DNA of 64,000 nucleotides from contig NZ_CP165782.1 in assembly GCF_000513895.2 (NCBI RefSeq), forward strand, positions 868,001-932,000, written 5' to 3'. Numbering within the stretch: the stretch's first letter is position 1; the number at the start of each line of letters is the position of its first letter. The translations under genes were made by a program, and so were the position numbers. The notes beneath the pieces were generated by a model. It ran no database searches, was not told the origin of the DNA, and saw only the letters and a list, made by a program, of their open reading frames with translations. This DNA is from Ensifer sp. WSM1721 (GTDB lineage Bacteria > Pseudomonadota > Alphaproteobacteria > Rhizobiales > Rhizobiaceae). Below, piece by piece: positions 1 to 64,000 of the stretch.

Positions 1-2
1 AG

Positions 3-803
3 GACCTGACCGAGCTCGCGCATTCCTTCGACGAGCTTCTCAATCGCTCGCCGGACCCGCAGGCCCCCTATGTCGGCGCCTCGGCCTTCGCTACCAAGGC
101 GGGCATTCATGCCTCGGCGCTGCTCAAGGACCCGAAGACCTACGAGCATGTTGCGCCTGAAAGCGTCGGCAATCTGCGCCGGGTCATGGTCTCGGACCAA
201 GGCGGCAAGGCCAATTTCATCAACGCGCTCAAGCGGCGCGGCATCGCGGTCTCCAAGGACGACCCGCGGCTCGACAAGCTCATCTCGATCGTCAAGGAGC
301 GCGAGGCGACGGGCTACGCCTATGAGGGCGCGGATGCGAGTTTCACGTTGCTCGCCAACCGCATTCTCGGCACGGTGCCCGACTTCTTTCACGTGGAGAG
401 TTTCCGGGTGATGGTCGAGCGCCGCTTCGACGCAAACGGCAAGTTGAAGACGGTGTCGGAGGCGGTGGTCAAGGTCGTGGTCGACGGCGAAACGATGATG
501 TCGGTCGCAGAGGGCCATGGCCCGGTCAATGCGCTCGACCTCGCTCTGCGCAAGGACCTCGGCAAGTATCAGTCGGAGATCGCGGATCTCGAACTCGCCG
601 ATTACAAGGTGCGCATCCTGAACGGTGGCACCGAGGCAGTGACCCGCGTACTGATCGAATCGACGGACAACACCGGCGCCCGCTGGTGGACGGTCGGTGT
701 TTCCGACAACATCATCGATGCTTCCTTCCAGGCGCTGATGGACAGCATCGTCTACAAGCTGCTCAAGAACCGGGACCAGGTCGGGTTGATCGCGGCGGAG
801 TAG
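3..803 (+). CDS. cimA: Citramalate / 2-isopropylmalate synthase family protein, C-terminal part
   Basis: This is the 3' part of a gene that starts before the window. The reading frame is open from base 3 to the TAG at 801-803. The visible part contains the end of the HMGL-like catalytic barrel, with the FATKAGIHASA segment typical of the CimA group, followed by the C-terminal LeuA-type allosteric/dimerisation domain (about the last 150 residues). Family knowledge: it condenses acetyl-CoA with a 2-oxo acid, pyruvate in CimA, feeding isoleucine/leucine precursor synthesis in the cytoplasm. A leuA-like assignment is the main alternative. The CimA-like wording around the barrel end favours citramalate synthase. 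Confidence 0.8.
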   Translation, partial: DLTELAHSFDELLNRSPDPQAPYVGASAFATKAGIHASALLKDPKTYEHVAPESVGNLRRVMVSDQGGKANFINALKRRGIAVSKDDPRLDKLISIVKEREATGYAYEGADASFTLLANRILGTVPDFFHVESFRVMVERRFDANGKLKTVSEAVVKVVVDGETMMSVAEGHGPVNALDLALRKDLGKYQSEIADLELADYKVRILNGGTEAVTRVLIESTDNTGARWWTVGVSDNIIDASFQALMDSIVYKLLKNRDQVGLIAAE

Positions 804-818
804 GTTATCCGGCTTTCA

Positions 819-845
819 CCCCTCTGCCCGGCCGGGGCACAGGGG
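819..845 (+). terminator. Hairpin after cimA, possible terminator
   Basis: A 10-bp GC-rich stem with one mismatch (cccctctgccc against gggcacagggg) and a 5-base loop lies 15 bases after the stop codon. No T-run follows, so it may only stabilise the 3' end or act with Rho. Confidence 0.35.
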
Positions 846-1016
846 CATGTAATGTTAAGCCGCTCTCAGCCTTCGCTTCACGGAAATGAATTGGTGCATC
901 ACCGTTCGTTGGAGTAGGACGCAAGAGGAGGGACGGTGACGGTCTTATGGGCCTGCCGTCGGTTAAGGCCGGAGCGGTTTCCGCTTGGCTCCGGCGAAGT
1001 TTTCAGGATCAAGACC

Positions 1017-1955
1017 ATGGCTGAACCGAACGCGAAATCATCCGCCGAGAATGTCGATTCCGCGAGAGGTTTCGCCTTCGCACTTGCCGCCTACCTGCTT
1101 TGGGGTTTCCTGCCGTTTTTCATGAAGGCGGTAGCGCATATTCCTGCGGCGGAAGTCGTCGCGCACCGCATCGTCTGGTCGGTGCCTCTTGCCGGGCTCG
1201 TGCTCCTGTGGCTCGGCCGTACGCAAGAGATTAAGACTGCCCTGCGCTCCCCGCGGATGCTGAAGATGGCAACGCTGACGGCCGCCCTCATCACGGTCAA
1301 CTGGGGCATCTATGTCTGGGCGATCGGTGCCGGCCGGGCGATCGAGACGGCTCTCGGTTACTACATCAACCCGCTGTTCTCGATCTTTCTTGGTGCCGTG
1401 CTGCTCAAAGAAAGGCCGAATACGGCGCAGATGGTGGCGATTGCCCTTGCCGCCCTTGCCGTCGCCGTGCTTGCCTTCGACGCCGGCGGTCTTCCCTGGG
1501 TCTCGCTCGGGCTTTGCTTCTCCTGGGGCTTCTACGCCTTCTTCCGCAAGACCCTGCCGATCGGTCCCAATCAGGGTTTCTTCCTCGAAGTCCTGCTCCT
1601 CAGCGTGCCCGCGGCCGGCTACATCATCTGGCTCGAAGCTACGGGGCAGGGGCATTTCGGCGATACCAGCATGGCCGACGTCCTCCTGCTTCTGTCCTGC
1701 GGCATCGTCACGGCAGTGCCGCTGATGATCTATGCGAATGGCGCGAAGCTGCTCAGGCTTTCGACAATCGGCATCATGCAATACATCGCCCCGACGATGA
1801 TTTTCCTGATAGCGGTTTTCGTTTTCCACGAACCTTTCGGGACCGCAAAACTCGTCGCTTTCGTCCTGATCTGGGCCGCGCTCTTCACCTATTCGGGAGC
1901 GATGCTGGCCGAGAGCAGGGCCCGCCGTGCCGCCCAGCCGACACCGGCCGAGTGA
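1017..1955 (+). CDS. rarD: RarD-type EamA-family inner membrane transporter
   Basis: A protein of about 312 residues with ten hydrophobic segments, made of two EamA repeats. Its N-terminal region (LAAYLLWGFLPFFMKA, then VVAHRIVWS) is close to that of RarD proteins. RarD belongs to the drug/metabolite transporter superfamily; its substrate is not established. I chose the ATG at 1017 because the residues upstream of it do not resemble RarD. A GTG at 936 has a very strong AGGAGGGA just 5' of it and would add 27 residues, so the longer form cannot be excluded. It ends 10 bases from the convergent LOG-family gene. Confidence 0.85.
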   Translation: MAEPNAKSSAENVDSARGFAFALAAYLLWGFLPFFMKAVAHIPAAEVVAHRIVWSVPLAGLVLLWLGRTQEIKTALRSPRMLKMATLTAALITVNWGIYVWAIGAGRAIETALGYYINPLFSIFLGAVLLKERPNTAQMVAIALAALAVAVLAFDAGGLPWVSLGLCFSWGFYAFFRKTLPIGPNQGFFLEVLLLSVPAAGYIIWLEATGQGHFGDTSMADVLLLLSCGIVTAVPLMIYANGAKLLRLSTIGIMQYIAPTMIFLIAVFVFHEPFGTAKLVAFVLIWAALFTYSGAMLAESRARRAAQPTPAE

Positions 1956-1964
1956 GGCCGAAAA

Positions 1965-2582
1965 TCAGAGCCTGGAAATGATCTCGGTTTCGCCGTCGCG
2001 GCCCATCGCAGCGGCCGATGCCAGGATGCCGGGAACGATGTCTTCCGCCCCGTCAATCACCAGCGGCTGGACCAGGTGCGCCGTGTGGACGAAGCCCTGT
2101 TCGCGCATGTGCTGGATGAGTTCCAGCATAGGGTCCCAGAAGCCGTTGATATTGCCGAAGACCATCGGCTTCCTATGGCGGCCGAGCTGCGCCCAGGTCA
2201 TGATCTCGACGATTTCCTCGAGTGTACCGATGCCGCCGGGAAGCGCCACGAAGGCGTCGGCGCGCTCGAACATCTTGTGCTTGCGCTCGTGCATGTCGGC
2301 GGTGACGATCAGCTCGCTGAGTTGACCGAGCGAATGGCGGGTCGCTTCCTTGTCCATGAGGAATTCGGGAATGATGCCGGTGACATGGCCGCCGGCGGAA
2401 AGCACGCCGCTTGCGACCGCGCCCATGATCCCGCGCGTGCCGCCGCCATAGACGAGTTGCAGGCCGTGTTCGGCAATCGACTTTCCGAGGATACGGCCCG
2501 CCTGGATATGGGCGGGGTCGCGCCCGGGCTGGGAGCCGCAATAGACGCAGACGGATAGAATCGGGCTTGCTTCGTTTCTCAT
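1965..2582 (-). CDS. LOG-family protein (TIGR00730 type; nucleotide 5'-monophosphate phosphoribohydrolase)
   Basis: About 206 residues with a Rossmann-like lysine-decarboxylase-type fold. It carries the two diagnostic motifs: YGGGTRGIMG (residues about 44-53) and PGGIGTLEE (about 113-121). Family knowledge: these proteins hydrolyse nucleoside 5'-monophosphates, often N6-modified adenosine monophosphate (cytokinin activation, LONELY GUY type), releasing the base. The ATG at 2582 gives MRNEASP; an ATG at 2597 in the same frame would add five residues, and an open frame continues to 2702 without family resemblance. The real substrate (cytokinin or housekeeping nucleotide) cannot be told from the sequence. 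Confidence 0.85.
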   Translation of the reverse strand: MRNEASPILSVCVYCGSQPGRDPAHIQAGRILGKSIAEHGLQLVYGGGTRGIMGAVASGVLSAGGHVTGIIPEFLMDKEATRHSLGQLSELIVTADMHERKHKMFERADAFVALPGGIGTLEEIVEIMTWAQLGRHRKPMVFGNINGFWDPMLELIQHMREQGFVHTAHLVQPLVIDGAEDIVPGILASAAAMGRDGETEIISRL

Positions 2583-2743
2583 GAGCCCAAGAGACATTGC
2601 AGCGCAGTACGGGTCAAGAAAAATAAGGGAAAGAGCACTTTCGTTCAGGCCGATGAGCAGCAAAAGCTTGTACTGAACTGTAGGAAACGTTAGCAATTTC
2701 ACTAATACATTGAAGAATTCGGACGGCTATGCCGCTATTGCGC

Positions 2744-2749
2744 TATAAT
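2744..2749 (+). promoter_or_regulatory. Candidate -10 box (TATAAT) for the LysM gene
   Basis: A perfect TATAAT lies about 80 bases before the ATG at 2829, in the divergent gap between the LOG and LysM genes. No convincing -35 box is visible 16-18 bases upstream, so this is only a candidate. Confidence 0.3.
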
Positions 2750-2828
2750 GTGTATTGGCGTCGCAGGCTCGGGCCGGCGAAAGGGGCATGAGCGGAGCAT
2801 AAAGACGCTCCGCCCTGTGGAGAGTGGC

Positions 2829-4535
2829 ATGATAAAGAATAAGGCCAGCTGGGTGGCCCTCGGTGTCCTGGCGATTGCGACGGCGTTGATGGTCTTCGTG
2901 GTCCAGCCGAACCTGCGCGAAAGCGACGAGCAGGCGGCGCAATCCATTGCGAGCGGCGAGGCCGGCCAAACGGCGTCTGCGACGAAAACCGAAGGCCCAT
3001 CCGCCAACGTGCAGCAAGGCACGGTCGGCGAGCAAGCGGCGGGCGCCGCGGGCAATGCGGCGCCGGCATCCGAGACCGCTGTAAACGGGACCATTCCGGG
3101 GTTCGACATCCTCCGCGTCGAGCCGGACGGCTCCACGGTGGTTGCGGGCAGGGCGGAGCCGGGCACCAAGCTCGAGATCCTGAGCGGCGATAAAGTCGTC
3201 GGTACGGCCGACGTCGGCGCCGCCGGAGATTTCGCCGCCGTCTTCGATAAGCCGCTTGCTGCGGGCGATCACCAGCTGACGCTCAGAAGCGTCAGCCCGG
3301 ACGGCGCCACGAAGACGTCGGACGAAGTCGCAACCATCTCCGTGCCCAAGGATCCGAGCGGGCAATTGCTGGCGATGGTGTCGAAACCCGGCGAGGCGAG
3401 CCGCCTGATCACGACGCCGAAGGCCGAGACGAAGCCGATCCAGGCGAAGGCCGAGCCCGCCGTCGGTGACCCCGCTGGCGCTTCCGTTCCACTCGCGAAA
3501 CCGAATGGCGTGCCGGGTCTTCAGGTCACGGCCGTCGAGATCGAGGGCGGCACGATGTACGTCGCCGGCAATGCCAAGCCCGGCTCCCTCGTGCGCATCT
3601 ATGCGGACGACAGGCTGCTCGGCGAAATGAAGACGGACGACAAGGGACATTTCGTCGTCGATGGTTCGATCGAGCTCTCGGTCGGCACCCACATCATTCG
3701 CGCCGACATGATGAACGAGGATGCCAGCAAGGTGGCGATGCGCGCCTCCGTGCCCTTCGACAGGCCGGCGGGCGCGCAGGTCGCCGCCATTGCCGGCCCG
3801 TCCGACACGCCGGTTACGGCCCTCGGCAGCCTCAAGACGGAAGCAGGAAAGGCACTCGCACTGTTGAGGGGGCTCTTCGCCGACGGAAAACAGCCTTCGG
3901 GCGAACAGCTTGCCGCCGCCCGCTCGGCAACGGAATTCGCGCTCCAGTCGCTCGCCGAGTTCAAGCCGGCTGCCGATGCCGATCCGGCACTCGCGAAAGC
4001 CGCGGCCGAAACATCCAAGGCGGCGGCTAGCGCGCTGACCGCACTCAAGTCCTCTCCGCCGGACCCGGCAAGCGTTGCCGCCGCGTTGCAGAAAGTCGAT
4101 GAAGCCATCGGTTCCGCATTGACGCAACAGAGCCTCGGCACCGCCGTTGCGACGGTTGAACTTCCGGCCGCCACGGGGAGCGGAGCCACCAGGGCGACGG
4201 ACGCGCCAAAGGTCAAGAATGCGGAGGAAGCGGCCGCCCCAGCGGCCCAGCAGACAGCAGCATCCGATGCGACGCAGGAGCAGCCGGCAACGATCGAACA
4301 GGCGCCGCTCAAGGAAAGCAAGACGTCCGTCATCATCCGCCGCGGCGATACGCTCTGGCAGATTTCGCGGCGCGTCTACGGCGCTGGCGTTCGCTACACG
4401 ACGATCTATCTCGCAAACCGCGAGCAGATCGGCAATCCCGACCTGATCCGTCCCGGTCAGGTTTTCGGGGTCCCCGACGAGGCCCTCTCCGACGAGGAAT
4501 CGCGGGAAATACACCGCAAGCATATGCGTCACTAA
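2829..4535 (+). CDS. Membrane-anchored LysM-domain envelope protein with Ig-like repeats
   Basis: About 568 residues. A single N-terminal hydrophobic helix (ASWVALGVLAIATALMVFVV, residues about 5-24) anchors it. Two similar beta-rich modules follow, about residues 73-160 (ILRVEPDGSTVVAGRAEPG...) and 230-310 (VTAVEIEGGTMYVAGNAKPG...). Next comes a long Ala/Pro-rich stretch, then one C-terminal LysM domain (RRGDTLWQISRRVYG ... NPDLIRPGQVF). LysM binds the glycan chains of peptidoglycan, so the protein probably spans from the inner membrane to the cell wall. I chose the ATG at 2829, with GGAGA 6 bases upstream, rather than the more distal ATG at 2748. A precise function is not known to me. Confidence 0.85.
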   Translation: MIKNKASWVALGVLAIATALMVFVVQPNLRESDEQAAQSIASGEAGQTASATKTEGPSANVQQGTVGEQAAGAAGNAAPASETAVNGTIPGFDILRVEPDGSTVVAGRAEPGTKLEILSGDKVVGTADVGAAGDFAAVFDKPLAAGDHQLTLRSVSPDGATKTSDEVATISVPKDPSGQLLAMVSKPGEASRLITTPKAETKPIQAKAEPAVGDPAGASVPLAKPNGVPGLQVTAVEIEGGTMYVAGNAKPGSLVRIYADDRLLGEMKTDDKGHFVVDGSIELSVGTHIIRADMMNEDASKVAMRASVPFDRPAGAQVAAIAGPSDTPVTALGSLKTEAGKALALLRGLFADGKQPSGEQLAAARSATEFALQSLAEFKPAADADPALAKAAAETSKAAASALTALKSSPPDPASVAAALQKVDEAIGSALTQQSLGTAVATVELPAATGSGATRATDAPKVKNAEEAAAPAAQQTAASDATQEQPATIEQAPLKESKTSVIIRRGDTLWQISRRVYGAGVRYTTIYLANREQIGNPDLIRPGQVFGVPDEALSDEESREIHRKHMRH

Positions 4536-4708
4536 GAATAGCCGGTCTTTTGCCGGCACTTCCATTGCACCGGCGGCAGGGTGGACCTATCTGTCAGGAA
4601 ATGCGGCGTCTTCAAAGGGCGCCGCTTTTCATTGAAGCTGGAGCGGGAAGGACGATGTAGGGCTCGCGCCTGCCTCCCGCGTTTCCAAAAATCGAAGCGG
4701 ACTGAGAC

Positions 4709-6598
4709 GTGGCACCCCAAAAGAAGAAGACGGTATCCGCCGACAGCGCCAATCCCGTCGGAACCATTGCGAATCTCTGGCCTTATATGTGGCCGGCGGA
4801 TCGCGTCGACCTGAAACTCAGGGTCGTTTGGGCAACGGTAATCCTTGTAGTCGCCAAGGTCGTGCTCATTCTCGTACCCTATTTTTTCAAGTGGGCGACG
4901 GACGCCCTCAACAACAAGCCGGACGCGCTCGGCCTTCTGCCGCAGTTCCTGACCGGCGCCGTCATGCTGGTGCTCGCCTACAATCTCGCGCGCCTGCTGC
5001 AGGCGGGCCTGAACCAGTTGCGTGACGCGCTCTTTGCGAGCGTCGGCCAGCATGCCGTACGCCAGCTTGCCTACAAGACCTTCGTTCATATGCATCAGCT
5101 TTCATTGCGCTTCCATCTCGAGCGCCGCACCGGCGGGCTGTCGCGCATTATCGAGCGCGGCACCAAGGGCATCGAGACGATCGTCCGTTTCACCATCCTG
5201 AACAGCGTACCGACAGTCATCGAGTTCTTGCTGACGGCGGTGATCTTCTGGTGGGGCTACGGCTTCACCTATCTCTTCGTCACGGCGGTCACCGTCTGGC
5301 TCTATATCTGGTTTACGGTGCGCGCGAGCGACTGGCGGATCGCGATCCGCCGCTCGATGAACGACAGCGACACCGATGCGAACACCAAGGCGATCGATTC
5401 GCTCCTCAATTTCGAGACCGTCAAATATTTTGGCAACGAAGAGATGGAGGCGAAGCGCTTCGACAGGTCGATGGAGCGCTATGAACGTGCCGCCACCCAG
5501 GTCTGGACGTCGCTTGGCTGGCTCAACTTCGGCCAGGCGCTGATTTTCGGCGCCGGCACGGCTGTGATGATGACGATATCGGCGCTTGCCGTGAAGCGCG
5601 GCGAGCAGACGATCGGCGACTTCGTCTTCATCAACGCCATGCTGATCCAGCTCGCAATTCCGTTGAACTTCATCGGCTTCGTCTATCGCGAAATACGTCA
5701 GGGGCTGACCGACATCGAACATATGTTCGACCTGTTGGACGTCCAAGCGGAGGTTGTCGACAAGGCGGACGCCAGGGAGCTCAAGATCGGGCGCGGCGCA
5801 ATCGCCTTCCGCGACGTGCATTTCGCTTATGAAGGCGCCCGGCCGATCTTGAAGGGCATTTCCTTCGAGGTCCCGGCCGGCAAGACGGTCGCCGTCGTCG
5901 GGCCGTCCGGTGCCGGCAAGTCCACCCTGTCGCGGCTGCTCTACCGGTTCTACGACGTTCAGCGGGGCTCGATCACCATCGATGGCCAGGATGTGCGAGA
6001 TGTGACGCAGAAAAGCCTGCGCGCGGTAATCGGCATGGTGCCGCAGGACACGGTGCTGTTCAACGACACCATCGCCTATAACATCCGCTATGGCCGGGTG
6101 ACGGCGACGGACGCCGAAGTCGAGGCCGCGGCTGAAGCCGCGCAGATCGCCGATTTCATCCGCGGTCTGCCGGAGGGCTACCGGGCGACGGTCGGCGAGC
6201 GCGGGCTGAAGCTCTCGGGCGGCGAAAAGCAGCGCGTGGCGATCGCCCGCACCATCCTGAAGGCGCCGCCGATCCTGATCCTTGACGAGGCGACCTCCGC
6301 GCTCGACACCAAGACCGAGCAGGAAATCCAGGCGGCGCTGGACGTCGTGTCGCGTAACCGCACGACGCTCGTCATCGCGCATCGGCTCTCGACGGTCATC
6401 AATGCCGACGAGATCATCGTCCTGAAGGACGGCGTCATCGCCGAGCGCGGCACACACGGCGAGCTGATCGAGCGGGATGGCCTCTATGCTTCAATGTGGA
6501 GCCGCCAGCGCGAGGCAACGCAGGCCGAGGAGCAATTGAAGCGGGTGCGCGAGAGCGACGATCTCGGCATCGTCGATCGAGGCGTGCCGGCGATCTGA
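4709..6598 (+). CDS. Atm1/HMT1-type ABC exporter, fused permease and ATPase
   Basis: 629 residues. The N-terminal half is an ABC type-1 transmembrane domain with six hydrophobic helices (residues about 30-320). The C-terminal half is a nucleotide-binding domain with Walker [10 protein letters not shown] (about 398-406), signature LSGGEKQR, Walker B ILILDEATSA and the switch histidine in VIAHRLST. The sequence resembles the Atm1/ABCB7 group. Family knowledge: alphaproteobacterial members export glutathione-metal or persulfide conjugates and link to Fe-S metabolism. The start is GTG at 4709 with no strong Shine-Dalgarno. It stands alone between the LysM gene and psd. Confidence 0.88.
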   Translation: MAPQKKKTVSADSANPVGTIANLWPYMWPADRVDLKLRVVWATVILVVAKVVLILVPYFFKWATDALNNKPDALGLLPQFLTGAVMLVLAYNLARLLQAGLNQLRDALFASVGQHAVRQLAYKTFVHMHQLSLRFHLERRTGGLSRIIERGTKGIETIVRFTILNSVPTVIEFLLTAVIFWWGYGFTYLFVTAVTVWLYIWFTVRASDWRIAIRRSMNDSDTDANTKAIDSLLNFETVKYFGNEEMEAKRFDRSMERYERAATQVWTSLGWLNFGQALIFGAGTAVMMTISALAVKRGEQTIGDFVFINAMLIQLAIPLNFIGFVYREIRQGLTDIEHMFDLLDVQAEVVDKADARELKIGRGAIAFRDVHFAYEGARPILKGISFEVPAGKTVAVVGPSGAGKSTLSRLLYRFYDVQRGSITIDGQDVRDVTQKSLRAVIGMVPQDTVLFNDTIAYNIRYGRVTATDAEVEAAAEAAQIADFIRGLPEGYRATVGERGLKLSGGEKQRVAIARTILKAPPILILDEATSALDTKTEQEIQAALDVVSRNRTTLVIAHRLSTVINADEIIVLKDGVIAERGTHGELIERDGLYASMWSRQREATQAEEQLKRVRESDDLGIVDRGVPAI

Positions 6599-6703
6599 CC
6601 GAAGCGGCCGGTGCGGTCAGGCGCTCTCGCCTGGCGTTCGGCATTGCCGGACCGTCGAGTTCGCGCTAGTTGACGTTCCACATCAATCTGGAGAGTAGGG
6701 TTC

Positions 6704-7402
6704 ATGAGTTTGATCGACACGGTGCGCAACACGCTCGTTCCGGTGCACAAGGAAGGCTATCGTTTCATTGCGATCTTCTTCGTCGTTTCGCTGGTACTCG
6801 GTTTCGTATGGGAACCGCTGATGTGGATCGGCTTCGCGTTGACCGCCTGGTGTGCCTACTTCTTCCGCGATCCCGAACGGATGACGCCGATCGACGAGGA
6901 TCTCGTCATCAGCCCGGCGGACGGCCGCGTGTCGTCGATCGCGACCGTGATCCCGCCCGAAGAACTGGGTCTCGGTTCGGAGCCGATGCTGCGCATCTCG
7001 GTCTTCATGAATGTCTTCGACTGCCATGTAAACCGTGCTCCAATGAGCGGCACCGTTCGCCGTATCGCCTACCGCGCCGGCAAGTTCGTAAACGCCGAAC
7101 TTGACAAGGCAAGCCTTGAAAACGAACGCAACGGCCTCGTCATCGAGACGAAGCATGGCGCGATCGGCGTCGTTCAGATCGCTGGCCTGGTCGCCCGGCG
7201 TATCCTCTGCTGGACGACGGAAAATGCATCGCTCGAAGCGGGCGAGCGCTTCGGCCTTATCCGCTTCGGTTCGCGCCTCGACGTGTTCCTGCCGCAAGGC
7301 GCTGAGCCGCGCGTCACGCTTGATCAGACGGCGGTCGGCGGCGAGACGGTGCTTGCTGAATTCGGTTCGGCCAAGGGGCCGGTTATCAGCCGTCGCGCGT
7401 GA
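6704..7402 (+). CDS. psd: Phosphatidylserine decarboxylase proenzyme
   Basis: 232 residues, the short type-II form of the enzyme, with an N-terminal hydrophobic stretch (about residues 20-50). The cleavage motif near the C-terminus reads FGSAKGPV; cleavage between Gly and Ser would make the pyruvoyl group on the small alpha subunit. The conserved segment [15 protein letters not shown] is present. It converts phosphatidylserine to phosphatidylethanolamine at the inner membrane. Its stop overlaps the GTG that begins the pssA frame at 7399, so the two steps of PE synthesis are co-transcribed and probably translationally coupled. Confidence 0.95.
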
Positions 7403-7410
7403 GGATAATC

Positions 7411-8271
7411 ATGGAAGAGCCTCGGCACGAAAACTCAGCGGGAGCCCCGGAAACCGTCGAAACGGCGGGTTCGCATGACAAGGCGCGCGGACCGCGGTTG
7501 CGCGAAATTCCGCTGCGCCTGATGGTCCCCAACATGATCACGGTCCTGGCGATCTGCGCCGGTCTCTCCGGCATCCGGCTCGCCTTCGAGAACCGCTTCG
7601 AACTCGCAGTCGCCATGGTTCTCCTTGCCGCCTTCCTCGACGGCATAGACGGGCGCATCGCACGCCTGCTCAAGGCCACGTCGAGCTTTGGAGTCCAGAT
7701 GGACTCGCTCGCGGATATCATCAATTTCGGTGTGGCCCCGGCGCTTGTGCTCTATGTCTTCCTGCTCGACCAAGCGCGTTCCGTTGGCTGGATCGCGGCG
7801 CTGATCTATGCGATCGCCGTCGGCTTGAGACTCGCCCGCTTCAACGTCATGGCCGAGCGCCAGGTCAAGGCGGCCTGGCAGTCTGAATATTTCGTCGGCG
7901 TTCCGGCGCCCGCCGGTGCCATACTGGTGCTGCTGCCTGTCTATATCGGGCTTCTCGGCCTCGCGCCGGACCGGATCTTCGCCCTTATCGCCTCGGTCTA
8001 CACTGTGCTGATTGCATTTCTGCTGGTCAGCCGCCTGCCGGTCTGGTCGGGCAAATCCGAGAATCGCGTCCGCCGCGATCTCGTGCTGCCCGCCATCCTC
8101 GTTGTCGTTCTCTATGTAGCGACGCTGATGACCTATACCTGGGAGACGATGGCCGTAACCGCGATTGGATATTTGATCACCCTGCCGTTCGGCGCGCGCT
8201 CCTGGCAGCGCAAATACGGCGACTGGCCCGGCGGCCAGGACAGCGACGGCCTGCCGGGCTATAACGAATAA
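7411..8271 (+). CDS. pssA: CDP-diacylglycerol-serine O-phosphatidyltransferase
   Basis: About 286 residues with six or more hydrophobic helices. The CDP-alcohol phosphatidyltransferase signature DG(x)2AR(x)8G(x)3D(x)3D is visible as DGIDGRIARLLKATSSFG followed by VQMDSLAD (residues about 72-97). It makes phosphatidylserine, the substrate of the upstream psd product. The ATG at 7411 has GAGGA 6 bases before it inside the end of psd. A GTG at 7399 overlapping the psd stop would add four residues. The C-terminal half (LPFGARSWQRKYGDW) is cytoplasmic-looking. It is convergent with the SDR gene. Confidence 0.95.
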   Translation: MEEPRHENSAGAPETVETAGSHDKARGPRLREIPLRLMVPNMITVLAICAGLSGIRLAFENRFELAVAMVLLAAFLDGIDGRIARLLKATSSFGVQMDSLADIINFGVAPALVLYVFLLDQARSVGWIAALIYAIAVGLRLARFNVMAERQVKAAWQSEYFVGVPAPAGAILVLLPVYIGLLGLAPDRIFALIASVYTVLIAFLLVSRLPVWSGKSENRVRRDLVLPAILVVVLYVATLMTYTWETMAVTAIGYLITLPFGARSWQRKYGDWPGGQDSDGLPGYNE

Positions 8272-8304
8272 GCGACAAGAAACAGCGGTTGAAAGCGCTG
8301 CCGC

Positions 8305-9045
8305 CTACTCCGGTATCCGATAATCGACGATCTTCTTTTCGCGGACGATGAAGAGCTTGCCGGTCTCCGTCTGTTCCGGACCAACGAGGGGCATCAGCGC
8401 GGCCGCAACCTCCGACGGATGCGGCACCGTTTCCGGATCCTCCCCGGGCATCGCCTGCGCACGCATCGCCGTGCGTGTCGGGCCCGGATCGACGCTGAGG
8501 ATGCGCAACGGCAGCCGCTGCGTCTCGTAGGCCCAGGTGCGTGCCAGCGCTTCGACCGCCGCCTTCGAGGCGGAGTAGGGCCCCCAGAAGGGCTTGCACT
8601 TGTGGGCGGCGCTCGAGGAAAGGAGAAGGGCGCGGCCGGCATCGGAGCGCGTGAGCAGCGGTTCGAGCGAGCGGATCAGCCGCCAGGTTGCTGTGACGTT
8701 GATCGTCATCACCTTTTCGAAAACCTTCGCCTCCACGTGCCCGATCGGCGAAATCGTGCCGAGCACGCCGGCATTCGCGACCATGATGTCGAGCTTGCCC
8801 CAGCGTTCGTTGATGGCGCCGCCGAGCTTATCGATTGCCGCCATGTCGGCGAGATCGAAAGGAACGAGCGTTGCCGAACCGCCCACGGCCTTGATGGCGT
8901 CGTCCAGCTCTTCCAAGCCGCCGACGGTGCGGGCGCAGGCGATCACATGCGCGCCGGCCTTGGCGAGTTCAAGGGCAGTGAAATAGCCGATACCGCGCGA
9001 TGCGCCGGTTACGACGGCGATCCGGTCTTTCAGATTGGGCGTCAT
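8305..9045 (-). CDS. Short-chain dehydrogenase/reductase
   Basis: 246 residues, classical SDR. The cofactor motif TGASRGIG lies at residues about 14-21, NAG at about 92-94, a serine in LLSSSAAH, and the catalytic YSASK at about 158-162. The substrate is not evident. The frame is open well upstream to 9285, but only the part from the ATG at 9045 looks like the family, and the extension would lie inside purF. The gene starts 10 bases after the purF stop on the same strand, so it probably forms the tail of the cvpA-purF transcript. Confidence 0.88.
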   Translation of the reverse strand: MTPNLKDRIAVVTGASRGIGYFTALELAKAGAHVIACARTVGGLEELDDAIKAVGGSATLVPFDLADMAAIDKLGGAINERWGKLDIMVANAGVLGTISPIGHVEAKVFEKVMTINVTATWRLIRSLEPLLTRSDAGRALLLSSSAAHKCKPFWGPYSASKAAVEALARTWAYETQRLPLRILSVDPGPTRTAMRAQAMPGEDPETVPHPSEVAAALMPLVGPEQTETGKLFIVREKKIVDYRIPE

Positions 9046-9055
9046 ATTGTTGTGT

Positions 9056-10546
9056 TTATCCGTTGCTGGCGAGAACCGAAAGCTTGCGGACGTTGCTCGC
9101 AGCCTCCTGGTCGAGAAGACGGGTCGGGTAGTCGCCGGTGAAGTAATGATCGGTGAATTGCGGCGCCTGCGGGTCGCGCGGCATGCCGCCGACGGCGCGG
9201 TAAAGCCCGTCGATCGACAGGAACTCGAGCGAGTCGGCGCCGATGTAGCGACACATCGACGCGAGGTTGGAATGCTGGTTGGCAAGCAGCTTGTCGCGGT
9301 CCGGCGTGTCGATGCCGTAGAAGTCCGGATGGAAGATCATCGGGCTTGCGACGCGGATATGCACTTCGCGTGCACCGGCGTCCCGGATCATCTGCACGAT
9401 CTTGACCGAGGTGGTGCCGCGCACGATCGAGTCGTCAACGAGCACGACGCGCTTGCCGGCGATCATCGCCCGGTTGGCGGAATGCTTCAGCTTGACGCCG
9501 AAGGCGCGAATCTGCTGCGTCGGCTCGATGAAGGTCCGTCCGACATAGTGGTTCCGGATGATGCCGTATTCGAAGGGGATGCCACTCTGCTGTGCGTAGC
9601 CGAGCGCGGCCGGAGTGCCGCCGTCGGGTACAGGGACGACGACATCCGCCTCGACGGGCGATTCCTTGGCGAGATTGACGCCCATGTTCTTGCGCGCCAC
9701 ATAGACGCTGCGGCCGCCGACGACCGAATCGGGGCGGGCGAAATAGACATACTCGAAGAGGCACAGGCGTTCAGGCCGCCGGGATTCCGGCTTGCGCGCG
9801 TCGATCGAGATCGAGCCGTCCGGCTGGATCTCGCAAATGACCACCTCGCCGTTCTCGATGTCACGGATGTACTTGGCGCCAATGATGTCGAGAGCGCAGG
9901 TTTCCGAGCAGAAGATCGGCTTGCCGTCGAGTTCGCCCATCACGAGCGGGCGGATGCCGATCGGGTCGCGCGCGGCAATCAGCTTGGTTCGCGTCATCGC
10001 CAGCATTGAATAACCGCCTTCCATCTGGCGGATGGCGTCGATGAAGCGATCGGAGGAGGAGGTCTGCTTGGAGCGGGCGATCAAATGAAGGACGACTTCG
10101 GTGTCCGAGGTCGACTGACAGATGGCGCCGTCGGCGATCAACTGGCGGCGGAGCGTCAGGCCGTTGGTGAAGTTGCCGTTATGGGCGATGGCGATGCCGC
10201 CGACTTCCAGCTCGGCAAAGAGCGGCTGGACATTGCGCAGCGCAACTTCGCCGGTTGTCGAGTAGCGCGTATGCCCGATGGAAATGTATCCCGGCAGCTT
10301 CGCGAGCGTGGCCGGATCGGTATAGTGGTCTCCGACGAGACCCATGCGCTTTTCGGTATAGAATTGCTTGCCGTCGAAGGTGACGATGCCGGCCGCTTCC
10401 TGTCCGCGATGCTGCAGCGCGTGCAGACCCAGCGCCGTCAGCGCGGCGGCGTCCGGATGCCCGAGAATGCCGAAAACGCCGCACTCCTCATGGAGGGTGT
10501 CGCCGTCGAGTTCGTCATGGATTTCGCTGGATCTGAGATCGGTCAT
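9056..10546 (-). CDS. purF: Amidophosphoribosyltransferase
   Basis: About 496 residues. The N-terminal glutamine amidotransferase class-II domain starts after a short propeptide, with the nucleophilic Cys in EECGVFGI (about residue 21). The C-terminal phosphoribosyltransferase domain has the PRPP loop VVLVDDSIVRGTT. It catalyses the first committed step of purine synthesis (PRPP plus glutamine to phosphoribosylamine). The start is the ATG at 10546, preceded by AAAGGCG. The longer open frame to 10660 is non-homologous and runs into a terminator hairpin. Confidence 0.96.
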   Translation of the reverse strand: MTDLRSSEIHDELDGDTLHEECGVFGILGHPDAAALTALGLHALQHRGQEAAGIVTFDGKQFYTEKRMGLVGDHYTDPATLAKLPGYISIGHTRYSTTGEVALRNVQPLFAELEVGGIAIAHNGNFTNGLTLRRQLIADGAICQSTSDTEVVLHLIARSKQTSSSDRFIDAIRQMEGGYSMLAMTRTKLIAARDPIGIRPLVMGELDGKPIFCSETCALDIIGAKYIRDIENGEVVICEIQPDGSISIDARKPESRRPERLCLFEYVYFARPDSVVGGRSVYVARKNMGVNLAKESPVEADVVVPVPDGGTPAALGYAQQSGIPFEYGIIRNHYVGRTFIEPTQQIRAFGVKLKHSANRAMIAGKRVVLVDDSIVRGTTSVKIVQMIRDAGAREVHIRVASPMIFHPDFYGIDTPDRDKLLANQHSNLASMCRYIGADSLEFLSIDGLYRAVGGMPRDPQAPQFTDHYFTGDYPTRLLDQEAASNVRKLSVLASNG

Positions 10547-10646
10547 CGCAATTCGCCTTTGCTCGGTGCCGGTGCGCATATCGTGATCAGGCCGCCAGTC
10601 GTCAAGCGATCTTAGCCGAAAACACTGGCAAGCGTCATTCCAAATG

Positions 10647-10673
10647 GACAAAGCCCGCACAGCGGGCTTTGTC
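10647..10673 (-). terminator. Intrinsic terminator between cvpA and purF
   Basis: A perfect 12-bp inverted repeat (gacaaagcccgc / gcgggctttgtc) with a 3-base loop lies 19 bases after the cvpA stop (minus strand). The descending arm ends in CTTTGTC, so the U-rich part is in the stem. It should end or attenuate transcription coming from cvpA and insulate purF. Confidence 0.75.
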
Positions 10674-10691
10674 GCGGATATTCTTCTGGCG

Positions 10692-11291
10692 TCAGCCGTT
10701 CGTCGCCGGCGCTTCCTCTACGGGCGCCTGCTCGGTGGCGGACGGCGGGTTCTCGCTCTCGCCTTCGCCGGTCGTGTCCTTGCCGCGCAGGCGGTCGAGA
10801 ATGGTGGCGTCCGCCTCTTCGGGCAGGAGGGCGATTAGCTGGTTGCCGAGATTGTCGAGCAGCGGTTTCGATTTCGCCTGGGTCACCCAGACCGGCTGCT
10901 GTGGCGGCGCCACCAGCCAATTGAAGAACAGCATGGCGACGACCACCAGAAGGATGCCGCGCGCGGCGCCGAAGAGGAAGCCGAGCGTGCGGTCGAGCGC
11001 GCCGATGCGGCTGTCGATGATGAAATCGGCGATCCGCATCGTGATGAAGGAGATAATGATCAGCGCGATGAGAAAGATTACGGCAGCAGAGCCGATCATC
11101 GCGACCGTGTCGCTGCTCGTGTACTGCCTGGCATAAGGCAGCAGATGCGGATAGAGGAAATAGGCGGCGGCCGCGGCGCCGACCCAGCTCGCCACCGACA
11201 GAACCTCGCGCGAGAACCCTCTGACCATTGCGAGGATGGCCGAAAACAGCGCGACGCCGAGAACGATACCGTCGAGAATTGTGATGGGCAT
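10692..11291 (-). CDS. cvpA: CvpA family membrane protein
   Basis: 199 residues. Four hydrophobic helices fill residues 1-130, and the CvpA-type segment GFSREVLSVASWVGA sits at about 22-36. The C-terminal tail is acidic and Pro/Glu-rich. E. coli CvpA is linked to colicin V production and envelope stress and lies upstream of purF, as here. The start is the ATG at 11291 with AAGGA 6 bases upstream. The in-frame codon at 11333 is not supported. Confidence 0.88.
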   Translation of the reverse strand: MPITILDGIVLGVALFSAILAMVRGFSREVLSVASWVGAAAAAYFLYPHLLPYARQYTSSDTVAMIGSAAVIFLIALIIISFITMRIADFIIDSRIGALDRTLGFLFGAARGILLVVVAMLFFNWLVAPPQQPVWVTQAKSKPLLDNLGNQLIALLPEEADATILDRLRGKDTTGEGESENPPSATEQAPVEEAPATNG

Positions 11292-11435
11292 GTTGTCCTT
11301 ACTCCGACCCGGTTCCGACTCGGGTCTTACCAAGCTTATCCGCCACCGGCCTTGTCCGCACGCGTTCAGAACGTCTTTCCACCGCCATCACCAAGCGGCA
11401 CCATCTCGAAGGATAGTTCCAGGCGCGGCAATCTG

Positions 11436-12836
11436 TCAGTCCTCGTCCGCCTGCTGCAGAGTGCGCCGTGATCCAGCGATACGCGCCACCAGATCCGGCA
11501 GGCTTTCCATCTCGCTCCACCGGCCGGCGCCGTTCCTTGGCAGCTCGGTCGAGGCAGATGGCAATACGGCCTGGGAGAAACCGAGCTTCTCGGCTTCCTT
11601 GAGACGTTGGGCGGTATGCGCAACCGGCCGGACGGCGCCCGACAAGCTGACTTCGCCGAAATAGACGCAATCGGCCGGAAGGGCAAGCCCGGCGAGCGAC
11701 GAAACCAGTGCGGAGGCGACGGCGAGATCGGCGGCCGGCTCGGAAATGCGGTAGCCGCCGGCGATGTTGAGATAGACGTCGTGCTGGCCGAGGCGGACGC
11801 CGCAATGGGCCTCGAGCACCGCGAGGATCATCGAAAGTCGCGCCGAGTCCCAGCCGACGACGGCGCGGCGGGGCGTTCCGAGAGACGTGGGCGCCACGAG
11901 CGCCTGTACCTCGACAAGCACCGGCCGCGTTCCCTCCATGCCTGCGAAGACGGCGGCACCCGGCGATTTCTCGTTGCGTTCCCCGAGGAAGAGCTCTGAG
12001 GGGTTAGCGACCTCGCGCAGGCCCTTGTCCGACATCTCGAAGATGCCGATCTCGTCGGTCGGCCCGAAGCGGTTCTTCACGGTCCTCAGGATGCGGTAAT
12101 GATGGCCGCGGTCGCCCTCGAAATAGAGGACCGCATCGACCATGTGCTCGACGACGCGCGGGCCGGCGATCTGACCCTCCTTGGTCACATGGCCGACGAG
12201 AACGACCGCCGTTCCGGTCTGCTTGGCGAAACGGATCATCGCCTGCACGCCAGTGCGCACCTGCGTTACGGTGCCCGGAGCGGAATCGACGATGTCGCTC
12301 CAGAGCGTCTGGATCGAGTCGATGATCACGAGATCCGGGCGCTTGCCCTCGGAAAGCGTCGCCAGAATGTCCTCGACATTGGTCTCGGCGGCTAGAAGCA
12401 CATCGCTGTCGGCAGCGCCGAGCCGCTGCGCGCGCAGGCACACCTGCGCCACTGCCTCCTCGCCGGACACATAGATGACGCGATGCTTTCGACGCGCAAG
12501 CGCGGCTGCGGCCTGCATCAGCACCGTCGATTTGCCAATCCCCGGATCGCCGCCGACGAGCAGCGCCGAGCCAGGGACGAAACCGCCGCCGGTTACGCGG
12601 TCGAGCTCGGATATGCCGGTCTCGATGCGCGGCGCATCCTCGATCTCGCCGGAAAGCGTCGTGAGAGCCACCGGACGCCCCTTCTTCGGCGCGCGCGATG
12701 GACCGCCGCCGATGCCTGCCGTCGGGTCCTCCTCGATGATCGTGTTCCACTCGCCGCAGCCGTCGCACTTGCCCGCCCAGCGGGAGTGGACTGTGCCGCA
12801 ATTCTGGCAGATGAACTGGGTGCGGGCTTTCGCCAT
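11436..12836 (-). CDS. radA: DNA repair protein RadA/Sms
   Basis: 466 residues in the family's order. The N-terminal C4 zinc finger (CQNCG ... CDGCGEW, residues about 10-30) comes first. The RecA-like ATPase follows, with Walker A GDPGIGKST (about 95-103), and then the RadA signature KNRFG (about 253). A Lon-protease-like domain ends the protein. It promotes branch migration and processing of recombination intermediates. It is on the same strand as alr but separated by a RIME-like repeat, and is followed by cvpA 144 bases later. Confidence 0.95.
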   Translation of the reverse strand: MAKARTQFICQNCGTVHSRWAGKCDGCGEWNTIIEEDPTAGIGGGPSRAPKKGRPVALTTLSGEIEDAPRIETGISELDRVTGGGFVPGSALLVGGDPGIGKSTVLMQAAAALARRKHRVIYVSGEEAVAQVCLRAQRLGAADSDVLLAAETNVEDILATLSEGKRPDLVIIDSIQTLWSDIVDSAPGTVTQVRTGVQAMIRFAKQTGTAVVLVGHVTKEGQIAGPRVVEHMVDAVLYFEGDRGHHYRILRTVKNRFGPTDEIGIFEMSDKGLREVANPSELFLGERNEKSPGAAVFAGMEGTRPVLVEVQALVAPTSLGTPRRAVVGWDSARLSMILAVLEAHCGVRLGQHDVYLNIAGGYRISEPAADLAVASALVSSLAGLALPADCVYFGEVSLSGAVRPVAHTAQRLKEAEKLGFSQAVLPSASTELPRNGAGRWSEMESLPDLVARIAGSRRTLQQADED

Positions 12837-12958
12837 CGATGTCAGCTTTCGGATATTTGCAGGAAGGCAGGCGAAGTCGTCGCCGTCAGAGAATCACTCT
12901 GTCCGGTCACATAATGCCGCGAAATCGCGTTTGAAAGGACGATATTCCTTTGCGCCCA

Positions 12959-13054
12959 CTGCATGTGTCCTTAAATCGTACTCGCTTTAGGGGCAAAAAC
13001 ATGCAGCAATTCACAGCGTCCTTGTGCGTCTGAGAAGACGCACGGCGCTGCAGG
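12959..13054. repeat. RIME1-like palindromic intergenic element, copy A
   Basis: It begins with ctgcatgtgtccttaaatcg, has the inner palindrome gcgtctgagaagacgc, and ends with ggcgctgcaggt. It shares these blocks, in the same order, with the copy at 39376-39482; the copies at 22561, 26826 and 28267 are in the opposite orientation. It fills the alr-radA gap. Rhizobium-specific intergenic mosaic elements (RIME) of about 100 bp with two palindromes are described for Sinorhizobium. Confidence 0.75.
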
Positions 13055-13055
13055 T

Positions 13056-14195
13056 TCAGGCGCCACCGACATAGGTTCGATGATAGCGGCGTCCAAGGCT
13101 CGTCAGCAGTTCGTAGCCGATCGTGCCGCCGGCGCGTGCGACGTCGTCGATGGCGACGTTGCGGCCGAAGAGCTCGATATAGTCGCCGGGGCGCACCACG
13201 TTTTCCGGCAGGTCGGTGACATCGAAGAGGCTCAGATCCATCGTCACCCGGCCGACATGCGGCACCTTTCTGCCATGCAGGAAGCCGAAGGCCCCCGACG
13301 GCGTCGACTGCCGGAGTGTGACGCCGCCGCCCGAGACCGAACGATGGTAGCCGTCGGCATAGCCGATCGCGACCGTCGCGATACGACTGTCGCGGGTGAA
13401 CAGCGCGGAGGCGCCGTAGCTTGCCGTGCCGCCGGAGGGAACCGTCCGGACCTGGATGATGCGCGCTTCCGCAGTAACGACCGGCTTCATGGGGTTGACG
13501 GCACCGCTGACGGCCTCGCCGCCATAGACGGCGATCCCTGGACGGGTGAGATCGAAATGGTAATCCTCGCCGAGAAACACGCCGCCGGAATTGGCCAGAC
13601 TCGCCGGCACGCCGTCGAAGGCGGCCGTCACTTCGCGGAAACGCTGAAGCTGATAAAGGTTCATCGGGTGCTTCGGATCGTCGGCGCAGGCGAGATGGCT
13701 CATCACCAGCACGGGCGAAAAACTTGCAGGACGCGCCGGATCACGGGCGAGAGCGATCGCCTCCTCGACGGAGAGGCCGAGACGGTTCATGCCCGTATCG
13801 ACGTGGAGCACGCAAGGATACTCACTATGTTCGGAAAGCGCGGCCATGAAGACGGCAAGCTGCTCCTCCGAATTGATGATCGGCACGAGGTCGTTGGCGA
13901 AGAAAAGCTCCTCATTGCCCGGCCACATGCCGGCAAGGATATAGATGCGCGCCTCGGGCAAGAGCCGGCGAAGCTCCGCGCCTTCTTCCACGCTGGCGAC
14001 GAAGAAATCGCGCGCACCGGCGGCGTAAAGCGTAGGTGCCGCCTGAGCGAGGCCGATTCCATAGGCATCGGCCTTGAGCACGGCGGCCGCGCGTGCCTTA
14101 CCCGAGAGCTCGTTCATGATCCGCCAATTGTCGGCGAGGGCAGTGAGGTCGATGGTGAGCCGGTTGGAGGCGGCAAGAAATTCGGGACTGTGCAT
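13056..14195 (-). CDS. alr: Alanine racemase
   Basis: About 379 residues. The PLP-binding lysine lies in the motif AVLKADAYGIG (about residue 40) near the N-terminus, and the catalytic tyrosine in TASYGASALFTR in the C-terminal beta domain. It makes D-alanine for peptidoglycan. The start is the ATG at 14195, with AGGAAG upstream; the frame open to 14318 lacks homology. Gene order alr-radA-cvpA-purF on one strand is kept, but the upstream neighbour dnaB is separated from alr by three plus-strand genes. Confidence 0.94.
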   Translation of the reverse strand: MHSPEFLAASNRLTIDLTALADNWRIMNELSGKARAAAVLKADAYGIGLAQAAPTLYAAGARDFFVASVEEGAELRRLLPEARIYILAGMWPGNEELFFANDLVPIINSEEQLAVFMAALSEHSEYPCVLHVDTGMNRLGLSVEEAIALARDPARPASFSPVLVMSHLACADDPKHPMNLYQLQRFREVTAAFDGVPASLANSGGVFLGEDYHFDLTRPGIAVYGGEAVSGAVNPMKPVVTAEARIIQVRTVPSGGTASYGASALFTRDSRIATVAIGYADGYHRSVSGGGVTLRQSTPSGAFGFLHGRKVPHVGRVTMDLSLFDVTDLPENVVRPGDYIELFGRNVAIDDVARAGGTIGYELLTSLGRRYHRTYVGGA

Positions 14196-14335
14196 AAGGC
14201 AAGCTCTTCCTGGTGAAGCCGCAGCATTACATACAAGCGCGGGAGGCGGCAAACGGCTTCGCCCGGATGAGGTACGCGATCGTGACGAGCACTTTTGTAC
14301 AAGACCGATCCTCTTCACGCCGATAGGATCGGCCG

Positions 14336-15193
14336 ATGCAGACGATTTCTCAGGAACAGGCCACCGAAGCGATGCCGCTTGAGGGGGCCGAGCAGACGCG
14401 GTTCTGGCGGGACACCCGCTTCAAGGGCATGGAGTGCCTGAGTGCGACCTTCATAACCCACGAGTTTGCGCCGCATGCGCATGACACGTTCAGCATCGGC
14501 GCCATCGAGGCGGGGTCGCAGATCAGCACCATCAAGGGCGAGCGCTCTCAGACGGGCCCCGGCGATCTCTATCTCATCAATCCGGACGAGGTTCATGACG
14601 GGCATCCGGGCAACGACGGCTATCGCTACCGGATGATCTATCCGACCGTGGAACTGGTCGTCGAGGTTCTCGAGGACGTCACCGGGCGCACGTTCCAGGG
14701 TACTCCCTCGTTTTCGCGGCAGTGGCTGACAGCCCCGGAACTCGCCGCCGCCTTTCATCGCGCGCACCGTACGCTGGAGGGCAAAGTCGGTGCGCTGGAG
14801 GCGGACGAGGGCATGTTCGGCTTTCTGGCGACGCTGTTCCAGCGGCATGGAAGCGCTATCATCCTTCCGCCCCGGACGCGCGAGAGTTCCGCCGTGCATC
14901 GCGTCCGCGATTATCTGCTCGCCAATTACTCGACCGACGTCGGCCTTGACGAGCTTGCGAAAGTGGCCGGTCTCAGCCGGGCGCATCTGATCCGCGCGTT
15001 TCGCAAGGAGTTCCATATCACCCCGCATGCCTTCCTTACCGACAAGCGCGTGCGGGAGGCAAAGACGCTTCTGCGTCAAGGCTGGTCCGCCGCCGACACT
15101 GCCTATCATTGCGGCTTTGCCGACCAGGCGCACTTTACAAGGCATTTCAAGGCGAGGACCGGCGTGACGCCCGGGGCCTTTCGGACCGGCTGA
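14336..15193 (+). CDS. AraC-family transcriptional regulator (probable regulator of azlCD)
   Basis: 285 residues. An N-terminal AraC-type cupin sensing domain (residues about 30-120; HAHDTFSIG, GDLYLINPDEVHDG) precedes a C-terminal double helix-turn-helix domain (about 185-285; ANYSTDVGLDELAKVAGLSRAHLIRAFRKE, IAYHCGFADQAHFTRHFK-like end). ATG at 14336 has AGGA 7 bases before it. It lies 74 bases upstream of azlC on the same strand. Family and context suggest it controls these exporter genes, perhaps in response to an amino acid; that is inference. Confidence 0.87.
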   Translation: MQTISQEQATEAMPLEGAEQTRFWRDTRFKGMECLSATFITHEFAPHAHDTFSIGAIEAGSQISTIKGERSQTGPGDLYLINPDEVHDGHPGNDGYRYRMIYPTVELVVEVLEDVTGRTFQGTPSFSRQWLTAPELAAAFHRAHRTLEGKVGALEADEGMFGFLATLFQRHGSAIILPPRTRESSAVHRVRDYLLANYSTDVGLDELAKVAGLSRAHLIRAFRKEFHITPHAFLTDKRVREAKTLLRQGWSAADTAYHCGFADQAHFTRHFKARTGVTPGAFRTG

Positions 15194-15267
15194 TCACTTT
15201 CGTTCAAGACGTGTCGTCCGCACTCCTTGTATGGCTCTCTGCCACACAACGACGGAGATTGCAGACG

Positions 15268-15969
15268 ATGAAAAGGGCAGGGATTTTTGACGAGTTTGCC
15301 GGCGGCGTGCGGGCGATGGCTCCGCTTACCGTCGCTGTCATGCCGATTGGGCTCGTCTTTGGGGCGGTCGCCGCCACAAAGGGCTTATCGAGCCTCGAAG
15401 TCGCGCTGATGAGCGCCCTTGTTTTCGCCGGCGGCTCGCAATTTGTGGCTATGGATATCTGGACGCATCCGGCCTCCTGGAGTGCGCTCGCCTTCTCGGC
15501 CTTGCTCGTCAATATCCGCCACGTGCTGATGAGTGCTTCGATCGGCACGAAAATGCCGGCCTTCGCCGGCCCTGCGAAATATGCCGCGATGCTGCTTCTC
15601 GCCGATGAGATCTGGGCGATGGCCGAGCTTCGCGCCGGGCAGGCACGGCTCACGTCCGCCTGGTATGCGGGCCTGGCGGTGCCGTTTTATTGCGTCTGGG
15701 TGCTCACGAGCCTTGCCGGTTCCATCGCAGGCGCTTTCGCGGGAGATCCGAAGATCATCGGTCTCGATTTCGCTTTTCCGGCGGTTTTCATCGTCCTGGT
15801 CATGGGCTTCTGGAAGGGGCGCGAGACCGGCGCGGTGCTCGCGGCGAGTGCGGCGGCGGCAGTGATCGCCCATCAATTCCTGCCCGGCGTCTGGTATATC
15901 GCCGCCGGGGCCGCGGCGGGCGTTGCCGCCACTCTGTTCGCCAGCCAACGCCGGGAGGCCTGTGCATGA
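15268..15969 (+). CDS. azlC: AzlC family branched-chain amino acid exporter, large subunit
   Basis: 233 residues with about seven hydrophobic helices and the AzlC-type segments GLVFGAVAATKGLSSLE and FAGGSQFVAMD. Together with the small AzlD subunit it forms an exporter for branched-chain amino acids or analogues (YgaZH/AzlCD type). I chose ATG at 15268, with GGAG upstream, because the frame open to 15109 overlaps the AraC gene. The last codons overlap azlD as ATGA. Confidence 0.9.
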   Translation: MKRAGIFDEFAGGVRAMAPLTVAVMPIGLVFGAVAATKGLSSLEVALMSALVFAGGSQFVAMDIWTHPASWSALAFSALLVNIRHVLMSASIGTKMPAFAGPAKYAAMLLLADEIWAMAELRAGQARLTSAWYAGLAVPFYCVWVLTSLAGSIAGAFAGDPKIIGLDFAFPAVFIVLVMGFWKGRETGAVLAASAAAAVIAHQFLPGVWYIAAGAAAGVAATLFASQRREACA

Positions 15970-16271
15970 CGCTCGACCCGAACACGTTTCTCGCGATTGT
16001 CGCCATGGCGGTGGCGACTGTGCTGACCCGCATCAGCGGTCTTCTTCTCATCCGTTTCGTGACGATCGGTCCCATCCAGAAACGAGCATTGGATGCCATT
16101 CCGCCGGCGGTGCTGATGGCCGTCATCGCTCCGACGGCACTCGTCACCGGACCGGCCGAGACAATGGCGGCTCTGGCGACCGCGCTTGCCGCGATGAGAC
16201 TGCCGCTGCTTGCAGCCGTGGCGACCGGCGTGATTGTCGTGGCCGTTGCGAGAGCGTCGATAGGGGCGTGA
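15966..16271 (+). CDS. azlD: AzlD family branched-chain amino acid exporter, small subunit
   Basis: 101 residues with three to four hydrophobic helices, the usual length and composition of AzlD/YgaH. Its ATG overlaps the azlC stop by four bases (ATGA at 15966-15969), so translation is coupled. The segment LDAIPPAVLMAVIAPTAL matches the family. It ends 42 bases from the convergent dnaB stop. Confidence 0.88.
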   Translation: MTLDPNTFLAIVAMAVATVLTRISGLLLIRFVTIGPIQKRALDAIPPAVLMAVIAPTALVTGPAETMAALATALAAMRLPLLAAVATGVIVVAVARASIGA

Positions 16272-16312
16272 AGGCCGGAGTTACGCTGGATTTCCGCCCC
16301 TCAACCGCCCGA

Positions 16313-17812
16313 TCAATGCTCGTACTGCGTAAACGATGGATCCGCGAGATCCGAGAAGCGCGTGAATTCCGACTGGAATGCGAGCTTGACCGTGCCGGTC
16401 GGTCCGTGGCGCTGCTTGGCGATAATCACGTCCGCCGTGCCCTTCACCTGCTCCATCTTCATCTTCCATTCTTCGTATTTCGGATCGAACTCGTCGCGCG
16501 GTTCCATGTTCTTTACATAGTATTCTTCGCGGAACACGAAGAGCACTACGTCGGCGTCCTGCTCGATCGAGCCCGATTCGCGCAGGTCCGAGAGCTGCGG
16601 CCGCTTGTCCTCGCGGCTTTCCACCGCACGGGAAAGCTGCGAGAGTGCGATGATCGGCACGTTCAGCTCCTTGCCGAGCGCCTTAAGCCCGGTGGTGATC
16701 TCGGTGATCTCCTGCACGCGGTTTTCGCCCGACTTCTTCGAGCCGGTCATGAGCTGGACGTAGTCGACAACGAGCACGTCGAGGCCGCGCTGGCGCTTCA
16801 AGCGGCGGGCCCGCGCCGCAAGCTGCGCGATCGAGATGCCGCCGGTCTGGTCGATATAGAGCGGCACCTTCTGCATCATCTGCGAGCAGGCGACGAGTTT
16901 TTCGAAATCGGCCTCGGAAATGTCGCCGCGACGAATCTTGGAAGACGAGACCTCCGTCTGCTCGGAGATGATACGGGTGGCGAGCTGCTCGGACGACATT
17001 TCGAGCGAATAGAAGCCGACGACGCCGCCGTTCTTCGCCTTGAAGGAACCGTCCGGCTGCACCTCCGGCTCGTAGGAGGCGGCAATGTTGTAGGCGATGT
17101 TGGTCGCAAGCGAGGTCTTGCCCATGCCCGGGCGGCCAGCGAGGATGATCAGGTCCGAACGCTGCAACCCGCCCATCTTGGAATCAAGCGAGTGAATGCC
17201 AGTGGAGATGCCGGAAAGGTGCCCGTCGCGCTCGAAGGCCTGTCCCGCCATGTCGATCGCGAGCGCCACGGCGTCGTTGAACGACTGGAAGCCGCCGTCA
17301 TAGCGGCCGGTCTCGGCAAGTTCGAAGAGACGCCGCTCGGCGTCCTCGATCTGGCTCTGCGGCGGCATGTCCAGCGGCGCGTCATACGCGATATTGACCA
17401 TGTCCTCACCGATGGTGATCAGCGAGCGGCGCAGCGCCAGGTCATAGATCGCCCGGCCATAATCCTCGGCGTTGATGATCGACACCGCTTCGGCGGCAAG
17501 GCGCGCGAGATATTGAGCGACCGTCAACTCGCCAACCTTCTCGTCGGCCTTGAGGAAGGTCTTGATCGTCACCGGGTTGGCGGTCTTGCCCATGCGAATG
17601 ATATCGCCGGCAACCTCGAAGATCTTGCGATGCAGTGGCTCGTAGAGATGCACCGGCTTCAAGAAGTCGGAGACGCGGTAGAAGGCATCGTTGTTGACGA
17701 GAATGGCGCCGAGCAGCGCCTGCTCCGCTTCCAGGTTGTTCGGCGCTTCGCGATAGTGCTGGTCCACCTGATCCTTGGCCAAGGGAGCGAGCTTTCGCGC
17801 TGCGTCGTTCAT
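16313..17812 (-). CDS. dnaB: Replicative DNA helicase
   Basis: 499 residues. The N-terminal DnaB domain (residues about 15-120) is followed by the RecA-like C-terminal helicase domain with Walker A GRPGMGKTS (about 229-237), Walker B VLVVDYVQLM and the arginine-rich end. It unwinds DNA at the replication fork and interacts with primase. An ATG start at 17812. It is transcribed away from the rplI terminator at 18082-18118. Confidence 0.96.
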   Translation of the reverse strand: MNDAARKLAPLAKDQVDQHYREAPNNLEAEQALLGAILVNNDAFYRVSDFLKPVHLYEPLHRKIFEVAGDIIRMGKTANPVTIKTFLKADEKVGELTVAQYLARLAAEAVSIINAEDYGRAIYDLALRRSLITIGEDMVNIAYDAPLDMPPQSQIEDAERRLFELAETGRYDGGFQSFNDAVALAIDMAGQAFERDGHLSGISTGIHSLDSKMGGLQRSDLIILAGRPGMGKTSLATNIAYNIAASYEPEVQPDGSFKAKNGGVVGFYSLEMSSEQLATRIISEQTEVSSSKIRRGDISEADFEKLVACSQMMQKVPLYIDQTGGISIAQLAARARRLKRQRGLDVLVVDYVQLMTGSKKSGENRVQEITEITTGLKALGKELNVPIIALSQLSRAVESREDKRPQLSDLRESGSIEQDADVVLFVFREEYYVKNMEPRDEFDPKYEEWKMKMEQVKGTADVIIAKQRHGPTGTVKLAFQSEFTRFSDLADPSFTQYEH

Positions 17813-18141
17813 GGTGTTTCCGTTTCCGCCTGTATGTCCCGTGAGCTATCCGGTTTGCTGACTGCAGTCCCCGACGTCTAGTGCAGACGTGCAACAGTGC
17901 CACGGCACTCAACTCCGCCCATCGCCTTTGCCCGTTGTTCACACTGATCCACAGGGGTGCGGCAAACGTCCCAAAAATTTATACGCGTACTGGGTAACGG
18001 CGTTGAGGCCAGGGCTGGCAATTTATCTGATTCGCGTTCCCGCGTCGTTTGTGGATGCCGCAGGGCAATGCCACGTCACGGAAAAAGAAAAAGCCCGGCT
18101 CGCGGGGAGCCGGGCTTTCCGTTCAGTCCTGTGGCTGACGC
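17813..18141. other. 329-base gap between rplI and dnaB
   Basis: It contains the rplI terminator at its distal end and the dnaB leader at the other. The run ttcacactgatccacaggg (17939-17957) loosely recalls a DnaA box but is not one. No gene is visible. Confidence 0.6.
18082..18118 (-). terminator. Intrinsic terminator of the rpsF-rpsR-rplI operon
   Basis: An 11-bp stem (aaagcccggct / agccgggcttt) with a 7-base loop is followed on the minus strand by TTTTTCTTTTTC. It lies about 23 bases after the rplI stop and is a textbook Rho-independent terminator. Confidence 0.9.
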
Positions 18142-18717
18142 TTATTCTTCCTCAGTTTCGAATTCGGCTTCCGGGTTGAAGAAGTCTTCCGGCTTCAGGG
18201 CGTCTTCGTCGACACCGTAAATGGCATCGGCGGAGGTCAGGCTTTCGCCCTTGGCCTGGCGCTCTGCCTCTTCGGCCGAACGGGCGACGTTGACTTCGAC
18301 CACCACGTCGACTTCGGCATGCAGGTGCAGCGTCACCTTGTGAACGCCGATCGTCTTGATCGGCTGGTTAAGGTTGACCTGGTTGCGGTTGACGTTGAAG
18401 CCTTCGGCAGCCAGTACGTCGATGATGTCGCGAGCGGCAACCGAACCGTAGAGCTGGCCGGTTTCACCGGCGGAGCGGACGATGACGAAGGACTTGCCGT
18501 CGAGCTTCTCGGCGATCTTCTGGGCTTCCGACTTGCGCTCGAGGTTGCGAGCTTCAAGCGTCGCGCGTTCGGCTTCGAAGCGGGCCTTGTTGGCGGCGTT
18601 GGCGCGCAGCGCCTTGCCGAGCGGCAGCAGGTAGTTGCGCGCGAAGCCGTCGCGGACCTTTACGGTTTCACCCATCTGGCCGAGCTTGGCGATGCGTTCG
18701 AGGAGAATGACTTCCAT
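18142..18717 (-). CDS. rplI: 50S ribosomal protein L9
   Basis: 191 residues. The N-terminal domain [36 protein letters not shown] signature is present, then a long connecting helix and a C-terminal domain. It is about 40 residues longer than the E. coli protein because of an acidic tail ([19 protein letters not shown]), which is common in rhizobia. It binds 23S rRNA domain V. The start is the ATG at 18717 with AAAGGAAA upstream. Confidence 0.97.
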
Positions 18718-18750
18718 TTTGGTTTCCTTTCAGTTTGGCTTGTTCGTTGA

Positions 18751-19704
18751 TCAGTTTTCTCCGGTCGGCGTGAGCGCGATGGTGCGGCGCGTATCGGTCA
18801 AGCCGGTGAGGAGGAAGAAGACAGCCGGGATCGTGAAGACGAGCACCGACAGGTAGGCGATCCACAGCACGGGAAGCCGCCAGGACTTGCCGCGTGTGCG
18901 GAAGTGGAAGGAGGCAAAGCCCGAAAGCAGGAAACCCGCTCCGAACGTGCCGCAGACGAGTGCGCCGATCGCCGCAGGCGCACCACCGATGAAGGTGAGG
19001 AGGAGGCCTGCGAGGAAGGCGAAGATGGCATTGCGGTGCATTCTCAGCGCGGAGGGGATGTCCTCGCGCGGACGCAGGGACTTGCCGGACATCTGCACGA
19101 TGCGCGTCGCGATGTAATAGGCGGCAAACAGCATCACGACCCAGATCGCGCCCTGAACGAGCGGCAGGGCCAGCGTGAACATCGACTTGAGCTGGGCTAT
19201 TGCTGCAGCATCGGGATTGTAGAGCGGCTCCTGCGCCTTCACAGCCTCTATCACCATGTCGACCATGAGGTCGGAGACGCTCGTATCGTATCCGACGATG
19301 TAGCCGACGATGATCATTCCGACGGTTACGAGCCCGGCGAGATGCACGAGAATGTCGGAAAGCGGATACCAGGCGAGAGCGCCCTCGGGACCGCCGAGTT
19401 CGGAAGCCGGGCGCGCAAGATTGGAGAGGTGGCTAAGCCAACCGGCCGGAATGAGCGTCACGACCACGATCAGCAGCGCGAAATAGGATGAAACCAATGC
19501 GGATGCCGTAGCGCCCGCGACAACGATCGCGGCGAGGGCGGCGGCATTGCCCCAGCCGAGCCCGGCGATCAGGATCGGCAACGCGGAAGCGGCATAAAGG
19601 ACGATCGCAAGGGACGACTGCATATTCGCGCCCATCGACAAAAGGGCGGCGGTAATGCCGGCGAGCGCGCCGGTCAGCAGCGATGTCCTGTTCCAGTTCT
19701 TCAC
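18751..19704 (-). CDS. DUF2232 family polytopic membrane protein
   Basis: About 317 residues with eight or so hydrophobic helices. The sequence resembles the DUF2232 (YybS-like) membrane proteins that sit between rpsR and rplI in rhizobia. The function is unknown. I chose the GTG at 19704 because AGGA lies 8 bases upstream and the residues before it are not hydrophobic or conserved; the frame is open to 19848. Context ties it to the ribosomal protein operon and replication genes, without implying a role in either. Confidence 0.8.
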   Translation of the reverse strand: MKNWNRTSLLTGALAGITAALLSMGANMQSSLAIVLYAASALPILIAGLGWGNAAALAAIVVAGATASALVSSYFALLIVVVTLIPAGWLSHLSNLARPASELGGPEGALAWYPLSDILVHLAGLVTVGMIIVGYIVGYDTSVSDLMVDMVIEAVKAQEPLYNPDAAAIAQLKSMFTLALPLVQGAIWVVMLFAAYYIATRIVQMSGKSLRPREDIPSALRMHRNAIFAFLAGLLLTFIGGAPAAIGALVCGTFGAGFLLSGFASFHFRTRGKSWRLPVLWIAYLSVLVFTIPAVFFLLTGLTDTRRTIALTPTGEN

Positions 19705-19859
19705 GTTCGCTGTCCTGCTTCTAAGGCAGTTAGGGGCGGCGATCGCCTGGCCCCAACATGGGATTTCATGCGCTTTTCGCGCCGGTTTCCGATCCGCGCC
19801 CACCGCGGAAGGGAGAGTTGAAGGCGCCGCTGCGGCGAACGCCCTCAACCTGATTGGCT

Positions 19860-19884
19860 TCCGTTGAGTCAGGCGCTCAACGGA
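19860..19884 (-). promoter_or_regulatory. Hairpin between rpsR and the DUF2232 gene
   Basis: A 9-bp perfect stem (tccgttgag / ctcaacgga) with a 7-base loop lies 13 bases after the rpsR stop. No U-run follows on the minus strand. It may attenuate or protect the 3' end so that the ribosomal genes exceed the membrane protein in output. Confidence 0.45.
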
Positions 19885-19896
19885 GAGTCAGTTGCC

Positions 19897-20145
19897 TTAC
19901 GATACGACGTAGGGCAGCAGGCCGAGGAAGCGTGCGCGCTTGATCGCCTGGGCGAGCTCGCGCTGCTTCTTCTGGGAGACGGCCGTGATGCGGGACGGCA
20001 CGATCTTGCCGCGCTCGGAAATGTAGCGCTGCAGCAGGCGAACGTCCTTGTAGTCGATCCGCGGAGCGTTTGCGCCCGAGAAGGGGCAGGTCTTGCGGCG
20101 GCGGTGGAACGGACGGCGTACCGGAGCGGAAGAAACTTCAGCCAT
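19897..20145 (-). CDS. rpsR: 30S ribosomal protein S18
   Basis: 82 residues. The basic N-terminus and the S18 signature ([10 protein letters not shown] ... [19 protein letters not shown] ... [19 protein letters not shown]) are present. It binds S6 in the small-subunit platform. The ATG at 20145 is used; another in-frame ATG six bases upstream (20151) is also possible because TTAGGAG lies 5' of both. Confidence 0.97.
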
Positions 20146-20170
20146 TATCATCTATCTCCTAAAGCTTCTG

Positions 20171-20617
20171 TTACGCGCGGTCTTCACGCGGGCGGCGCGG
20201 ACGGTCTTCACGGTCACCACGGTCCGGACGCGGACCACGGTCGAAACCGCCTTCACGCGGGCCACGGCCTTCGCCGCGCGGACGATCGTCGCGATCGCGC
20301 TTCTGCATCATGGCAGACGGACCTTCCTCGTGCTTGTCGACGGCGATCGTCATGTAGCGCAGGATGTCTTCGTTGATGCGCATCTGGCGCTCGACTTCGT
20401 GGACGGCCGGTGCCGGAGCATCGATGTCCATCAGCACGTAATGAGCCTTGCGGTTCTTCTTGATGCGGTAGGTGAGGGACTTCAGGCCCCAGTTCTCGAC
20501 GCGACCGACCTTGCCGCCGTTCGCTTCGATGACGCCCTTGTACTGCTCGACGAGAGCGTCGACTTGCTGCGGCGTGATGTCCTGCCGAGCGAGGAACACG
20601 TGTTCATAAAGAGCCAT
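20171..20617 (-). CDS. rpsF: 30S ribosomal protein S6
   Basis: 148 residues. The S6 fold occupies residues 1-95 ([13 protein letters not shown]..., [29 protein letters not shown]). A 50-residue low-complexity Arg/Asp/Gly tail follows, where E. coli S6 has its glutamylated end. It begins the rpsF-rpsR-DUF2232-rplI operon, and AAGAAAGG precedes the ATG. Confidence 0.97.
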
Positions 20618-20994
20618 TGTGGCTTGCCTTTCTTGCGTTAATCAGCCCGGACCTCGGCGGCTAAGCCTCAACGACTGTTCTTAAAGGCTGTGATGAGCCG
20701 GCAAGAAAGTGTTGTATCGAGACGGTCGAGAGCGGAGACACGGGAGGCCGGAATGCCTTGCATTCCTAGCGGCTTCCCCGTCGGAAGCCGGCCCTCCGTT
20801 CAGCCACCAGCCAGAAGACCGGGCGTTTCGAACAGCGCGCTTATACGCATTTTCCGCGGAAATGCAAGGCGCGATTGGAAGATCGTTGCCGCAGCCCGGA
20901 GAGGCGTGCGGCGCGTGAGGCGCGACGTTGCGGAACAATCGTTCTCACTCCCTGTTGGACGCCTGCAGCCCGACAAACCCGCGGGAGACAAAAA
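20618..20994. other. 377-base divergent gap between rpsF and the Cys-rich protein gene
   Basis: It must hold the promoter of the minus-strand rpsF operon and that of the plus-strand gene at 20995. A hairpin cggcttcc-ccgt-ggaagccg is visible at about 20770-20790 and a smaller one (ggaatgc/gcattcc) just before it. They might be part of an S6:S18 autoregulatory leader, but I could not match the known leader motif. Confidence 0.5.
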
Positions 20995-21333
20995 ATGCAC
21001 GAGTTCGATCCGAGAATGCAGGAGTGCCTAGAGAATTGCCTGGTCTGTTACCGTGTCTGCCTTTCGACGGCAATGAGCCATTGCCTGGAGGCCGGCGAGG
21101 AACACACTGAGCCGCCGCACTTCCGGCTGATTATGGCTTGCGCCGAGATATGCCGGACCGCAGCGCATTTCATGCTGATCGGGACACCGCATCACCGGCA
21201 TCTCTGTCGCGAATGTGCAGAGATTTGCAGCGAATGCGCGGCTGACTGCGAACGCATCGGCGACATGGCCGAATGCGTCGAGGCCTGCCGGCGTTGCGCC
21301 GAAAGCTGCCGCCAGATGGCCGCTTGGAAATAG
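20995..21333 (+). CDS. Cys-rich four-helix-bundle protein, DUF326/copper-storage type
   Basis: 112 residues with 16 cysteines arranged in helical spacing (MQECLENCLVCYRVC, MACAEICR, LCRECAEICSECAADCERI, CVEACRRCAESCRQM). This is the pattern of DUF326 / Csp copper-storage proteins, in which Cys side chains line the inside of a four-helix bundle and bind many Cu(I) ions. No signal peptide is visible, so it should be cytosolic (Csp3-like). The ATG at 20995 has GGGAG 8 bases upstream; the frame open to 20875 is non-homologous. No copper exporter or regulator is adjacent. Confidence 0.85.
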   Translation: MHEFDPRMQECLENCLVCYRVCLSTAMSHCLEAGEEHTEPPHFRLIMACAEICRTAAHFMLIGTPHHRHLCRECAEICSECAADCERIGDMAECVEACRRCAESCRQMAAWK

Positions 21334-21355
21334 GGCCGCAGAGAGCCGGCGCCGC

Positions 21356-22399
21356 TCAGATCGGCGCCGGATACAGCCGGTGCAGGCGCCTTATGCCGTT
21401 CATCACGTCCTGCGAAAGCGTAACGCCTGTAGCGCCGATGTTGGTCTTCAACTGCGCCATCGACGTCGCGCCGATGATGACAGAGGTCATGAAGGGGCGC
21501 GCGAGGCAGAAGGCGAGCGCCATCTGGGCGGGGTCGAGGCCGTGCTCGCGGGCGAGCGCCACATAGGCGGCAACGGCAGGTTCCTGGTGCGGCGTGAAGC
21601 GGCCGCCAAGATCGCCATTGATCGACAGGCGCGAGCCGGCGGGCTTTGCGCCGTCGAGATATTTGCCGGTGAGGAGCCCGGCTGCCAGCGGCGAATAGGC
21701 AAGCAGGCCGACATCCTCGTGGTGCGACACTTCCGCGAGGTCGAGATCGTAGGGCCGGTAGAGCAGGTTGTACTCGTTCTGGATCGTCGCCACCCGAGGC
21801 AGGCCATATCTTCTCGCCAGGTCGAGCATCTTCATCGTGCCCCAGGCGGTTTCGTTGGACAGCCCGATGGCACGGATCTTGCCCGCCTTTACGAGATCGC
21901 CAAGCTTGTCGAGGATAGCCTTGAGGTCAGCGGTGACCTGCTCCGTCTCCTGCCGAGACGGGTCGTAGGACCAGGCGTTGCGGAAATGATAGTGGCCGCG
22001 GTTCGGCCAGTGAAGCTGGTAGAGGTCGATGTAATCGGTCTTGAGCCGCCTGAGACTGGCCTCGAGCGCTTGATCGATTCCTTGCGGCGTGATCGGCTCG
22101 CCGTTGCGGATATAGGGGCGGCCGGAGCCGGCGACCTTGGTTGCGACCACCACGTCGTCACGCCGGCCGCGTGCTGCCAGCCAATCGCCGATGATCCGCT
22201 CGGTACTGCCGTAAGTTTCCTCCGACAGCGGCGTGGTCGGATAGAGTTCGGCCGTGTCGATGAAGTTGACGCCATGGTCGAAAGCGTAGTCGAGCTGCTC
22301 ATGGGCCTCCGCGGGGGTGTTCTGGGAGCCCCAGGTCATCGTGCCGAGGCAGATTTCCGAGACTTTGATGCCGGTGCGGCCGAGCGTGTTGTAGCGCAT
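21356..22399 (-). CDS. Aldo/keto reductase, Tas-like
   Basis: About 347 residues, the length of E. coli Tas, with which it shares long stretches (LGTMTWGSQNTPAEAHEQLDYA, LARREHGLDPAQMALAFC-like, GATSMAQLKTNI). The AKR tetrad is visible: Asp in FIDTAELYP, Tyr in the same motif, Lys in VVATKVAG, His in YQLHWPN. It should reduce carbonyls with NADPH; the physiological substrate is unknown. ATG at 22399 has AAGGAAG upstream. The frame open to 22555 reaches a RIME-like repeat and is not used. Confidence 0.9.
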   Translation of the reverse strand: MRYNTLGRTGIKVSEICLGTMTWGSQNTPAEAHEQLDYAFDHGVNFIDTAELYPTTPLSEETYGSTERIIGDWLAARGRRDDVVVATKVAGSGRPYIRNGEPITPQGIDQALEASLRRLKTDYIDLYQLHWPNRGHYHFRNAWSYDPSRQETEQVTADLKAILDKLGDLVKAGKIRAIGLSNETAWGTMKMLDLARRYGLPRVATIQNEYNLLYRPYDLDLAEVSHHEDVGLLAYSPLAAGLLTGKYLDGAKPAGSRLSINGDLGGRFTPHQEPAVAAYVALAREHGLDPAQMALAFCLARPFMTSVIIGATSMAQLKTNIGATGVTLSQDVMNGIRRLHRLYPAPI

Positions 22400-22560
22400 G
22401 ATGTCACTTCCTTTTGTGGGCGGAGTCGCACCGGCGGGAGGGAAGGGCGCACCGCCTGGGAATGATGAGTTGAGGCCGCAGCCCAGAGGCATCGTGCCGG
22501 CGCGGCGGCAAAAGCCGGGCAAACTTACGCCTTGATTGGCGAAGATCAAGGGCAAAAGCC

Positions 22561-22657
22561 TACAGCGCTGTGCGTCTTATAAGCCGCAAAGGTCGCTGTG
22601 GTACTTTGAGACACTGCATGTTTCCTTAAATCGGGACGATTTAAGGAAACATGCAGT
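22561..22657. repeat. RIME1-like palindromic intergenic element, copy B
   Basis: It runs from acagcgctgtgcgtc to a near-perfect 13-bp inverted repeat tttccttaaatcg / cgatttaaggaaa with a 3-base loop, ending catgcagtg. It is inverted relative to copies A and E, and lies in the gap between the aldo/keto reductase start and fabD. Confidence 0.75.
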
Positions 22658-22828
22658 GGGCGAGGCCCGGGAAGACGGGCTCTGCGCTTGACTTGCCGTC
22701 TAGGAATGTGAATGGAGAGAAAAACACGGGCGCGGTAAAAGAAGTGCCCGCCCGGTCAAAATCAGGAATCGATCGCGCCGGTCTCGAAATGCTCCAGGTC
22801 GTTCGTGATCCAGGGAAGGGCACTCTTG

Positions 22829-23773
22829 ATGAGCATCGCATTCACGTTCCCCGGCCAGGGCAGCCAGGCCGTCGGCATGGGCAAGGATCTGGCCGAAGCC
22901 TTTCCGGAGGCCGCTGCCGTCTTCGCTGAAGTCGACGGGGCGCTCGGCGAAAAGCTCTCCGACATCATGTGGAACGGACCGGAAGAAACCCTGACGCTGA
23001 CCGCGAACGCGCAGCCGGCCCTGATGGCAGTCTCCATGGCGGTGATCCGGGTGCTCGAGGCGAAGGGGCTCGATCTCAAGAGCAAGGTGTCGTTTGTCGC
23101 CGGCCATTCGCTCGGCGAGTATTCGGCGCTCTGTGCAGCCGGCACCTTTTCGCTTGCCGACACGGCGCGGCTCCTGCGCATCCGCGGCAATGCGATGCAA
23201 GCGGCAGTTCCCGTCGGCAAGGGCGCGATGGCCGCGATCATCGGCCTGGAGCACGAAGACGTCGAAGCGATTTGCCGCGGGGCCTCGTCTCTCGGATCGT
23301 GCCAGATTGCCAACGACAATGGCGGCGGCCAATTGGTGATTTCGGGCGAGAAGCAGGCTGTCGAGAAGGCGGCGGCGCTCGCCTCGGAAAAGGGGGCCAA
23401 GCGCGCCTTGATGCTGCCGGTATCGGCGCCCTTCCATTCCGCGCTGATGGCTCCCGCCGCAGAAGCGATGCGCGAGGCGCTCTCCAAGGTCGAGAAGCGC
23501 GATCCGGTCGTGCCGGTCGTCGCCAACGTCCTTGCCGCGCCGGTGAGCGATTCCGGCGAGATTACCCGCCTGCTCGTCGAACAGGTGACGGGGCAGGTGC
23601 GTTGGCGCGAGACGGTGCAATGGTTCGCCGCCAACGACGTGACCACGCTTTACGAGATCGGCTCCGGCAAGGTGCTGACGGGACTTGCCCGGCGGATCGA
23701 CAAGACTGTCAACGGCATCGCCGTCAATTCGCCCGCCGACGTCGACACGGCGCTTGCCGCCCTTCTGGCCTAA
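22829..23773 (+). CDS. fabD: Malonyl-CoA:ACP transacylase
   Basis: 314 residues. GQGSQAVGMG is at the N-terminus, and the catalytic serine is in GHSLGEYSAL (about residue 92) with the partner histidine in APFHSALM. It loads malonyl groups onto ACP for fatty acid synthesis. ATG at 22829 is used; GGAAGGG lies about 8 bases upstream. An in-frame codon at 22805 would add eight non-conserved residues. It starts the fab cluster. Confidence 0.96.
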   Translation: MSIAFTFPGQGSQAVGMGKDLAEAFPEAAAVFAEVDGALGEKLSDIMWNGPEETLTLTANAQPALMAVSMAVIRVLEAKGLDLKSKVSFVAGHSLGEYSALCAAGTFSLADTARLLRIRGNAMQAAVPVGKGAMAAIIGLEHEDVEAICRGASSLGSCQIANDNGGGQLVISGEKQAVEKAAALASEKGAKRALMLPVSAPFHSALMAPAAEAMREALSKVEKRDPVVPVVANVLAAPVSDSGEITRLLVEQVTGQVRWRETVQWFAANDVTTLYEIGSGKVLTGLARRIDKTVNGIAVNSPADVDTALAALLA

Positions 23774-23777
23774 GTGT

Positions 23778-23804
23778 CCTAATTATAGGCGCCCTATTAT
23801 AAGG
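23778..23804 (+). promoter_or_regulatory. A/T-rich hairpin overlapping the fabG ribosome binding site
   Basis: cctaattatagg and cctattataagg form a 12-base inverted repeat (10 pairs) around a cgc loop, in the 40-base fabD-fabG gap. The right arm shares its last four bases with the AAGGAAG that serves the fabG ATG at 23814. It could tune fabG translation or be a protein-binding site. Confidence 0.45.
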
Positions 23805-23813
23805 AAGAAATCC

Positions 23814-24551
23814 ATGTTTGATCTTTCCGGCCGCAAGGCGCTCGTTACCGGCGCCTCCGGCGGCATCGGCGAGGAAATCGCCCGCATGCTGCATGCTCAG
23901 GGGGCCATTGTCGGCCTGCATGGCACCCGCGTCGAGAAGCTCGAAGCCCTTGCCAGCACGCTCGGCGATCGCGTCCAGATCTTTCCGGCAAACCTCTCCG
24001 ACCGGGCCGAGGTCAAGGCGCTCGGTGAGAAGGCGGAGGCCGAACTCGGTGGGGTTGATATCCTCGTCAACAATGCTGGCATCACCAAGGATGGGCTCTT
24101 CGTCCGCATGAGCGACGAGGACTGGGACAACGTCCTGGAGGTCAATCTGACAGCCGTGTTCCGTCTGACGCGCGAACTGACGCACCCGATGATGCGCCGC
24201 CGCTTCGGCCGGATCGTCAACATCACCTCCGTCGTCGGCGTCACCGGCAATCCCGGCCAGACCAACTACTGTGCCTCCAAAGCCGGCATGATCGGTTTCT
24301 CGAAGTCGCTCGCCCAGGAGATCGCGACCCGCAACGTCACGGTCAACTGCGTCGCGCCGGGCTTCATCGAAAGCGCCATGACCGGCAAGCTGAATGAGAA
24401 GCAGAAGGAAGGGATCATGGCCGCGATCCCGATGCGGCGGATGGGAACCGGCGCGGAGGTCGCTTCCGCGGTCGCCTACCTCGCGTCGAACGAGGCGGGT
24501 TACGTCACCGGCCAGACCATTCATGTCAACGGCGGGATGGCGATGATCTGA
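23814..24551 (+). CDS. fabG: 3-oxoacyl-[acyl-carrier-protein] reductase
   Basis: 245 residues, classical SDR. Cofactor motif TGASGGIG (residues about 13-20), NNAGIT, and the catalytic Ser in NITSVVGVTGNPGQ with YCASK (about 152-156). It reduces beta-ketoacyl-ACP with NADPH. The ATG at 23814 has a strong AAGGAAG upstream; the frame open to 23685 lies within fabD. It lies between fabD and acpP as expected. Confidence 0.95.
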   Translation: MFDLSGRKALVTGASGGIGEEIARMLHAQGAIVGLHGTRVEKLEALASTLGDRVQIFPANLSDRAEVKALGEKAEAELGGVDILVNNAGITKDGLFVRMSDEDWDNVLEVNLTAVFRLTRELTHPMMRRRFGRIVNITSVVGVTGNPGQTNYCASKAGMIGFSKSLAQEIATRNVTVNCVAPGFIESAMTGKLNEKQKEGIMAAIPMRRMGTGAEVASAVAYLASNEAGYVTGQTIHVNGGMAMI

Positions 24552-24889
24552 CGCGGCGTCGGGGCGCCGCGGTTCTGGCCTCTTCGCCTCCCGCGGAACG
24601 CCCGAAAGGCGTCTTTGTCTGTTGGTGCCAAATGCCTGAAATTCAATGTTGACCAAGCGAATGTCGGGCATTTTCGCACTTTGCGACAGACTTAAACCGT
24701 GTTAATCGGGCCTTGACTGTGCGCAGTCGACCGGTCCGGACAGGCATCCGGCAGCCCTTGCTGCCCTGGGTATCCGCGGTTTCGGTTGGATGGATTGCCC
24801 GTTGGGCCATCTTGGTCTATCAGGCGTGATTGAGAGTACCGGTGCCGGAATCGGCGCCGCAAAGAAACATAAGGTCGAGGATCTCCGAC
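24552..24889. other. 338-base gap between fabG and acpP
   Basis: A short GC hairpin (gcggcg/cgccgc, 24553-24570) follows fabG without a T-run. A CTTGAC at 24712-24717 resembles a -35 box but lacks a matching -10 at normal spacing. acpP probably has its own promoter in this gap, since ACP is needed in far greater amount. No ORF or RNA gene was recognised. Confidence 0.5.
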
Positions 24890-25126
24890 ATGAGCGATAT
24901 CGCAGAACGCGTGAAGAAAATTGTTATTGATCATCTTGGCGTCGATGCCGAAAAGGTCAGCGAAGGCGCAAGCTTCATCGATGACCTCGGCGCGGACTCG
25001 CTCGACACTGTCGAACTGGTCATGGCATTCGAAGAAGAATTCGGTGTCGAAATCCCGGACGACGCAGCGGACTCGATCCTGACCGTCGGCGACGCCGTCA
25101 AGTTCATCGAAAAAGCTCAGGCCTGA
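24890..25126 (+). CDS. acpP: Acyl carrier protein
   Basis: 78 residues, acidic, with the phosphopantetheine attachment motif [12 protein letters not shown] (Ser about residue 37). It carries growing acyl chains in fatty acid and lipid A synthesis. ATG at 24890. It lies alone between two larger gaps, consistent with separate high expression. Confidence 0.97.
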
Positions 25127-25149
25127 TCCTTTACGGCTCAAGGCCACCA

Positions 25150-25174
25150 CACGGGCCGCAGCTTGCGGCTCGTG
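25150..25174 (+). terminator. Hairpin after acpP
   Basis: An 11-bp stem with one mismatch (cacgggccgca / tgcggctcgtg) and a 3-base loop lies 23 bases after the acpP stop. There is no T-run, so it may protect the abundant acpP message rather than end it. Confidence 0.4.
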
Positions 25175-25347
25175 CAGCCCTGGGGAAGTGGGCTGGCCCG
25201 CGTTGATTGCGGGTTGCGATCAGCAAAGCGTTCCCGCCTTTCCCTCTGATCGTCATTAACGAGATTTACAATGCTTGCACGGATCGGGATCCTCACGCGT
25301 GGCCCGATCCGGCGCTTGAATTGAACAGTCAGGGTGGGTCACGGGTT

Positions 25348-26613
25348 ATGAGACGTGTCGTTATCACCGGTACCGGCATGGTATCTCCTCTGGGTTGCGG
25401 AACCGAAGTCAGCTGGTCGCGTCTTCTGGCCAGCCAGAACGCCGCCCGCAAGGTCACCGAGTTCGAGGTCGAGGACCTCCCCGCCAAGATCGCCTGTCGC
25501 ATTCCCTTCGGTGATGGATCGGACGGCACCTTCAATGCCGACGATTGGATGGAGCCCAAGGAGCAGCGCAAGGTCGATCCCTTCATCGTCTATGCGATGG
25601 CCGCCGCGGACATGGCGCTCGCCGATGCCGGCTGGAAGCCCGAGAGCGACGAGGACCAGATCGCGACCGGCGTGCTCGTAGGCTCCGGCATCGGCGGCCT
25701 CGAGGGCATAGTCGACGCCGGCTACACGCTGCGCGACAAGGGGCCTCGCCGCATTTCGCCTTTCTTCATTCCCGGCCGCCTGATCAACCTCGCTTCGGGG
25801 CAGGTGTCCATTCGCCACAGGTTGCGCGGTCCCAACCATTCGGTCGTAACGGCGTGCTCGACCGGCGCGCATGCGATCGGCGACGCGAGCCGCTTGATCG
25901 CGCTCGGAGATGCGGACGTGATGGTTGCCGGCGGTACAGAATCGCCGATCTGCCGCATTTCGCTCGCGGGCTTTGCCGCCTGCAAGGCGCTCTCGACCCA
26001 GCACAACGACGACCCCGAAAAGGCGTCGCGGCCCTATGATACCGATCGTGACGGCTTCGTCATGGGCGAAGGCGCGGGCATCGTCATTCTGGAAGAATTG
26101 GAGCACGCCAAGGCACGCGGCGCCAAGATCTATGCCGAGGTCATCGGCTATGGCCTCTCCGGCGACGCCTTCCACATCACTGCTCCGTCCGAGGACGGCG
26201 AGGGCGCCTACCGCTGCATGCAGATGGCGCTGAAGCGTGCGGGCATCACCGCCGCCGACATCGACTACATCAACGCGCACGGCACCTCCACCATGGCCGA
26301 CACGATCGAGCTCGGCGCGGTCGAGCGGCTGGTCGGCGACAATGCACCGAAGATCTCCATGTCTTCGACGAAGTCCGCGATTGGGCATCTTCTCGGCGCG
26401 GCCGGCGCGGTCGAGGCCATCTTCTCGGCGTTGGCGATTCGCGACAACATCGCTCCGCCCACCCTCAATCTCGAAAATCCTTCGGTCGAGACGAGGATCG
26501 ACCTCGTGCCGCATGTCGCCCGCAAGCGCGAAATCAACGTGGCGCTGTCGAACTCATTCGGCTTCGGCGGCACCAACGCGTCGCTCATTCTGCGCCGCTA
26601 CACCGGCAATTGA
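25348..26613 (+). CDS. fabF: 3-oxoacyl-[acyl-carrier-protein] synthase II
   Basis: 421 residues, thiolase fold. The Cys-His-His triad is visible: Cys in VTACSTGAHAIGDA, His in NAHGTSTMADTIE and His in SAIGHLLGAAGAVE. It elongates acyl-ACP with malonyl-ACP. The ATG at 25348 gives MRRVVITGTGMVSPLG, the canonical N-terminus; the open frame from 25207 is non-homologous. Confidence 0.96.
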   Translation: MRRVVITGTGMVSPLGCGTEVSWSRLLASQNAARKVTEFEVEDLPAKIACRIPFGDGSDGTFNADDWMEPKEQRKVDPFIVYAMAAADMALADAGWKPESDEDQIATGVLVGSGIGGLEGIVDAGYTLRDKGPRRISPFFIPGRLINLASGQVSIRHRLRGPNHSVVTACSTGAHAIGDASRLIALGDADVMVAGGTESPICRISLAGFAACKALSTQHNDDPEKASRPYDTDRDGFVMGEGAGIVILEELEHAKARGAKIYAEVIGYGLSGDAFHITAPSEDGEGAYRCMQMALKRAGITAADIDYINAHGTSTMADTIELGAVERLVGDNAPKISMSSTKSAIGHLLGAAGAVEAIFSALAIRDNIAPPTLNLENPSVETRIDLVPHVARKREINVALSNSFGFGGTNASLILRRYTGN

Positions 26614-26997
26614 CTATCTGGATCGCGCCGGCTTCGGCGGCGGCGGGGAATGCGGGCGCAAAGCCGCGCGCAGTTTTCGTCCCCCGCATCAGCAGCGGTC
26701 GCGATCCTGCTTTTTGCCGCAATGCTCGCTACAAGCTGTCGGAGGAGGAGGTGGCGCTTTCGGCGCCGCCGCCGAAGGGCTATGTTCGCGCAAGGTACAT
26801 CTGATAATTGCAATATGCCCGTTGCTCTGCAGCGCCGCGCGTCCGCCGGACGTGCTAAATTGCTGCAACACTTTGAATCGCTGCATGGTTTGTCTCCATA
26901 TTCATGCAGTATCACGTCACACTGGCCGCCGGTCTAAGCCGAAATTCGCACCGGCGGTGGTAGGAGTGAGGTTGCGGATTTCGGATTCGGGATAATC
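26614..26997. other. 384-base gap between fabF and mltG
   Basis: It contains the RIME-like copy C (26826-26910) and otherwise G/C-rich, non-coding-looking sequence with several short overlapping open frames that resemble nothing. The mltG start lies at its end. Confidence 0.55.
26826..26910. repeat. RIME1-like palindromic intergenic element, copy C (diverged)
   Basis: It begins ctgcagcgccgcgcgtcc, continues gctgcaacactttgaatcg and ends ctgcatggtttgtctcc...catgcagta. It is in the orientation of copies B and D and more diverged. With copy D it brackets mltG as a direct repeat. Confidence 0.6.
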
Positions 26998-28185
26998 GTG
27001 AGCGACTCAAACGATAACAGCGCGGCACAATTCGGCCGCAATGAAGCCGGGAGCAATGGGCCGATCATTCCGAAATCGGCAAACGAGGCGCTGCGGCCGG
27101 AAAAGGTTCCGCAGCCTCCCAAGCGATCGCGCAAGGCGCGCAGCCAGATCGTCATCTTCTTGAACTTCGTCATGACGGTGATCGTATTCGTGGCTCTCGC
27201 AGCCGCCGGCGCGGTCTATTACGCGATGCACGAATACGAGAAGCCCGGTCCGTTGGGGGCGAACAAGAATTTCATCGTTCGCAGCGGCGCCGGCATCAGC
27301 GAAATTGCCGCAGGCCTCGAGCGCAACGAGATCATTACCGACAGCCGCGTCTTTCGCTTCGTCTCCGAGGCTTATCTCGACGATGAGACGCTGAAGGCCG
27401 GCGAGTACGAGATCAAGGCCCGCTCCTCGATGCAGGAGATCATGCAGCTCCTGAAATCCGGCAAGTCCATCCTCTATTCCGTCTCGCTGCCGGAAGGGCT
27501 GACCGTGAAGCAGATGTTCGGCAAGCTCGCCGATGACCCTGTGCTCGTCGGCGAGCTGCCGACTGAGCTGCCCCCGGAGGGCTTCCTCAGGCCGGACACC
27601 TACAAGTTCACGCGCGGCACGAAACGCGCCGAGATCGTCCAGCAGATGATCTCTGCGCAGAAGGCGCTGGTCGAGCAAATATGGGAGAAGCGTGATCCGG
27701 ATCTGCCGGTTTCGACGATCGAGGAGTTCGTGACGCTCGCCTCGATCGTCGAGAAGGAAACGGGGCGCGCCGACGAGCGGCCGCGCGTCGCTTCCGTCTT
27801 CATCAATCGGCTGGAGAAAGGCATGCGTCTACAGTCGGACCCGACGATCATCTATGGTATCTTCGGCGGCGAGGGCAAGCCGGCCGACCGGGCAATCCTG
27901 AAGTCGGACCTGGACAAGATGACGCCCTACAACACCTATCTGATCAAGGGGCTGCCGCCGACGCCGATTGCAAATCCGGGCCGGGCGGCGCTCGAAGCCG
28001 TCGCCAATCCGTCGCGCACGCCTGAGCTTTATTTCGTCGCCGACGGTACAGGCGGGCACGTCTTCGCCGAGTCGCTGGAGGAGCACAATGCCAATGTCCG
28101 GCGCTGGCGAAAACTGGAGGCCGAAAAGGCGGCGGAGGCGGCCAAGGCGGCCCAGGATGCCGTCACGCAGACCGGGGCCCAGTAA
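26998..28185 (+). CDS. mltG: Endolytic murein transglycosylase MltG
   Basis: 395 residues. A cytoplasmic N-terminus is followed by one membrane helix (VIFLNFVMTVIVFVALAAAGAV, residues about 50-71), then the YceG/MltG periplasmic domain. The catalytic glutamate is in ASIVEKETGRADERPRVA, with VFINRLEKGMRLQSDPTIIYG after it. It cleaves nascent glycan strands at the inner membrane and sets their length. The start is GTG at 26998. A short Ala/Lys-rich tail ends the protein. Confidence 0.95.
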   Translation: MSDSNDNSAAQFGRNEAGSNGPIIPKSANEALRPEKVPQPPKRSRKARSQIVIFLNFVMTVIVFVALAAAGAVYYAMHEYEKPGPLGANKNFIVRSGAGISEIAAGLERNEIITDSRVFRFVSEAYLDDETLKAGEYEIKARSSMQEIMQLLKSGKSILYSVSLPEGLTVKQMFGKLADDPVLVGELPTELPPEGFLRPDTYKFTRGTKRAEIVQQMISAQKALVEQIWEKRDPDLPVSTIEEFVTLASIVEKETGRADERPRVASVFINRLEKGMRLQSDPTIIYGIFGGEGKPADRAILKSDLDKMTPYNTYLIKGLPPTPIANPGRAALEAVANPSRTPELYFVADGTGGHVFAESLEEHNANVRRWRKLEAEKAAEAAKAAQDAVTQTGAQ

Positions 28186-28211
28186 CGAAGGTCGCATGTG
28201 GACGACGTGAT

Positions 28212-28247
28212 CGCGGCGCGGATATCCCTTGCGGGATGCCGCGCCGC
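28212..28247 (+). terminator. Probable terminator after mltG
   Basis: A long GC stem (gcggcgcgg-atatccc pairing with gggat-gccgcgccgc) lies 28 bases after the mltG stop and is followed by ccttattgctt, only weakly T-rich. Confidence 0.45.
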
Positions 28248-28266
28248 CGCCTTATTGCTTCTGCAA

Positions 28267-28351
28267 CTGCAGCGCCGCGGCTTGCCGGACGCAAAAAGTC
28301 GCTGCAGCACTTTGGATCCCTGCATGTTCCCGATTTCAGGAAGCACGCAGC
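28267..28351. repeat. RIME1-like palindromic intergenic element, copy D (diverged)
   Basis: ctgcagcgccgcggcttgcc ... cgctgcagcactttgg ... ctgcatgttcccgatttcagg ... cgcagcag. It has the same block order and orientation as copy C, 1.4 kb upstream, across mltG. It ends about 18 bases before yicC. Confidence 0.6.
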
Positions 28352-28368
28352 AGCGAATGGAGGAAATC

Positions 28369-29256
28369 ATGCCGCTCCAATCGATGACCGGCTTTGCCAG
28401 GAGAGAGGGGAGCAGCGGCCGCTATCGCTGGGTCTGGGAACTGCGCTCCGTCAACGGCAAGGGGCTCGATCTACGGCTTCGCCTGCCGCCCGGCCTCGAG
28501 CGCTTCGAGCCCGACTGTCGACGCCTTGCTTCGCAATACTTCTCCCGCGGCAACCTGCAGATCGGCCTGTCGCTCAACGGCGCGGAAACGACCGTCCAGG
28601 CGGTCGTCAACAGGGAGGCGTTGGCCGCGGTCCTTAAGCTTCGCGAGCAACTCGGCGATTTCGTCGATCCGGCGCCGCTCAGGTTCGACACGCTGCTTTC
28701 GCTTCGCGGCATCGTCGATTTTCGTGAACCTGAGGAAAGCGAGAGCGAGCGCGCGGTGCGCGACGCCGAGGTCCTCGCCGGCCTGGAACTCGCCCTGACC
28801 GATTTGAGGACGATGCGTGAGGAGGAGGGCAGAGCGCTCGGCCAAGTTCTGCTTGCGCAGGTGGATCGCATCGAGCAACTGACGGCGACCGTTGAAAACG
28901 ATCCATCCCGCAGCCCGTCGGCCATCGCCGATAGGCTGGCGCAGCAGGTCGCCCTCATCATGGACAACACATCCTCCGTAGACCGCGAAAGGCTGCATGC
29001 GGAGGTGGCCCTGCTTGCGACGAAGGCCGACTTCAGAGAAGAACTCGACCGACTCGGCTCGCACATCGCGGCCGCGCGCGATCTTCTGACGAGAGGGGGG
29101 CCGGTTGGGCGCAAGCTCGATTTCCTTGCACAGGAATTTAACCGCGAATCGAATACGATCTGCTCGAAGTCGAATGCCGCCGCCGTTTCCGCCGCCGGTA
29201 TCGAGCTGAAGGTCGTGATCGACCAGTTCCGCGAACAGGTTCAGAATCTGGAGTAG
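28369..29256 (+). CDS. YicC family endoribonuclease
   Basis: 295 residues. The YicC-type N-terminus (SMTGFARREGSSG ... WELRSVNGKGLDLRLRLP) and the DUF1732 C-terminal domain (ELDRLGSHI ... FLAQEFNRESNTICSKSN ... LKVVIDQFREQVQNLE) are both present. E. coli YicC is an endoribonuclease that acts on small RNA. The ATG at 28369 has GGAGGAAA directly upstream. It is three bases from gmk, a common pairing. Confidence 0.9.
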   Translation: MPLQSMTGFARREGSSGRYRWVWELRSVNGKGLDLRLRLPPGLERFEPDCRRLASQYFSRGNLQIGLSLNGAETTVQAVVNREALAAVLKLREQLGDFVDPAPLRFDTLLSLRGIVDFREPEESESERAVRDAEVLAGLELALTDLRTMREEEGRALGQVLLAQVDRIEQLTATVENDPSRSPSAIADRLAQQVALIMDNTSSVDRERLHAEVALLATKADFREELDRLGSHIAAARDLLTRGGPVGRKLDFLAQEFNRESNTICSKSNAAAVSAAGIELKVVIDQFREQVQNLE

Positions 29257-29259
29257 CAT

Positions 29260-29919
29260 ATGAAGCCGGCGACCGTTTCGCCCATCAAGATCGCCCGCCG
29301 CGGGCTGATGCTCGTGATTTCGTCACCATCGGGCGCGGGGAAGTCGACGATTGCGCGCAACCTGCTCGAAGCGGACCCGGAATTGAGCATTTCGGTGAGC
29401 GTGACGACGCGTCAGCGGCGACCGAGCGAGATCGAGGGACGACACTATTATTTCAAGACGATCCGTGAATTCGAAGCCTTGCGAGCGACGGATTCCCTGC
29501 TCGAATGGGCGGAGGTGCACGGCAATTTCTATGGCACACCACGCGATGCCGTCGAGAAAGCAATGGCTGAAGGTCGCGATATGCTCTTCGATATCGACTG
29601 GCAGGGCGCCCAGCAATTGCAGGAAAAGATGGCCGGCGACGTCGTCTCGATCTTCATCCTGCCGCCCTCCATGGCCGAGCTGCAGTCTCGGCTGCACCGG
29701 CGCGCCGAAGATAGCGAAGAGGTGATCGCGACGCGGCTCGCCAATTCGCGTGCGGAAATCGAGCATTGGCGGGAATACGACTACATCGTCGTCAACGATG
29801 ATCTCGACCGCGCCTTCTCGGCCGTGCGCGCGATCGTCGAAGCCGAGCGCCTGCGCCGCGACCGCCGTCCCGGCCTGTTCGAGTTCGTCAACGGATTGTT
29901 GACGGAAAATCCATTCTGA
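29260..29919 (+). CDS. gmk: Guanylate kinase
   Basis: 219 residues. P-loop [10 protein letters not shown] (residues about 21-30), GMP-binding segment [19 protein letters not shown] and the lid/C-terminal region [20 protein letters not shown] are present. It phosphorylates GMP to GDP. Start ATG at 29260, three bases after the yicC stop, so the pair is an operon. Convergent with rsmA. Confidence 0.96.
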
Positions 29920-29937
29920 GGCTGCCAGCCGCGCACT

Positions 29938-30762
29938 TCAAAGGCAATTGGCCAATCGGCAAAATTCTTCGACGGTGAGCGTTTCGGCGCGCCGCTGCGG
30001 GTCGATGTCCGCCCTTGCGAGCAGCGCCTCGCCGCCGAGCGGCTTCAGGCTCTGGCGGAGCATCTTGCGGCGCTGGCCGAAGGCAGCCTGGGTCACTTTC
30101 TCTAGGGACGCGGCGGAACAAGGGATTGGATTCTCGATCGGCTCGAGATGGACGACCGTCGAGGTTACTTTCGGCGGCGGCGTGAAGGCCTGTGGCGGCA
30201 CGTCGAATGCGAGACGGGCCTTCGTCCGCCAGCCGCAGAGAACGCCGAGCCGTCCGTAGTGGTCGTCATCGGCACCGGCGACGATCCTGAGGCCGACCTC
30301 GCGCTGGAACATCAGCGTCATCGATTGCCAGAAAGGCGGCCAGCGCTCGGGCAGCAGCCAGTTGACGAGAAGCTGCGTGCCGACATTGTAGGGCAGATTG
30401 GCGATGATGCGCACCGGACCCTCGGCAAGCGCCTCGAAATCCACCTTCAGGGCGTCGCCTTCGATGACCTGGAGCCTTCCCGGATAATGTGCGCCGATCT
30501 CTGCGAGCGCCGGCAGGCAGCGCGCGTCGCGTTCCACCGCCACCACTTTTCTGGCGCCGAGTGCGAGGATCGCGCGCGTGAGGCCGCCTGGACCGGGGCC
30601 GACTTCGATAACGGTCACGTCCTCGAGCGGACCGGCGGTGCGCGCAATCTTCTGGGTCAGGTTGAGATCGAGCAGGAAGTTCTGTCCGAGCGCCTTCTTC
30701 GCGTCGAGACCATGGCGCCGGATGACGTCGCGCAGCGGCGGCAGACCGTCGAGTGCCGCCAT
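29938..30762 (-). CDS. rsmA: 16S rRNA (adenine1518/1519-N6)-dimethyltransferase
   Basis: 274 residues. The SAM motif [16 protein letters not shown] (about residues 51-66) and motif [13 protein letters not shown] (about 120-130) are present, followed by the C-terminal helical domain. It dimethylates two adenines of 16S helix 45 late in 30S assembly. Its ATG overlaps the pdxA stop by one base, so they are coupled. It ends the lptF-to-rsmA run. Confidence 0.95.
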
Positions 30763-31790
30763 CAGCGGTTTGCTCCTTCGGCATTGCCGGCAAGCTCGGC
30801 GGCGAGCCGCAGGGCTGCCAGAAGACTGTCCTCGCGTGCGATCCCTTTCCCGGCCAGGCTGAAAGCGGTGCCGTGGTCCGGAGAGGTCCGGATGAACGGC
30901 AGGCCGAGGGTAACATTGACGCTGTCGTCGAAGCCGAGCGCCTTGGCGGGGATCAGCGCCTGGTCATGATACATGCAGATGGCGACGTCATAGGTCTCCC
31001 GCGCCCGGTCGTGAAACATGGTGTCCGCCGGCAACGGCCCGGTGACGTCCAGTCCCTCGGCGCGCAGACGGTCGATGACCGGGCGGATGACGGCGTCGTC
31101 CTCACGGCCGAGCGCTCCCCCTTCGCCCGCGTGTGGATTGAGGCCGGCAACCGCCAGCCTGGGCTTCGGTAGGCCGAAGCGGCTCTTAAGGTCGGCGGCC
31201 GTGATCGTACAGGTTCGGTAGATCAGGTCCGGCGTCAGCGCTTTCGGAACGTCTTTCAGCGGAATGTGGATGGTGACAGGAACGGCGCGCAGCTTCGGTC
31301 CCGCCAGCATCATCACCGGCAAGGCTGCGACCCCTGTCGCTTGCGCCGCGAGCTCGGCGAGATACTCCGTGTGGCCCGGAAAGCGGAAGCCCGCCTCGTA
31401 GAGCACGGCCTTTGCAATCGGATTGGTGGCGACCGCCGATGCTTCGCCGCTCATCGCAAGCCGCACGGCCGTGTCGATCGCACCGGTTACGGCAGAAGTG
31501 TTCGCCGCATCCGGTTGGCCGGCGACAACAGGGGCGGGGCAGGGGATAGGCCATACGGGGATGGCCTGCTCGAAAACGGAGGATGCTCCGAAGCTATCGG
31601 TTTCGCGTATCGGCACCGTTTGACCGAGAGCTTTGGCGCGTGCCGACAAGACCGCAGGGTCACCGATAAAGAGGAACGATGGCGTTGCCCGCTCGGTCCG
31701 TTTTGCCCACACGGCAAGGCTGATATCCGGACCGATACCGGCCGGATCGCCCATCGTCAGGGCGACCGGCCTGCCGCGCATCTCGTTCAT
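30762..31790 (-). CDS. pdxA: 4-hydroxythreonine-4-phosphate dehydrogenase
   Basis: 342 residues with [11 protein letters not shown] near the N-terminus and the metal-binding histidines in [10 protein letters not shown] and [16 protein letters not shown], then [15 protein letters not shown]. It acts in pyridoxal-phosphate synthesis. Start ATG at 31790; an alternative ATG lies nine bases downstream. It starts 10 bases after the SurA-like gene stop. The surA-pdxA-rsmA order is conserved with E. coli. Confidence 0.95.
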
Positions 31791-31800
31791 GATGGCCCGC

Positions 31801-32745
31801 TTATTTGTTGACGATCTGCGCCTTCGAACGCAGTTCTTCGAGGTACTTCTCGCTGTTCGGGTCCTGCCCGCCCGCCTTCTTCTTGCCGAGGTCCTCGGCG
31901 CGGAAGACGATCTCGGCGGCGGTATCGTCGTTGACCTGCCGCTTTTTGCAGATTGCCAGATATTCCACGCCCTTCTCGGTGACGAGCGTCCCGGTCGTCA
32001 TGCCGTCTCCCGCTTTTTCGACGAGCGGCTTCCACTCCTCCGGCAATTGCTGCGCCAGCAAGCGACCGAGACTGCGGATCGAGACGTCACGATAGTTGGC
32101 CGCGAAGGCCTTCGATGTTTCGCAGCCGGGGAATTGCGAGCGTGACGCATTCGCTTCGGCCTGTCGTTTTGCCGTGATCGCGCCTCGCTTGGATTCGGGG
32201 ATGACGAAAATGACCTGCTGGAGGAAGTATTCCGTCGTCACCGGCTTGTTGCCGCCGCCTTCCATCATGCGCTTGACGAGGTCGCCGCCGGTAAGGCGAT
32301 TAGCGCTGCCGTAGCGGAAGTTGACGACACGCGGCCAACTCATCTGCACGGCGATGTATTGCTTGAAATGCTCGACGCCGACGCCGGCCTGCTCGAGGAT
32401 CTTGCCGAGTTGCTCCGGTGAAAGCTTGTTTCCGGCTGCAAAGCGTGCGTAGGCCGCGTCGACGTCGCTCGTGCTGACGGATTGCTGGACGCGAGCGATT
32501 TCGGCGCGTTTCAATGTTTCGTCGATGAGCTGCTGCTTTGCTTCGGCCGCGCCGCCGCCCTGTCGTTGAAGGCGGAGAAAGGCGGCCCGCTTCGCGATGT
32601 CGCCCGAGGTGATCACGGTGTTGTTGACGATCACCTTGACCTCGCTCGCGGCCCTCACAGCCGTATTCGCGGCAATGCTCAGCACCCCGGCCAAGGCCAG
32701 TGCCGAGAGCGCCCGCACCATCGAGTTTTTCCCGCCCATTTTCAT
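31801..32745 (-). CDS. SurA-like periplasmic chaperone / peptidyl-prolyl isomerase-type protein
   Basis: 314 residues. A signal peptide is visible ([21 protein letters not shown], cleavage at about residue 32). The SurA N-terminal domain follows ([25 protein letters not shown], residues about 36-150). The second half ([20 protein letters not shown] ... [18 protein letters not shown]) resembles a parvulin domain but appears degenerate. Its place after lptD suggests it helps fold outer-membrane barrels such as LptD. Isomerase activity is not assured. Confidence 0.85.
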
Positions 32746-32880
32746 TTCCCTACTCGTCCCCCCGCGCCAAAGCTGCCCGCGACCGCCTGCCGTTCCGTCA
32801 GCCCGCGCCTTCCGGTGTCAATTGGAGGCAAATGCATAATACATGCGGCCAAACGATGACAAGACCGCACAATCAAACGG

Positions 32881-32905
32881 GAGCGCGACGGCTGCAGCCG
32901 CGCTC
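32881..32905 (-). terminator. Hairpin between lptD and the SurA-like gene
   Basis: A 7-bp stem gagcgcg / cgcgctc encloses a second palindrome (ggctgcagcc). It lies about 50 bases after the lptD stop and is followed on the minus strand by cccgtttgattg, so it may be a partial terminator rather than the operon's end. Confidence 0.4.
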
Positions 32906-32955
32906 TCTTCGATGCCGCAGGGGAGACGGGGCAAGGCGGAACGCTTGCCTCGGTC

Positions 32956-35304
32956 TTAGAAATAATCCAGCTCCTCGAATCTGGTCTCGCCGACATTGAT
33001 GTCGCCGAGTGTGCGGAAGCTGATGCGGGCGCCGATCGACCAGTCGTTCGCAACCGAATTGTCGGGGTCGCGCTCCTGCTTGTAGACGATCGAGAACAGC
33101 GTGTCCTGGTCGTCGTAGGTGATGCCGAGCCCGTTGCGCGAGACCACGCCGTTGTTGATGTCATAGGTCAGCGCGCCAAATACGGACCAATAGTCGTGGA
33201 ATCGATAAGCGGCCGCCGTCTGGATTTCGTCCTGGTCGGAGGCCGAACCGTAGAGCGGCTGTGCCTCGATGCGCGTATAGGTAAACGCGGCCTGCCAGTT
33301 CAAGCCGAGATAACCGACCGTCGCATCGGCGCGGCGCAGGTCGAAGTCCCTCTCGTCCAACCGGCCCGAGAGGCTCGCCATCAGGCCGGAGGGTGCGTCG
33401 ATGCCAACCATTGCGACATAGTCGGAACTGTCGGTCTCGAGGCCCGAATCCGCGCCGACCTTGACGAGATCGTCCGTCGCGAAGGAGTTGAGGCCGGCGA
33501 GATGGAAGGACTGGCCGGCAATGGCGCGCAGGCTGTAGCCGTTGTCGAAGCTGCCGGTATAGCGGAAGCCGACATTGGCGCGCGTGCCGCCTTCGATGCG
33601 GTCGTATCCTGAGAACTTGTCGCGATCGAAGAGATTGGTTGCGTCGAAGACGAAGCTCTGCGCGTCTTCGTTAGGTAGCCCGCCGGCATACTGTTCGTCG
33701 GGACGCGCGTAGATCTGGCCGATCGGCTCCAGAATGTGGGTGCTTCCTTCGCCGACAAAGAGGATCGGATAGCGCGCTTCCAGTCCGGCGGTCAGCATGC
33801 GCCGCGTAACCGCATCGCTGCTGTTGAAGTTGCCGGTATAGCCGATAGGATCGTCCACATTGACGCCCAAGGCATCGCCACGTGCCGCAAGCAGCGGCGT
33901 CAGCACGAGGCCCCCGGGCGCGATGAAGGTGCGCTTCCACTCGACCTCGCCAGTCAGCCTGTGCGACGTGCCCTCGAGCCCGCGAAAGCGATCGACGCCG
34001 AATACCGTCGTATCGCGATCGAGACGGTTGCGCTTGACGTTCGTCAGGTTGAAATCGGCGGTGAGTTCGCCGCCGAAAACGGGCCCCGGCGCGGTGTAGG
34101 AATAATCGAGGACCTGAGCGATTGGCTGTTGGTTTTCCTCGATGCTGTCGGGATCGGCGTCCTGGATGTCGAAATAGAATGCCCGCAGGTCGAAATAATT
34201 GCGCTTGCCGAGGCCCGTAAGATAGGCCTGATTGACATAGGTGCTGCTGTCGAAGCCCTGCAGGTCATAGGTCCTGGCAAAGTTGTTGTCCGACTGGACG
34301 AGCACGTTCCAGCCGAAGGTCCAGCGGGGATTGATTTCGAACTTGCCTCGCGAGCCTATCATGCCGCGATTGGTTTCCAGCGCGTCGACGGTACCGGCCG
34401 TGAATTCCTCCCTGTCCATTTGGCTGATGCCGGCAACGTTCAGCGTGTGCAGACCATTGTGGAACTGCTGGCGGAACTCGCCCTCGAGCAGGAATCCCTG
34501 GCGCGTCAGCCCGGTCGCCGTGATCGTCGCGTCCATATAGGGCGAGATCGCCCAGTAGTAGGGTACGCCTACACCGGCGCCGAGCTTCTGCGTGTAGCGG
34601 AACTGCGGGAAGAGAAAGCCGCTCTTGCGTTTGACCGTATGGTCCGGGATTTCCATCACCGGAATATAGGCGATCGGTTTGCCGAAGAGCTCGAAATAGG
34701 CATGTTCCAGCCGAATCGTGCGCGTGCGGCCGTTCTGGACGATGCGCTGGGCCTTGATGTGCCAGAGTGAGCGGTGTTCCGGCTTGATATTGCAGGGCGT
34801 ACAGGCCGTATAGACGGCCTTGTTCAGGATGAATTCCTCGCCGCTGCGTCGCTCGCCCGTCTCTGCCGCCAGTCGCGTCAGATCGGTGGTCTCGATCCTG
34901 AGTGCCTCGACGAAACCGTCGCCGAAATCGTCAGTGACATCCATCCTGTCGGCATAGACGACATTGCCGCCGGGTTCGACCAACTGGATATCGCCGGTTG
35001 CAAGGATACGGCCGGTCTTCTGGTTATAATCGACCTGGCGGGCCACCATCTTGTAGCGGCCGTACTCGATCTGGACGTTCCCGCGCACCGTTACGATTTC
35101 CGCGTCGCGGTTGTACACAAGTTCGTTGGCCGTCAGCAGGAGTTTGGCGTCAGCCGGAATATTCGGCTGCAGCTCGTCGATTCGCGTTGCTGTGTCCTGC
35201 GCCAAGGCCGGCGCATCCATTCCGATGGCAAGGGTATGCAGCGCCACGCCTGCAAGCAGGGCAGCTTTGATAAGCTTCATGCGTTCGCGGTTGCCTACCG
35301 CCAC
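32956..35304 (-). CDS. lptD: LPS-assembly protein LptD
   Basis: 782 residues. A signal peptide (LIKAALLAGVALHTLAIG, then PALAQ) is followed by an OstA/LptA-like N-terminal domain (ELVYNRDAEIVTVRGNVQ... residues about 55-160) and a large C-terminal beta-barrel. It inserts LPS into the outer leaflet. I chose the GTG at 35304 because AGGAGG lies 7 bases upstream; an internal ATG at 35280 would start nearer the hydrophobic core. The GTG overlaps the lptG stop (TAGTG). Confidence 0.94.
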   Translation of the reverse strand: MAVGNRERMKLIKAALLAGVALHTLAIGMDAPALAQDTATRIDELQPNIPADAKLLLTANELVYNRDAEIVTVRGNVQIEYGRYKMVARQVDYNQKTGRILATGDIQLVEPGGNVVYADRMDVTDDFGDGFVEALRIETTDLTRLAAETGERRSGEEFILNKAVYTACTPCNIKPEHRSLWHIKAQRIVQNGRTRTIRLEHAYFELFGKPIAYIPVMEIPDHTVKRKSGFLFPQFRYTQKLGAGVGVPYYWAISPYMDATITATGLTRQGFLLEGEFRQQFHNGLHTLNVAGISQMDREEFTAGTVDALETNRGMIGSRGKFEINPRWTFGWNVLVQSDNNFARTYDLQGFDSSTYVNQAYLTGLGKRNYFDLRAFYFDIQDADPDSIEENQQPIAQVLDYSYTAPGPVFGGELTADFNLTNVKRNRLDRDTTVFGVDRFRGLEGTSHRLTGEVEWKRTFIAPGGLVLTPLLAARGDALGVNVDDPIGYTGNFNSSDAVTRRMLTAGLEARYPILFVGEGSTHILEPIGQIYARPDEQYAGGLPNEDAQSFVFDATNLFDRDKFSGYDRIEGGTRANVGFRYTGSFDNGYSLRAIAGQSFHLAGLNSFATDDLVKVGADSGLETDSSDYVAMVGIDAPSGLMASLSGRLDERDFDLRRADATVGYLGLNWQAAFTYTRIEAQPLYGSASDQDEIQTAAAYRFHDYWSVFGALTYDINNGVVSRNGLGITYDDQDTLFSIVYKQERDPDNSVANDWSIGARISFRTLGDINVGETRFEELDYF

Positions 35305-36386
35305 TAGCCATCCTCCTGATGCAGTAGAATCGTCGAGCCCAGCGCCATCGCTACAACAACCGGTAGCCAGGCTGCAACGAACGGAGGCACGATGCCGCTG
35401 CTCCCGAATGCTTTGACAAGCACGGTGACGACATAAAGCACGAAGCCCGAAAGGATTCCACCGAGAATCACCGAACGCGATTGGTTGAACCGGCTAAATT
35501 TTAGCGACACACAGGCGGCGATCAGCGTCATCGCGACGAGAAGCAGCGGCAACGACAGGAGCGAATGAAACTGCGTCTCCATCGCGTTGGTGGAAAAGCC
35601 AAAGGACCGGGCCACCTCGATTTTCCGCGGAAGGTCAAAAAACTGAATAGAATCAGCCTTTGCCAAGCGTTCCTGGACGAAATCCGCCTTCAAATTGGTG
35701 GGAAGCTGTGCCGTTTCCAAACGACGCGGCAGCCGCCCGATCTCGGTTTCGACGACGTTGTTAAGAAGCCAGTAACCATCTTCGAGTTTCGCCGACTTGG
35801 CATCCTGTCGGCTGGTGATCGTGCCCTGTGGATCGAAGTGGATGACGGTCACGTTGATAAGCTCCGTGCCGCCGTTCTGGACGGAGCGCGCGCCGATGAT
35901 CGTATCGGTGCCATTATAGATCTGGCGTAGCCACGGGACCGAGTTCGTTGCGGCCGAACGGGACGAGCCCCACTCGGCCTCGAGGGCTTCGGCCTTCTTC
36001 GTTCCCCAGGCGGAAAGCGGGTTCAGCGCGATCACGGCGAGCACGCCGAAAAGAAACGCGCCCAGAACGAAGGGGCGAAGAAACTGCCAGACGGAAATGC
36101 CGGCCGCTCGCGTGACGACCAGCTCATAGCGTCGGTTGAGGGAGATCAGCGCAGCCATGGCGGCAAAGAGCGCCACGAAGGGGACGGTCTGCTGCAGGAT
36201 CGTCGGAATGCGGAACGCGGTCATCAGCAGCGCGCCGGTGACCGAATAGTGCGGCAAGTTTGACATGCGGCTGGTGAGTTCGCTGAAATCGATGATGAAG
36301 ATCAGCGTGAAGATGCCGACGAGGAACCAGAAGGTGGTGATCGCGTAGCGCTTGAAGAAGTAGCGTCCGAGCGTGTCGAGGATCAT
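35304..36386 (-). CDS. lptG: LPS export ABC transporter permease LptG
   Basis: 360 residues, with the six-helix YjgP/YjgQ architecture: three helices at each end and a large periplasmic jellyroll between them. MILDTLGRYFFKRYAITTFWFLVGIF is the N-terminal signature region. It works with LptF, LptB and LptC to extract LPS from the inner membrane. The ATG at 36386 overlaps the lptF stop as ATGA; the frame open to 36464 lies in lptF. lptB and lptC are not in this window. Confidence 0.93.
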   Translation of the reverse strand: MILDTLGRYFFKRYAITTFWFLVGIFTLIFIIDFSELTSRMSNLPHYSVTGALLMTAFRIPTILQQTVPFVALFAAMAALISLNRRYELVVTRAAGISVWQFLRPFVLGAFLFGVLAVIALNPLSAWGTKKAEALEAEWGSSRSAATNSVPWLRQIYNGTDTIIGARSVQNGGTELINVTVIHFDPQGTITSRQDAKSAKLEDGYWLLNNVVETEIGRLPRRLETAQLPTNLKADFVQERLAKADSIQFFDLPRKIEVARSFGFSTNAMETQFHSLLSLPLLLVAMTLIAACVSLKFSRFNQSRSVILGGILSGFVLYVVTVLVKAFGSSGIVPPFVAAWLPVVVAMALGSTILLHQEDG

Positions 36387-37555
36387 GATGGCTGCTCCCC
36401 GTCGGCGCCTGCCGGGCGCATGAGCCGAAGCCGAATCATGATGTCCGAAAGCTTTTCCTGCCACGTCGTCGGTATGTCGAGACGGCTATTGCTGGCGAGT
36501 TGGTGGATGGCGAACGCGCCGGTCGCCAGCGGGATCAAATACATGAGCGGCACGAACCACAGCGAATCTTCCGCGCTGTTGCCGGCGTAGAAGGTCATCC
36601 AGCGAATGACCAGCGCGGCGCCGAGCGCGCTGATCATCGGGTGCACGCGGGCCTCTCGGTGAGAGCGGGCGTCACTGCTGACGACGAGTGCGATGAGGCC
36701 GAACAGCAGTGGGAAGGTCCACTCGGTGAAGCGTCGATGCAGCTCCGCCTTAAAGGTCAGGGGAGCTCTCTTGTAGGCCGGGTCTTCCGGATCGGGATTG
36801 AGCAGGTAGAAAAGGTCGCGATCCTTGGCGCGGATGTTGGCCTCGCCCGCCATCCTGGTCATGTCCGTCAGGTCGAAGGCATAGGAGTCGAACTTGATCA
36901 CCGAGACGTTGCCGTCCGGCAGCTTGCGATGGACCTCGCCATCCTTCATCACGAGCGCCGAGCGCTCCTCGTCGACCGCCCCCTCGCGCGCATAGTAGAT
37001 AAGCTCGAAATTCGGATCGCGCGCATCGGCGACGAAGATGCCGTGAAGAACGCCGCCGCTGCGGCGGGCACCCACTTGCACGTAGAGCCCGTCGGTCACC
37101 TTGCGGAAGGCGTTTTCCTGCACGACAGAAGCGAGCAGATCGGCATGGGCCGTCGCGATCATCTTGCGCACGGCGACGCGCGAATAGGGCTCGACGAAAT
37201 TGTCTATGGTGAAAGACAGCACGCTGAGCCCGGCGGCGAGATAGATCACCGGCCGGATGATCGACATGCGGGAACTGCCGGCCGCACTGAGTACGGTGAG
37301 CTCCGAATCGGTGTTCATGGCGCTCAGCGTTTGCGTGACGCCGATCACCAGGGCGAACGGCAGGATGATCGGAACGACCGAGGGCAGGATCAGCGTCGCA
37401 AGCTTCAGAAAGGCGAGGATGGACTGGCCGCTGTCGGTGACGAGGTTCACGTTGGTGAGCGCTTGCGTCGTCCACACGATGCCGAGCAGCGGCAGGAGCG
37501 TTGCGAGGAACATGATCGCGGCGCGCCGGAAGATGTAGCGTTCGATCAGCTTCAT
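36383..37555 (-). CDS. lptF: LPS export ABC transporter permease LptF
   Basis: 390 residues, YjgP/YjgQ family, with the signature MKLIERYIFRRAAIMFLATLLPL and six hydrophobic helices in two groups. It pairs with LptG in the inner-membrane LPS exporter. It is the first gene of a long minus-strand run, lptF-lptG-lptD-surA-like-pdxA-rsmA, with overlapping starts and stops in the first two junctions. The promoter should lie in the gap to pepA, where a strong palindrome is found. Confidence 0.93.
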   Translation of the reverse strand: MKLIERYIFRRAAIMFLATLLPLLGIVWTTQALTNVNLVTDSGQSILAFLKLATLILPSVVPIILPFALVIGVTQTLSAMNTDSELTVLSAAGSSRMSIIRPVIYLAAGLSVLSFTIDNFVEPYSRVAVRKMIATAHADLLASVVQENAFRKVTDGLYVQVGARRSGGVLHGIFVADARDPNFELIYYAREGAVDEERSALVMKDGEVHRKLPDGNVSVIKFDSYAFDLTDMTRMAGEANIRAKDRDLFYLLNPDPEDPAYKRAPLTFKAELHRRFTEWTFPLLFGLIALVVSSDARSHREARVHPMISALGAALVIRWMTFYAGNSAEDSLWFVPLMYLIPLATGAFAIHQLASNSRLDIPTTWQEKLSDIMIRLRLMRPAGADGEQPS

Positions 37556-37870
37556 GTCCGTATACGGTCCAAGATCCTGTTCAAGTTTCAGTGCCTTTCC
37601 GTCGCCGGCGCGTTGCCGCTACGCTTCGCCAGCCGATCGGACCGGCCTTCGTTTCGCCTCGCTGTCAGAATCTGAAACAACAAGGAAAATATAAGACGAA
37701 GAACTGCGGTTAACCGCATGTAAACATGTGCGGCCATCTTGCCAAGCGCCTCAAAAGCGAGAAGGGTGCGCGCCACAGCTTTGACCATGGCCGACATCGA
37801 GAATGTCCGCCAGTGTAGCCGTCCGGTAACAGGCCGGCGGCCACCACATCAGAAGTGCCCGGAGCCCTGC
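37556..37870. other. 315-base divergent gap between lptF and pepA
   Basis: It must hold promoters for the lptF run (minus) and pepA (plus). The stretch from about 37670 to 37730 is A/T-rich relative to the surroundings and contains two overlapping palindromes, described separately. An open frame covering part of it in the pepA frame (from 37739) lacks homology. Confidence 0.6.
37705..37728. promoter_or_regulatory. Overlapping palindromes, candidate operator for lptF/pepA
   Basis: TGCGGTTAACCGCA is a perfect 14-bp palindrome, and CATGTAAACATG overlaps its end by two bases. TTAA-N7-TAAA can also be read here, one mismatch from the CtrA consensus TTAA-N7-TTAA. The regulator is unknown. Confidence 0.5.
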
Positions 37871-39364
37871 ATGCCGATGAAATTCGAGTTCACTTTCAGC
37901 AAGTCCCATCGCCCGGCCGGCGGCGTCGCGGTCCTCCTGCAGACCGCGGGCGCCAAAGAAGCAGCCGGAGCGGAGGTCGCCGATCCGGAAGGCGTTCTCG
38001 CGAAGGCGGCAAAGATCGGCAAGTTCACCGGCAAGGCGCTGTCGACCCTCGACGTCATCGCGCCGCACGGCTCGCCGGCCGACCGGATCCTTCTTCTTGG
38101 CGTCGGCGATGCGGCCGCGGTGCGCGACCATGACTGGCTGAAGGCGGGTGGCGCAGCGGCCGCGAAGCTGCGCTCCGCCGAAAAGGTCACGATCTTCCTC
38201 GATGCACCCGGTATCGACGTCACCGGCAAGGCCGCCGCGGACTTCGCCCTCGGCATGGAAATGAACGCCTATGCCTTCGAGAGCTACAAGACCAGGAAAT
38301 CGGACGACGAGCCGAAGACGGCGCAAAAGCCAATCAAGGTGACGATCGTCACCGGCACCGTGATTGCGGCGAAGAAGGCTTTCGCGACCGCCCAGGCGAT
38401 CGGCGAAGGGGTGTTTCTCGCACGCGATCTCGTCAACGAGCCGGCAAACGTCCTCGGTCCGGTGGAGTTTGCCGCGCGGGCAAAGGAACTTGAAAAGCTC
38501 GGCGTCGACGTCGAAATCCTGACCGAGCGGGACATGAAGAAGCTCGGCATGGGCGCGCTGCTCGGCGTCGCGCAGGGCTCCTCAAGGCCGCCGCGGCTGG
38601 TCGTCATGCAATGGAAGGGCGGGAAGGCGAAGGACAAGCCGCTCGCCTTCGTCGGCAAGGGTGTCGTGTTCGATACCGGCGGCATTTCGATCAAGCCCGC
38701 CTCCGGCATGGAGGACATGAAAGGCGACATGGGCGGCGCGGCAGCCGTGACCGGTCTCATGCACGTCCTTGCCGCGCGCAAGGCGAGCGTCAATGCTGTC
38801 GGCATTCTCGGACTGGTGGAGAACATGCCGGACGGCAGCGCCCAGAGGCCGGGCGACATCGTGACATCCATGTCCGGGCAGACGATCGAAGTCATCAACA
38901 CCGACGCCGAAGGCAGGCTCGTCCTCTGCGATGCCCTCTGGTATTGCAGCGATCGCTTCAAACCGCAGTTGATGATCGATCTCGCGACGCTGACCGGTGC
39001 CATCATGGTGGCGCTCAGTAATCATTATGCCGGGTTGTTCTCTAACGACGATCGGCTGGCCGAGCAATTGCTTGCGGCCGGTACCGCAGCGCACGAGCGC
39101 CTGTGGCGCATGCCGCTCGGCAAGGAATACGACAAAATGATCGACAGCAAGTTTGCCGACATGAAAAACACCGGTGGCCGGCACGGCGGCTCGGTAACCG
39201 CGGCGCAGTTCCTGAAGCGTTTCGTCAAGGACACGGCCTGGGCCCATCTCGACATCGCCGGCACGGCCATGGGCTCGCCGACCGATGAAATCAACCAGTC
39301 CTGGGGTTCGGGCTTTGGCGTGCGCCTGCTCGACGAACTTGTCCGCGCGAATTACGAATCCTGA
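37871..39364 (+). CDS. pepA: Leucyl aminopeptidase (M17)
   Basis: 497 residues. The M17 signature [10 protein letters not shown] lies at about residues 342-351, with metal ligands in [32 protein letters not shown]. It removes N-terminal residues from peptides in the cytoplasm; some PepA proteins also bind DNA. ATG at 37871 is used, with GGAG upstream; an ATG six bases on (37877) is possible, and the frame open to 37739 is non-homologous. Confidence 0.94.
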
Positions 39365-39375
39365 CCGCCATCGGT

Positions 39376-39482
39376 ACTGCATGTTTCCTCAGATCGTAGC
39401 CGATTAAGGACAAAAACATGCAGCAATTCAAAGTGCTACAGCGTCCTTTGTACGTCTGAACAGACGCACGGCGCTGTAGGTG
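39376..39482. repeat. RIME1-like palindromic intergenic element, copy E
   Basis: actgcatgtttcctcagatcg ... aaaaacatgcagcaattc ... ctacagcgtcctttg ... cgtctgaacagacg ... ggcgctgtagg. It has the same orientation and nearly the same sequence as copy A 26 kb away. It fills the pepA-holC gap. Confidence 0.75.
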
Positions 39483-39498
39483 TCCGGGATAGATCGGC

Positions 39499-39948
39499 AT
39501 GACCGAGATTCTTTTCTACCATCTGACGGAATCGAAACTCGAAGACGCTCTGCCGCCGCTGCTCGACAAGAGCATCGAGCGCGGCTGGCGGGTGGTCGTA
39601 CAGACGGTCGACGCCGAAAGGCGCGACGCGCTGGACGCGCATCTCTGGGTCTATCGCGACGACAGCTTCCTGCCGCACGGCACGGATTCGGGCTACTTCG
39701 CCACCGAGCAGCCGATTCTCATCGTGGCCAATGACGGCAACCAGAATGCTGCGACCGTGCGTTTTTTGGTCGATGGTGCCGAACCGCCCGAGGTCTCGGG
39801 CTACGAACGGGTCGTCTTCATGTTCGACGGCTATGATCAGCAGCAACTCGAAGCGGCACGCGGCCACTGGAAGCGGCTCAAGGGTGAGGGGCACACGCTT
39901 ACCTATTGGCAGCAGAACCGGGACGGCCGCTGGGAGAAGAAAGCCTGA
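39499..39948 (+). CDS. holC: DNA polymerase III subunit chi
   Basis: 149 residues. The HolC fold is recognised by TEILFYHLTESKLEDALPPLLDKSIERGWRVVVQ, LDAHLWVYRDDSFLPHG and FMFDGYDQQQLEAARGHWK. Chi links the clamp loader to SSB. The ATG at 39499 follows the RIME-like element by 16 bases. The pepA-holC order is conserved in many proteobacteria. Confidence 0.93.
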   Translation: MTEILFYHLTESKLEDALPPLLDKSIERGWRVVVQTVDAERRDALDAHLWVYRDDSFLPHGTDSGYFATEQPILIVANDGNQNAATVRFLVDGAEPPEVSGYERVVFMFDGYDQQQLEAARGHWKRLKGEGHTLTYWQQNRDGRWEKKA

Positions 39949-39964
39949 CAGCTCTCGAAAGCGA

Positions 39965-39994
39965 GAAGGCCCACGGCTTTAGCCGCGGGCCTTC
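39965..39994. terminator. Bidirectional terminator between holC and the dehydrogenase
   Basis: gaaggccc pairs with gggccttc, and inside it cggct pairs with agccg. It is followed on the plus strand by TTCTTG. It lies 17 bases after the holC stop and 22 bases from the convergent gene's stop. Confidence 0.7.
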
Positions 39995-40015
39995 TTGTGA
40001 AAGGCAGCGAAACGC

Positions 40016-40942
40016 TCAGTCGTGGAATGCTTCCACGAACTTGCGGCGGCCGAGCATGAAGGCGTCTGCAACATGCCGGAGCGGCGCGAGGTCGACATCC
40101 GATCTGCCGGCCCTGATGATCTCGGCGAAACGGCGATACAGCATCGGATACTCCTGCTCCGGCTCCTCGTGCACGATCTTGCCGTCCACGGCAAGTTTCG
40201 CGCCGCCTTCGGAGAGAACCATCTCCCCGGCATCGGTCTCCGCGATGATGTCCCAGCTCTGCTTGCCCGTTTGGCGCCAGTCGAACTCGGCGGAAACGCT
40301 GAGCTTATGGGCATCGCTGAAGGCGATGGTGGCGGCAATCGGGGCGTCGCGGTTCTCGGGGAATTCCAGCGTCGCGGAGGTGATGAAGACGGGGCGGGGC
40401 AGGATATGCGTGACGATCGAAAGGGCATTGATGCCCGGATCGAAGACGCCGAGGCCGCCGGCCGCCCAGATCCATTCCTGATTCGGATGCCAATGGCGGA
40501 CATCCTCCTTCCAGATGATCTTGGCGCTGCGGATCGTCGTCGACGCTAGAAAGCTCTTGGCGGCTTCGACCGCCGGTGCATAGCGGGAATGCCAGCTCGC
40601 AAACAGCGAAAGGCTCTTTGCCGCCGCCAAAGCTTCGAGGTCGGCGACCTCGCTCAGGGTCGCGCCCGGCGGTTTTTCGAGGAACACGTGCTTGCCTGCG
40701 TCGAGCGCTACGCGCGCGGCCGCGTAGCGGTACTGCGGTGGCATGCAGAGCGAAACCGCTTCGATAGCAGGCACTGCGTCGAGCATGGCCTCGATGGATT
40801 TGAAGTTATCGATGCCGTCGACGGTCCCGTGGCGGCTCGCCGCCGCGATCAGTTGATAGTCGGCATTCTTCGCAAGCGCCGGCAGATGCTGATCGCGCAC
40901 GATCTTGCCGACGCCGACAATGGCAATTCGAATGGGGGCCAT
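40016..40942 (-). CDS. Gfo/Idh/MocA dehydrogenase, L-arabinose/D-galactose 1-dehydrogenase type
   Basis: 308 residues. The N-terminal NAD(P) fold (IRIAIVGVGKIVRDQHLPAL) is followed by the Gfo/Idh motif HVFLEKPPGATLSEV with its lysine at about 91. The C-terminal domain includes SWHSRYAPAVEAA, WKEDVRHWHPNQEWIWAAGG and FDPGINALSIVT. These segments closely follow the Azospirillum L-arabinose 1-dehydrogenase and the rhizobial galactose 1-dehydrogenase, which oxidise the aldose to a lactone. No sugar transporter or lactonase is adjacent. Confidence 0.85.
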   Translation of the reverse strand: MAPIRIAIVGVGKIVRDQHLPALAKNADYQLIAAASRHGTVDGIDNFKSIEAMLDAVPAIEAVSLCMPPQYRYAAARVALDAGKHVFLEKPPGATLSEVADLEALAAAKSLSLFASWHSRYAPAVEAAKSFLASTTIRSAKIIWKEDVRHWHPNQEWIWAAGGLGVFDPGINALSIVTHILPRPVFITSATLEFPENRDAPIAATIAFSDAHKLSVSAEFDWRQTGKQSWDIIAETDAGEMVLSEGGAKLAVDGKIVHEEPEQEYPMLYRRFAEIIRAGRSDVDLAPLRHVADAFMLGRRKFVEAFHD

Positions 40943-41147
40943 GGTGTTTCGCTCTGATTAGTATGATTTATTCTCGACCCTTGTAGCAGATTGGGAACGG
41001 CGGGCAAGCCGGCTTCCAATTGCGAAATTAAGCCGTCGCCTTGGGTGGACAAGATGGGATGCGAATCTATTTTCCCGTCTCGGAGAGCGAACCGCGCTTT
41101 TCGATTCACCGGTCCGGACCGCCCGAGAAGCCTAGTCGAGGATTGCC

Positions 41148-41987
41148 ATGCCAGATATTCGTCACGCGACTCGGGCCGAGCTCGACACGATCATCGACTG
41201 GGCCGCGAAGGAAGGTTGGAACCCGGGACTCGAGGACGCCAATGCATTTTGGGCCGCGGATCCGGAAGGCTATTGGGTCGCGACCGAGGATGATGTCCTG
41301 GCGGCCGCCATCTCCGTCGTGCGCTATGGCAGCCAATACGCATTCCTCGGACTCTATATCGCTGAACCGGCTTATCGCGGCAGGGGCATCGGCCTGGCGC
41401 TCTGGAAGCACGCGATTGCTCGTGCCGAGGGGCGAACCATCGGCCTTGACGGGGTCGTGGCACAGCAGGAGAATTACCGCAGGTCCGGCTTCGCCTGGTC
41501 GCACGCGAACATCCGCTATGCGGGAGTCGTCGATGTCACCGAGCCGCCGGGTACGAACCTTATCGATGTCGCACCGGTCCATGCTGCGGCTCTCATCGAC
41601 TATGACCGCCGCTTCAATCCGGCACGCCGCGATGCTTTTCTGCACGAATGGACAAAACAGTTGCAGACGCGGCGCAGCGTCGTGCTGCTGCGCGACGGCA
41701 CGATCGTCGGCTACGGCACGATCCGGGCCTGCCGCGAGGGCTTCAAGATCGGTCCGCTCTTTGCCGATAACGAAACCGGGGCCGATCTGATCTTCCGCAA
41801 GCTTGCCGCCGGCACCAAGCGGGCGCTGATCCATCTCGACATCCCTGAGCCGAACGCCTCGGCGCGGGCGCTTTGCGCGCGGTACAACATGAAGCCGGTG
41901 TTCGAGACGGCGCGTATGTACCGCGGCCCGGTGCCGGACCTGCCGCTCGCACGGATTTACGGCATCACGACGTTCGAGCTCGGCTGA
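41148..41987 (+). CDS. GNAT family N-acetyltransferase with extra C-terminal domain
   Basis: 279 residues. The N-terminal GNAT domain (residues 1-130) has the acetyl-CoA-binding loop EPAYRGRGIGLALWKHA. A second domain (residues about 150-279) resembles the C-terminal domain of the YitI/Acetyltransf_18 group (DRRFNPARRDAFLHEW ... ALCARYNMKPVFETARMYRG). The substrate is unknown. ATG at 41148, with moderate ribosome binding. It is divergent from the dehydrogenase. Confidence 0.85.
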   Translation: MPDIRHATRAELDTIIDWAAKEGWNPGLEDANAFWAADPEGYWVATEDDVLAAAISVVRYGSQYAFLGLYIAEPAYRGRGIGLALWKHAIARAEGRTIGLDGVVAQQENYRRSGFAWSHANIRYAGVVDVTEPPGTNLIDVAPVHAAALIDYDRRFNPARRDAFLHEWTKQLQTRRSVVLLRDGTIVGYGTIRACREGFKIGPLFADNETGADLIFRKLAAGTKRALIHLDIPEPNASARALCARYNMKPVFETARMYRGPVPDLPLARIYGITTFELG

Positions 41988-42034
41988 CCAGCGTGCGATG
42001 AGAAAAAGTGGACGGTCTTCTGACCGCATCCCGC

Positions 42035-42168
42035 GCAAACTTATTAGAAACGACTATGGTCATGATCTTAGGTCGATCCAACCTCAATCATCGTGACCTA
42101 ATTCTTTGAAACTCCGCAATTCCGGACGGAAAACCGTTACACACTTTTCCTGGAATTGCTCTAAAGTC
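42035..42168. repeat. Short intergenic repeat-like element ahead of the ABC-F gene
   Basis: It contains ggtcatgatcttaggtcgat, then gtgacctaattctttgaaac and ccggacggaaaaccgttac followed by cacttttcctggaattgctc. I recognise this text as a recurrent intergenic motif of Sinorhizobium genomes. In this window I see only one copy, so the assignment rests on memory and not on repetition here. It covers the gap between the GNAT gene and the ABC-F stop. Confidence 0.5.
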
Positions 42169-44058
42169 TCAACCCGTCATCGCTTCCTCGTATTCGGCCG
42201 ACAGCTCGAGCCAACGCTCTTCCGCCTCGGCGAGCTTCGCCGCCGCATCGGCCCGCTCCTTTGCCCGCTGTGCCGCCCTTGCCGGCGCTTTTTCATAGAA
42301 GGCGGGGTCGGCAAGCTCCGCATCGAGCGCTTGAATCAGTTTCTCGAGTTTTCCCGTCAACGATTCGATCTCGTTGATCTTTTTCCTGAGCGGCGCGAGC
42401 GACGCGCGCTTGTCGGCATTGGCCCGACGCTGGTCGGCCTTCGACAGAGCCTCGTCCGCTCCGTTGATTCTCGACCTTTCATCCTTCGGCTTCGGGCCGC
42501 CGACGATCAGGCTGCGATAATCGTCTAGGTCGCCGTCATAGCTCGTGACCGTTCCGTCATTTACCAGCCAAAGCCGGTCGGCGGTCGCTTCGATCAGGTG
42601 CCGATCATGCGAAATGAGGATGACCGCGCCGGAATAGTCGTTGAGGGCTGCGATCAGCGCGTTGCGGCTGTCGATGTCGAGATGGTTGGTCGGCTCGTCG
42701 AGGATCAGCAGGTTCGGCGCATCGAAGGCTGCAAGCCCCATCAGGAGCCGTGCCTTTTCGCCGCCGGAAAGGTCCTTGGCGGCCGTGTCCATCTTTTCCG
42801 TGGCAAGCCCCATCTGCGCGACGCGCGAGCGCACTTTCGCCTCCGGAGCGTCCGGCATCCGGCGGCGCACGTGCTCCACGGCGCTCTGTGTCGGAATGAG
42901 ATCGTCCAGTTGGTGCTGGGCGAAGAAACCGATCTTCAGGGCCGGGGCGATTCGCACTTCGCCTGCTTCGGCCGCAAGGCGGCCAGAGATGAACTTCGCG
43001 AAAGTCGACTTGCCGTTGCCGTTGGAGCCGAGCAGCGCGATGCGGTCGTCCGTGTCGATGCGGAGGTTGAGCCTCTTCAGGATCGGCTTTCCCGGTTCGT
43101 AGCCGACCGCGCCGCCCTGGATCGCCACGATGGGCGAGGCGATCTGCTTTTCCGGGTCCGGAAAGGTGAAGCCTTGAACGTGCTCCTCGATCACCGCCGC
43201 GACGGTGCCCATGCGTTCTAGCGCCTTGATGCGACTTTGCGCCTGGCGAGCCTTGGACGCCTTTGCCTTGAACCGGTCGATGAAGCTCTGCAGGTGCTTG
43301 CGCGCCGCTTCATTCTTGGCGCGTGCCTTCATCTGCAATTCGTCGGCTTCAGCTTTCTGCCGCTCGAACTGATCGTAGGAGCCGCGGTAGAAATTAAGCT
43401 TCTTCTGGTCGAGGTGAACGATCGCGTTCACCGCGGTGTTCAGAAGATCGCGGTCGTGGCTGATGATGATGACCGTGTGCGGATAACGGCGGATATACTC
43501 CTCGAGCCAGAGGGTGCCCTCGAGGTCGAGGTAGTTGGTCGGCTCGTCGAGGAGCAACAGGTCGGGCTGCGAAAACAGGACGGCCGCGAGCGCCACGCGC
43601 ATGCGCCAGCCGCCGGAAAAGGACGAGGCGGGGCGCTTCTGCGCCTCGTGGTCGAAGCCGAGGCCGGCGAGAATGCTTGCCGCGCGGGCTTCTGCGGAGT
43701 GGGCGCCGATATCGGCGAGCCGCGTCTGGATTTCCGCTATCCGGTGGGGGTCGCTTGCGGTTTCCGCCTCGGCGATGAGCGCTGAGCGTTCCTTGTCGGC
43801 CTTGAGCACGATATCTATCAGCGGTTCGTCCGTGCCCGGTGCCTCCTGCGCCACCTGGCCGATCCGCGCGTTCTTGGGCAGGGAAACGCTCCCTGACTCC
43901 GCAGCCAGATCACCGGTAATGACCCGGAAGAGCGTCGATTTGCCGGCGCCATTGCGCCCGACGAGGCCCGCCTTCGTACCCGCCGGAAGCGTCACGGAAG
44001 CGTTTTCGATGAGCAGACGGCCCGCGACGCGGGCGGAGAGGCCGGTGATCTGGATCAT
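42169..44058 (-). CDS. ABC-F family ATPase (YheS/Uup-like)
   Basis: About 629 residues with two ABC domains and no membrane helix. Walker A motifs are GRNGAGKST (about 32-40) and GSNGNGKST (about 340-348); signatures are SFSGGWRMR and LSGGEKARL. A linker between the domains and a C-terminal coiled coil (residues about 545-625; RRANADKRASLAPLRKKINEIE...) complete it. ABC-F proteins act on the ribosome E site. The ATG at 44058 is chosen, with AAAAGG upstream; the frame is open 36 bases further. Confidence 0.92.
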   Translation of the reverse strand: MIQITGLSARVAGRLLIENASVTLPAGTKAGLVGRNGAGKSTLFRVITGDLAAESGSVSLPKNARIGQVAQEAPGTDEPLIDIVLKADKERSALIAEAETASDPHRIAEIQTRLADIGAHSAEARAASILAGLGFDHEAQKRPASSFSGGWRMRVALAAVLFSQPDLLLLDEPTNYLDLEGTLWLEEYIRRYPHTVIIISHDRDLLNTAVNAIVHLDQKKLNFYRGSYDQFERQKAEADELQMKARAKNEAARKHLQSFIDRFKAKASKARQAQSRIKALERMGTVAAVIEEHVQGFTFPDPEKQIASPIVAIQGGAVGYEPGKPILKRLNLRIDTDDRIALLGSNGNGKSTFAKFISGRLAAEAGEVRIAPALKIGFFAQHQLDDLIPTQSAVEHVRRRMPDAPEAKVRSRVAQMGLATEKMDTAAKDLSGGEKARLLMGLAAFDAPNLLILDEPTNHLDIDSRNALIAALNDYSGAVILISHDRHLIEATADRLWLVNDGTVTSYDGDLDDYRSLIVGGPKPKDERSRINGADEALSKADQRRANADKRASLAPLRKKINEIESLTGKLEKLIQALDAELADPAFYEKAPARAAQRAKERADAAAKLAEAEERWLELSAEYEEAMTG

Positions 44059-44381
44059 GTCCGGCCTTTTGCCCGGACTTTCGGGGGAAGGCAAGAGGTT
44101 CGCGAGGCCCTCCTGTCTCCCGCGGCGGTAAGCACGCGCCGGGCGATTTCAAGGGGTGATTGTTATGGATTCATGGAAAACGTGTTCCGATAATCAATAC
44201 TTCTAAACCTCATGATGAGGCACCACATGTTTCGTCGGAGAGCGCGGAATGGCTCTTCTGACCCCTTGATCGGATCGGGCGCCCATCGGCCAGGCCACCG
44301 CGTCTCGACTGAAAAGTTCCGGTCACAGGTGGTCTCGACGAAACCGTCGTTCAAACGAACGACCGATCAGGAGTGATGATC
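44059..44381. other. 323-base gap before the tandem small secreted genes
   Basis: It holds a palindrome cctcatgatgagg (44208-44220) and a leader hairpin gtcgttc-aaac-gaacgac (44346-44363) that ends five bases before the AGGAG of the next gene. A small minus-strand open frame here (44164-44354) looks like a chance frame. Confidence 0.6.
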
Positions 44382-44657
44382 ATGAGGAACGCAATCCACA
44401 CCGCTCTCGCCGCTATTCTTGTAGCCACTGCCGTTCTCGGCGGCGCATCCGCTGCCTTCGCCGGCGGTAGCTACTATGAGGGCGTCAGCGACAAGCCGCT
44501 CTTCACCGAGCGTGCTCCGAAGGCAGCCAACGAGGCCGCTGTTCGTCGCGAAAATGGCTCCATCGACCGCACATCCACCGGTTCGGTAGGCTATTCCTCG
44601 CAGCCGAACCTGATCTCCGGCGGTGAGGGCGAGTATTACCAGGGCCTGACCCGCTAA
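44382..44657 (+). CDS. Small secreted protein with GGSYYEG motif, paralogue 1
   Basis: 91 residues. A clear signal peptide (AIHTALAAILVATAVLGGASAAFA, cleavage after residue about 27) precedes a mature part of about 65 residues starting GGSYYEGVSDKPLFTER and ending GGEGEYYQGLTR. The mature part has no cysteine. It is paralogous to the next gene. ATG at 44382 has AGGAG 8 bases upstream; a GTG at 44373 and an ATG at 44376 are in frame. I do not recognise a named family with confidence (a rhizobial DUF is likely); the function is unknown. Confidence 0.82.
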   Translation: MRNAIHTALAAILVATAVLGGASAAFAGGSYYEGVSDKPLFTERAPKAANEAAVRRENGSIDRTSTGSVGYSSQPNLISGGEGEYYQGLTR

Positions 44658-44678
44658 CGGCCGCGCCCAAAGGCAACA

Positions 44679-44710
44679 TCACGGGGCTCGCAAGTCCCGT
44701 GACCACTTTT
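44679..44710 (+). terminator. Hairpin between the two small secreted genes
   Basis: A 7-bp stem tcacggg / cccgtga with a 10-base loop is followed by ccactttt. It could be a leaky terminator that sets the ratio of the two paralogues. Confidence 0.45.
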
Positions 44711-44727
44711 CAGCAGGGAACAATTGC

Positions 44728-45012
44728 ATGAAAAAGTCCATCGCAGCCCTTCTCGTTGCGACTGCCTTTGTAGGCGGCGCCTCGACCGCCAATGCCGGCG
44801 GCAGCTATTATGAGGGTGCCAGCTCTGCGCCGCTCTTCACCGGGCGAGCCGCCGCTTCTGCCGGGACCGGCGTTTCGGCCGGCACGGCCGATCGCGGCGA
44901 TTACTATGCCGGTGTCGATAACAAGTCCGTCGATGCGACGGCAACCGGCGCGATCGCCGGTGGAAGCACGGCAGTGAAGCTCCTCGGCGGAAGCACTGAG
45001 GACAACCGCTGA
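44728..45012 (+). CDS. Small secreted protein with GGSYYEG motif, paralogue 2
   Basis: 94 residues. The signal peptide (KKSIAALLVATAFVGGASTANA) is followed by GGSYYEGASSAPLFTGRA, nearly identical in layout to paralogue 1. A second aromatic motif DYYAGVDNKS and a Gly/Ala/Thr-rich end follow. It starts 70 bases after paralogue 1 and ends ahead of a strong terminator, so the two form a bicistronic unit of duplicated genes. Location is expected to be periplasmic; the role is unknown. Confidence 0.82.
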   Translation: MKKSIAALLVATAFVGGASTANAGGSYYEGASSAPLFTGRAAASAGTGVSAGTADRGDYYAGVDNKSVDATATGAIAGGSTAVKLLGGSTEDNR

Positions 45013-45072
45013 AGTCAAGCGAGCGGGCGTGCTCCTCCCACACGTGCCGCTCGGCCCCGCAACGGCGGAATG

Positions 45073-45106
45073 GCCCGGTCCCGATTGTCGGCCCGGGCCT
45101 TTCTTT
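45073..45106 (+). terminator. Terminator after the small secreted genes
   Basis: ggcccgg pairs with ccgggcc around a 13-base loop and is followed by TTTCTTTTCC. Confidence 0.75.
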
Positions 45107-45180
45107 TCCACCCGACCGGTGCTGCCAATTGCCGCATCAGCCGATGCGGATATCGCTATTTTTAGCTTCGCATTGATACT

Positions 45181-45195
45181 TGACTATTATAGTCA
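45181..45195. promoter_or_regulatory. TGA-N9-TCA palindrome, candidate iron-responsive operator
   Basis: TGACTATTATAGTCA is a perfect 15-base palindrome, arms of seven around a central T. It overlaps CTTGAC (45179-45184), which matches the -35 of S. meliloti housekeeping promoters; an A/T-rich -10-like segment (taatatg) lies at 45200-45206. The rhizobial iron-responsive operator bound by RirA has consensus TGA-N9-TCA, which this fits. Binding would block the promoter of the downstream fusion gene when iron is plentiful. Confidence 0.55.
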
Positions 45196-45219
45196 GCAAT
45201 AATATGCCGCCTTGCTAAA

Positions 45220-47877
45220 ATGGAGGTGACTTTGGGCGCTGGCGATTATTCGATGTCCCCGTTGTGTGTTGCAAGTCTGGCCGCGCGGGGCGATCGACCG
45301 GCGCTCCTCTATCCCGGCGGACGAACGGTGAGCTACCGGGAGCTTGCCGAGCGCGTCGCTCGCCAGGCTTTGCAGTTGCGCGGCGCGCGCAGCCTGGTAA
45401 TGCTGGAGGCGGAGCTTTCGGAGCATTCCATCGTCGCTTATCTTGCGGCGCTTGAGGCCGGGCACGCCGTCGCCATGCAGGGACAGGCTTCCCTTGACAG
45501 GGACCGCGACGTCTTCAGGCCGGAATTTTGCTACCGCCGCTTCGATGGTCGCTGGCGGATGGAGCGATCGGAGGGAGACACGGTCGCTCCCCACCCTGAT
45601 CTCGCAGTGCTGCTCTCGACGTCCGGCAGCACCGGGCACGGGAAAAGCGTGCGGCTTTCCCGGATGAACATTCAATCCAACGCATCGTCGATTGCCGAAT
45701 ATCTCGGCCTGACGGCGGCGGATAGGAGCTGCCTTATCCTGCCGCTCCACTATTCCTACGGCCTTTCCGTGCTGAACGCCCACCTCACAGTCGGTGCGAG
45801 CCTCTACATCCCCGGTGGCTCCATTCTCGATGAGGGCTTCCTCGACGGGCTTACCGCAAGCGGCAGCACCAATATCTCGGGCGTTCCCTATTCTTACGAC
45901 CTTCTCGAAAAGGTCGGCTTCCGGGACCGGTATTTCCCCCATCTGCGCTTGATGACGGTTGCCGGCGGGCGCTTGTCGCCCGGCACGGTCCGCCTATACA
46001 ACGAGCACCTCTCGGTGCGCGGCGCTCGTTTTTTCGTGATGTACGGCCAGACCGAGGCCACGGCCCGAATGGCCTATATGCCGCCCGAGCGACTCCGAGG
46101 CAGGGAAGATCGGATCGGCCTCGCCATACCGGGCGGCAATCTGACGATAGAGGATGAGGACGGGCGGCCGGTCACCGGGCCAGATCAGGCCGGCGAGCTT
46201 GTTTATCGCGGCCCTAATGTGATGATGGGCTACGCCTCCTCGCGCGCCGACCTCACGCGCGGCGCCGAGCTTTCGGAACTCAGAACCGGCGATCTTGCCA
46301 TGAGGGACGCGGATGGTTTCTTCCGCATCGTCGGGCGTACAAAGCGCATATCGAAGATCGCGGGGCTTCGCATCGGACACGATAGCCTGGAAGCGGCGCT
46401 CGAACGGCAGGGCATCGCCGCCGCCGTCGTCGGCAATGACGCCGAGATTCATGCCTACTATTCCGGTCAAAGCGAAGCCGAAGAGATCCGTCGGCTTCTG
46501 GTCGAGGCAAGTGGACTAACATTGCTGCAGATCAGGGCCTCTCGGGTCAGCGCCCTGCCGCGCCTGGAATCGGGCAAGATCGATTATCAGGCACTTCGCA
46601 GTCGCGCGAATGGCAGACTTTCCGTTGCCGCCGAAAATCAGAGCGTCGAGGCTCTTTTCAATCAGCTTTTCTACCCGAAAAAAGTTCGGCCGGAGGACAG
46701 TTTCCTGTCGCTCGGCGGCGATTCACTACGCTTCGTTCAGCTTTCGATCGGTCTTGAAAGGATACTGGGAGAGGCGCCAGAGACTTGGGAGAGGATGCCG
46801 GTCGCATCATTGGCGGCGTCCGGGCGGCGCGAGAGCAGGTGCCGTCAGATCGGCACCGATCTCCTGATCCGGGCGCAGGCCATCCTGCTCGTCGTTCTGC
46901 ACCACGAGACCTTGTGGCCCATCCCGGGCGGATCAGCGGCGATGGTCATTCTCGCCGGCTACGGCCTCGCCCGGTTCCAGAGCCATGTCCTGCTCTCGGG
47001 CGCGGTGCTGAAGCTCCTGCGGCCGCTGGCGCAAATCCTCGTTCCCTACTACCTGATCGTGGCGGGCTACACGCTTGCCTGGGGCGAGGTGCCCTGGGCC
47101 TCCGTCTTCCTCGTCGGCAATTTCGGCTTCGCCGATCCCGAGCGCCACAGCATGGTGCCCTATCTCTACTGGTTCATCGAAGCCTATTGCCAGATGTTGC
47201 TCGTGTTTGCGGCGCTCTTCGCAGTGCCCTTCGTCAGGCGCGGGGCGATGGCGAGGCCTCTTGCCACCGGGATGGGGCTTTTCGCTGCGGCGTTCGCCGC
47301 GCGTTTGGCGCTGCCGCTTCTCGTGGACATCGGCAACCGCCAGATATTCACCCTACCATGGATCTTCTACATGGCAGTTCTCGGCTGGTGCGCGGCAATG
47401 GCCGAAACATGGCGCCAGCGCTCAGCCGTGATGCTGGCGGGCGCGGGGGTGTTTCTTTTCCTCGGGCTCTATGAAGGCGTGTGGATTGGCACGAAGATCA
47501 AATACTTGCTGCAGATCGCGGTTCTCGCCGCGCTGCTCTTTCTGCCGCGCATTCGGGTGCCGCGATGGAGTACTCAGTTGATCCTGCCGCTCTCCGCCGC
47601 GGGTTTTCATGTCTATATCCTGCATCGCTTCGTGCCGGAGCTCCTGCTCCCACCGCTGCAGCCGTTCCTCCCTCCGCTCGTCTTCGCCCTTTGCTCCATC
47701 CTCGGAGGCATCCTGCTCGGGGTCGCGGCCTGGTTGGCGCAGCGCCAGCTACTCAAATGGCTCGCCGAGGAGGGCAGCGCGATCGAGTGGCGAAGCAGGC
47801 TTAAACACTGGCTTGCCTCAGATCGCCCACTTCTCGCCCTCGGTCCGCAGGAAGAAAACCAGGTCCAGCGTCAGTGA
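45220..47877 (+). CDS. Adenylation–carrier–membrane acyltransferase fusion protein
   Basis: 885 residues in three parts. (1) Adenylation domain, residues about 12-480: A3 motif TSGSTGHGK (134-142), A5 YGQTEA (275), A7 RTGDL, A8 GRTKRISKIAGLRIG and the catalytic lysine in ESGKID (Lys453). (2) A carrier domain, about 485-545, with LGGDSL (Ser502) for phosphopantetheine. (3) A membrane domain, about 547-860, with eight to ten hydrophobic helices and acyltransferase-3 features (RAQAILLVVLHHE; GYGLARFQ). It should activate a small acid, tether it and transfer it to an acceptor across or at the membrane, like DltA, DltC and DltB in one chain. GGAGG at 45222-45226 lies inside the ATG-started frame, so TTG at 45232 or ATG at 45253 may be the real start. 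Substrate unknown. Confidence 0.85.
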   Translation: MEVTLGAGDYSMSPLCVASLAARGDRPALLYPGGRTVSYRELAERVARQALQLRGARSLVMLEAELSEHSIVAYLAALEAGHAVAMQGQASLDRDRDVFRPEFCYRRFDGRWRMERSEGDTVAPHPDLAVLLSTSGSTGHGKSVRLSRMNIQSNASSIAEYLGLTAADRSCLILPLHYSYGLSVLNAHLTVGASLYIPGGSILDEGFLDGLTASGSTNISGVPYSYDLLEKVGFRDRYFPHLRLMTVAGGRLSPGTVRLYNEHLSVRGARFFVMYGQTEATARMAYMPPERLRGREDRIGLAIPGGNLTIEDEDGRPVTGPDQAGELVYRGPNVMMGYASSRADLTRGAELSELRTGDLAMRDADGFFRIVGRTKRISKIAGLRIGHDSLEAALERQGIAAAVVGNDAEIHAYYSGQSEAEEIRRLLVEASGLTLLQIRASRVSALPRLESGKIDYQALRSRANGRLSVAAENQSVEALFNQLFYPKKVRPEDSFLSLGGDSLRFVQLSIGLERILGEAPETWERMPVASLAASGRRESRCRQIGTDLLIRAQAILLVVLHHETLWPIPGGSAAMVILAGYGLARFQSHVLLSGAVLKLLRPLAQILVPYYLIVAGYTLAWGEVPWASVFLVGNFGFADPERHSMVPYLYWFIEAYCQMLLVFAALFAVPFVRRGAMARPLATGMGLFAAAFAARLALPLLVDIGNRQIFTLPWIFYMAVLGWCAAMAETWRQRSAVMLAGAGVFLFLGLYEGVWIGTKIKYLLQIAVLAALLFLPRIRVPRWSTQLILPLSAAGFHVYILHRFVPELLLPPLQPFLPPLVFALCSILGGILLGVAAWLAQRQLLKWLAEEGSAIEWRSRLKHWLASDRPLLALGPQEENQVQRQ

Positions 47878-48330
47878 CGGGCGCCCCAGCGCCGTCAATG
47901 TCGCATGCGCCTGGCCGCGGTGATGGGTCTGGTGGTTGAAGAAATGCGCGAGCGTCGGTCCGAGCTTTTGTGTGATATCGCCCGGCATGGTCAATGGTGA
48001 GTAGGTGAAGTGCGCGTTAAGCCGCGCCTCGTCGAGGCTGCCGACCCAGGCGACGATGCGTTCGTCCTCCGCCGCCCGCGCCGCGGTCAGTGCGGCGAGG
48101 TCTTCGTGGAGGATCGCATCGAGCCTCGAGGGCGCCTCGCCCTCGCGCGTGAACCGCTTCATCCAGATCCGGTCGGCGGCGAGCAGGTGGTTGAGCGTCC
48201 CGTGCAGCGAGCCGAAGAAGGCTCCCTTGTTCTCGCGGAACTCGGCATCGGAGATCTCCGCGGCGGCCGCGTAGAGCCGGCGGTTGGCCCAGCGATTGTA
48301 GTCGGCAAACATTCGAAAATGATCGAGCAT
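47818..48330 (-). CDS. DinB family protein
   Basis: About 170 residues, a four-helix bundle of the DinB/YfiT-like type. The metal-binding histidine pattern appears as SLHGTLNHLLAADRIWMKR and, near the C-terminus, AHFFNHQTHHRGQAHATL. Members include thiol-dependent transferases and proteins without known activity. ATG at 48330 has GAGGAG 7 bases upstream. Its 3' end overlaps that of the fusion gene by 60 bases on the opposite strand. Confidence 0.88.
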   Translation of the reverse strand: MLDHFRMFADYNRWANRRLYAAAAEISDAEFRENKGAFFGSLHGTLNHLLAADRIWMKRFTREGEAPSRLDAILHEDLAALTAARAAEDERIVAWVGSLDEARLNAHFTYSPLTMPGDITQKLGPTLAHFFNHQTHHRGQAHATLTALGRPSLTLDLVFFLRTEGEKWAI

Positions 48331-48469
48331 CGGCGATCTCCTCGTAGGATCCCTCACGCTACCGCGAATCTGTATTCCGGTGTCGAATGCTACTTATGAA
48401 ATTTAATGATTTGATCTGAGAGCGTGTCTCCCGTCGAATGGACCACTGACACCGTCAGAAGGAGACCGC

Positions 48470-49159
48470 ATGACCCGCACGCTTTACGCACTCTCTGGAA
48501 CCGACAAGGCCCGCCCGTTTTCACCGCATGTTTGGAAGACCAAGCTTTCGCTCGCACATAAGGGGCTCCCATTCGACGTCACCCCGGTTGGCTTTACCGA
48601 GATCCCGAAGCTGGAGCAGGGTGCGACGAAGATCGTCCCGCTGCTGCGCGATGGCGACAAACTCGTGAATGACAGCTTCGAGATCGCGCTTTACCTTGAG
48701 ACCACCTATCCCGAGCGGCCGACATTGTTTGCCGGCGAGGGCGGCAAGGCGATGGCCCGCTTCGTCGAGGGGTGGTCGCAGATGGCGCTTCATCCGGCGA
48801 TCGTGCGCATTGCGATCATGGATATTCACGACCGCCTCGATCCGGTGGACCAAGCCTATTTCCGGACAAGCCGCGAGGAACGCTTCGGAAAATCGCTGGA
48901 GGCGGTCGCCGAGACCGGGCGGGCGGATATTGAAACGTTTTCGGCAAAGCTCGAGCCGCTGCGCCACATGCTCAAGTTTCAGCCCTTCCTCGGCGGCGAT
49001 CGGCCGTTGTTTCCCGATTATATCGTCTTCGGCGCATTGCAATGGGCGCGCATCGTCTCGCCGCACCGACTGCTTGCCGAGGGCGACGTCGTGACCGACT
49101 GGTTTGAGCGTTGTCTCGATCTGCACGACGGCCTCGGCCGCTCCGTGACGGCGGCGTGA
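48470..49159 (+). CDS. Glutathione S-transferase family protein, LigE-like
   Basis: 229 residues. The N-terminal thioredoxin-like domain reads SPHVWKTKLSLAHKGLPFDVTPVGF with a cis-proline region KIVPLLRDG and the GSH-binding NDSFEIALYLE. The C-terminal helical domain ends FPDYIVFGALQWARIV ... CLDLHDGLGRS. This layout follows the sphingomonad beta-etherases LigE/LigP, which cleave lignin-type aryl ethers, much more than general GSTs. Whether it acts on such ethers is inference. Confidence 0.85.
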   Translation: MTRTLYALSGTDKARPFSPHVWKTKLSLAHKGLPFDVTPVGFTEIPKLEQGATKIVPLLRDGDKLVNDSFEIALYLETTYPERPTLFAGEGGKAMARFVEGWSQMALHPAIVRIAIMDIHDRLDPVDQAYFRTSREERFGKSLEAVAETGRADIETFSAKLEPLRHMLKFQPFLGGDRPLFPDYIVFGALQWARIVSPHRLLAEGDVVTDWFERCLDLHDGLGRSVTAA

Positions 49160-49263
49160 AACAATTGGCGGGCGGCGGCGAATCATCGCCGCGCCCCCTT
49201 GTTTTGGGCGGAATTGGCGGCTAATGAACCGCCACTTTTCTCAAGAAACGAGGGATTGAGCCA

Positions 49264-49686
49264 ATGGCGATTGAACGTACCTTTTCGATGATCAAGCCGG
49301 ATGCGACGAAGCGCAACCTGACCGGCGCCATCACCAAGATGCTCGAAGATGCCGGCCTGCGCGTCGTTGCTTCGAAGCGCGTCTGGATGAGCCGCCGCGA
49401 AGCCGAGGGCTTCTACGCCGTTCACAAGGACCGCCCGTTCTTCGGCGAACTGGTCGAGTTCATGTCCTCCGGCCCGACCGTCGTTCAGGTCCTTGAAGGT
49501 GAGAACGCCATTGCCAAGAACCGCGAAGTGATGGGCGCCACCAACCCGGCCAACGCTGCCGAAGGCACCATTCGGAAGGTTCATGCGCTGTCGATCGGCG
49601 AAAACTCGGTTCACGGTTCCGATGGTCCGGAAACGGCTGCCGAAGAAATCGCCTACTGGTTCGCAGGCACCGAGATCGTCGGCTGA
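49264..49686 (+). CDS. ndk: Nucleoside diphosphate kinase
   Basis: 140 residues. The signature [15 protein letters not shown], the loop [16 protein letters not shown] and the phosphorylated histidine in [10 protein letters not shown] (about residue 117) are present. It balances NTP pools by phosphate transfer. ATG at 49264. A strong terminator follows. Confidence 0.97.
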
Positions 49687-49732
49687 TCCACTTTCTTCGC
49701 ATCGGTCCCTAAAGACCTGAAATGATTCCTTG

Positions 49733-49758
49733 AAACGGGGCGGAGACGCCCCGTTTTT
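49733..49758 (+). terminator. Intrinsic terminator of ndk
   Basis: A perfect 10-bp stem aaacggggcg / cgccccgttt with a GAGA loop is followed by TTTTT. It lies about 47 bases after the ndk stop and also faces the end of the convergent lipoprotein gene. Confidence 0.9.
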
Positions 49759-50260
49759 ATGCGGGGCAAGCGGCCATGTCGAAACGTGTTGGCGCCAATC
49801 CGTTCCTGAAAACTTCCGGGTTCTTCTCGTAGGCGGGGCCTACGACCAACGGCCTTGCTGGCATGACGCTCTGATCGATGTCGGAAATCACCGTCGTTTC
49901 CAGTTTCTGCAGCGTTGCCCCGTCCGGCCCCTTGATCTCGATCGTCACGGCATAAGGCCTCTCCTTCCTGACGCAGGTGATGTCGGGGCTTTCAAGGACG
50001 ACCTTGTCGAGCTTCGGGAAGAGCTTGCGCGTAAGCGTCAGCGGTTCGCCGCCGGCCGGGTTCTCGAAAGTCGCCATGACCACGCTGCCGTCCGGCACCG
50101 GTTCCGTCTTCTGGAGCGTGATCGTGTAGGTGGCATAAGCCAACCGATAGTTGAAGACGAACATCTTGCCGGTGAGCTTCAGGGGGTCCGGCCCCGTTTC
50201 GCGCTGGCAACCGGCGAGCATCACGGCCGCGACCAGAGCGGGCAGCACGACATTCTTCAT
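49757..50260 (-). CDS. Small lipoprotein of unknown function
   Basis: 167 residues. A lipoprotein signal peptide is clear (MKNVVLPALVAAVMLAGC, lipobox LAGC, Cys18). The mature part has a beta-rich look (KMFVFNYRLAYATYTITLQKTEPVPDGSVVMATF...). I do not recognise a family. The ATG overlaps the stop of the upstream CGNR regulator gene (ATGA at 50257-50260), so the two are co-translated. AAGAAAGG precedes the start. Confidence 0.82.
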   Translation of the reverse strand: MKNVVLPALVAAVMLAGCQRETGPDPLKLTGKMFVFNYRLAYATYTITLQKTEPVPDGSVVMATFENPAGGEPLTLTRKLFPKLDKVVLESPDITCVRKERPYAVTIEIKGPDGATLQKLETTVISDIDQSVMPARPLVVGPAYEKNPEVFRNGLAPTRFDMAACPA

Positions 50261-50814
50261 GGCAGGGTTCCTTTCTTGTTGCGGCGATAGTGGCGCCTCG
50301 CCTTCGTCCGGTTGCCGCAAACGGCCATGTCGCACCATGTCCGGCTTTTGTTGCGGCTGCGGTCGAGGAACAGCCATTCGCAATTGGGGCAGATCTTCAG
50401 GCGCTCGGGCTCCGGGCTGGCGATAAGGCTGAGCGCCGAATGCGCGGTGGCCGCGTCCAGCGACGTGCCTTTCGCGTTCACGGGCTGGCGCAGCACGGTG
50501 GCGATCGCCTCGAGCAAGTCCGCAAGCAGGTCGGGCCGATCTTCCGCGCGCACCACCGCGCGGAAATGACGGTCCGTCGCATCGCGCAATTCGATCAATG
50601 ACTTTCGGTTTTCGGGTCGGGCAGGGAGAAGGGGGCCGAAACGCTCTCTTTCGAAGCCGTAGCGATTGGCGGCCTCCGCAAAGGCATCCATCGCCAAGGG
50701 CTCCGCGAAGCGGTCGATGCGGCGCTCGGGATCGAAGCGCAGGACGACGGAATTGGCCACATCCAACGCCAATGCGCCGCCGGCGAATCTATGTGCGGTC
50801 CATGTGAAGCTCAT
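50257..50814 (-). CDS. CGNR zinc-finger (ABATE-type) transcriptional regulator
   Basis: 185 residues. An N-terminal ABATE-type domain (FAGGALALDVANSVVLR, residues about 10-120) precedes a C-terminal zinc finger with LKICPNCEWLFLDRSRNKSRTWCDMAVCGNRTKARRHYRR, including the CGNR motif (four zinc-ligating cysteines). Family knowledge: such proteins are DNA-binding regulators. It is the first gene of a two-gene unit with a lipoprotein and faces a divergent permease gene across a 66-base gap that contains an inverted repeat. Confidence 0.9.
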   Translation of the reverse strand: MSFTWTAHRFAGGALALDVANSVVLRFDPERRIDRFAEPLAMDAFAEAANRYGFERERFGPLLPARPENRKSLIELRDATDRHFRAVVRAEDRPDLLADLLEAIATVLRQPVNAKGTSLDAATAHSALSLIASPEPERLKICPNCEWLFLDRSRNKSRTWCDMAVCGNRTKARRHYRRNKKGTLP

Positions 50815-50823
50815 CCGAATTCC

Positions 50824-50851
50824 TAACTAGTAAAGCTCATTTTACCAGTTA
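50824..50851. promoter_or_regulatory. Inverted repeat in the CGNR regulator–permease divergent promoter
   Basis: taactagtaaa and tttaccagtta form 11-base arms (10 matches) separated by 6 bases. It lies 10 bases before the regulator start and 29 before the permease start. It is a good candidate operator for the CGNR protein. Confidence 0.55.
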
Positions 50852-50880
50852 TAGTACTTCTGTCACTATGCGGATGCGTC

Positions 50881-51777
50881 ATGGCCTATTTTCTCCAGCA
50901 AATCGCCAATGCCGTGCCGGTGGCAGCGCTTTACGCCGCGCTCGCCTTCGGCTATGCGATCGCTTTTGCCGTCACACGACGAGCGGATCTGACCTACGGC
51001 GCACTCTTCGCCTTTGCCGGGCAGATGTTCGTGCTCTTCGCGGATTTCGGCTGGAACCGGCTCTGGCTGGTAATGCCGGCGGCGCTTGGCCTCGGAGCGG
51101 CCGCGGCACTGACCTTCGGGCTTGGCGCCGGTGTCGTCGCCGGACGCTATGTCATGCGGCCCCTGGCCTTCTCCTCGGCCAATGCCGTGGTCGTTGCCTC
51201 GCTGGGCAGCCTGCTGGTGCTCATGGAGACCGCCCGGCTCGCCTCGGAGACGCGGAGCCTGTGGCTGCCGCCCTTCCTGAACGACGTCATCGTGTTCTGG
51301 CCGAACCCCGAATTTCCGGTGGCGCTGACCGTCGTCCAACTCATCAACACCGCGCTGATGGCGGGCCTCGTTGCCGGCGGCCATTGGCTGTTGGCCCACT
51401 CCTATGTCGGACGCTACTGGCGCGCCGTCTCGGAGGATCGCGAGGCTGCCGCACTCTGCGGCATCAACCCGGCAACCGTCTACATCGTCGCCTACGGCGC
51501 GGCGTCGCTGATTGCGGCTTTCTGCGGAATCCTCGCCGCTTCCTATTACGGCAACATGGATTTCGGCACCGGCTTGACCTTCGGTGTCAAGGTCCTCTTC
51601 ATTGCCGCGATCGGCGGGCAGACGGCACCGCTGTTGGCGGCGCTCGGAGCAGCCGGGGTCGGCCTTATCGAGACGCTATGGAGCGCCTACGGGCCGATCC
51701 TCTGGCGCGATTTCGCGATCTTCGGATTCCTGGTGATCGTGCTGGTGGTAACGCGCCGGGAAAAGGCAATTCCCTGA
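50881..51777 (+). CDS. LivH-like ABC transporter permease, orphan
   Basis: 298 residues with eight or so hydrophobic helices. The LivH-type sequence is visible (ALYAALAFGYAIAFAVTRRADLTYGALFAFAGQ; RAVSEDREAAALCGINPATVYIVAYGAASLIAAFCGI). LivH normally works with LivM, two ATPases and a binding protein for branched-chain amino acids. None of these is adjacent, so it either borrows partners or acts otherwise. Divergent from the CGNR regulator, so probably under its control. Confidence 0.85.
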   Translation: MAYFLQQIANAVPVAALYAALAFGYAIAFAVTRRADLTYGALFAFAGQMFVLFADFGWNRLWLVMPAALGLGAAAALTFGLGAGVVAGRYVMRPLAFSSANAVVVASLGSLLVLMETARLASETRSLWLPPFLNDVIVFWPNPEFPVALTVVQLINTALMAGLVAGGHWLLAHSYVGRYWRAVSEDREAAALCGINPATVYIVAYGAASLIAAFCGILAASYYGNMDFGTGLTFGVKVLFIAAIGGQTAPLLAALGAAGVGLIETLWSAYGPILWRDFAIFGFLVIVLVVTRREKAIP

Positions 51778-51808
51778 TGAGGGTGGATGGAGTCGACTCG
51801 GCCTGAAC

Positions 51809-52279
51809 CTAAGGCTTGCGCGTCCAGCGATCGCGCGCCGCGTCATCGGCATCTTTGGCACTGACCCAATCACCCGTACGGCCATCGACATGGTGTTCCT
51901 TCTTCCAGAAGGGAGCCGACGTCTTCAGGAAGTCCATGATGAAGTTCGCCCCATCGAACGCCGCCTGCCGGTGCGGCGAGGCGGCGATCACCAGGACGAT
52001 GTTTTCGCCGGGCGTGATCGTGCCGAAACGATGAATCGCGACTGCGGCCTGCAGACCGAAGCGTTCGACCGCCTCGTGGCAGATCCGCTCGATTTCCGCC
52101 TCGGCCATGCCAGGATAATGTTCGAGTTCAAGTGCGCTGAGCGCTCCCGCCTCGTCACGGCAAAGTCCGGAGAAGGTGACGACGGCGCCGATGTCGCTCC
52201 GCTCTCGGCGAAGCCCGGAGACTTCGGCGTCAAGGTCGAAGTCTTCGCGCTGGACGCGCACGATGACGGGGACGTTCAT
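51809..52279 (-). CDS. moaE: Molybdopterin synthase catalytic subunit
   Basis: 156 residues. The MoaE region FWKKEHHVDGRTGDWV with its catalytic lysine and HRFGTITPGENIVLV is present. With MoaD it adds dithiolene sulfur to precursor Z. It starts five bases after moaD. Confidence 0.95.
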   Translation of the reverse strand: MNVPVIVRVQREDFDLDAEVSGLRRERSDIGAVVTFSGLCRDEAGALSALELEHYPGMAEAEIERICHEAVERFGLQAAVAIHRFGTITPGENIVLVIAASPHRQAAFDGANFIMDFLKTSAPFWKKEHHVDGRTGDWVSAKDADDAARDRWTRKP

Positions 52280-52284
52280 CGCCT

Positions 52285-52545
52285 TCAGCCGCCTGTCATC
52301 GGCGGGAAGAGGGCGATCTCGCGGGCGCCGGCGATCGGCTCGCCGTGATCGACATGTTCCTGATTGATCGCCGCGCGGATGACGTTCTGGTGTTCGAACG
52401 CGGCTTTGTATTCCTCGCCCCGGGTCTTCAGATGCGCGATCAGATCGGCGACGGTGACGACATCCGCCGGCAGTTCCAGCATCTCCTCACCCTTGCCGAT
52501 ACGCTCCCGTACCCAGGAAAAATAGACGAGGTTTACGGTGCTCAT
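52285..52545 (-). CDS. moaD: Molybdopterin synthase sulfur carrier subunit
   Basis: 86 residues, ubiquitin-like fold, ending in the required Gly-Gly (PPMTGG) that is thiocarboxylated. Starts with an ATG overlapping the pgsA stop as ATGA, so pgsA-moaD-moaE is an operon. Confidence 0.94.
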   Translation of the reverse strand: MSTVNLVYFSWVRERIGKGEEMLELPADVVTVADLIAHLKTRGEEYKAAFEHQNVIRAAINQEHVDHGEPIAGAREIALFPPMTGG

Positions 52546-53150
52546 TCGTTGACCACATGTTTGAGGCCGGCGCGGAAGTAGTCATAGCCGGTGTAGAGCG
52601 TGATTGCTGCCGCGATCCACAGGAGCAGAATACCCGCTTCGGTGATATAGGGCACGATCTTATCGCCAGCGGGACCGGCAAGCAGGAAGGCAATCGCCAC
52701 CATCTGGATGGTCGTCTTCCATTTGGCGATCCGCGTCACGGGCACGCTGACCTTGAGCGCCGCCAGATACTCGCGCAGCCCGGAGACGAGGATTTCGCGG
52801 CAGAGAATGATGATGGCCGCCCAGATCGACCAGCCGGCGATCGTCCCGTCTGCTGCGACGAGCAGCAGGATCGATGCAACGAGCAGCTTGTCGGCGATCG
52901 GATCGAGCATGCGGCCGATATTCGACGTCTGCTTCCATACACGGGCGAGATAACCGTCGAAGAAGTCGGTGATCGAGGCGGTGATGAACAGGACGAGTGC
53001 TATCCAGCGCGCAAAATCCGAGCTGTGAAGCCTGCCCTCGATGAAGAAGCAAAGGACGATCAGCGGTACGATGAGGATACGAAAATAGGTCAGGAGATTG
53101 GGGACACTATAGGCAATGGGCGTTGGCATGGACTCGGTTTCTCTGGACAC
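52542..53150 (-). CDS. pgsA: CDP-diacylglycerol-glycerol-3-phosphate 3-phosphatidyltransferase
   Basis: 202 residues with about five helices and the CDP-alcohol phosphatidyltransferase motif DFFDGYLARVWKQTSNIGRMLDP-type core. It makes phosphatidylglycerol phosphate. GTG at 53150 is preceded by AGGGA 5 bases away; an ATG at 53129 gives MPTPIAYSVPNLL and is an alternative. The pathway product PG is the acceptor for the LpiA/MprF enzyme at the window's end. Confidence 0.94.
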   Translation of the reverse strand: MSRETESMPTPIAYSVPNLLTYFRILIVPLIVLCFFIEGRLHSSDFARWIALVLFITASITDFFDGYLARVWKQTSNIGRMLDPIADKLLVASILLLVAADGTIAGWSIWAAIIILCREILVSGLREYLAALKVSVPVTRIAKWKTTIQMVAIAFLLAGPAGDKIVPYITEAGILLLWIAAAITLYTGYDYFRAGLKHVVNE

Positions 53151-53382
53151 GACAATCCCTCATTTCCCGCGATCTAGGGTCATCGGCGCGATCTATTCTC
53201 ATTCGGTTGGAGCAGGAGAGGCTTGACTTGTCTTTCCCATGCCACCGGGTTTCAGGTGTACAGAATGACTTTGCGACCACAAGGTCAACAGCCATTGTGC
53301 AACGATTGTCATATTTGCGGGATTTCGTCTGAACACAGGCTGAATTGCGCCAGCAGTTCAATACGCTGCAGCGACCCGCAGG

Positions 53383-55404
53383 TCATTTGGCGGCGTCCTC
53401 GTGGAAATGTTCGTAGACGAGGCGAGCCACCGTTTCCGAAATGCCGTTAACGGCCATCAGGTCGTTGATGCCGGCGCGCGAGACCGCCTTCGCGGTGCCG
53501 AAATGGGTAAGGAGCGCCCGCTTGCGCGTCGGGCCGATCCCGGCGATCTCGTCGAGCGGGTTCTTCACCATCTCCTTCTTCCGCCGCGCCCGGTGCGAGC
53601 CGATCGCAAAACGGTGGGCTTCGTCGCGTAGCCGCTGGATGAAGTAGAGCACCGGATCGCGAGGCGGCAGCGTGAAGCTTTCCTTGCCTTCGACAAAGAA
53701 GCGTTCGCGGCCGGCCTCGCGATCGACGCCCTTGGCAACACCGATCGCCGTCACGCAGTCCTCGACATCGAGTTCCTTGAGAATGGCGCGAACGGCCGTC
53801 ATCTGTCCCTGGCCGCCGTCGATCAGGATGACGTCCGGCCACGCCGGAAACGTGGCGTCTTCACTGGCTTCGGCCGAACGGTCCGGCTTGCCTTCCTCTT
53901 TCAGCAGGCGCGAGAAGCGCCGCGTCATGACTTCGCGCATCATGCCGAAGTCGTCGCCGGGCGTGATGTCGGTCGATTTGATGTTGAACTTGCGGTACTG
54001 GCCTTTGACGAAGCCTTCGGGGCCGGCGACCACCATACCGCCGACCGCATTGGTGCCCATGATGTGGGAGTTGTCGTAGATCTCTATCCGTCGCGGCACG
54101 CGAGCGAGCTTGAAGGTCTCGGCGAAGCCTTCGAGCAGGCGCGACTGGGAGGCGGTCTCGGCGAGCTTGCGGCCATGAGCCTCACGGGCGTTCGCGAGCG
54201 CGTGCTCGACGAGATCTTTCTTCTCGCCCCGCTGCGGCACGAGGATCGAAACCCTGTAGCCGGATTTCTCGCTGAGCGCCTGGGCGAGCAGCTCCTGCTC
54301 CTCGACCGTCTCGCAGAGGAGGATCTGCCGCGGGCACGGCTTGTCATCGTAGAACTGCGCCAGAAACGCGCTGAGCACCTCGCTTGCGGGGAGCGAAGGG
54401 TCGGCTTTCGGGAAGTAGGCGCGGTTACCCCAGTTCTGCCCGGTGCGGAAGAAGAACACTTGGATGCAGGAAATGCCGCCTTCGTGGTGAATGGCGAAGA
54501 CATCCGCTTCCTCGACGCCGGCCGGGTTGATGCCCTGGTGGCTTTGGACATGGCTCAGCGCGGCGAGGCGGTCGCGATAAAGCGCCGCGCGCTCGAAATC
54601 GAGATTCTCCGAGGCTTCCGCCATCGCCGCGGCAATGGTCTCCTTTACCGCTTGGCTCTTACCGGAGAGAAAGTCCTTTGCCTCGCGGACGAGCTCCGCA
54701 TAGTCGGCATCGCTGATTTCGCCCGTGCAGGGCGCCGAACAGCGCTTGATCTGGTAGAGCAGGCAGGGACGCGTGCGCGTCTCAAAGACGCTGTCGGTGC
54801 AGGTTCTGAGAAGAAAGGCCCGCTGCAGCGAGTTGATGGTGCGCCCGACGGCACCGGCGGACGCGAAGGGGCCGAAATAGTCGCCTTTGCGGCTGCGCGC
54901 GCCGCGATGCTTGTAAAGCGCGGGCGCCCGGGTGTCGCCGGTGACGACGATATAGGGAAAGGACTTGTCGTCGCGTAGAAGCACGTTGAAGCGCGGACGC
55001 AGGCGCTTGATGAGGTTGGCTTCGAGCAGCAGCGCTTCGATCTCGGTCCGCGTCGTCACGAATTCCATGTTCGCGGTTTCGCGTACCATGCGCGCGATGC
55101 GGTTCGAATGGCCGCGTCCCTGGGCGTAGTTGCTCACCCGCTTCTTCAGGCTGCGAGCCTTGCCGACATAAAGCACGTCGCCGGCTTCGTTCAGCATCCG
55201 GTAGACGCCGGGTCCGTTCGGCAGAAGCTTGACAAAAGCCTGGATCAGCTCGGCGCCCCGGAGCCCTTGGGTTTCGGGCTGGCGCTCCGTCCATACGATC
55301 GCAGGTGCCGGCTTGCTCTCGGTCACCTTGAGCAGCTCGTCGTCCTCGTCGGTCTCAGTGCCGTCATAAAGGATGCCGCCATCCGTGGGCGTCTGCCCGT
55401 TCAT
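53383..55404 (-). CDS. uvrC: UvrABC system protein C
   Basis: 673 residues. An N-terminal GIY-YIG nuclease domain ([27 protein letters not shown]) is followed by a Cys-rich segment, UVR motif and the RNase H-like domain. A C-terminal helix-hairpin-helix ([23 protein letters not shown]) ends the protein. It makes both incisions in nucleotide excision repair. Its ATG at 55404 overlaps the upstream SDR stop. Confidence 0.95.
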
Positions 55405-56165
55405 TCCACTATCTCCCGAATATCCGGCGTCTCCCAGGCAAGGTGCTGCCCGCCGTCAAGCGCGATCATCTGTCCGGTAACCGACGGCGTGTCGAAAAGG
55501 AAGCGGATCGCGCGTCCGAACTCATCGAGTGCCGGGCCGCGTTTGAGGATCAGCGCCTCGACCTGCGCCTCGAAATCGCGCGGGTCCTGCCGTTCGTTCG
55601 GCAGCGTCGGTCCCGGTCCGATGCCGTTGACGCGAATGTCGGGGGCAAGCGCCTGGGCCATGGTCTGGGTTGCCGTCCAAAGCGCCGACTTGGATAGCAT
55701 ATAGGAATAAAAGCGCGGATTTGGAGACCAGACGCGCTGATCGATCACATTGACGATGAGCCCGGAAACGTTCTCCGGTCGCTGGCGCGCGAAATCGCGG
55801 GCGAGCAGGGAAGGGGCTTTGACATGCAGTGCGAAATGCCGCTCCCACACGGCATCGTCAAATTCCTCCAGACTGTCCTTGTTGAATACCGAGGCATTGT
55901 TGACGAGAAGATCGAGCGGGCCGAGCAGCTCGGCCGCTTCTTCGATCAGCCCGGATGCGGCATCGACCTCGGTGAGGTCCGCCCTAAGGGCTACCGCCTT
56001 GGCGCCGGCCGCTCTGACCGCTGCGGCAAGCGTCTCGGCCTCCGCGAACGAATCGTTCGCATGAATGGCCACCGCGAACCCGTGTGCCGCCAAATCCTCA
56101 ACTATTGCCCTACCGATGCGTCGAGCGCCGCCGGTAACAAGCGCCGCCTTGATTGTCCTTTTCAA
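55401..56165 (-). CDS. SDR family oxidoreductase, FolM/pteridine-reductase-like
   Basis: 254 residues. The cofactor motif is [11 protein letters not shown] (rather than TGASxGIG), with NNASVF and the YMLSK active-site tyrosine, as in FolM dihydromonapterin reductases and pteridine reductases. The start is TTG at 56165 with GGGAAG upstream. It precedes uvrC by a four-base overlap. A role in reducing a pterin is inference. Confidence 0.85.
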
Positions 56166-56529
56166 CGTATCTTCCCGTTCCTCGAATCCGCTTTCTGAGT
56201 GGAGGAAGATATAGGCAAGAAGCGGTCGGCTGAACCTCTCCCCGAACGATTCATTTCTGAAAAATTAACGTGATCGACGTAATTTGCATTATTTCGTAAT
56301 GTTACAGTATATATTTCGTTAATCTTGAATTATGGTTAATAAAACCCCTGTGTCTGCAGTGCAACATCCAAGTTTGGCCGTGTTCGAGCCACCAAAATTT
56401 CACATTTTGGCTCTTGAGATTCCGCATTTCCTGATCAATTTCGAGCCAACCGGGCGGGTTAATCACAGATGTCCGGTGTTTCGTTGAAGAACAACTGCAA
56501 CGGAACGCTGGTTCGAAAAGGAGAATAGT
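56166..56529. other. 364-base leader region of the RopB-type gene
   Basis: The A/T-rich stretch at 56260-56350 stands out from the high-GC surroundings (runs such as gtaatttgcattatttcg and acagtatatatttcg) and probably carries the promoter. A long untranslated leader follows. GAAAAGGAG is the ribosome binding site. The FolM-like gene starts at the other end. Confidence 0.6.
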
Positions 56530-57168
56530 ATGCGTACGCTCACCACCACCCTCATGGCCTCGGCCATGGCTCTCGTTGCCTTCCAGGCCGCCCACGCCGC
56601 AGATGCGGTTGACGAAGTCCCGGCCGCCCCGGCTGCCGAATACACCGAACCGGCAGTCAAGAACTGGTCCGGCGCCTATGTCGGCGGCACGGTAAACTGG
56701 CACCATGGCGAGGCCGACGCGACCGGCGGCAACACCTCCGCCGGCTTCGGCGGTGGTCTCTATGGCGGCTACAACGTTCAGAACGGGCAGATGGTCTACG
56801 GCGGTGAAGCCGACGTCAACTATGCCGGCAACGACTCCCACTCCAGCGGCCGCCGCGTCAAGCAGGGCGTCAACGGTTCGGTCCGCGGCCGCGTCGGCGT
56901 CGACCTCAATCCGGTGCTGGTCTACGGCACGGCAGGTGTTGCCCTTGGCAATGCCGAGCTTAAGACGCCCGCAGGTTCCGACGACAAGACCCTCGTCGGC
57001 TGGACGGCCGGTGTCGGCGCCGAAACCTTTGTCACCGACAACATCACCGCGCGTGCCGAATACCGTTACACGGACTACGCTTCCAAGGACTTCCGCACGG
57101 GCGGCACGACCGTCTCCTCCGGTTACGACGAGCACAGCGTCCGTCTCGGTATGGGCGTCAAGTTCTGA
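56530..57168 (+). CDS. RopB/Omp25-type outer membrane beta-barrel protein
   Basis: 212 residues. Signal peptide MRTLTTTLMASAMALVAFQAAHA with cleavage at about residue 23. The mature protein starts with an acidic Pro/Ala stretch, then an eight-stranded barrel (WSGAYVGGTVNW ... GGLYGGYNVQNG ... ARAEYRYTDYASKDF) and ends in an aromatic residue (GMGVKF), typical of barrels assembled by BAM. It resembles rhizobial RopB and Brucella Omp25. The window holds one copy; rhizobia often have several. Confidence 0.9.
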   Translation: MRTLTTTLMASAMALVAFQAAHAADAVDEVPAAPAAEYTEPAVKNWSGAYVGGTVNWHHGEADATGGNTSAGFGGGLYGGYNVQNGQMVYGGEADVNYAGNDSHSSGRRVKQGVNGSVRGRVGVDLNPVLVYGTAGVALGNAELKTPAGSDDKTLVGWTAGVGAETFVTDNITARAEYRYTDYASKDFRTGGTTVSSGYDEHSVRLGMGVKF

Positions 57169-57186
57169 TCCGGACAACGGGATCGC

Positions 57187-57216
57187 AAAAAAGGCCGGGG
57201 CGACCCGGCCTTTTTC
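57187..57216. terminator. Bidirectional terminator after the RopB-type gene
   Basis: AAAAAAGGCCGGG pairs with CCCGGCCTTTTT around a GCGA loop. T-runs on both strands serve the porin (plus) and the GST gene (minus). Confidence 0.92.
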
Positions 57217-57232
57217 ATGGCGTAAGTTTTTT

Positions 57233-57823
57233 TCACGCCTTGAACTTCGAATAGTCGGGAAAATGCTTCTCGAACTTGGCAGGCCACTTCTCGAGCTGCG
57301 GCCGCCCGTTCTGCCATTCGCCGGCGAAGCGCAGCTCGATGTAGCGTAGCATGGCTGCCAGCGCGAAGTGGCCAGCATTGAGTTTGCCGCTCGTCTTGGG
57401 CAGGTTCGCGTTGAGATAATCGAGCCCCCGTTCCACCTTTTCCCATTGCCGGTCGATCCAGGGCTGATGCACCTTCTCTGGCGGATGGAAGCGTTTCTCG
57501 TAGACGATCGCAAGCAGACTGTCGCAAATGCCGTCGCAGAGCGCCTCGAAGATCTCGACCTTGGTGCGCTTTGTCGGGCTCTTCGGGTAGAGCTTGCCCT
57601 TCGCTTCGCGGTCGATGAAATGCATGATCGCCCGGCTGTCGTAGATCGCCTGGCCATCCGCGGCGATCAGCGTCGGGATCTTGCCGAGCGGGTTGCTCTC
57701 GATCAGCTCCGGCGGATTGGCGTTGGTATCCGTCAGAACACTCTCGGCGGCGAGGCCGACGTGATGGGCGGCCATGCGGACCTTGTTCGAATAGGGGGAG
57801 GCGGGCGAGTAGAGTATCTTCAT
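57233..57823 (-). CDS. Glutathione S-transferase family protein
   Basis: 196 residues. The N-terminal thioredoxin-like domain (MKILYSPASPYSNKVRMAAHHVGL ... NPLGKIPTLIAADGQAIYDSRAIMHFID) has the conserved serine for GSH activation (SPYS), cis-Pro and the SNAIL-like DSR. The C-terminal helical domain follows. ATG at 57823 has GGAAAG upstream. It lies 18 bases after the RNase T2 gene. Confidence 0.9.
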   Translation of the reverse strand: MKILYSPASPYSNKVRMAAHHVGLAAESVLTDTNANPPELIESNPLGKIPTLIAADGQAIYDSRAIMHFIDREAKGKLYPKSPTKRTKVEIFEALCDGICDSLLAIVYEKRFHPPEKVHQPWIDRQWEKVERGLDYLNANLPKTSGKLNAGHFALAAMLRYIELRFAGEWQNGRPQLEKWPAKFEKHFPDYSKFKA

Positions 57824-57840
57824 CCTGTGTCTTTCCGTTG

Positions 57841-58587
57841 TCATGGTGTGGCAGGCAGCAAGACCGTGTCTCGCCTGCAGGCCTGGCGATCCACTTCAGG
57901 GCAGGCCCGGAAGTTCAGTTCCTTATCGAAGCAGATCCTGATTTCTTCAAGCAGCCTGCCTTCGCAGGTAACAGCGATCGTCGCCCCCGTCATTCCGGGA
58001 TTTTTCGCAACGAAGGCGGCCTCGATCGCCGATACGGCGAGGTCGCGGCGTCCGCCGGACGCCAATTCGGGAGGGATGGCAACCCTCTCTCGGGCTGCGC
58101 GCGTAACTGCGAAATAGTCGCGCTGGCTGAGCCCGGAGCAGGTGCCGTGCTTGCGCCACTGATGACCGATCAGGCCCATCGAGGGAATGAGATCGAAATA
58201 TTGCCGCCAGAGCGATTCGGGCACGCGGTCCGGTTGGCGGGTAGGGCAATATTCCGGATAGCCGTTTTCATTTTGAGGCCAGAGCCCGTGCACGATCAGC
58301 CCGCGGTCATTGCTGGCTTCACATTGATCGGATTTCCCCTTCGGGTCATTCGCGCCGCACCAGGTCGGCGACCAGGAGAGGGAAAGGACGTAGAAATCGA
58401 AACCCGTCCCAACGGGGACGGGTGTTTTGACCACCGCTGCCGGGCTATCGCCGCTGGAATTCGACGCCGCGTTCCTGCCGTCTTCATTGCTGCAGCCGAC
58501 GATCGTGAAAAGGACGACGATTGCCGGCGGCAGCTTGCCCGCCGCAATCAACGAAGCGAAGCGCAATTGGCGCCGTAGACATACCAC
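57841..58587 (-). CDS. Ribonuclease T2 family protein, probable lipoprotein
   Basis: 248 residues. Both active-site blocks are visible: CAS I IVHGLWPQ (about 99-106) and CAS II WRKHGTC (about 144-150). The N-terminal hydrophobic stretch ends in FTIVGC (Cys32), a lipobox-like site, so it is likely anchored in the periplasm, where E. coli RNase I acts. The ATG at 58587 overlaps the upstream gene's end by 40 bases; a TTG at 58551 that overlaps the upstream stop as TTGA is another start. Confidence 0.88.
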   Translation of the reverse strand: MVCLRRQLRFASLIAAGKLPPAIVVLFTIVGCSNEDGRNAASNSSGDSPAAVVKTPVPVGTGFDFYVLSLSWSPTWCGANDPKGKSDQCEASNDRGLIVHGLWPQNENGYPEYCPTRQPDRVPESLWRQYFDLIPSMGLIGHQWRKHGTCSGLSQRDYFAVTRAARERVAIPPELASGGRRDLAVSAIEAAFVAKNPGMTGATIAVTCEGRLLEEIRICFDKELNFRACPEVDRQACRRDTVLLPATP

Positions 58588-58991
58588 GGGTCAAGTCCAC
58601 CGATGCAGAACTCGATACTCCTGCCGACACCGGCGAAGCCCCAGGGCCGCTCGATCAGATACCAGAGCGGGCGCCGCACGCCGTCCGTCGTCACTGCCGT
58701 TCCGTAGCAATATTCGCGTTCCACGAGATGCGTGTAGTCGCGTGGCTCGTATCGACTAAGACCCATGTCGCGGATCTCGGCGATCGCGATGTTCGCGTGA
58801 AGATAGTTGGCCGCCTTGTAGTCAAAGCGCCGAGTGATGAAGCCGAGGACGGAGGGCTCGCCGCAAACGCCGATATCGTAGGTCGGTTTGACGACGGCAG
58901 GCTCGGCAAAGTCAGCGGCCGCGGCGCTGCTGACAGCACCTGTGGCGAGGGAAAGCGAGGTGAGAAGCATTGCGGCAAGCTTGCGAGTCAT
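58548..58991 (-). CDS. Secreted protein of unknown function, upstream of the RNase T2 gene
   Basis: About 147 residues with a signal peptide (MTRKLAAMLLTSLSLATGAVSSAAAA). The mature part has four cysteines (IGVCGEP, REYCYGT, IEFCIGG, GANCASLR), possibly two disulfides, and many aromatic residues. I do not recognise a family with certainty. ATG at 58991 has AGGGAG 6 bases upstream; the ATG at 58997 would have no spacing. Its stop lies inside the RNase T2 frame, which makes co-expression likely. Confidence 0.8.
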   Translation of the reverse strand: MTRKLAAMLLTSLSLATGAVSSAAAADFAEPAVVKPTYDIGVCGEPSVLGFITRRFDYKAANYLHANIAIAEIRDMGLSRYEPRDYTHLVEREYCYGTAVTTDGVRRPLWYLIERPWGFAGVGRSIEFCIGGLDPWYVYGANCASLR

Positions 58992-59051
58992 GGCCATCTC
59001 CCTGAATCGTATGGAGAGATTGAGGCTAGCAAGCCTGATCCGTCAAGGCCC

Positions 59052-59912
59052 TCAGTTGAGAGGTGTCTCACCGCGCAGCCAGAAGGAGCGTGCCGATGCG
59101 AAACGATCCTGGGCCAGCCGTTCCTTCAAGAATGGCAGCAGGATGTCGAGTTCACGTTTCAGCGTGTAAGGCGGATTGACGATGATCAGGCCCGATCCTG
59201 CGAGCCCCGTGACGTCCCGGTCGCTTCGCACCGAAAGTTCGGCGCAGAGCATTTTCGGGATTTCCAATGCCCTCAGCGCCTCATGAAAATTCTTGATCGG
59301 CGCGCCTTTCTTCAACGGATACCAGAGGCAGTAGATGCCACCGGCGAAGCGGCGATGGGCTCTCGCTAACCCGTCCACCAGCCGCTCATATTCACCTTCG
59401 ACCTCGAAGGGCGGGTCGACGAGAACGAGGCCGCGCTTTTCCTTGGGCGGCAGATGGGCGCCGAGCGCCAGCCAGCCGTCGAGCCGGGTGATGCGGCTCT
59501 GGAAATCGCCTTCGAACAGCCGGTGCAGTGTTTCGTAATCCTCGGCATGCAGCTCCATGGCCGATAGCCGGTCCTGCGGACGAAACAGCATACGGACAAG
59601 CTTCGGAGAACCCGGGTAGAGCGTGAGTCCTCCGGCCGGATTGAGATCGCGAACGGCCGAGAGATAAGGCGCAAGGATTTCGACGACAGGTGCGGGAAGC
59701 TCGGCCTCGATCAGCCGGCCGATGCCCTCGCGCCACTCGCCGGTCTTTTGCGCTTCATCGCTCGAAAGATCATAGAGCCCGATGCCGGCATGGGTGTCGA
59801 GCACACGGAAGGCCTTGTCCTTCTGCTTGAGATAAGTGACGAGCCGTGCCAGCACCGCGTGCTTCAACACGTCGGCAAAGTTGCCTGCGTGGTAGATATG
59901 GCGATAGTTCAT
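59052..59912 (-). CDS. rlmJ: 23S rRNA (adenine2030-N6)-methyltransferase
   Basis: 286 residues. N-terminus MNYRHIYHAGNFADVLKHAVLARLV is the RlmJ (YhiR) signature; DTHAGIGLYDL is the SAM-binding region and VDPPFE the DPPF-type catalytic motif. It methylates A2030 of 23S rRNA. The start is the ATG at 59912. Confidence 0.93.
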   Translation of the reverse strand: MNYRHIYHAGNFADVLKHAVLARLVTYLKQKDKAFRVLDTHAGIGLYDLSSDEAQKTGEWREGIGRLIEAELPAPVVEILAPYLSAVRDLNPAGGLTLYPGSPKLVRMLFRPQDRLSAMELHAEDYETLHRLFEGDFQSRITRLDGWLALGAHLPPKEKRGLVLVDPPFEVEGEYERLVDGLARAHRRFAGGIYCLWYPLKKGAPIKNFHEALRALEIPKMLCAELSVRSDRDVTGLAGSGLIIVNPPYTLKRELDILLPFLKERLAQDRFASARSFWLRGETPLN

Positions 59913-59980
59913 AAGAGCCGCCGATGGCTGCGATCAATTGTTTCGATGGATGGCGAATGGGGCTTTGAGCCTATTTAGGG

Positions 59981-62113
59981 ATGCCATATAGAAAAGCCAT
60001 GAACGTTGCGAGCCCAATCAAAGCAGAAAAATCGATCGGCCATTCGGTCTGTCCACATGACTGTCCGTCGGCCTGTGCGCTGGAAGTCGACCTGACAGCG
60101 GAAGGCCGGATCGGCCGCGTGCGCGGCGCCGCCGCAAACAGCTACACGGCCGGCGTCATCTGCGCCAAGGTGGCGCGCTATGCCGAGCGCATCTATCATC
60201 CCGGAAGGCTGATAGTCCCGCAGCGTCGGGTCGGCGCGAAGGGCGAGGGGAACTGGCAGGAGATTTCCTGGGAGGCGGCGCTCGACGAGATCGCCGATCA
60301 ATTCCTCAAGGCCGAGCAGAAGCACGGCTCGGAAGCGGTTTGGCCCTATTTCTATGCGGGCACGATGGGACAGGTGCAGCGCGATTCGATCGAGCGGCTG
60401 CGTCACGCCAAACGCTATTCCGGCTTCTTCGGCTCGATCTGCACCAACATGGCCTGGACCGGCTTAACCATGGCGACGGGAGCCTTACGCGGTCCGGATC
60501 CGCGCGAAATGGCCAAGGCCGATTGCGTCGTGATTTGGGGCACGAATGCGGTGGCCACCCAGGTCAACGTGATGACGCATGCGGTGAAGGCGCGCAAGGA
60601 GCGCGGCGCCAAGATCGTCGTCATCGACATCTACGACAACCCGACCGTCAAGCAGGCCGATATGGGCCTGGTGCTGAAGCCCGGAACCGATGCGGCGCTC
60701 GCTTGCGCCGTCATGCACATCGCCTTCCGCGACGGCTATGCCGACCGGGACTACATGGCGAAATTCGCCGACGATCCCGCCGGTCTCGAGGCGCATCTGA
60801 AGACGCGCGGTCCGGAGTGGGCTGCCGCCATCACCGGCCTCGCGGTCGAGGAGATCGAAGCCTTCGCCAAGCTCGTTGGCACCACGCCCAAGACCTATTT
60901 CCGTCTCGGTTACGGTTTCACCCGGCAGCGCAACGGCTCCGTGGCGATCCACGCCGCCGCTTGCGTTCCGACCGTGCTCGGCTCCTGGAAGCATGAGGGC
61001 GGCGGCGCCTTCCATTCCAACAACGACATCTTCAAGCTGGACAAGCGTGAGCTCGTCGGCACCGCTTTGCACGATCCCGGCGTGCGCATGTTAGACCAGT
61101 CGCAGATCGGCCGCGTCCTGACCGGCGACGCCGAAGCACTGCGCCATCGCGGTCCGGTGACGGCGCTGCTCATCCAGAACACCAATCCGGTCAATGTCGC
61201 GCCGGAGCAGCGGCTGGTGAAGCGGGGCTTCCTGCGCGACGATCTCTTCGTCGCCGTGCACGAACAGTTCATGACGGACACCGCGCAGCTAGCGGATATC
61301 GTCGTACCGGCCACCATGTTCCTCGAGCATGACGATCTCTATCGCGGCGGCGGCCATCAGCATATCCTCATCGGCCCGAAGGTCGTCGAACCGCCGCCGA
61401 CGGTGCGCACCAACCTCTTCGTCATAGAGGAACTGGCAAAGCGCCTCGGCATTGCCGATTGTCCCGGCTTCGGCCTGACGGAGCGGCAGCATATCGACCG
61501 GCTGCTCGCCAACTACGGCATCGGCTATGACGAGATGAAAGAGCGGAAATGGCTCGATTGCCAGCCGGCTTTCGAGGACGCGCATTTCCTCAAGGGCTTC
61601 GGCCATCCGGACGGCAAGTTCCGCTTCAAGGCGGATTGGACGGGCACGCCGGCACCCAACCGGCCGCCGCAGTCGATGGGGCTGCAGGGGCCGCACGACC
61701 GTCTTCCCGAGTTCCCCGATCATGTCGAACTGATCGAGGTGACGGATGAGCGCCATCCGTTCCGTCTGGCGACCTCGCCCGCCCGCTCCTTCCTCAATTC
61801 CACCTTCTCCGAAACCCCCTCCTCGATCGAGAAGGAGGGCCGGCCCGAGGTCATGGTCCATGCGGAGGATGCCGCCGAACTCGGCATTGCCGACGGCGGT
61901 ATCGTCAGGCTGGGAAACGGGCGCGGCGAGATCCGCCTGCATGCGAAAATCGGCGGTGGCGCCCGCCGGGGTGTCGTCGTCGCCGAAGGGCTTTGGCCGA
62001 ACGGCGCCCATCTCGACGGCGAAGGGATAAACGTCTTGACCGGAGCCGACGCCGTCGCGCCCTATGGCGGCGCGGCGTTCCACGACAACCGGGTCTGGAT
62101 AAGCCGGGCGTGA
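59981..62113 (+). CDS. Molybdopterin-containing oxidoreductase (orphan)
   Basis: 710 residues. The N-terminal [4Fe-4S] motif C-x3-C-x3-C is VCPHDCPSAC (residues about 24-32) with a fourth cysteine in VICAKVARY. The molybdopterin oxidoreductase domain (SWEAALDEIADQF ... GSICTNMAWTG ... WGTNAVATQVNV) and C-terminal dinucleotide-binding domain (HPFRLATSPARSFLNSTFSE) follow. No Tat signal, so it is cytosolic. Partners and substrate are not evident. Start ATG at 59981, or ATG at 59999 (MNVASPIKAE). MoaE/MoaD for its cofactor lie 8 kb upstream. Confidence 0.9.
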   Translation: MPYRKAMNVASPIKAEKSIGHSVCPHDCPSACALEVDLTAEGRIGRVRGAAANSYTAGVICAKVARYAERIYHPGRLIVPQRRVGAKGEGNWQEISWEAALDEIADQFLKAEQKHGSEAVWPYFYAGTMGQVQRDSIERLRHAKRYSGFFGSICTNMAWTGLTMATGALRGPDPREMAKADCVVIWGTNAVATQVNVMTHAVKARKERGAKIVVIDIYDNPTVKQADMGLVLKPGTDAALACAVMHIAFRDGYADRDYMAKFADDPAGLEAHLKTRGPEWAAAITGLAVEEIEAFAKLVGTTPKTYFRLGYGFTRQRNGSVAIHAAACVPTVLGSWKHEGGGAFHSNNDIFKLDKRELVGTALHDPGVRMLDQSQIGRVLTGDAEALRHRGPVTALLIQNTNPVNVAPEQRLVKRGFLRDDLFVAVHEQFMTDTAQLADIVVPATMFLEHDDLYRGGGHQHILIGPKVVEPPPTVRTNLFVIEELAKRLGIADCPGFGLTERQHIDRLLANYGIGYDEMKERKWLDCQPAFEDAHFLKGFGHPDGKFRFKADWTGTPAPNRPPQSMGLQGPHDRLPEFPDHVELIEVTDERHPFRLATSPARSFLNSTFSETPSSIEKEGRPEVMVHAEDAAELGIADGGIVRLGNGRGEIRLHAKIGGGARRGVVVAEGLWPNGAHLDGEGINVLTGADAVAPYGGAAFHDNRVWISRA

Positions 62114-62141
62114 CTAGCCCATCCTCGAACAAGGATTACCA

Positions 62142-62738
62142 ATGACGAAATCCGTCGACTCGCGCTGTCGGATCATCGATCGCCGAACGCTCTGGAATGG
62201 CTTCATCAATCTCGAGCAGATCACGCTTGAACAACAGATGTCCGACGGCAGCACTGCGCGGCTCGTGCGCGAGGTGCACGACCACGGCCGCGCGGCGACG
62301 ATCCTGCTCTTCGATCCGGAGCGGCAGGTGGTCGTTCTCGTCCGCCAGCTCCGCATTCCGGTCTTCATGCAGGGAGAGCCTGCGTATCTCATCGAAACGC
62401 CGGCCGGCCTTCTCGATGGCGAGGAGCCGGAAGTCGCGATCTGCCGTGAAGCCATGGAGGAAACCGGCTACCGCATCGAAAGCGCCATGCATCTCTTCGA
62501 CGCCTATATGAGCCCCGGCGCGATAACAGAGCGCACGAGCTTCTTCCTCGGCCGCGTCGACATCTCCAAGAAGGTGGCCGCCGGCGGCGGACTTGCCCAT
62601 GAGGGTGAGGACATCGAAGTGCTGGAAATTCCCTTCGAGGAGGCCGTCGCCATGATCGGTACCGGCGAGATTTGCGACGCCAAGACCATCATGCTCCTGC
62701 AATGGGCGATGTTGAACCGTACCGCGCTTGCAGCTTAA
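62142..62738 (+). CDS. nudK: GDP-mannose pyrophosphatase NudK
   Basis: 198 residues, Nudix fold. The Nudix region is AGLLDGEEPEVAICREAMEETGY (G to REAMEE), which with LFDAYMSPGAITE and EDIEVLEIPFEEAVAM closely follows E. coli NudK. That enzyme splits GDP-mannose to GMP and mannose-1-phosphate. It starts 28 bases after the oxidoreductase. The residue at the first Nudix glycine is Ala, as in NudK. Confidence 0.9.
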   Translation: MTKSVDSRCRIIDRRTLWNGFINLEQITLEQQMSDGSTARLVREVHDHGRAATILLFDPERQVVVLVRQLRIPVFMQGEPAYLIETPAGLLDGEEPEVAICREAMEETGYRIESAMHLFDAYMSPGAITERTSFFLGRVDISKKVAAGGGLAHEGEDIEVLEIPFEEAVAMIGTGEICDAKTIMLLQWAMLNRTALAA

Positions 62739-62833
62739 CCCTTTGAAACAACGTACATTACCGATAATTCACTTTTTGTCAGGGCCTTACTGCGTTAAAC
62801 CGCTCGTGTCTTCTTCAACGACCCGGGCGAACC

Positions 62834-64000
62834 ATGGCGTCCTCTCCCTCTCACGAGATTGAAGCACAAGATCAAGCGGTCGTGAGGGGATGGCGGCCGT
62901 TCCTGAGGCGCAATCAGCGCTATCTCTCCGCCGCTGGCACACTCGTCGTGATTGCGCTCTTCGGAGCCGCGATCTTTCATCTGACGGCAGAGGTGCAATA
63001 TGGGGACGTCGTCTCGGCACTGGCCGATACGAGCTGGTGTTCGGTGGCTGCGGCCGTCCTGTTCACGGGCCTGAGTTTTCTGGCGCTCACCTTCTACGAC
63101 GTCGGCGCCCTCGACTATATCCGGCGCAAGCTCCCCTATGCCGATGTCGCGCTGACGGCCGCCTGCGCCTATGCGGTCGGCAACACCGCCGGCTTCGGCC
63201 CGTTGAGTGGCGGTGCGATCCGATATCGATCCTATTCGCGACTCGGCCTCGAACCTGACGATATTGCTCGCGTCATCGCCTTTGTGACGCTCGCCTTCGG
63301 GTTGGGCCTCGCGGCCGTTGCCTGTCTGAGCCTGCTTGCTGTCGGTGAGCACGTCGCGCCGCTTACCGGCCTCGATGCGTTCTGGCTGCGCATAATAGCC
63401 GCCGTCGTGCTCGCCGGCTTGCTCGCGGTCCTGATAGCCGGGCGCAGCGGCCATGCGTTCAGCATCGGGCGCTTCACCCTGCGCCTGCCGGATTCCAGGA
63501 CATCGTCGCGCCAGTTCCTGGTGACGGCGCTCGATCTTGCCTCATCCGCGACTGTTCTCTACGTGCTCCTGCCAAGCGGAACGATCGGCTGGCCGGCTTT
63601 TCTTGCAATCTATTCGATTGCCGTCGGGCTCGGCGTGCTCAGCCACGTGCCTGCGGGGCTTGGTGTCTTCGAGACTGTGATCGTCGCGACCCTTGGGCAT
63701 GCGGCCGATGTCGACGCGATCCTCGGCGCGCTCGTCCTCTACCGCCTGATCTATCACGTCCTGCCGCTGCTGGTCGCGCTCGTTGTGATCGTCGGGATCG
63801 AGCTGCGCCAGCTCGCCGGCCACCCGGTCGCCTCCAGCCTGCGCCGTGCCGGCGGCCGCATGACGCCGCTTCTGCTTGCCACGCTCGCACTGGTGCTTTC
63901 CCTCATGCTGGTGCTGTCGAGTGTGACGCCGACGCCGGACGAGAACCTGGCCTTCCTCGCGAACTATGTCTCTCTTCCGATCGTGGAAGGAGCGCATTTC
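62834..64000 (+). CDS. lpiA: Phosphatidylglycerol lysyltransferase-type protein (LpiA/MprF), N-terminal part
   Basis: The frame is open from the ATG at 62834 to the window's end (389 codons, no stop). It has an N-terminal series of about ten hydrophobic helices, the flippase-like part of MprF (FGPLSGGAIRYRSYSRLGL, HVPAGLGVFETVIVATLG). The synthase domain lies beyond the window. LpiA makes lysyl-phosphatidylglycerol and is acid-inducible in Rhizobium tropici and Sinorhizobium medicae, raising resistance to cationic peptides. The ribosome binding site is weak. An acvB/atvA-type gene is expected downstream by family context. Confidence 0.85.
   Translation, partial: MASSPSHEIEAQDQAVVRGWRPFLRRNQRYLSAAGTLVVIALFGAAIFHLTAEVQYGDVVSALADTSWCSVAAAVLFTGLSFLALTFYDVGALDYIRRKLPYADVALTAACAYAVGNTAGFGPLSGGAIRYRSYSRLGLEPDDIARVIAFVTLAFGLGLAAVACLSLLAVGEHVAPLTGLDAFWLRIIAAVVLAGLLAVLIAGRSGHAFSIGRFTLRLPDSRTSSRQFLVTALDLASSATVLYVLLPSGTIGWPAFLAIYSIAVGLGVLSHVPAGLGVFETVIVATLGHAADVDAILGALVLYRLIYHVLPLLVALVVIVGIELRQLAGHPVASSLRRAGGRMTPLLLATLALVLSLMLVLSSVTPTPDENLAFLANYVSLPIVEGAHF

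Follow-up and report, generated by a model that had tools for sequence, protein, structure and literature searches.

The Dlt system, by which teichoic acid is D-alanylated, consists of three or more proteins, including a separate carrier and DltB, an enzyme of the MBOAT family, and uses D-alanine. In Vibrio cholerae, glycinylation of lipid A is performed by AlmE, AlmF and AlmG, corresponding to a separate ligase, a carrier and an acyltransferase of another family, with glycine as the substrate. The adenylation domains specific for alpha-amino acids (DltA, NRPS) possess an A4 Asp which binds the alpha-amine. The Ent siderophore NRPS is under iron control, and importers of the FbpA type are commonly regarded as transporters of ferric ions, not of siderophores. 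Acyltransferase-3 (AT3) enzymes typically acylate extracytoplasmic sugars and are considered to transfer acyl groups outward to them (PMC9558356). Their R-X10-H signature has been reported for OafB, in which simulations indicated that Arg74 of the RXXR motif contacts the 3'-phosphate of CoA (PMC9833829). In the retrieved text of the AT3 review, 'adenyl' and 'AMP-binding' occur 0 times, and the passages found name fusions with SGNH and alanine racemase (PMC9558356); in the literature passages on AT3, no precedent was found for transfer from a carrier to an AT3 enzyme.

We analyzed a window of 64,000 nucleotides of the Ensifer sp. WSM1721 genome (contig NZ_CP165782.1, positions 868,001 to 932,000), which contains a gene encoding an adenylation (A) domain, a carrier (T) domain and an AT3 domain in one chain, referred to as the A-T-AT3 fusion (Table 1). 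A first-pass annotation made from the sequence had described a Dlt-like system in a single polypeptide, without a well-described prototype. This agrees with the open-licence papers, in which no named function for the gene was found; the Gram-negative counterpart that we can name is the three-protein AlmE/AlmF/AlmG set.

Table 1. Position of the A-T-AT3 fusion, its domains and key residues, and the upstream palindrome in the window.
Feature	Position	Strand	Basis or remark
A-T-AT3 fusion protein, 885 aa	45220..47877	+	adenylation-carrier-acyltransferase-3 in one chain
Adenylation domain, ~residues 13-465 (bounds approximate)	45256..46614	+	PF00501 1.3e-42; A-domain structures top the fold search
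A3 core TSGSTGHGK, residues 134-142	45619..45645	+	alignment of 79 sequences
A4/pocket stretch HYSYGLS, residues 177-183	45748..45768	+	alignment to 3wvn
Arg283, after YGQTEATA in A5	46066..46068	+	invariant, 79/79
Lys453, A10 catalytic lysine	46576..46578	+	79/79
Carrier (T) domain, ~residues 470-533	46627..46818	+	PP-binding 0.0061 at residues 489-517; A-PCP structures among fold matches
Ser502, carrier attachment serine in LGGDSL	46723-46725	+	79/79
AT3 membrane acyltransferase domain, residues 538-848	46831..47763	+	fold model, R-X10-H
Arg551 and His562	46870-46872 and 46903-46905	+	together R-X10-H of AT3
RirA (IRO) type palindrome TGA-N9-TCA, TGACTATTATAGTCA	45181..45195	.	39 bp before start codon

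Conservation was studied in an alignment (A2) of 79 sequences, comprising the window and 78 of the 88 located relatives. The fragments L074, L076, L078 and L090, the duplicate L069, the near copies L053, L054, L059 and L066, and L114, whose start was misread, were omitted from A2; a further alignment (A3) was additionally devoid of L102. No variation was seen in A2 at T134, S135, G136, G139, Y178, Y180, G181, S183, R283, D358, K379, K453, S502, H562, W651 and Y799, while R551 (Lys in L046) and H802 were each found in 78 of the 79 sequences. The residues expected of an ANL adenylation domain, i.e. the A3 P-loop (T134/S135/G136/G139), the A7 Asp (D358) and the A10 lysine (K453), are thus present throughout, and the complete adenylation domain and the LGGDSL carrier noted in the first-pass annotation were both confirmed. 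The match of the carrier domain to Pfam PP-binding is below the Pfam cut-off; its attachment serine is invariant, and residue 501 of the GGDS motif is Asp in 70 sequences and Asn in 9. Loss of the A10 lysine or of the phosphopantetheine serine in homologues, named beforehand as a reason to abandon the assignment, was encountered in none of the 79. In line with another of its claims, no condensation or thioesterase domain was found: a Pfam search over the whole protein at E <= 1 matched AMP-binding and PP-binding only, the remainder being the AT3 domain. Since the catalytic residues of all three parts are invariant, the activating, carrying and transferring functions look co-selected.

The C-terminal domain was modelled with the HGSNAT/AT3 fold in the predicted structure, and the fold and profile correspond to those of PF01757, including the R-X10-H motif in TM1. 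A fold other than that of acyltransferase-3, the other outcome that would have told against the first-pass annotation, was therefore not obtained. The AT3 fold match was not returned by Foldseek alone, and a profile search of this domain against PDB sequences gave 0 matches at E <= 1. At the RXXR position on TMH3, the protein contains K598-L-L-R601 (KLLR); in this gappy part of the alignment, Arg is found in 26/79 sequences at column 598 and in 43/79 at column 601. The KLLR sequence and its variability in the family would fit a carrier donor, devoid of the CoA 3'-phosphate. Taken together, these results bear out what was initially proposed on the order of the domains, on the intactness of the catalytic residues and on the logic of a carrier serving a membrane acyltransferase.

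Residue 179 is Cys in 45 and Ser in 34 of the 79 sequences, and the A4 Asp of 3wvn aligns with Ser179 of the fusion; the Asp typical of alpha-amino-acid A domains is therefore missing from the whole family. By sequence, the closest A domains of known structure were 3wvn/3wv4, which we take to be SlgN1, an NRPS; after them came mostly oxalyl- and malonyl-CoA ligases and, in between, a single peptide synthetase. In the alignment to 3wvn, Arg283 is paired with an Arg, within a stretch that contains gaps. In that to oxalyl-CoA synthetase 5ie0, it is paired with a Leu, and the His of this enzyme with the adjacent Ala282, a near but inexact likeness. By NRPS numbering, the positions of residue 179 and Arg283 presumably both belong to the A-domain pocket. 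With the A4 Asp missing and Arg283 invariant, the pocket is better suited to a small non-amino acid than to an amino acid of the Dlt kind; the substrate may be a small acid that lacks a free alpha-amine and perhaps bears a second charged group. The argument is weakest here, because the first sequence match is an NRPS A domain and because Arg283 misses the His of 5ie0, which also weakens the hint of a dicarboxylate. The constancy of the pocket code across phyla suggests one common substrate. Gellan-type glyceryl transfer was also considered as a clue to the acid, two relatives being located in exopolysaccharide clusters, but was rejected, as the retrieved passages of PMC11340318 and PMC5399355 contained no gene for glyceryl transfer.

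The domain order was searched in genomes, as the first-pass annotation had advised, and the fusion was found in all of the 24 genomes of the genus (Sinorhizobium/Ensifer), in scattered other Proteobacteria and in Actinobacteria. Among 16 genomes of other families, one (G033) contained a relative. At least 80 named loci were recovered, from Ensifer, Sinorhizobium, Rhizobium, Mesorhizobium, Shinella, Phyllobacterium, Leisingera, Marinobacterium and many Actinobacteria, the actinobacterial genera among the matches listed including Mycobacterium, Streptomyces, Lentzea and Arthrobacter. Counting the membrane domain alone, matches were obtained in 10/297 genomes from the order (E <= 1e-8, all in frames of at least 840 aa), in 56/345 genomes from the class of a mycobacterium (E <= 1e-30, 6 candidates scored per genome) and in 6/296 genomes from the order of Rhizorhapis (E <= 1e-20, 8 candidates scored per genome), one of these six being a 328-aa frame without other domains. 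In a quick tree, an actinobacterial clade stood apart from most proteobacterial rows, and the exopolysaccharide-linked L077 and L094, together with two long-branched rows, were placed on the actinobacterial side of the midpoint. One scan of viral contigs with a single protein query revealed no relative.

The predicted RirA-type site of the window was found again in each of the 19 upstream regions examined (the window and 18 of 23 congeners), with conserved arms and a variable centre. Such a box was present within -160..+30 of the gene in 20/27 Rhizobiales loci, leaving 7 without one, compared with 46/425 other genes, a contrast whose Fisher test, like that of the actinobacterial boxes below, ignores kinship and is overstated by related loci, and in which a box counted for a background gene may in some cases also be that of a tested gene. 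TGA-N9-TCA is common on its own (30 occurrences in the window), so that the weight rests on conservation and on this contrast. The 27 loci do not include L048, L049 and L050, which belong to other families of the same order, nor L069, a duplicate of L043; the box is at +1 of the longest ORF in L045 and L066 and at -21 of a fragment in L074, and L076 and L090, which have no box, are fragments. The scanned loci of Rhodobacterales, Gammaproteobacteria, Rhizorhapis and unplaced MAGs yielded no RirA-type box. A Fur box was also looked for in 17 proteobacterial loci, and none was convincing, the best match having 5 or more mismatches. TGA-N9-TCA is the motif proposed for RirA and occurs in 5 of the 10 RirA ChIP-seq peaks of S. 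fredii; the retrieved text on these peaks does not name the A-T-AT3 gene (PMC8822346). Judging from its upstream site, the gene of this strain would be made under iron scarcity.

In the window, DinB, GST and ndk come after the fusion, and ndk is SMc00595 in S. meliloti (PMC2912261); on the basis of this gene order and of locus numbering, not of sequence, SMc00592 is the probable S. meliloti orthologue. Its values in Table 2 of PMC2848241 (-0.44, 1.47, 1.30, -0.23) are close to those of hmuV (-0.06, 1.48, 1.53, -0.12) and hmuT (-0.34, 1.49, 1.39, 0.09), and in this one transcriptome they resemble those of the haem- and siderophore-uptake genes (hmu/fhu/exb) and of the rhizobactin genes. What the array profiled was a fadD mutant in swarming conditions, and not the response to iron starvation itself; two of the four SMc00592 values are slightly negative (PMC2848241).

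Iron boxes of another type were observed in Actinobacteria. A DtxR/IdeR-type box (<=3 mismatches) was located within -250..+60 of the A-T-AT3 gene in 21/44 loci and within -250..+60 of a ferric-SBP gene in 22/30, so that 33/44 loci had a box before one or the other and 11 had none, compared with 14/617 other genes. At <=4 mismatches, the 44 loci contained 48 boxes, against 2 in one base-shuffled copy. The first-pass annotation had suggested looking for conserved neighbours, and an SBP gene like one of two ferric-binding seeds was found within 2.7 kb in 32/88 loci, 30 of them among the 44 actinobacterial ones, in several orientations. These SBPs were identified by likeness to the two seeds, and the PDB comparison covers the seeds only: the first matches SfuA/YfuA over its length (about 1e-128), and the second, encoded beside the Rhizobium giardinii copy, belongs to another ferric-binding group (1y9u, 8e-142). 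A frequent actinobacterial operon consists of SBP, fused permease, ATPase and A-T-AT3; in other arrangements, the SBP part and the A-T-AT3 gene are divergent, or the SBP gene is downstream. The flanking genes were called by a codon-position script and may be wrong. Two predicted regulator types and two SBP groups thus agree in suggesting an iron link.

In the annotated proteobacterial loci, no conserved biosynthetic partner was found and the neighbours are mostly unrelated between genera, which makes the A-T-AT3 gene look self-contained. Rhizobium loci L044, L045, L065 and L066, which are close kin, share the same downstream genes; in L045 (10183-15122, a Rhizobium-family genome), a cyclase-like gene and YcaO and TfuA genes come after the fusion. 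A second AMP-binding ligase gene directly follows the fusion in Methylobrevis (L043:10252-11811). In a locus of the sphingomonad order (L137:6005-14979), two TonB-dependent receptor genes flank the fusion copy, whose frame has one TAG. A divergent gene just upstream of the fusion in L060 (8675-9760; cluster c27, 357-392 aa, GGDEF by Pfam in L060) has the same place in L052, L053, L054, L056, L058 and L059, i.e. in seven Ensifer/Sinorhizobium loci; it was not found in L051 or L057, nor in the window. In the latter, about 1.1 kb (44100-45180) separates the ABC-F gene from the fusion, and the ORF list shows one ORF of at least 100 aa inside it (44710-45111, - strand, 133 aa). The loci L073 (Marinobacterium) and L079 (an Oceanospirillaceae MAG) have the common stretch AATAGGACTTACTC within 120 bp upstream of the fusion. 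In two relatives, the gene lies in an exopolysaccharide cluster: L077 adjoins rmlB, rmlD and welK, and L094 adjoins a polyprenyl glycosylphosphotransferase gene and is directly followed by a separate AT3 gene. Both clusters also contain AAA/STAND ATPases. These two contexts imply that the chemistry need not concern iron.

The reading that we favour, with a confidence falling just short of even, is that the fusion is an enzyme of iron starvation which attaches an activated acid to an acceptor on the outside, probably for iron binding, acyl activation and export being combined in one chain. The cytosolic A domain would form the adenylate of a small carboxylic acid, which probably lacks a free alpha-amino group and is of the hydroxy, keto or dicarboxylic type, and would load the acyl group onto the phosphopantetheine of the carrier domain in the same chain. 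This carrier, and not CoA, would be the acyl donor to the AT3 domain, through which the acyl group would cross the membrane and reach an extracytoplasmic acceptor, be it a sugar, a lipid or a small molecule. In the iron-regulated species this acceptor may be a glycan or a lipid, because L077 and L094 suggest that the same chemistry serves polysaccharide acylation. The most likely product would be a surface or secreted ferric ligand aiding uptake of the FbpABC/SfuABC type and perhaps, in Gram-negatives, also of the TonB type. By analogy with the Dlt and Alm systems, passage from A domain to carrier to AT3 would be the simplest path. At the level of sequence, the proposal is based on the domain anatomy, the catalytic residues, the placement of predicted iron boxes in two phyla and the linkage to ferric-binding protein genes, from which we infer that expression depends on iron in this strain, as well as the acid class, donation by the carrier, the direction of transfer, the acceptor and iron binding by the product.

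Envelope remodelling would account for the same anatomy, the acid being a protective or charge-changing substituent on LPS, lipid or exopolysaccharide, with iron starvation acting only as a trigger and the product gathering no iron. The typical AT3 acceptors, extracytoplasmic sugars (PMC9558356), and the exopolysaccharide clusters of L094 and L077, which both keep Arg283, agree with it, but a mere stress trigger is hard to square with a ferric-SBP linkage that is found in 30 of the 44 actinobacterial loci in varied orientation, and there is no polysaccharide gene among the eight annotated neighbours in the window; we consider this explanation unlikely. The iron boxes would also suit an AT3 domain that acylates a soluble siderophore or xenosiderophore, thereby making or modifying a diffusible chelator. 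The first-pass annotation had indeed listed a siderophore as a possible acceptor, and had missed both the iron boxes and the ferric-transporter neighbours. Against this role, importers of the FbpA type are generally regarded as carriers of ferric ions and not of siderophores, and no siderophore biosynthesis gene was seen among the annotated neighbours, which cover part of the flanks. The values of SMc00592, which follow those of rhizobactin and siderophore-uptake genes (PMC2848241), favour siderophore tailoring, but the gene is present in 24/24 genomes of a genus in which siderophore types vary between Sinorhizobium strains (PMC8822346), and such a role appears improbable.

The original model, in which an amino acid is transferred to an envelope polymer as in the Dlt system, draws on a part list equal to DltA-DltC-DltB apart from the membrane enzyme, on the presence of DltA among the fold matches (3e7w, rank 26) and on the NRPS A domain (3wvn) as the best sequence match. 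The membrane enzyme is an AT3 and not a member of the MBOAT family of DltB, and the amine-anchoring Asp is replaced by Ser or Cys in every sequence of the alignment. Because of Ser/Cys179 and Arg283, amino acid activation is ranked below our leading model and is regarded as very improbable. The pocket, as read here from alignments, thus disfavours the amino acid substrate of the first-pass annotation, while its logic of activation, tethering and membrane transfer holds.

If the iron-starvation reading is taken one step further, a single polypeptide would activate and tether a common organic acid, move it through its own AT3 domain and fix it on an outer acceptor, holding Fe(III) for FbpABC-type importers, a one-gene form of iron gathering common to Rhizobiales and Actinobacteria; we put this forward as a possibility that is somewhat doubtful. 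If true, iron acquisition would gain a further route, at the surface or encoded by one gene, that needs no siderophore NRPS and no NRPS-independent siderophore synthetase, and the fusion would be the first carrier-fed AT3 enzyme. Because a single chain unites the donor, the carrier and the membrane enzyme, it would also provide a simple model for how AT3 proteins move acyl groups across membranes. Carried by the entire genus sample, and with its membrane domain in about one sixth of the mycobacterial-class sample, the gene looks part of the iron response.

Compared with known systems, the A domain has TIGR03098 (acyl ligase, exosortase A systems) as its best NCBIfam match, with 156 bits over residues 125-460, far below the cut-off of 592 bits, and this model covers the ligase only. 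OafB and human HGSNAT use acetyl-CoA, whereas the fusion has KLLR at the RXXR site. The A-T modules of siderophore NRPS (EntE-EntB fusion, EntF) are alike in architecture and their structures are among the fold matches, but the fusion lacks the condensation or thioesterase domain of an NRPS chain and has a membrane acyltransferase after the carrier. AlmE/AlmF/AlmG resembles it as a Gram-negative set of ligase, carrier and acyltransferase which modifies the envelope, whereas a single fusion with an AT3 domain and iron boxes is found here. With DltA/DltC/DltB, it shares activation as an adenylate, tethering to a carrier and handover to a membrane acyltransferase; it differs in that carrier and enzyme are fused in one chain in place of a separate carrier protein and an MBOAT DltB, in its AT3 fold, in the missing A4 Asp and in its iron boxes. 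The carrier-to-acyltransferase logic of Dlt holds and its substrate is probably wrong, and the iron link, suggested by predicted regulation, by neighbouring genes and by one transcriptome, is the new point.
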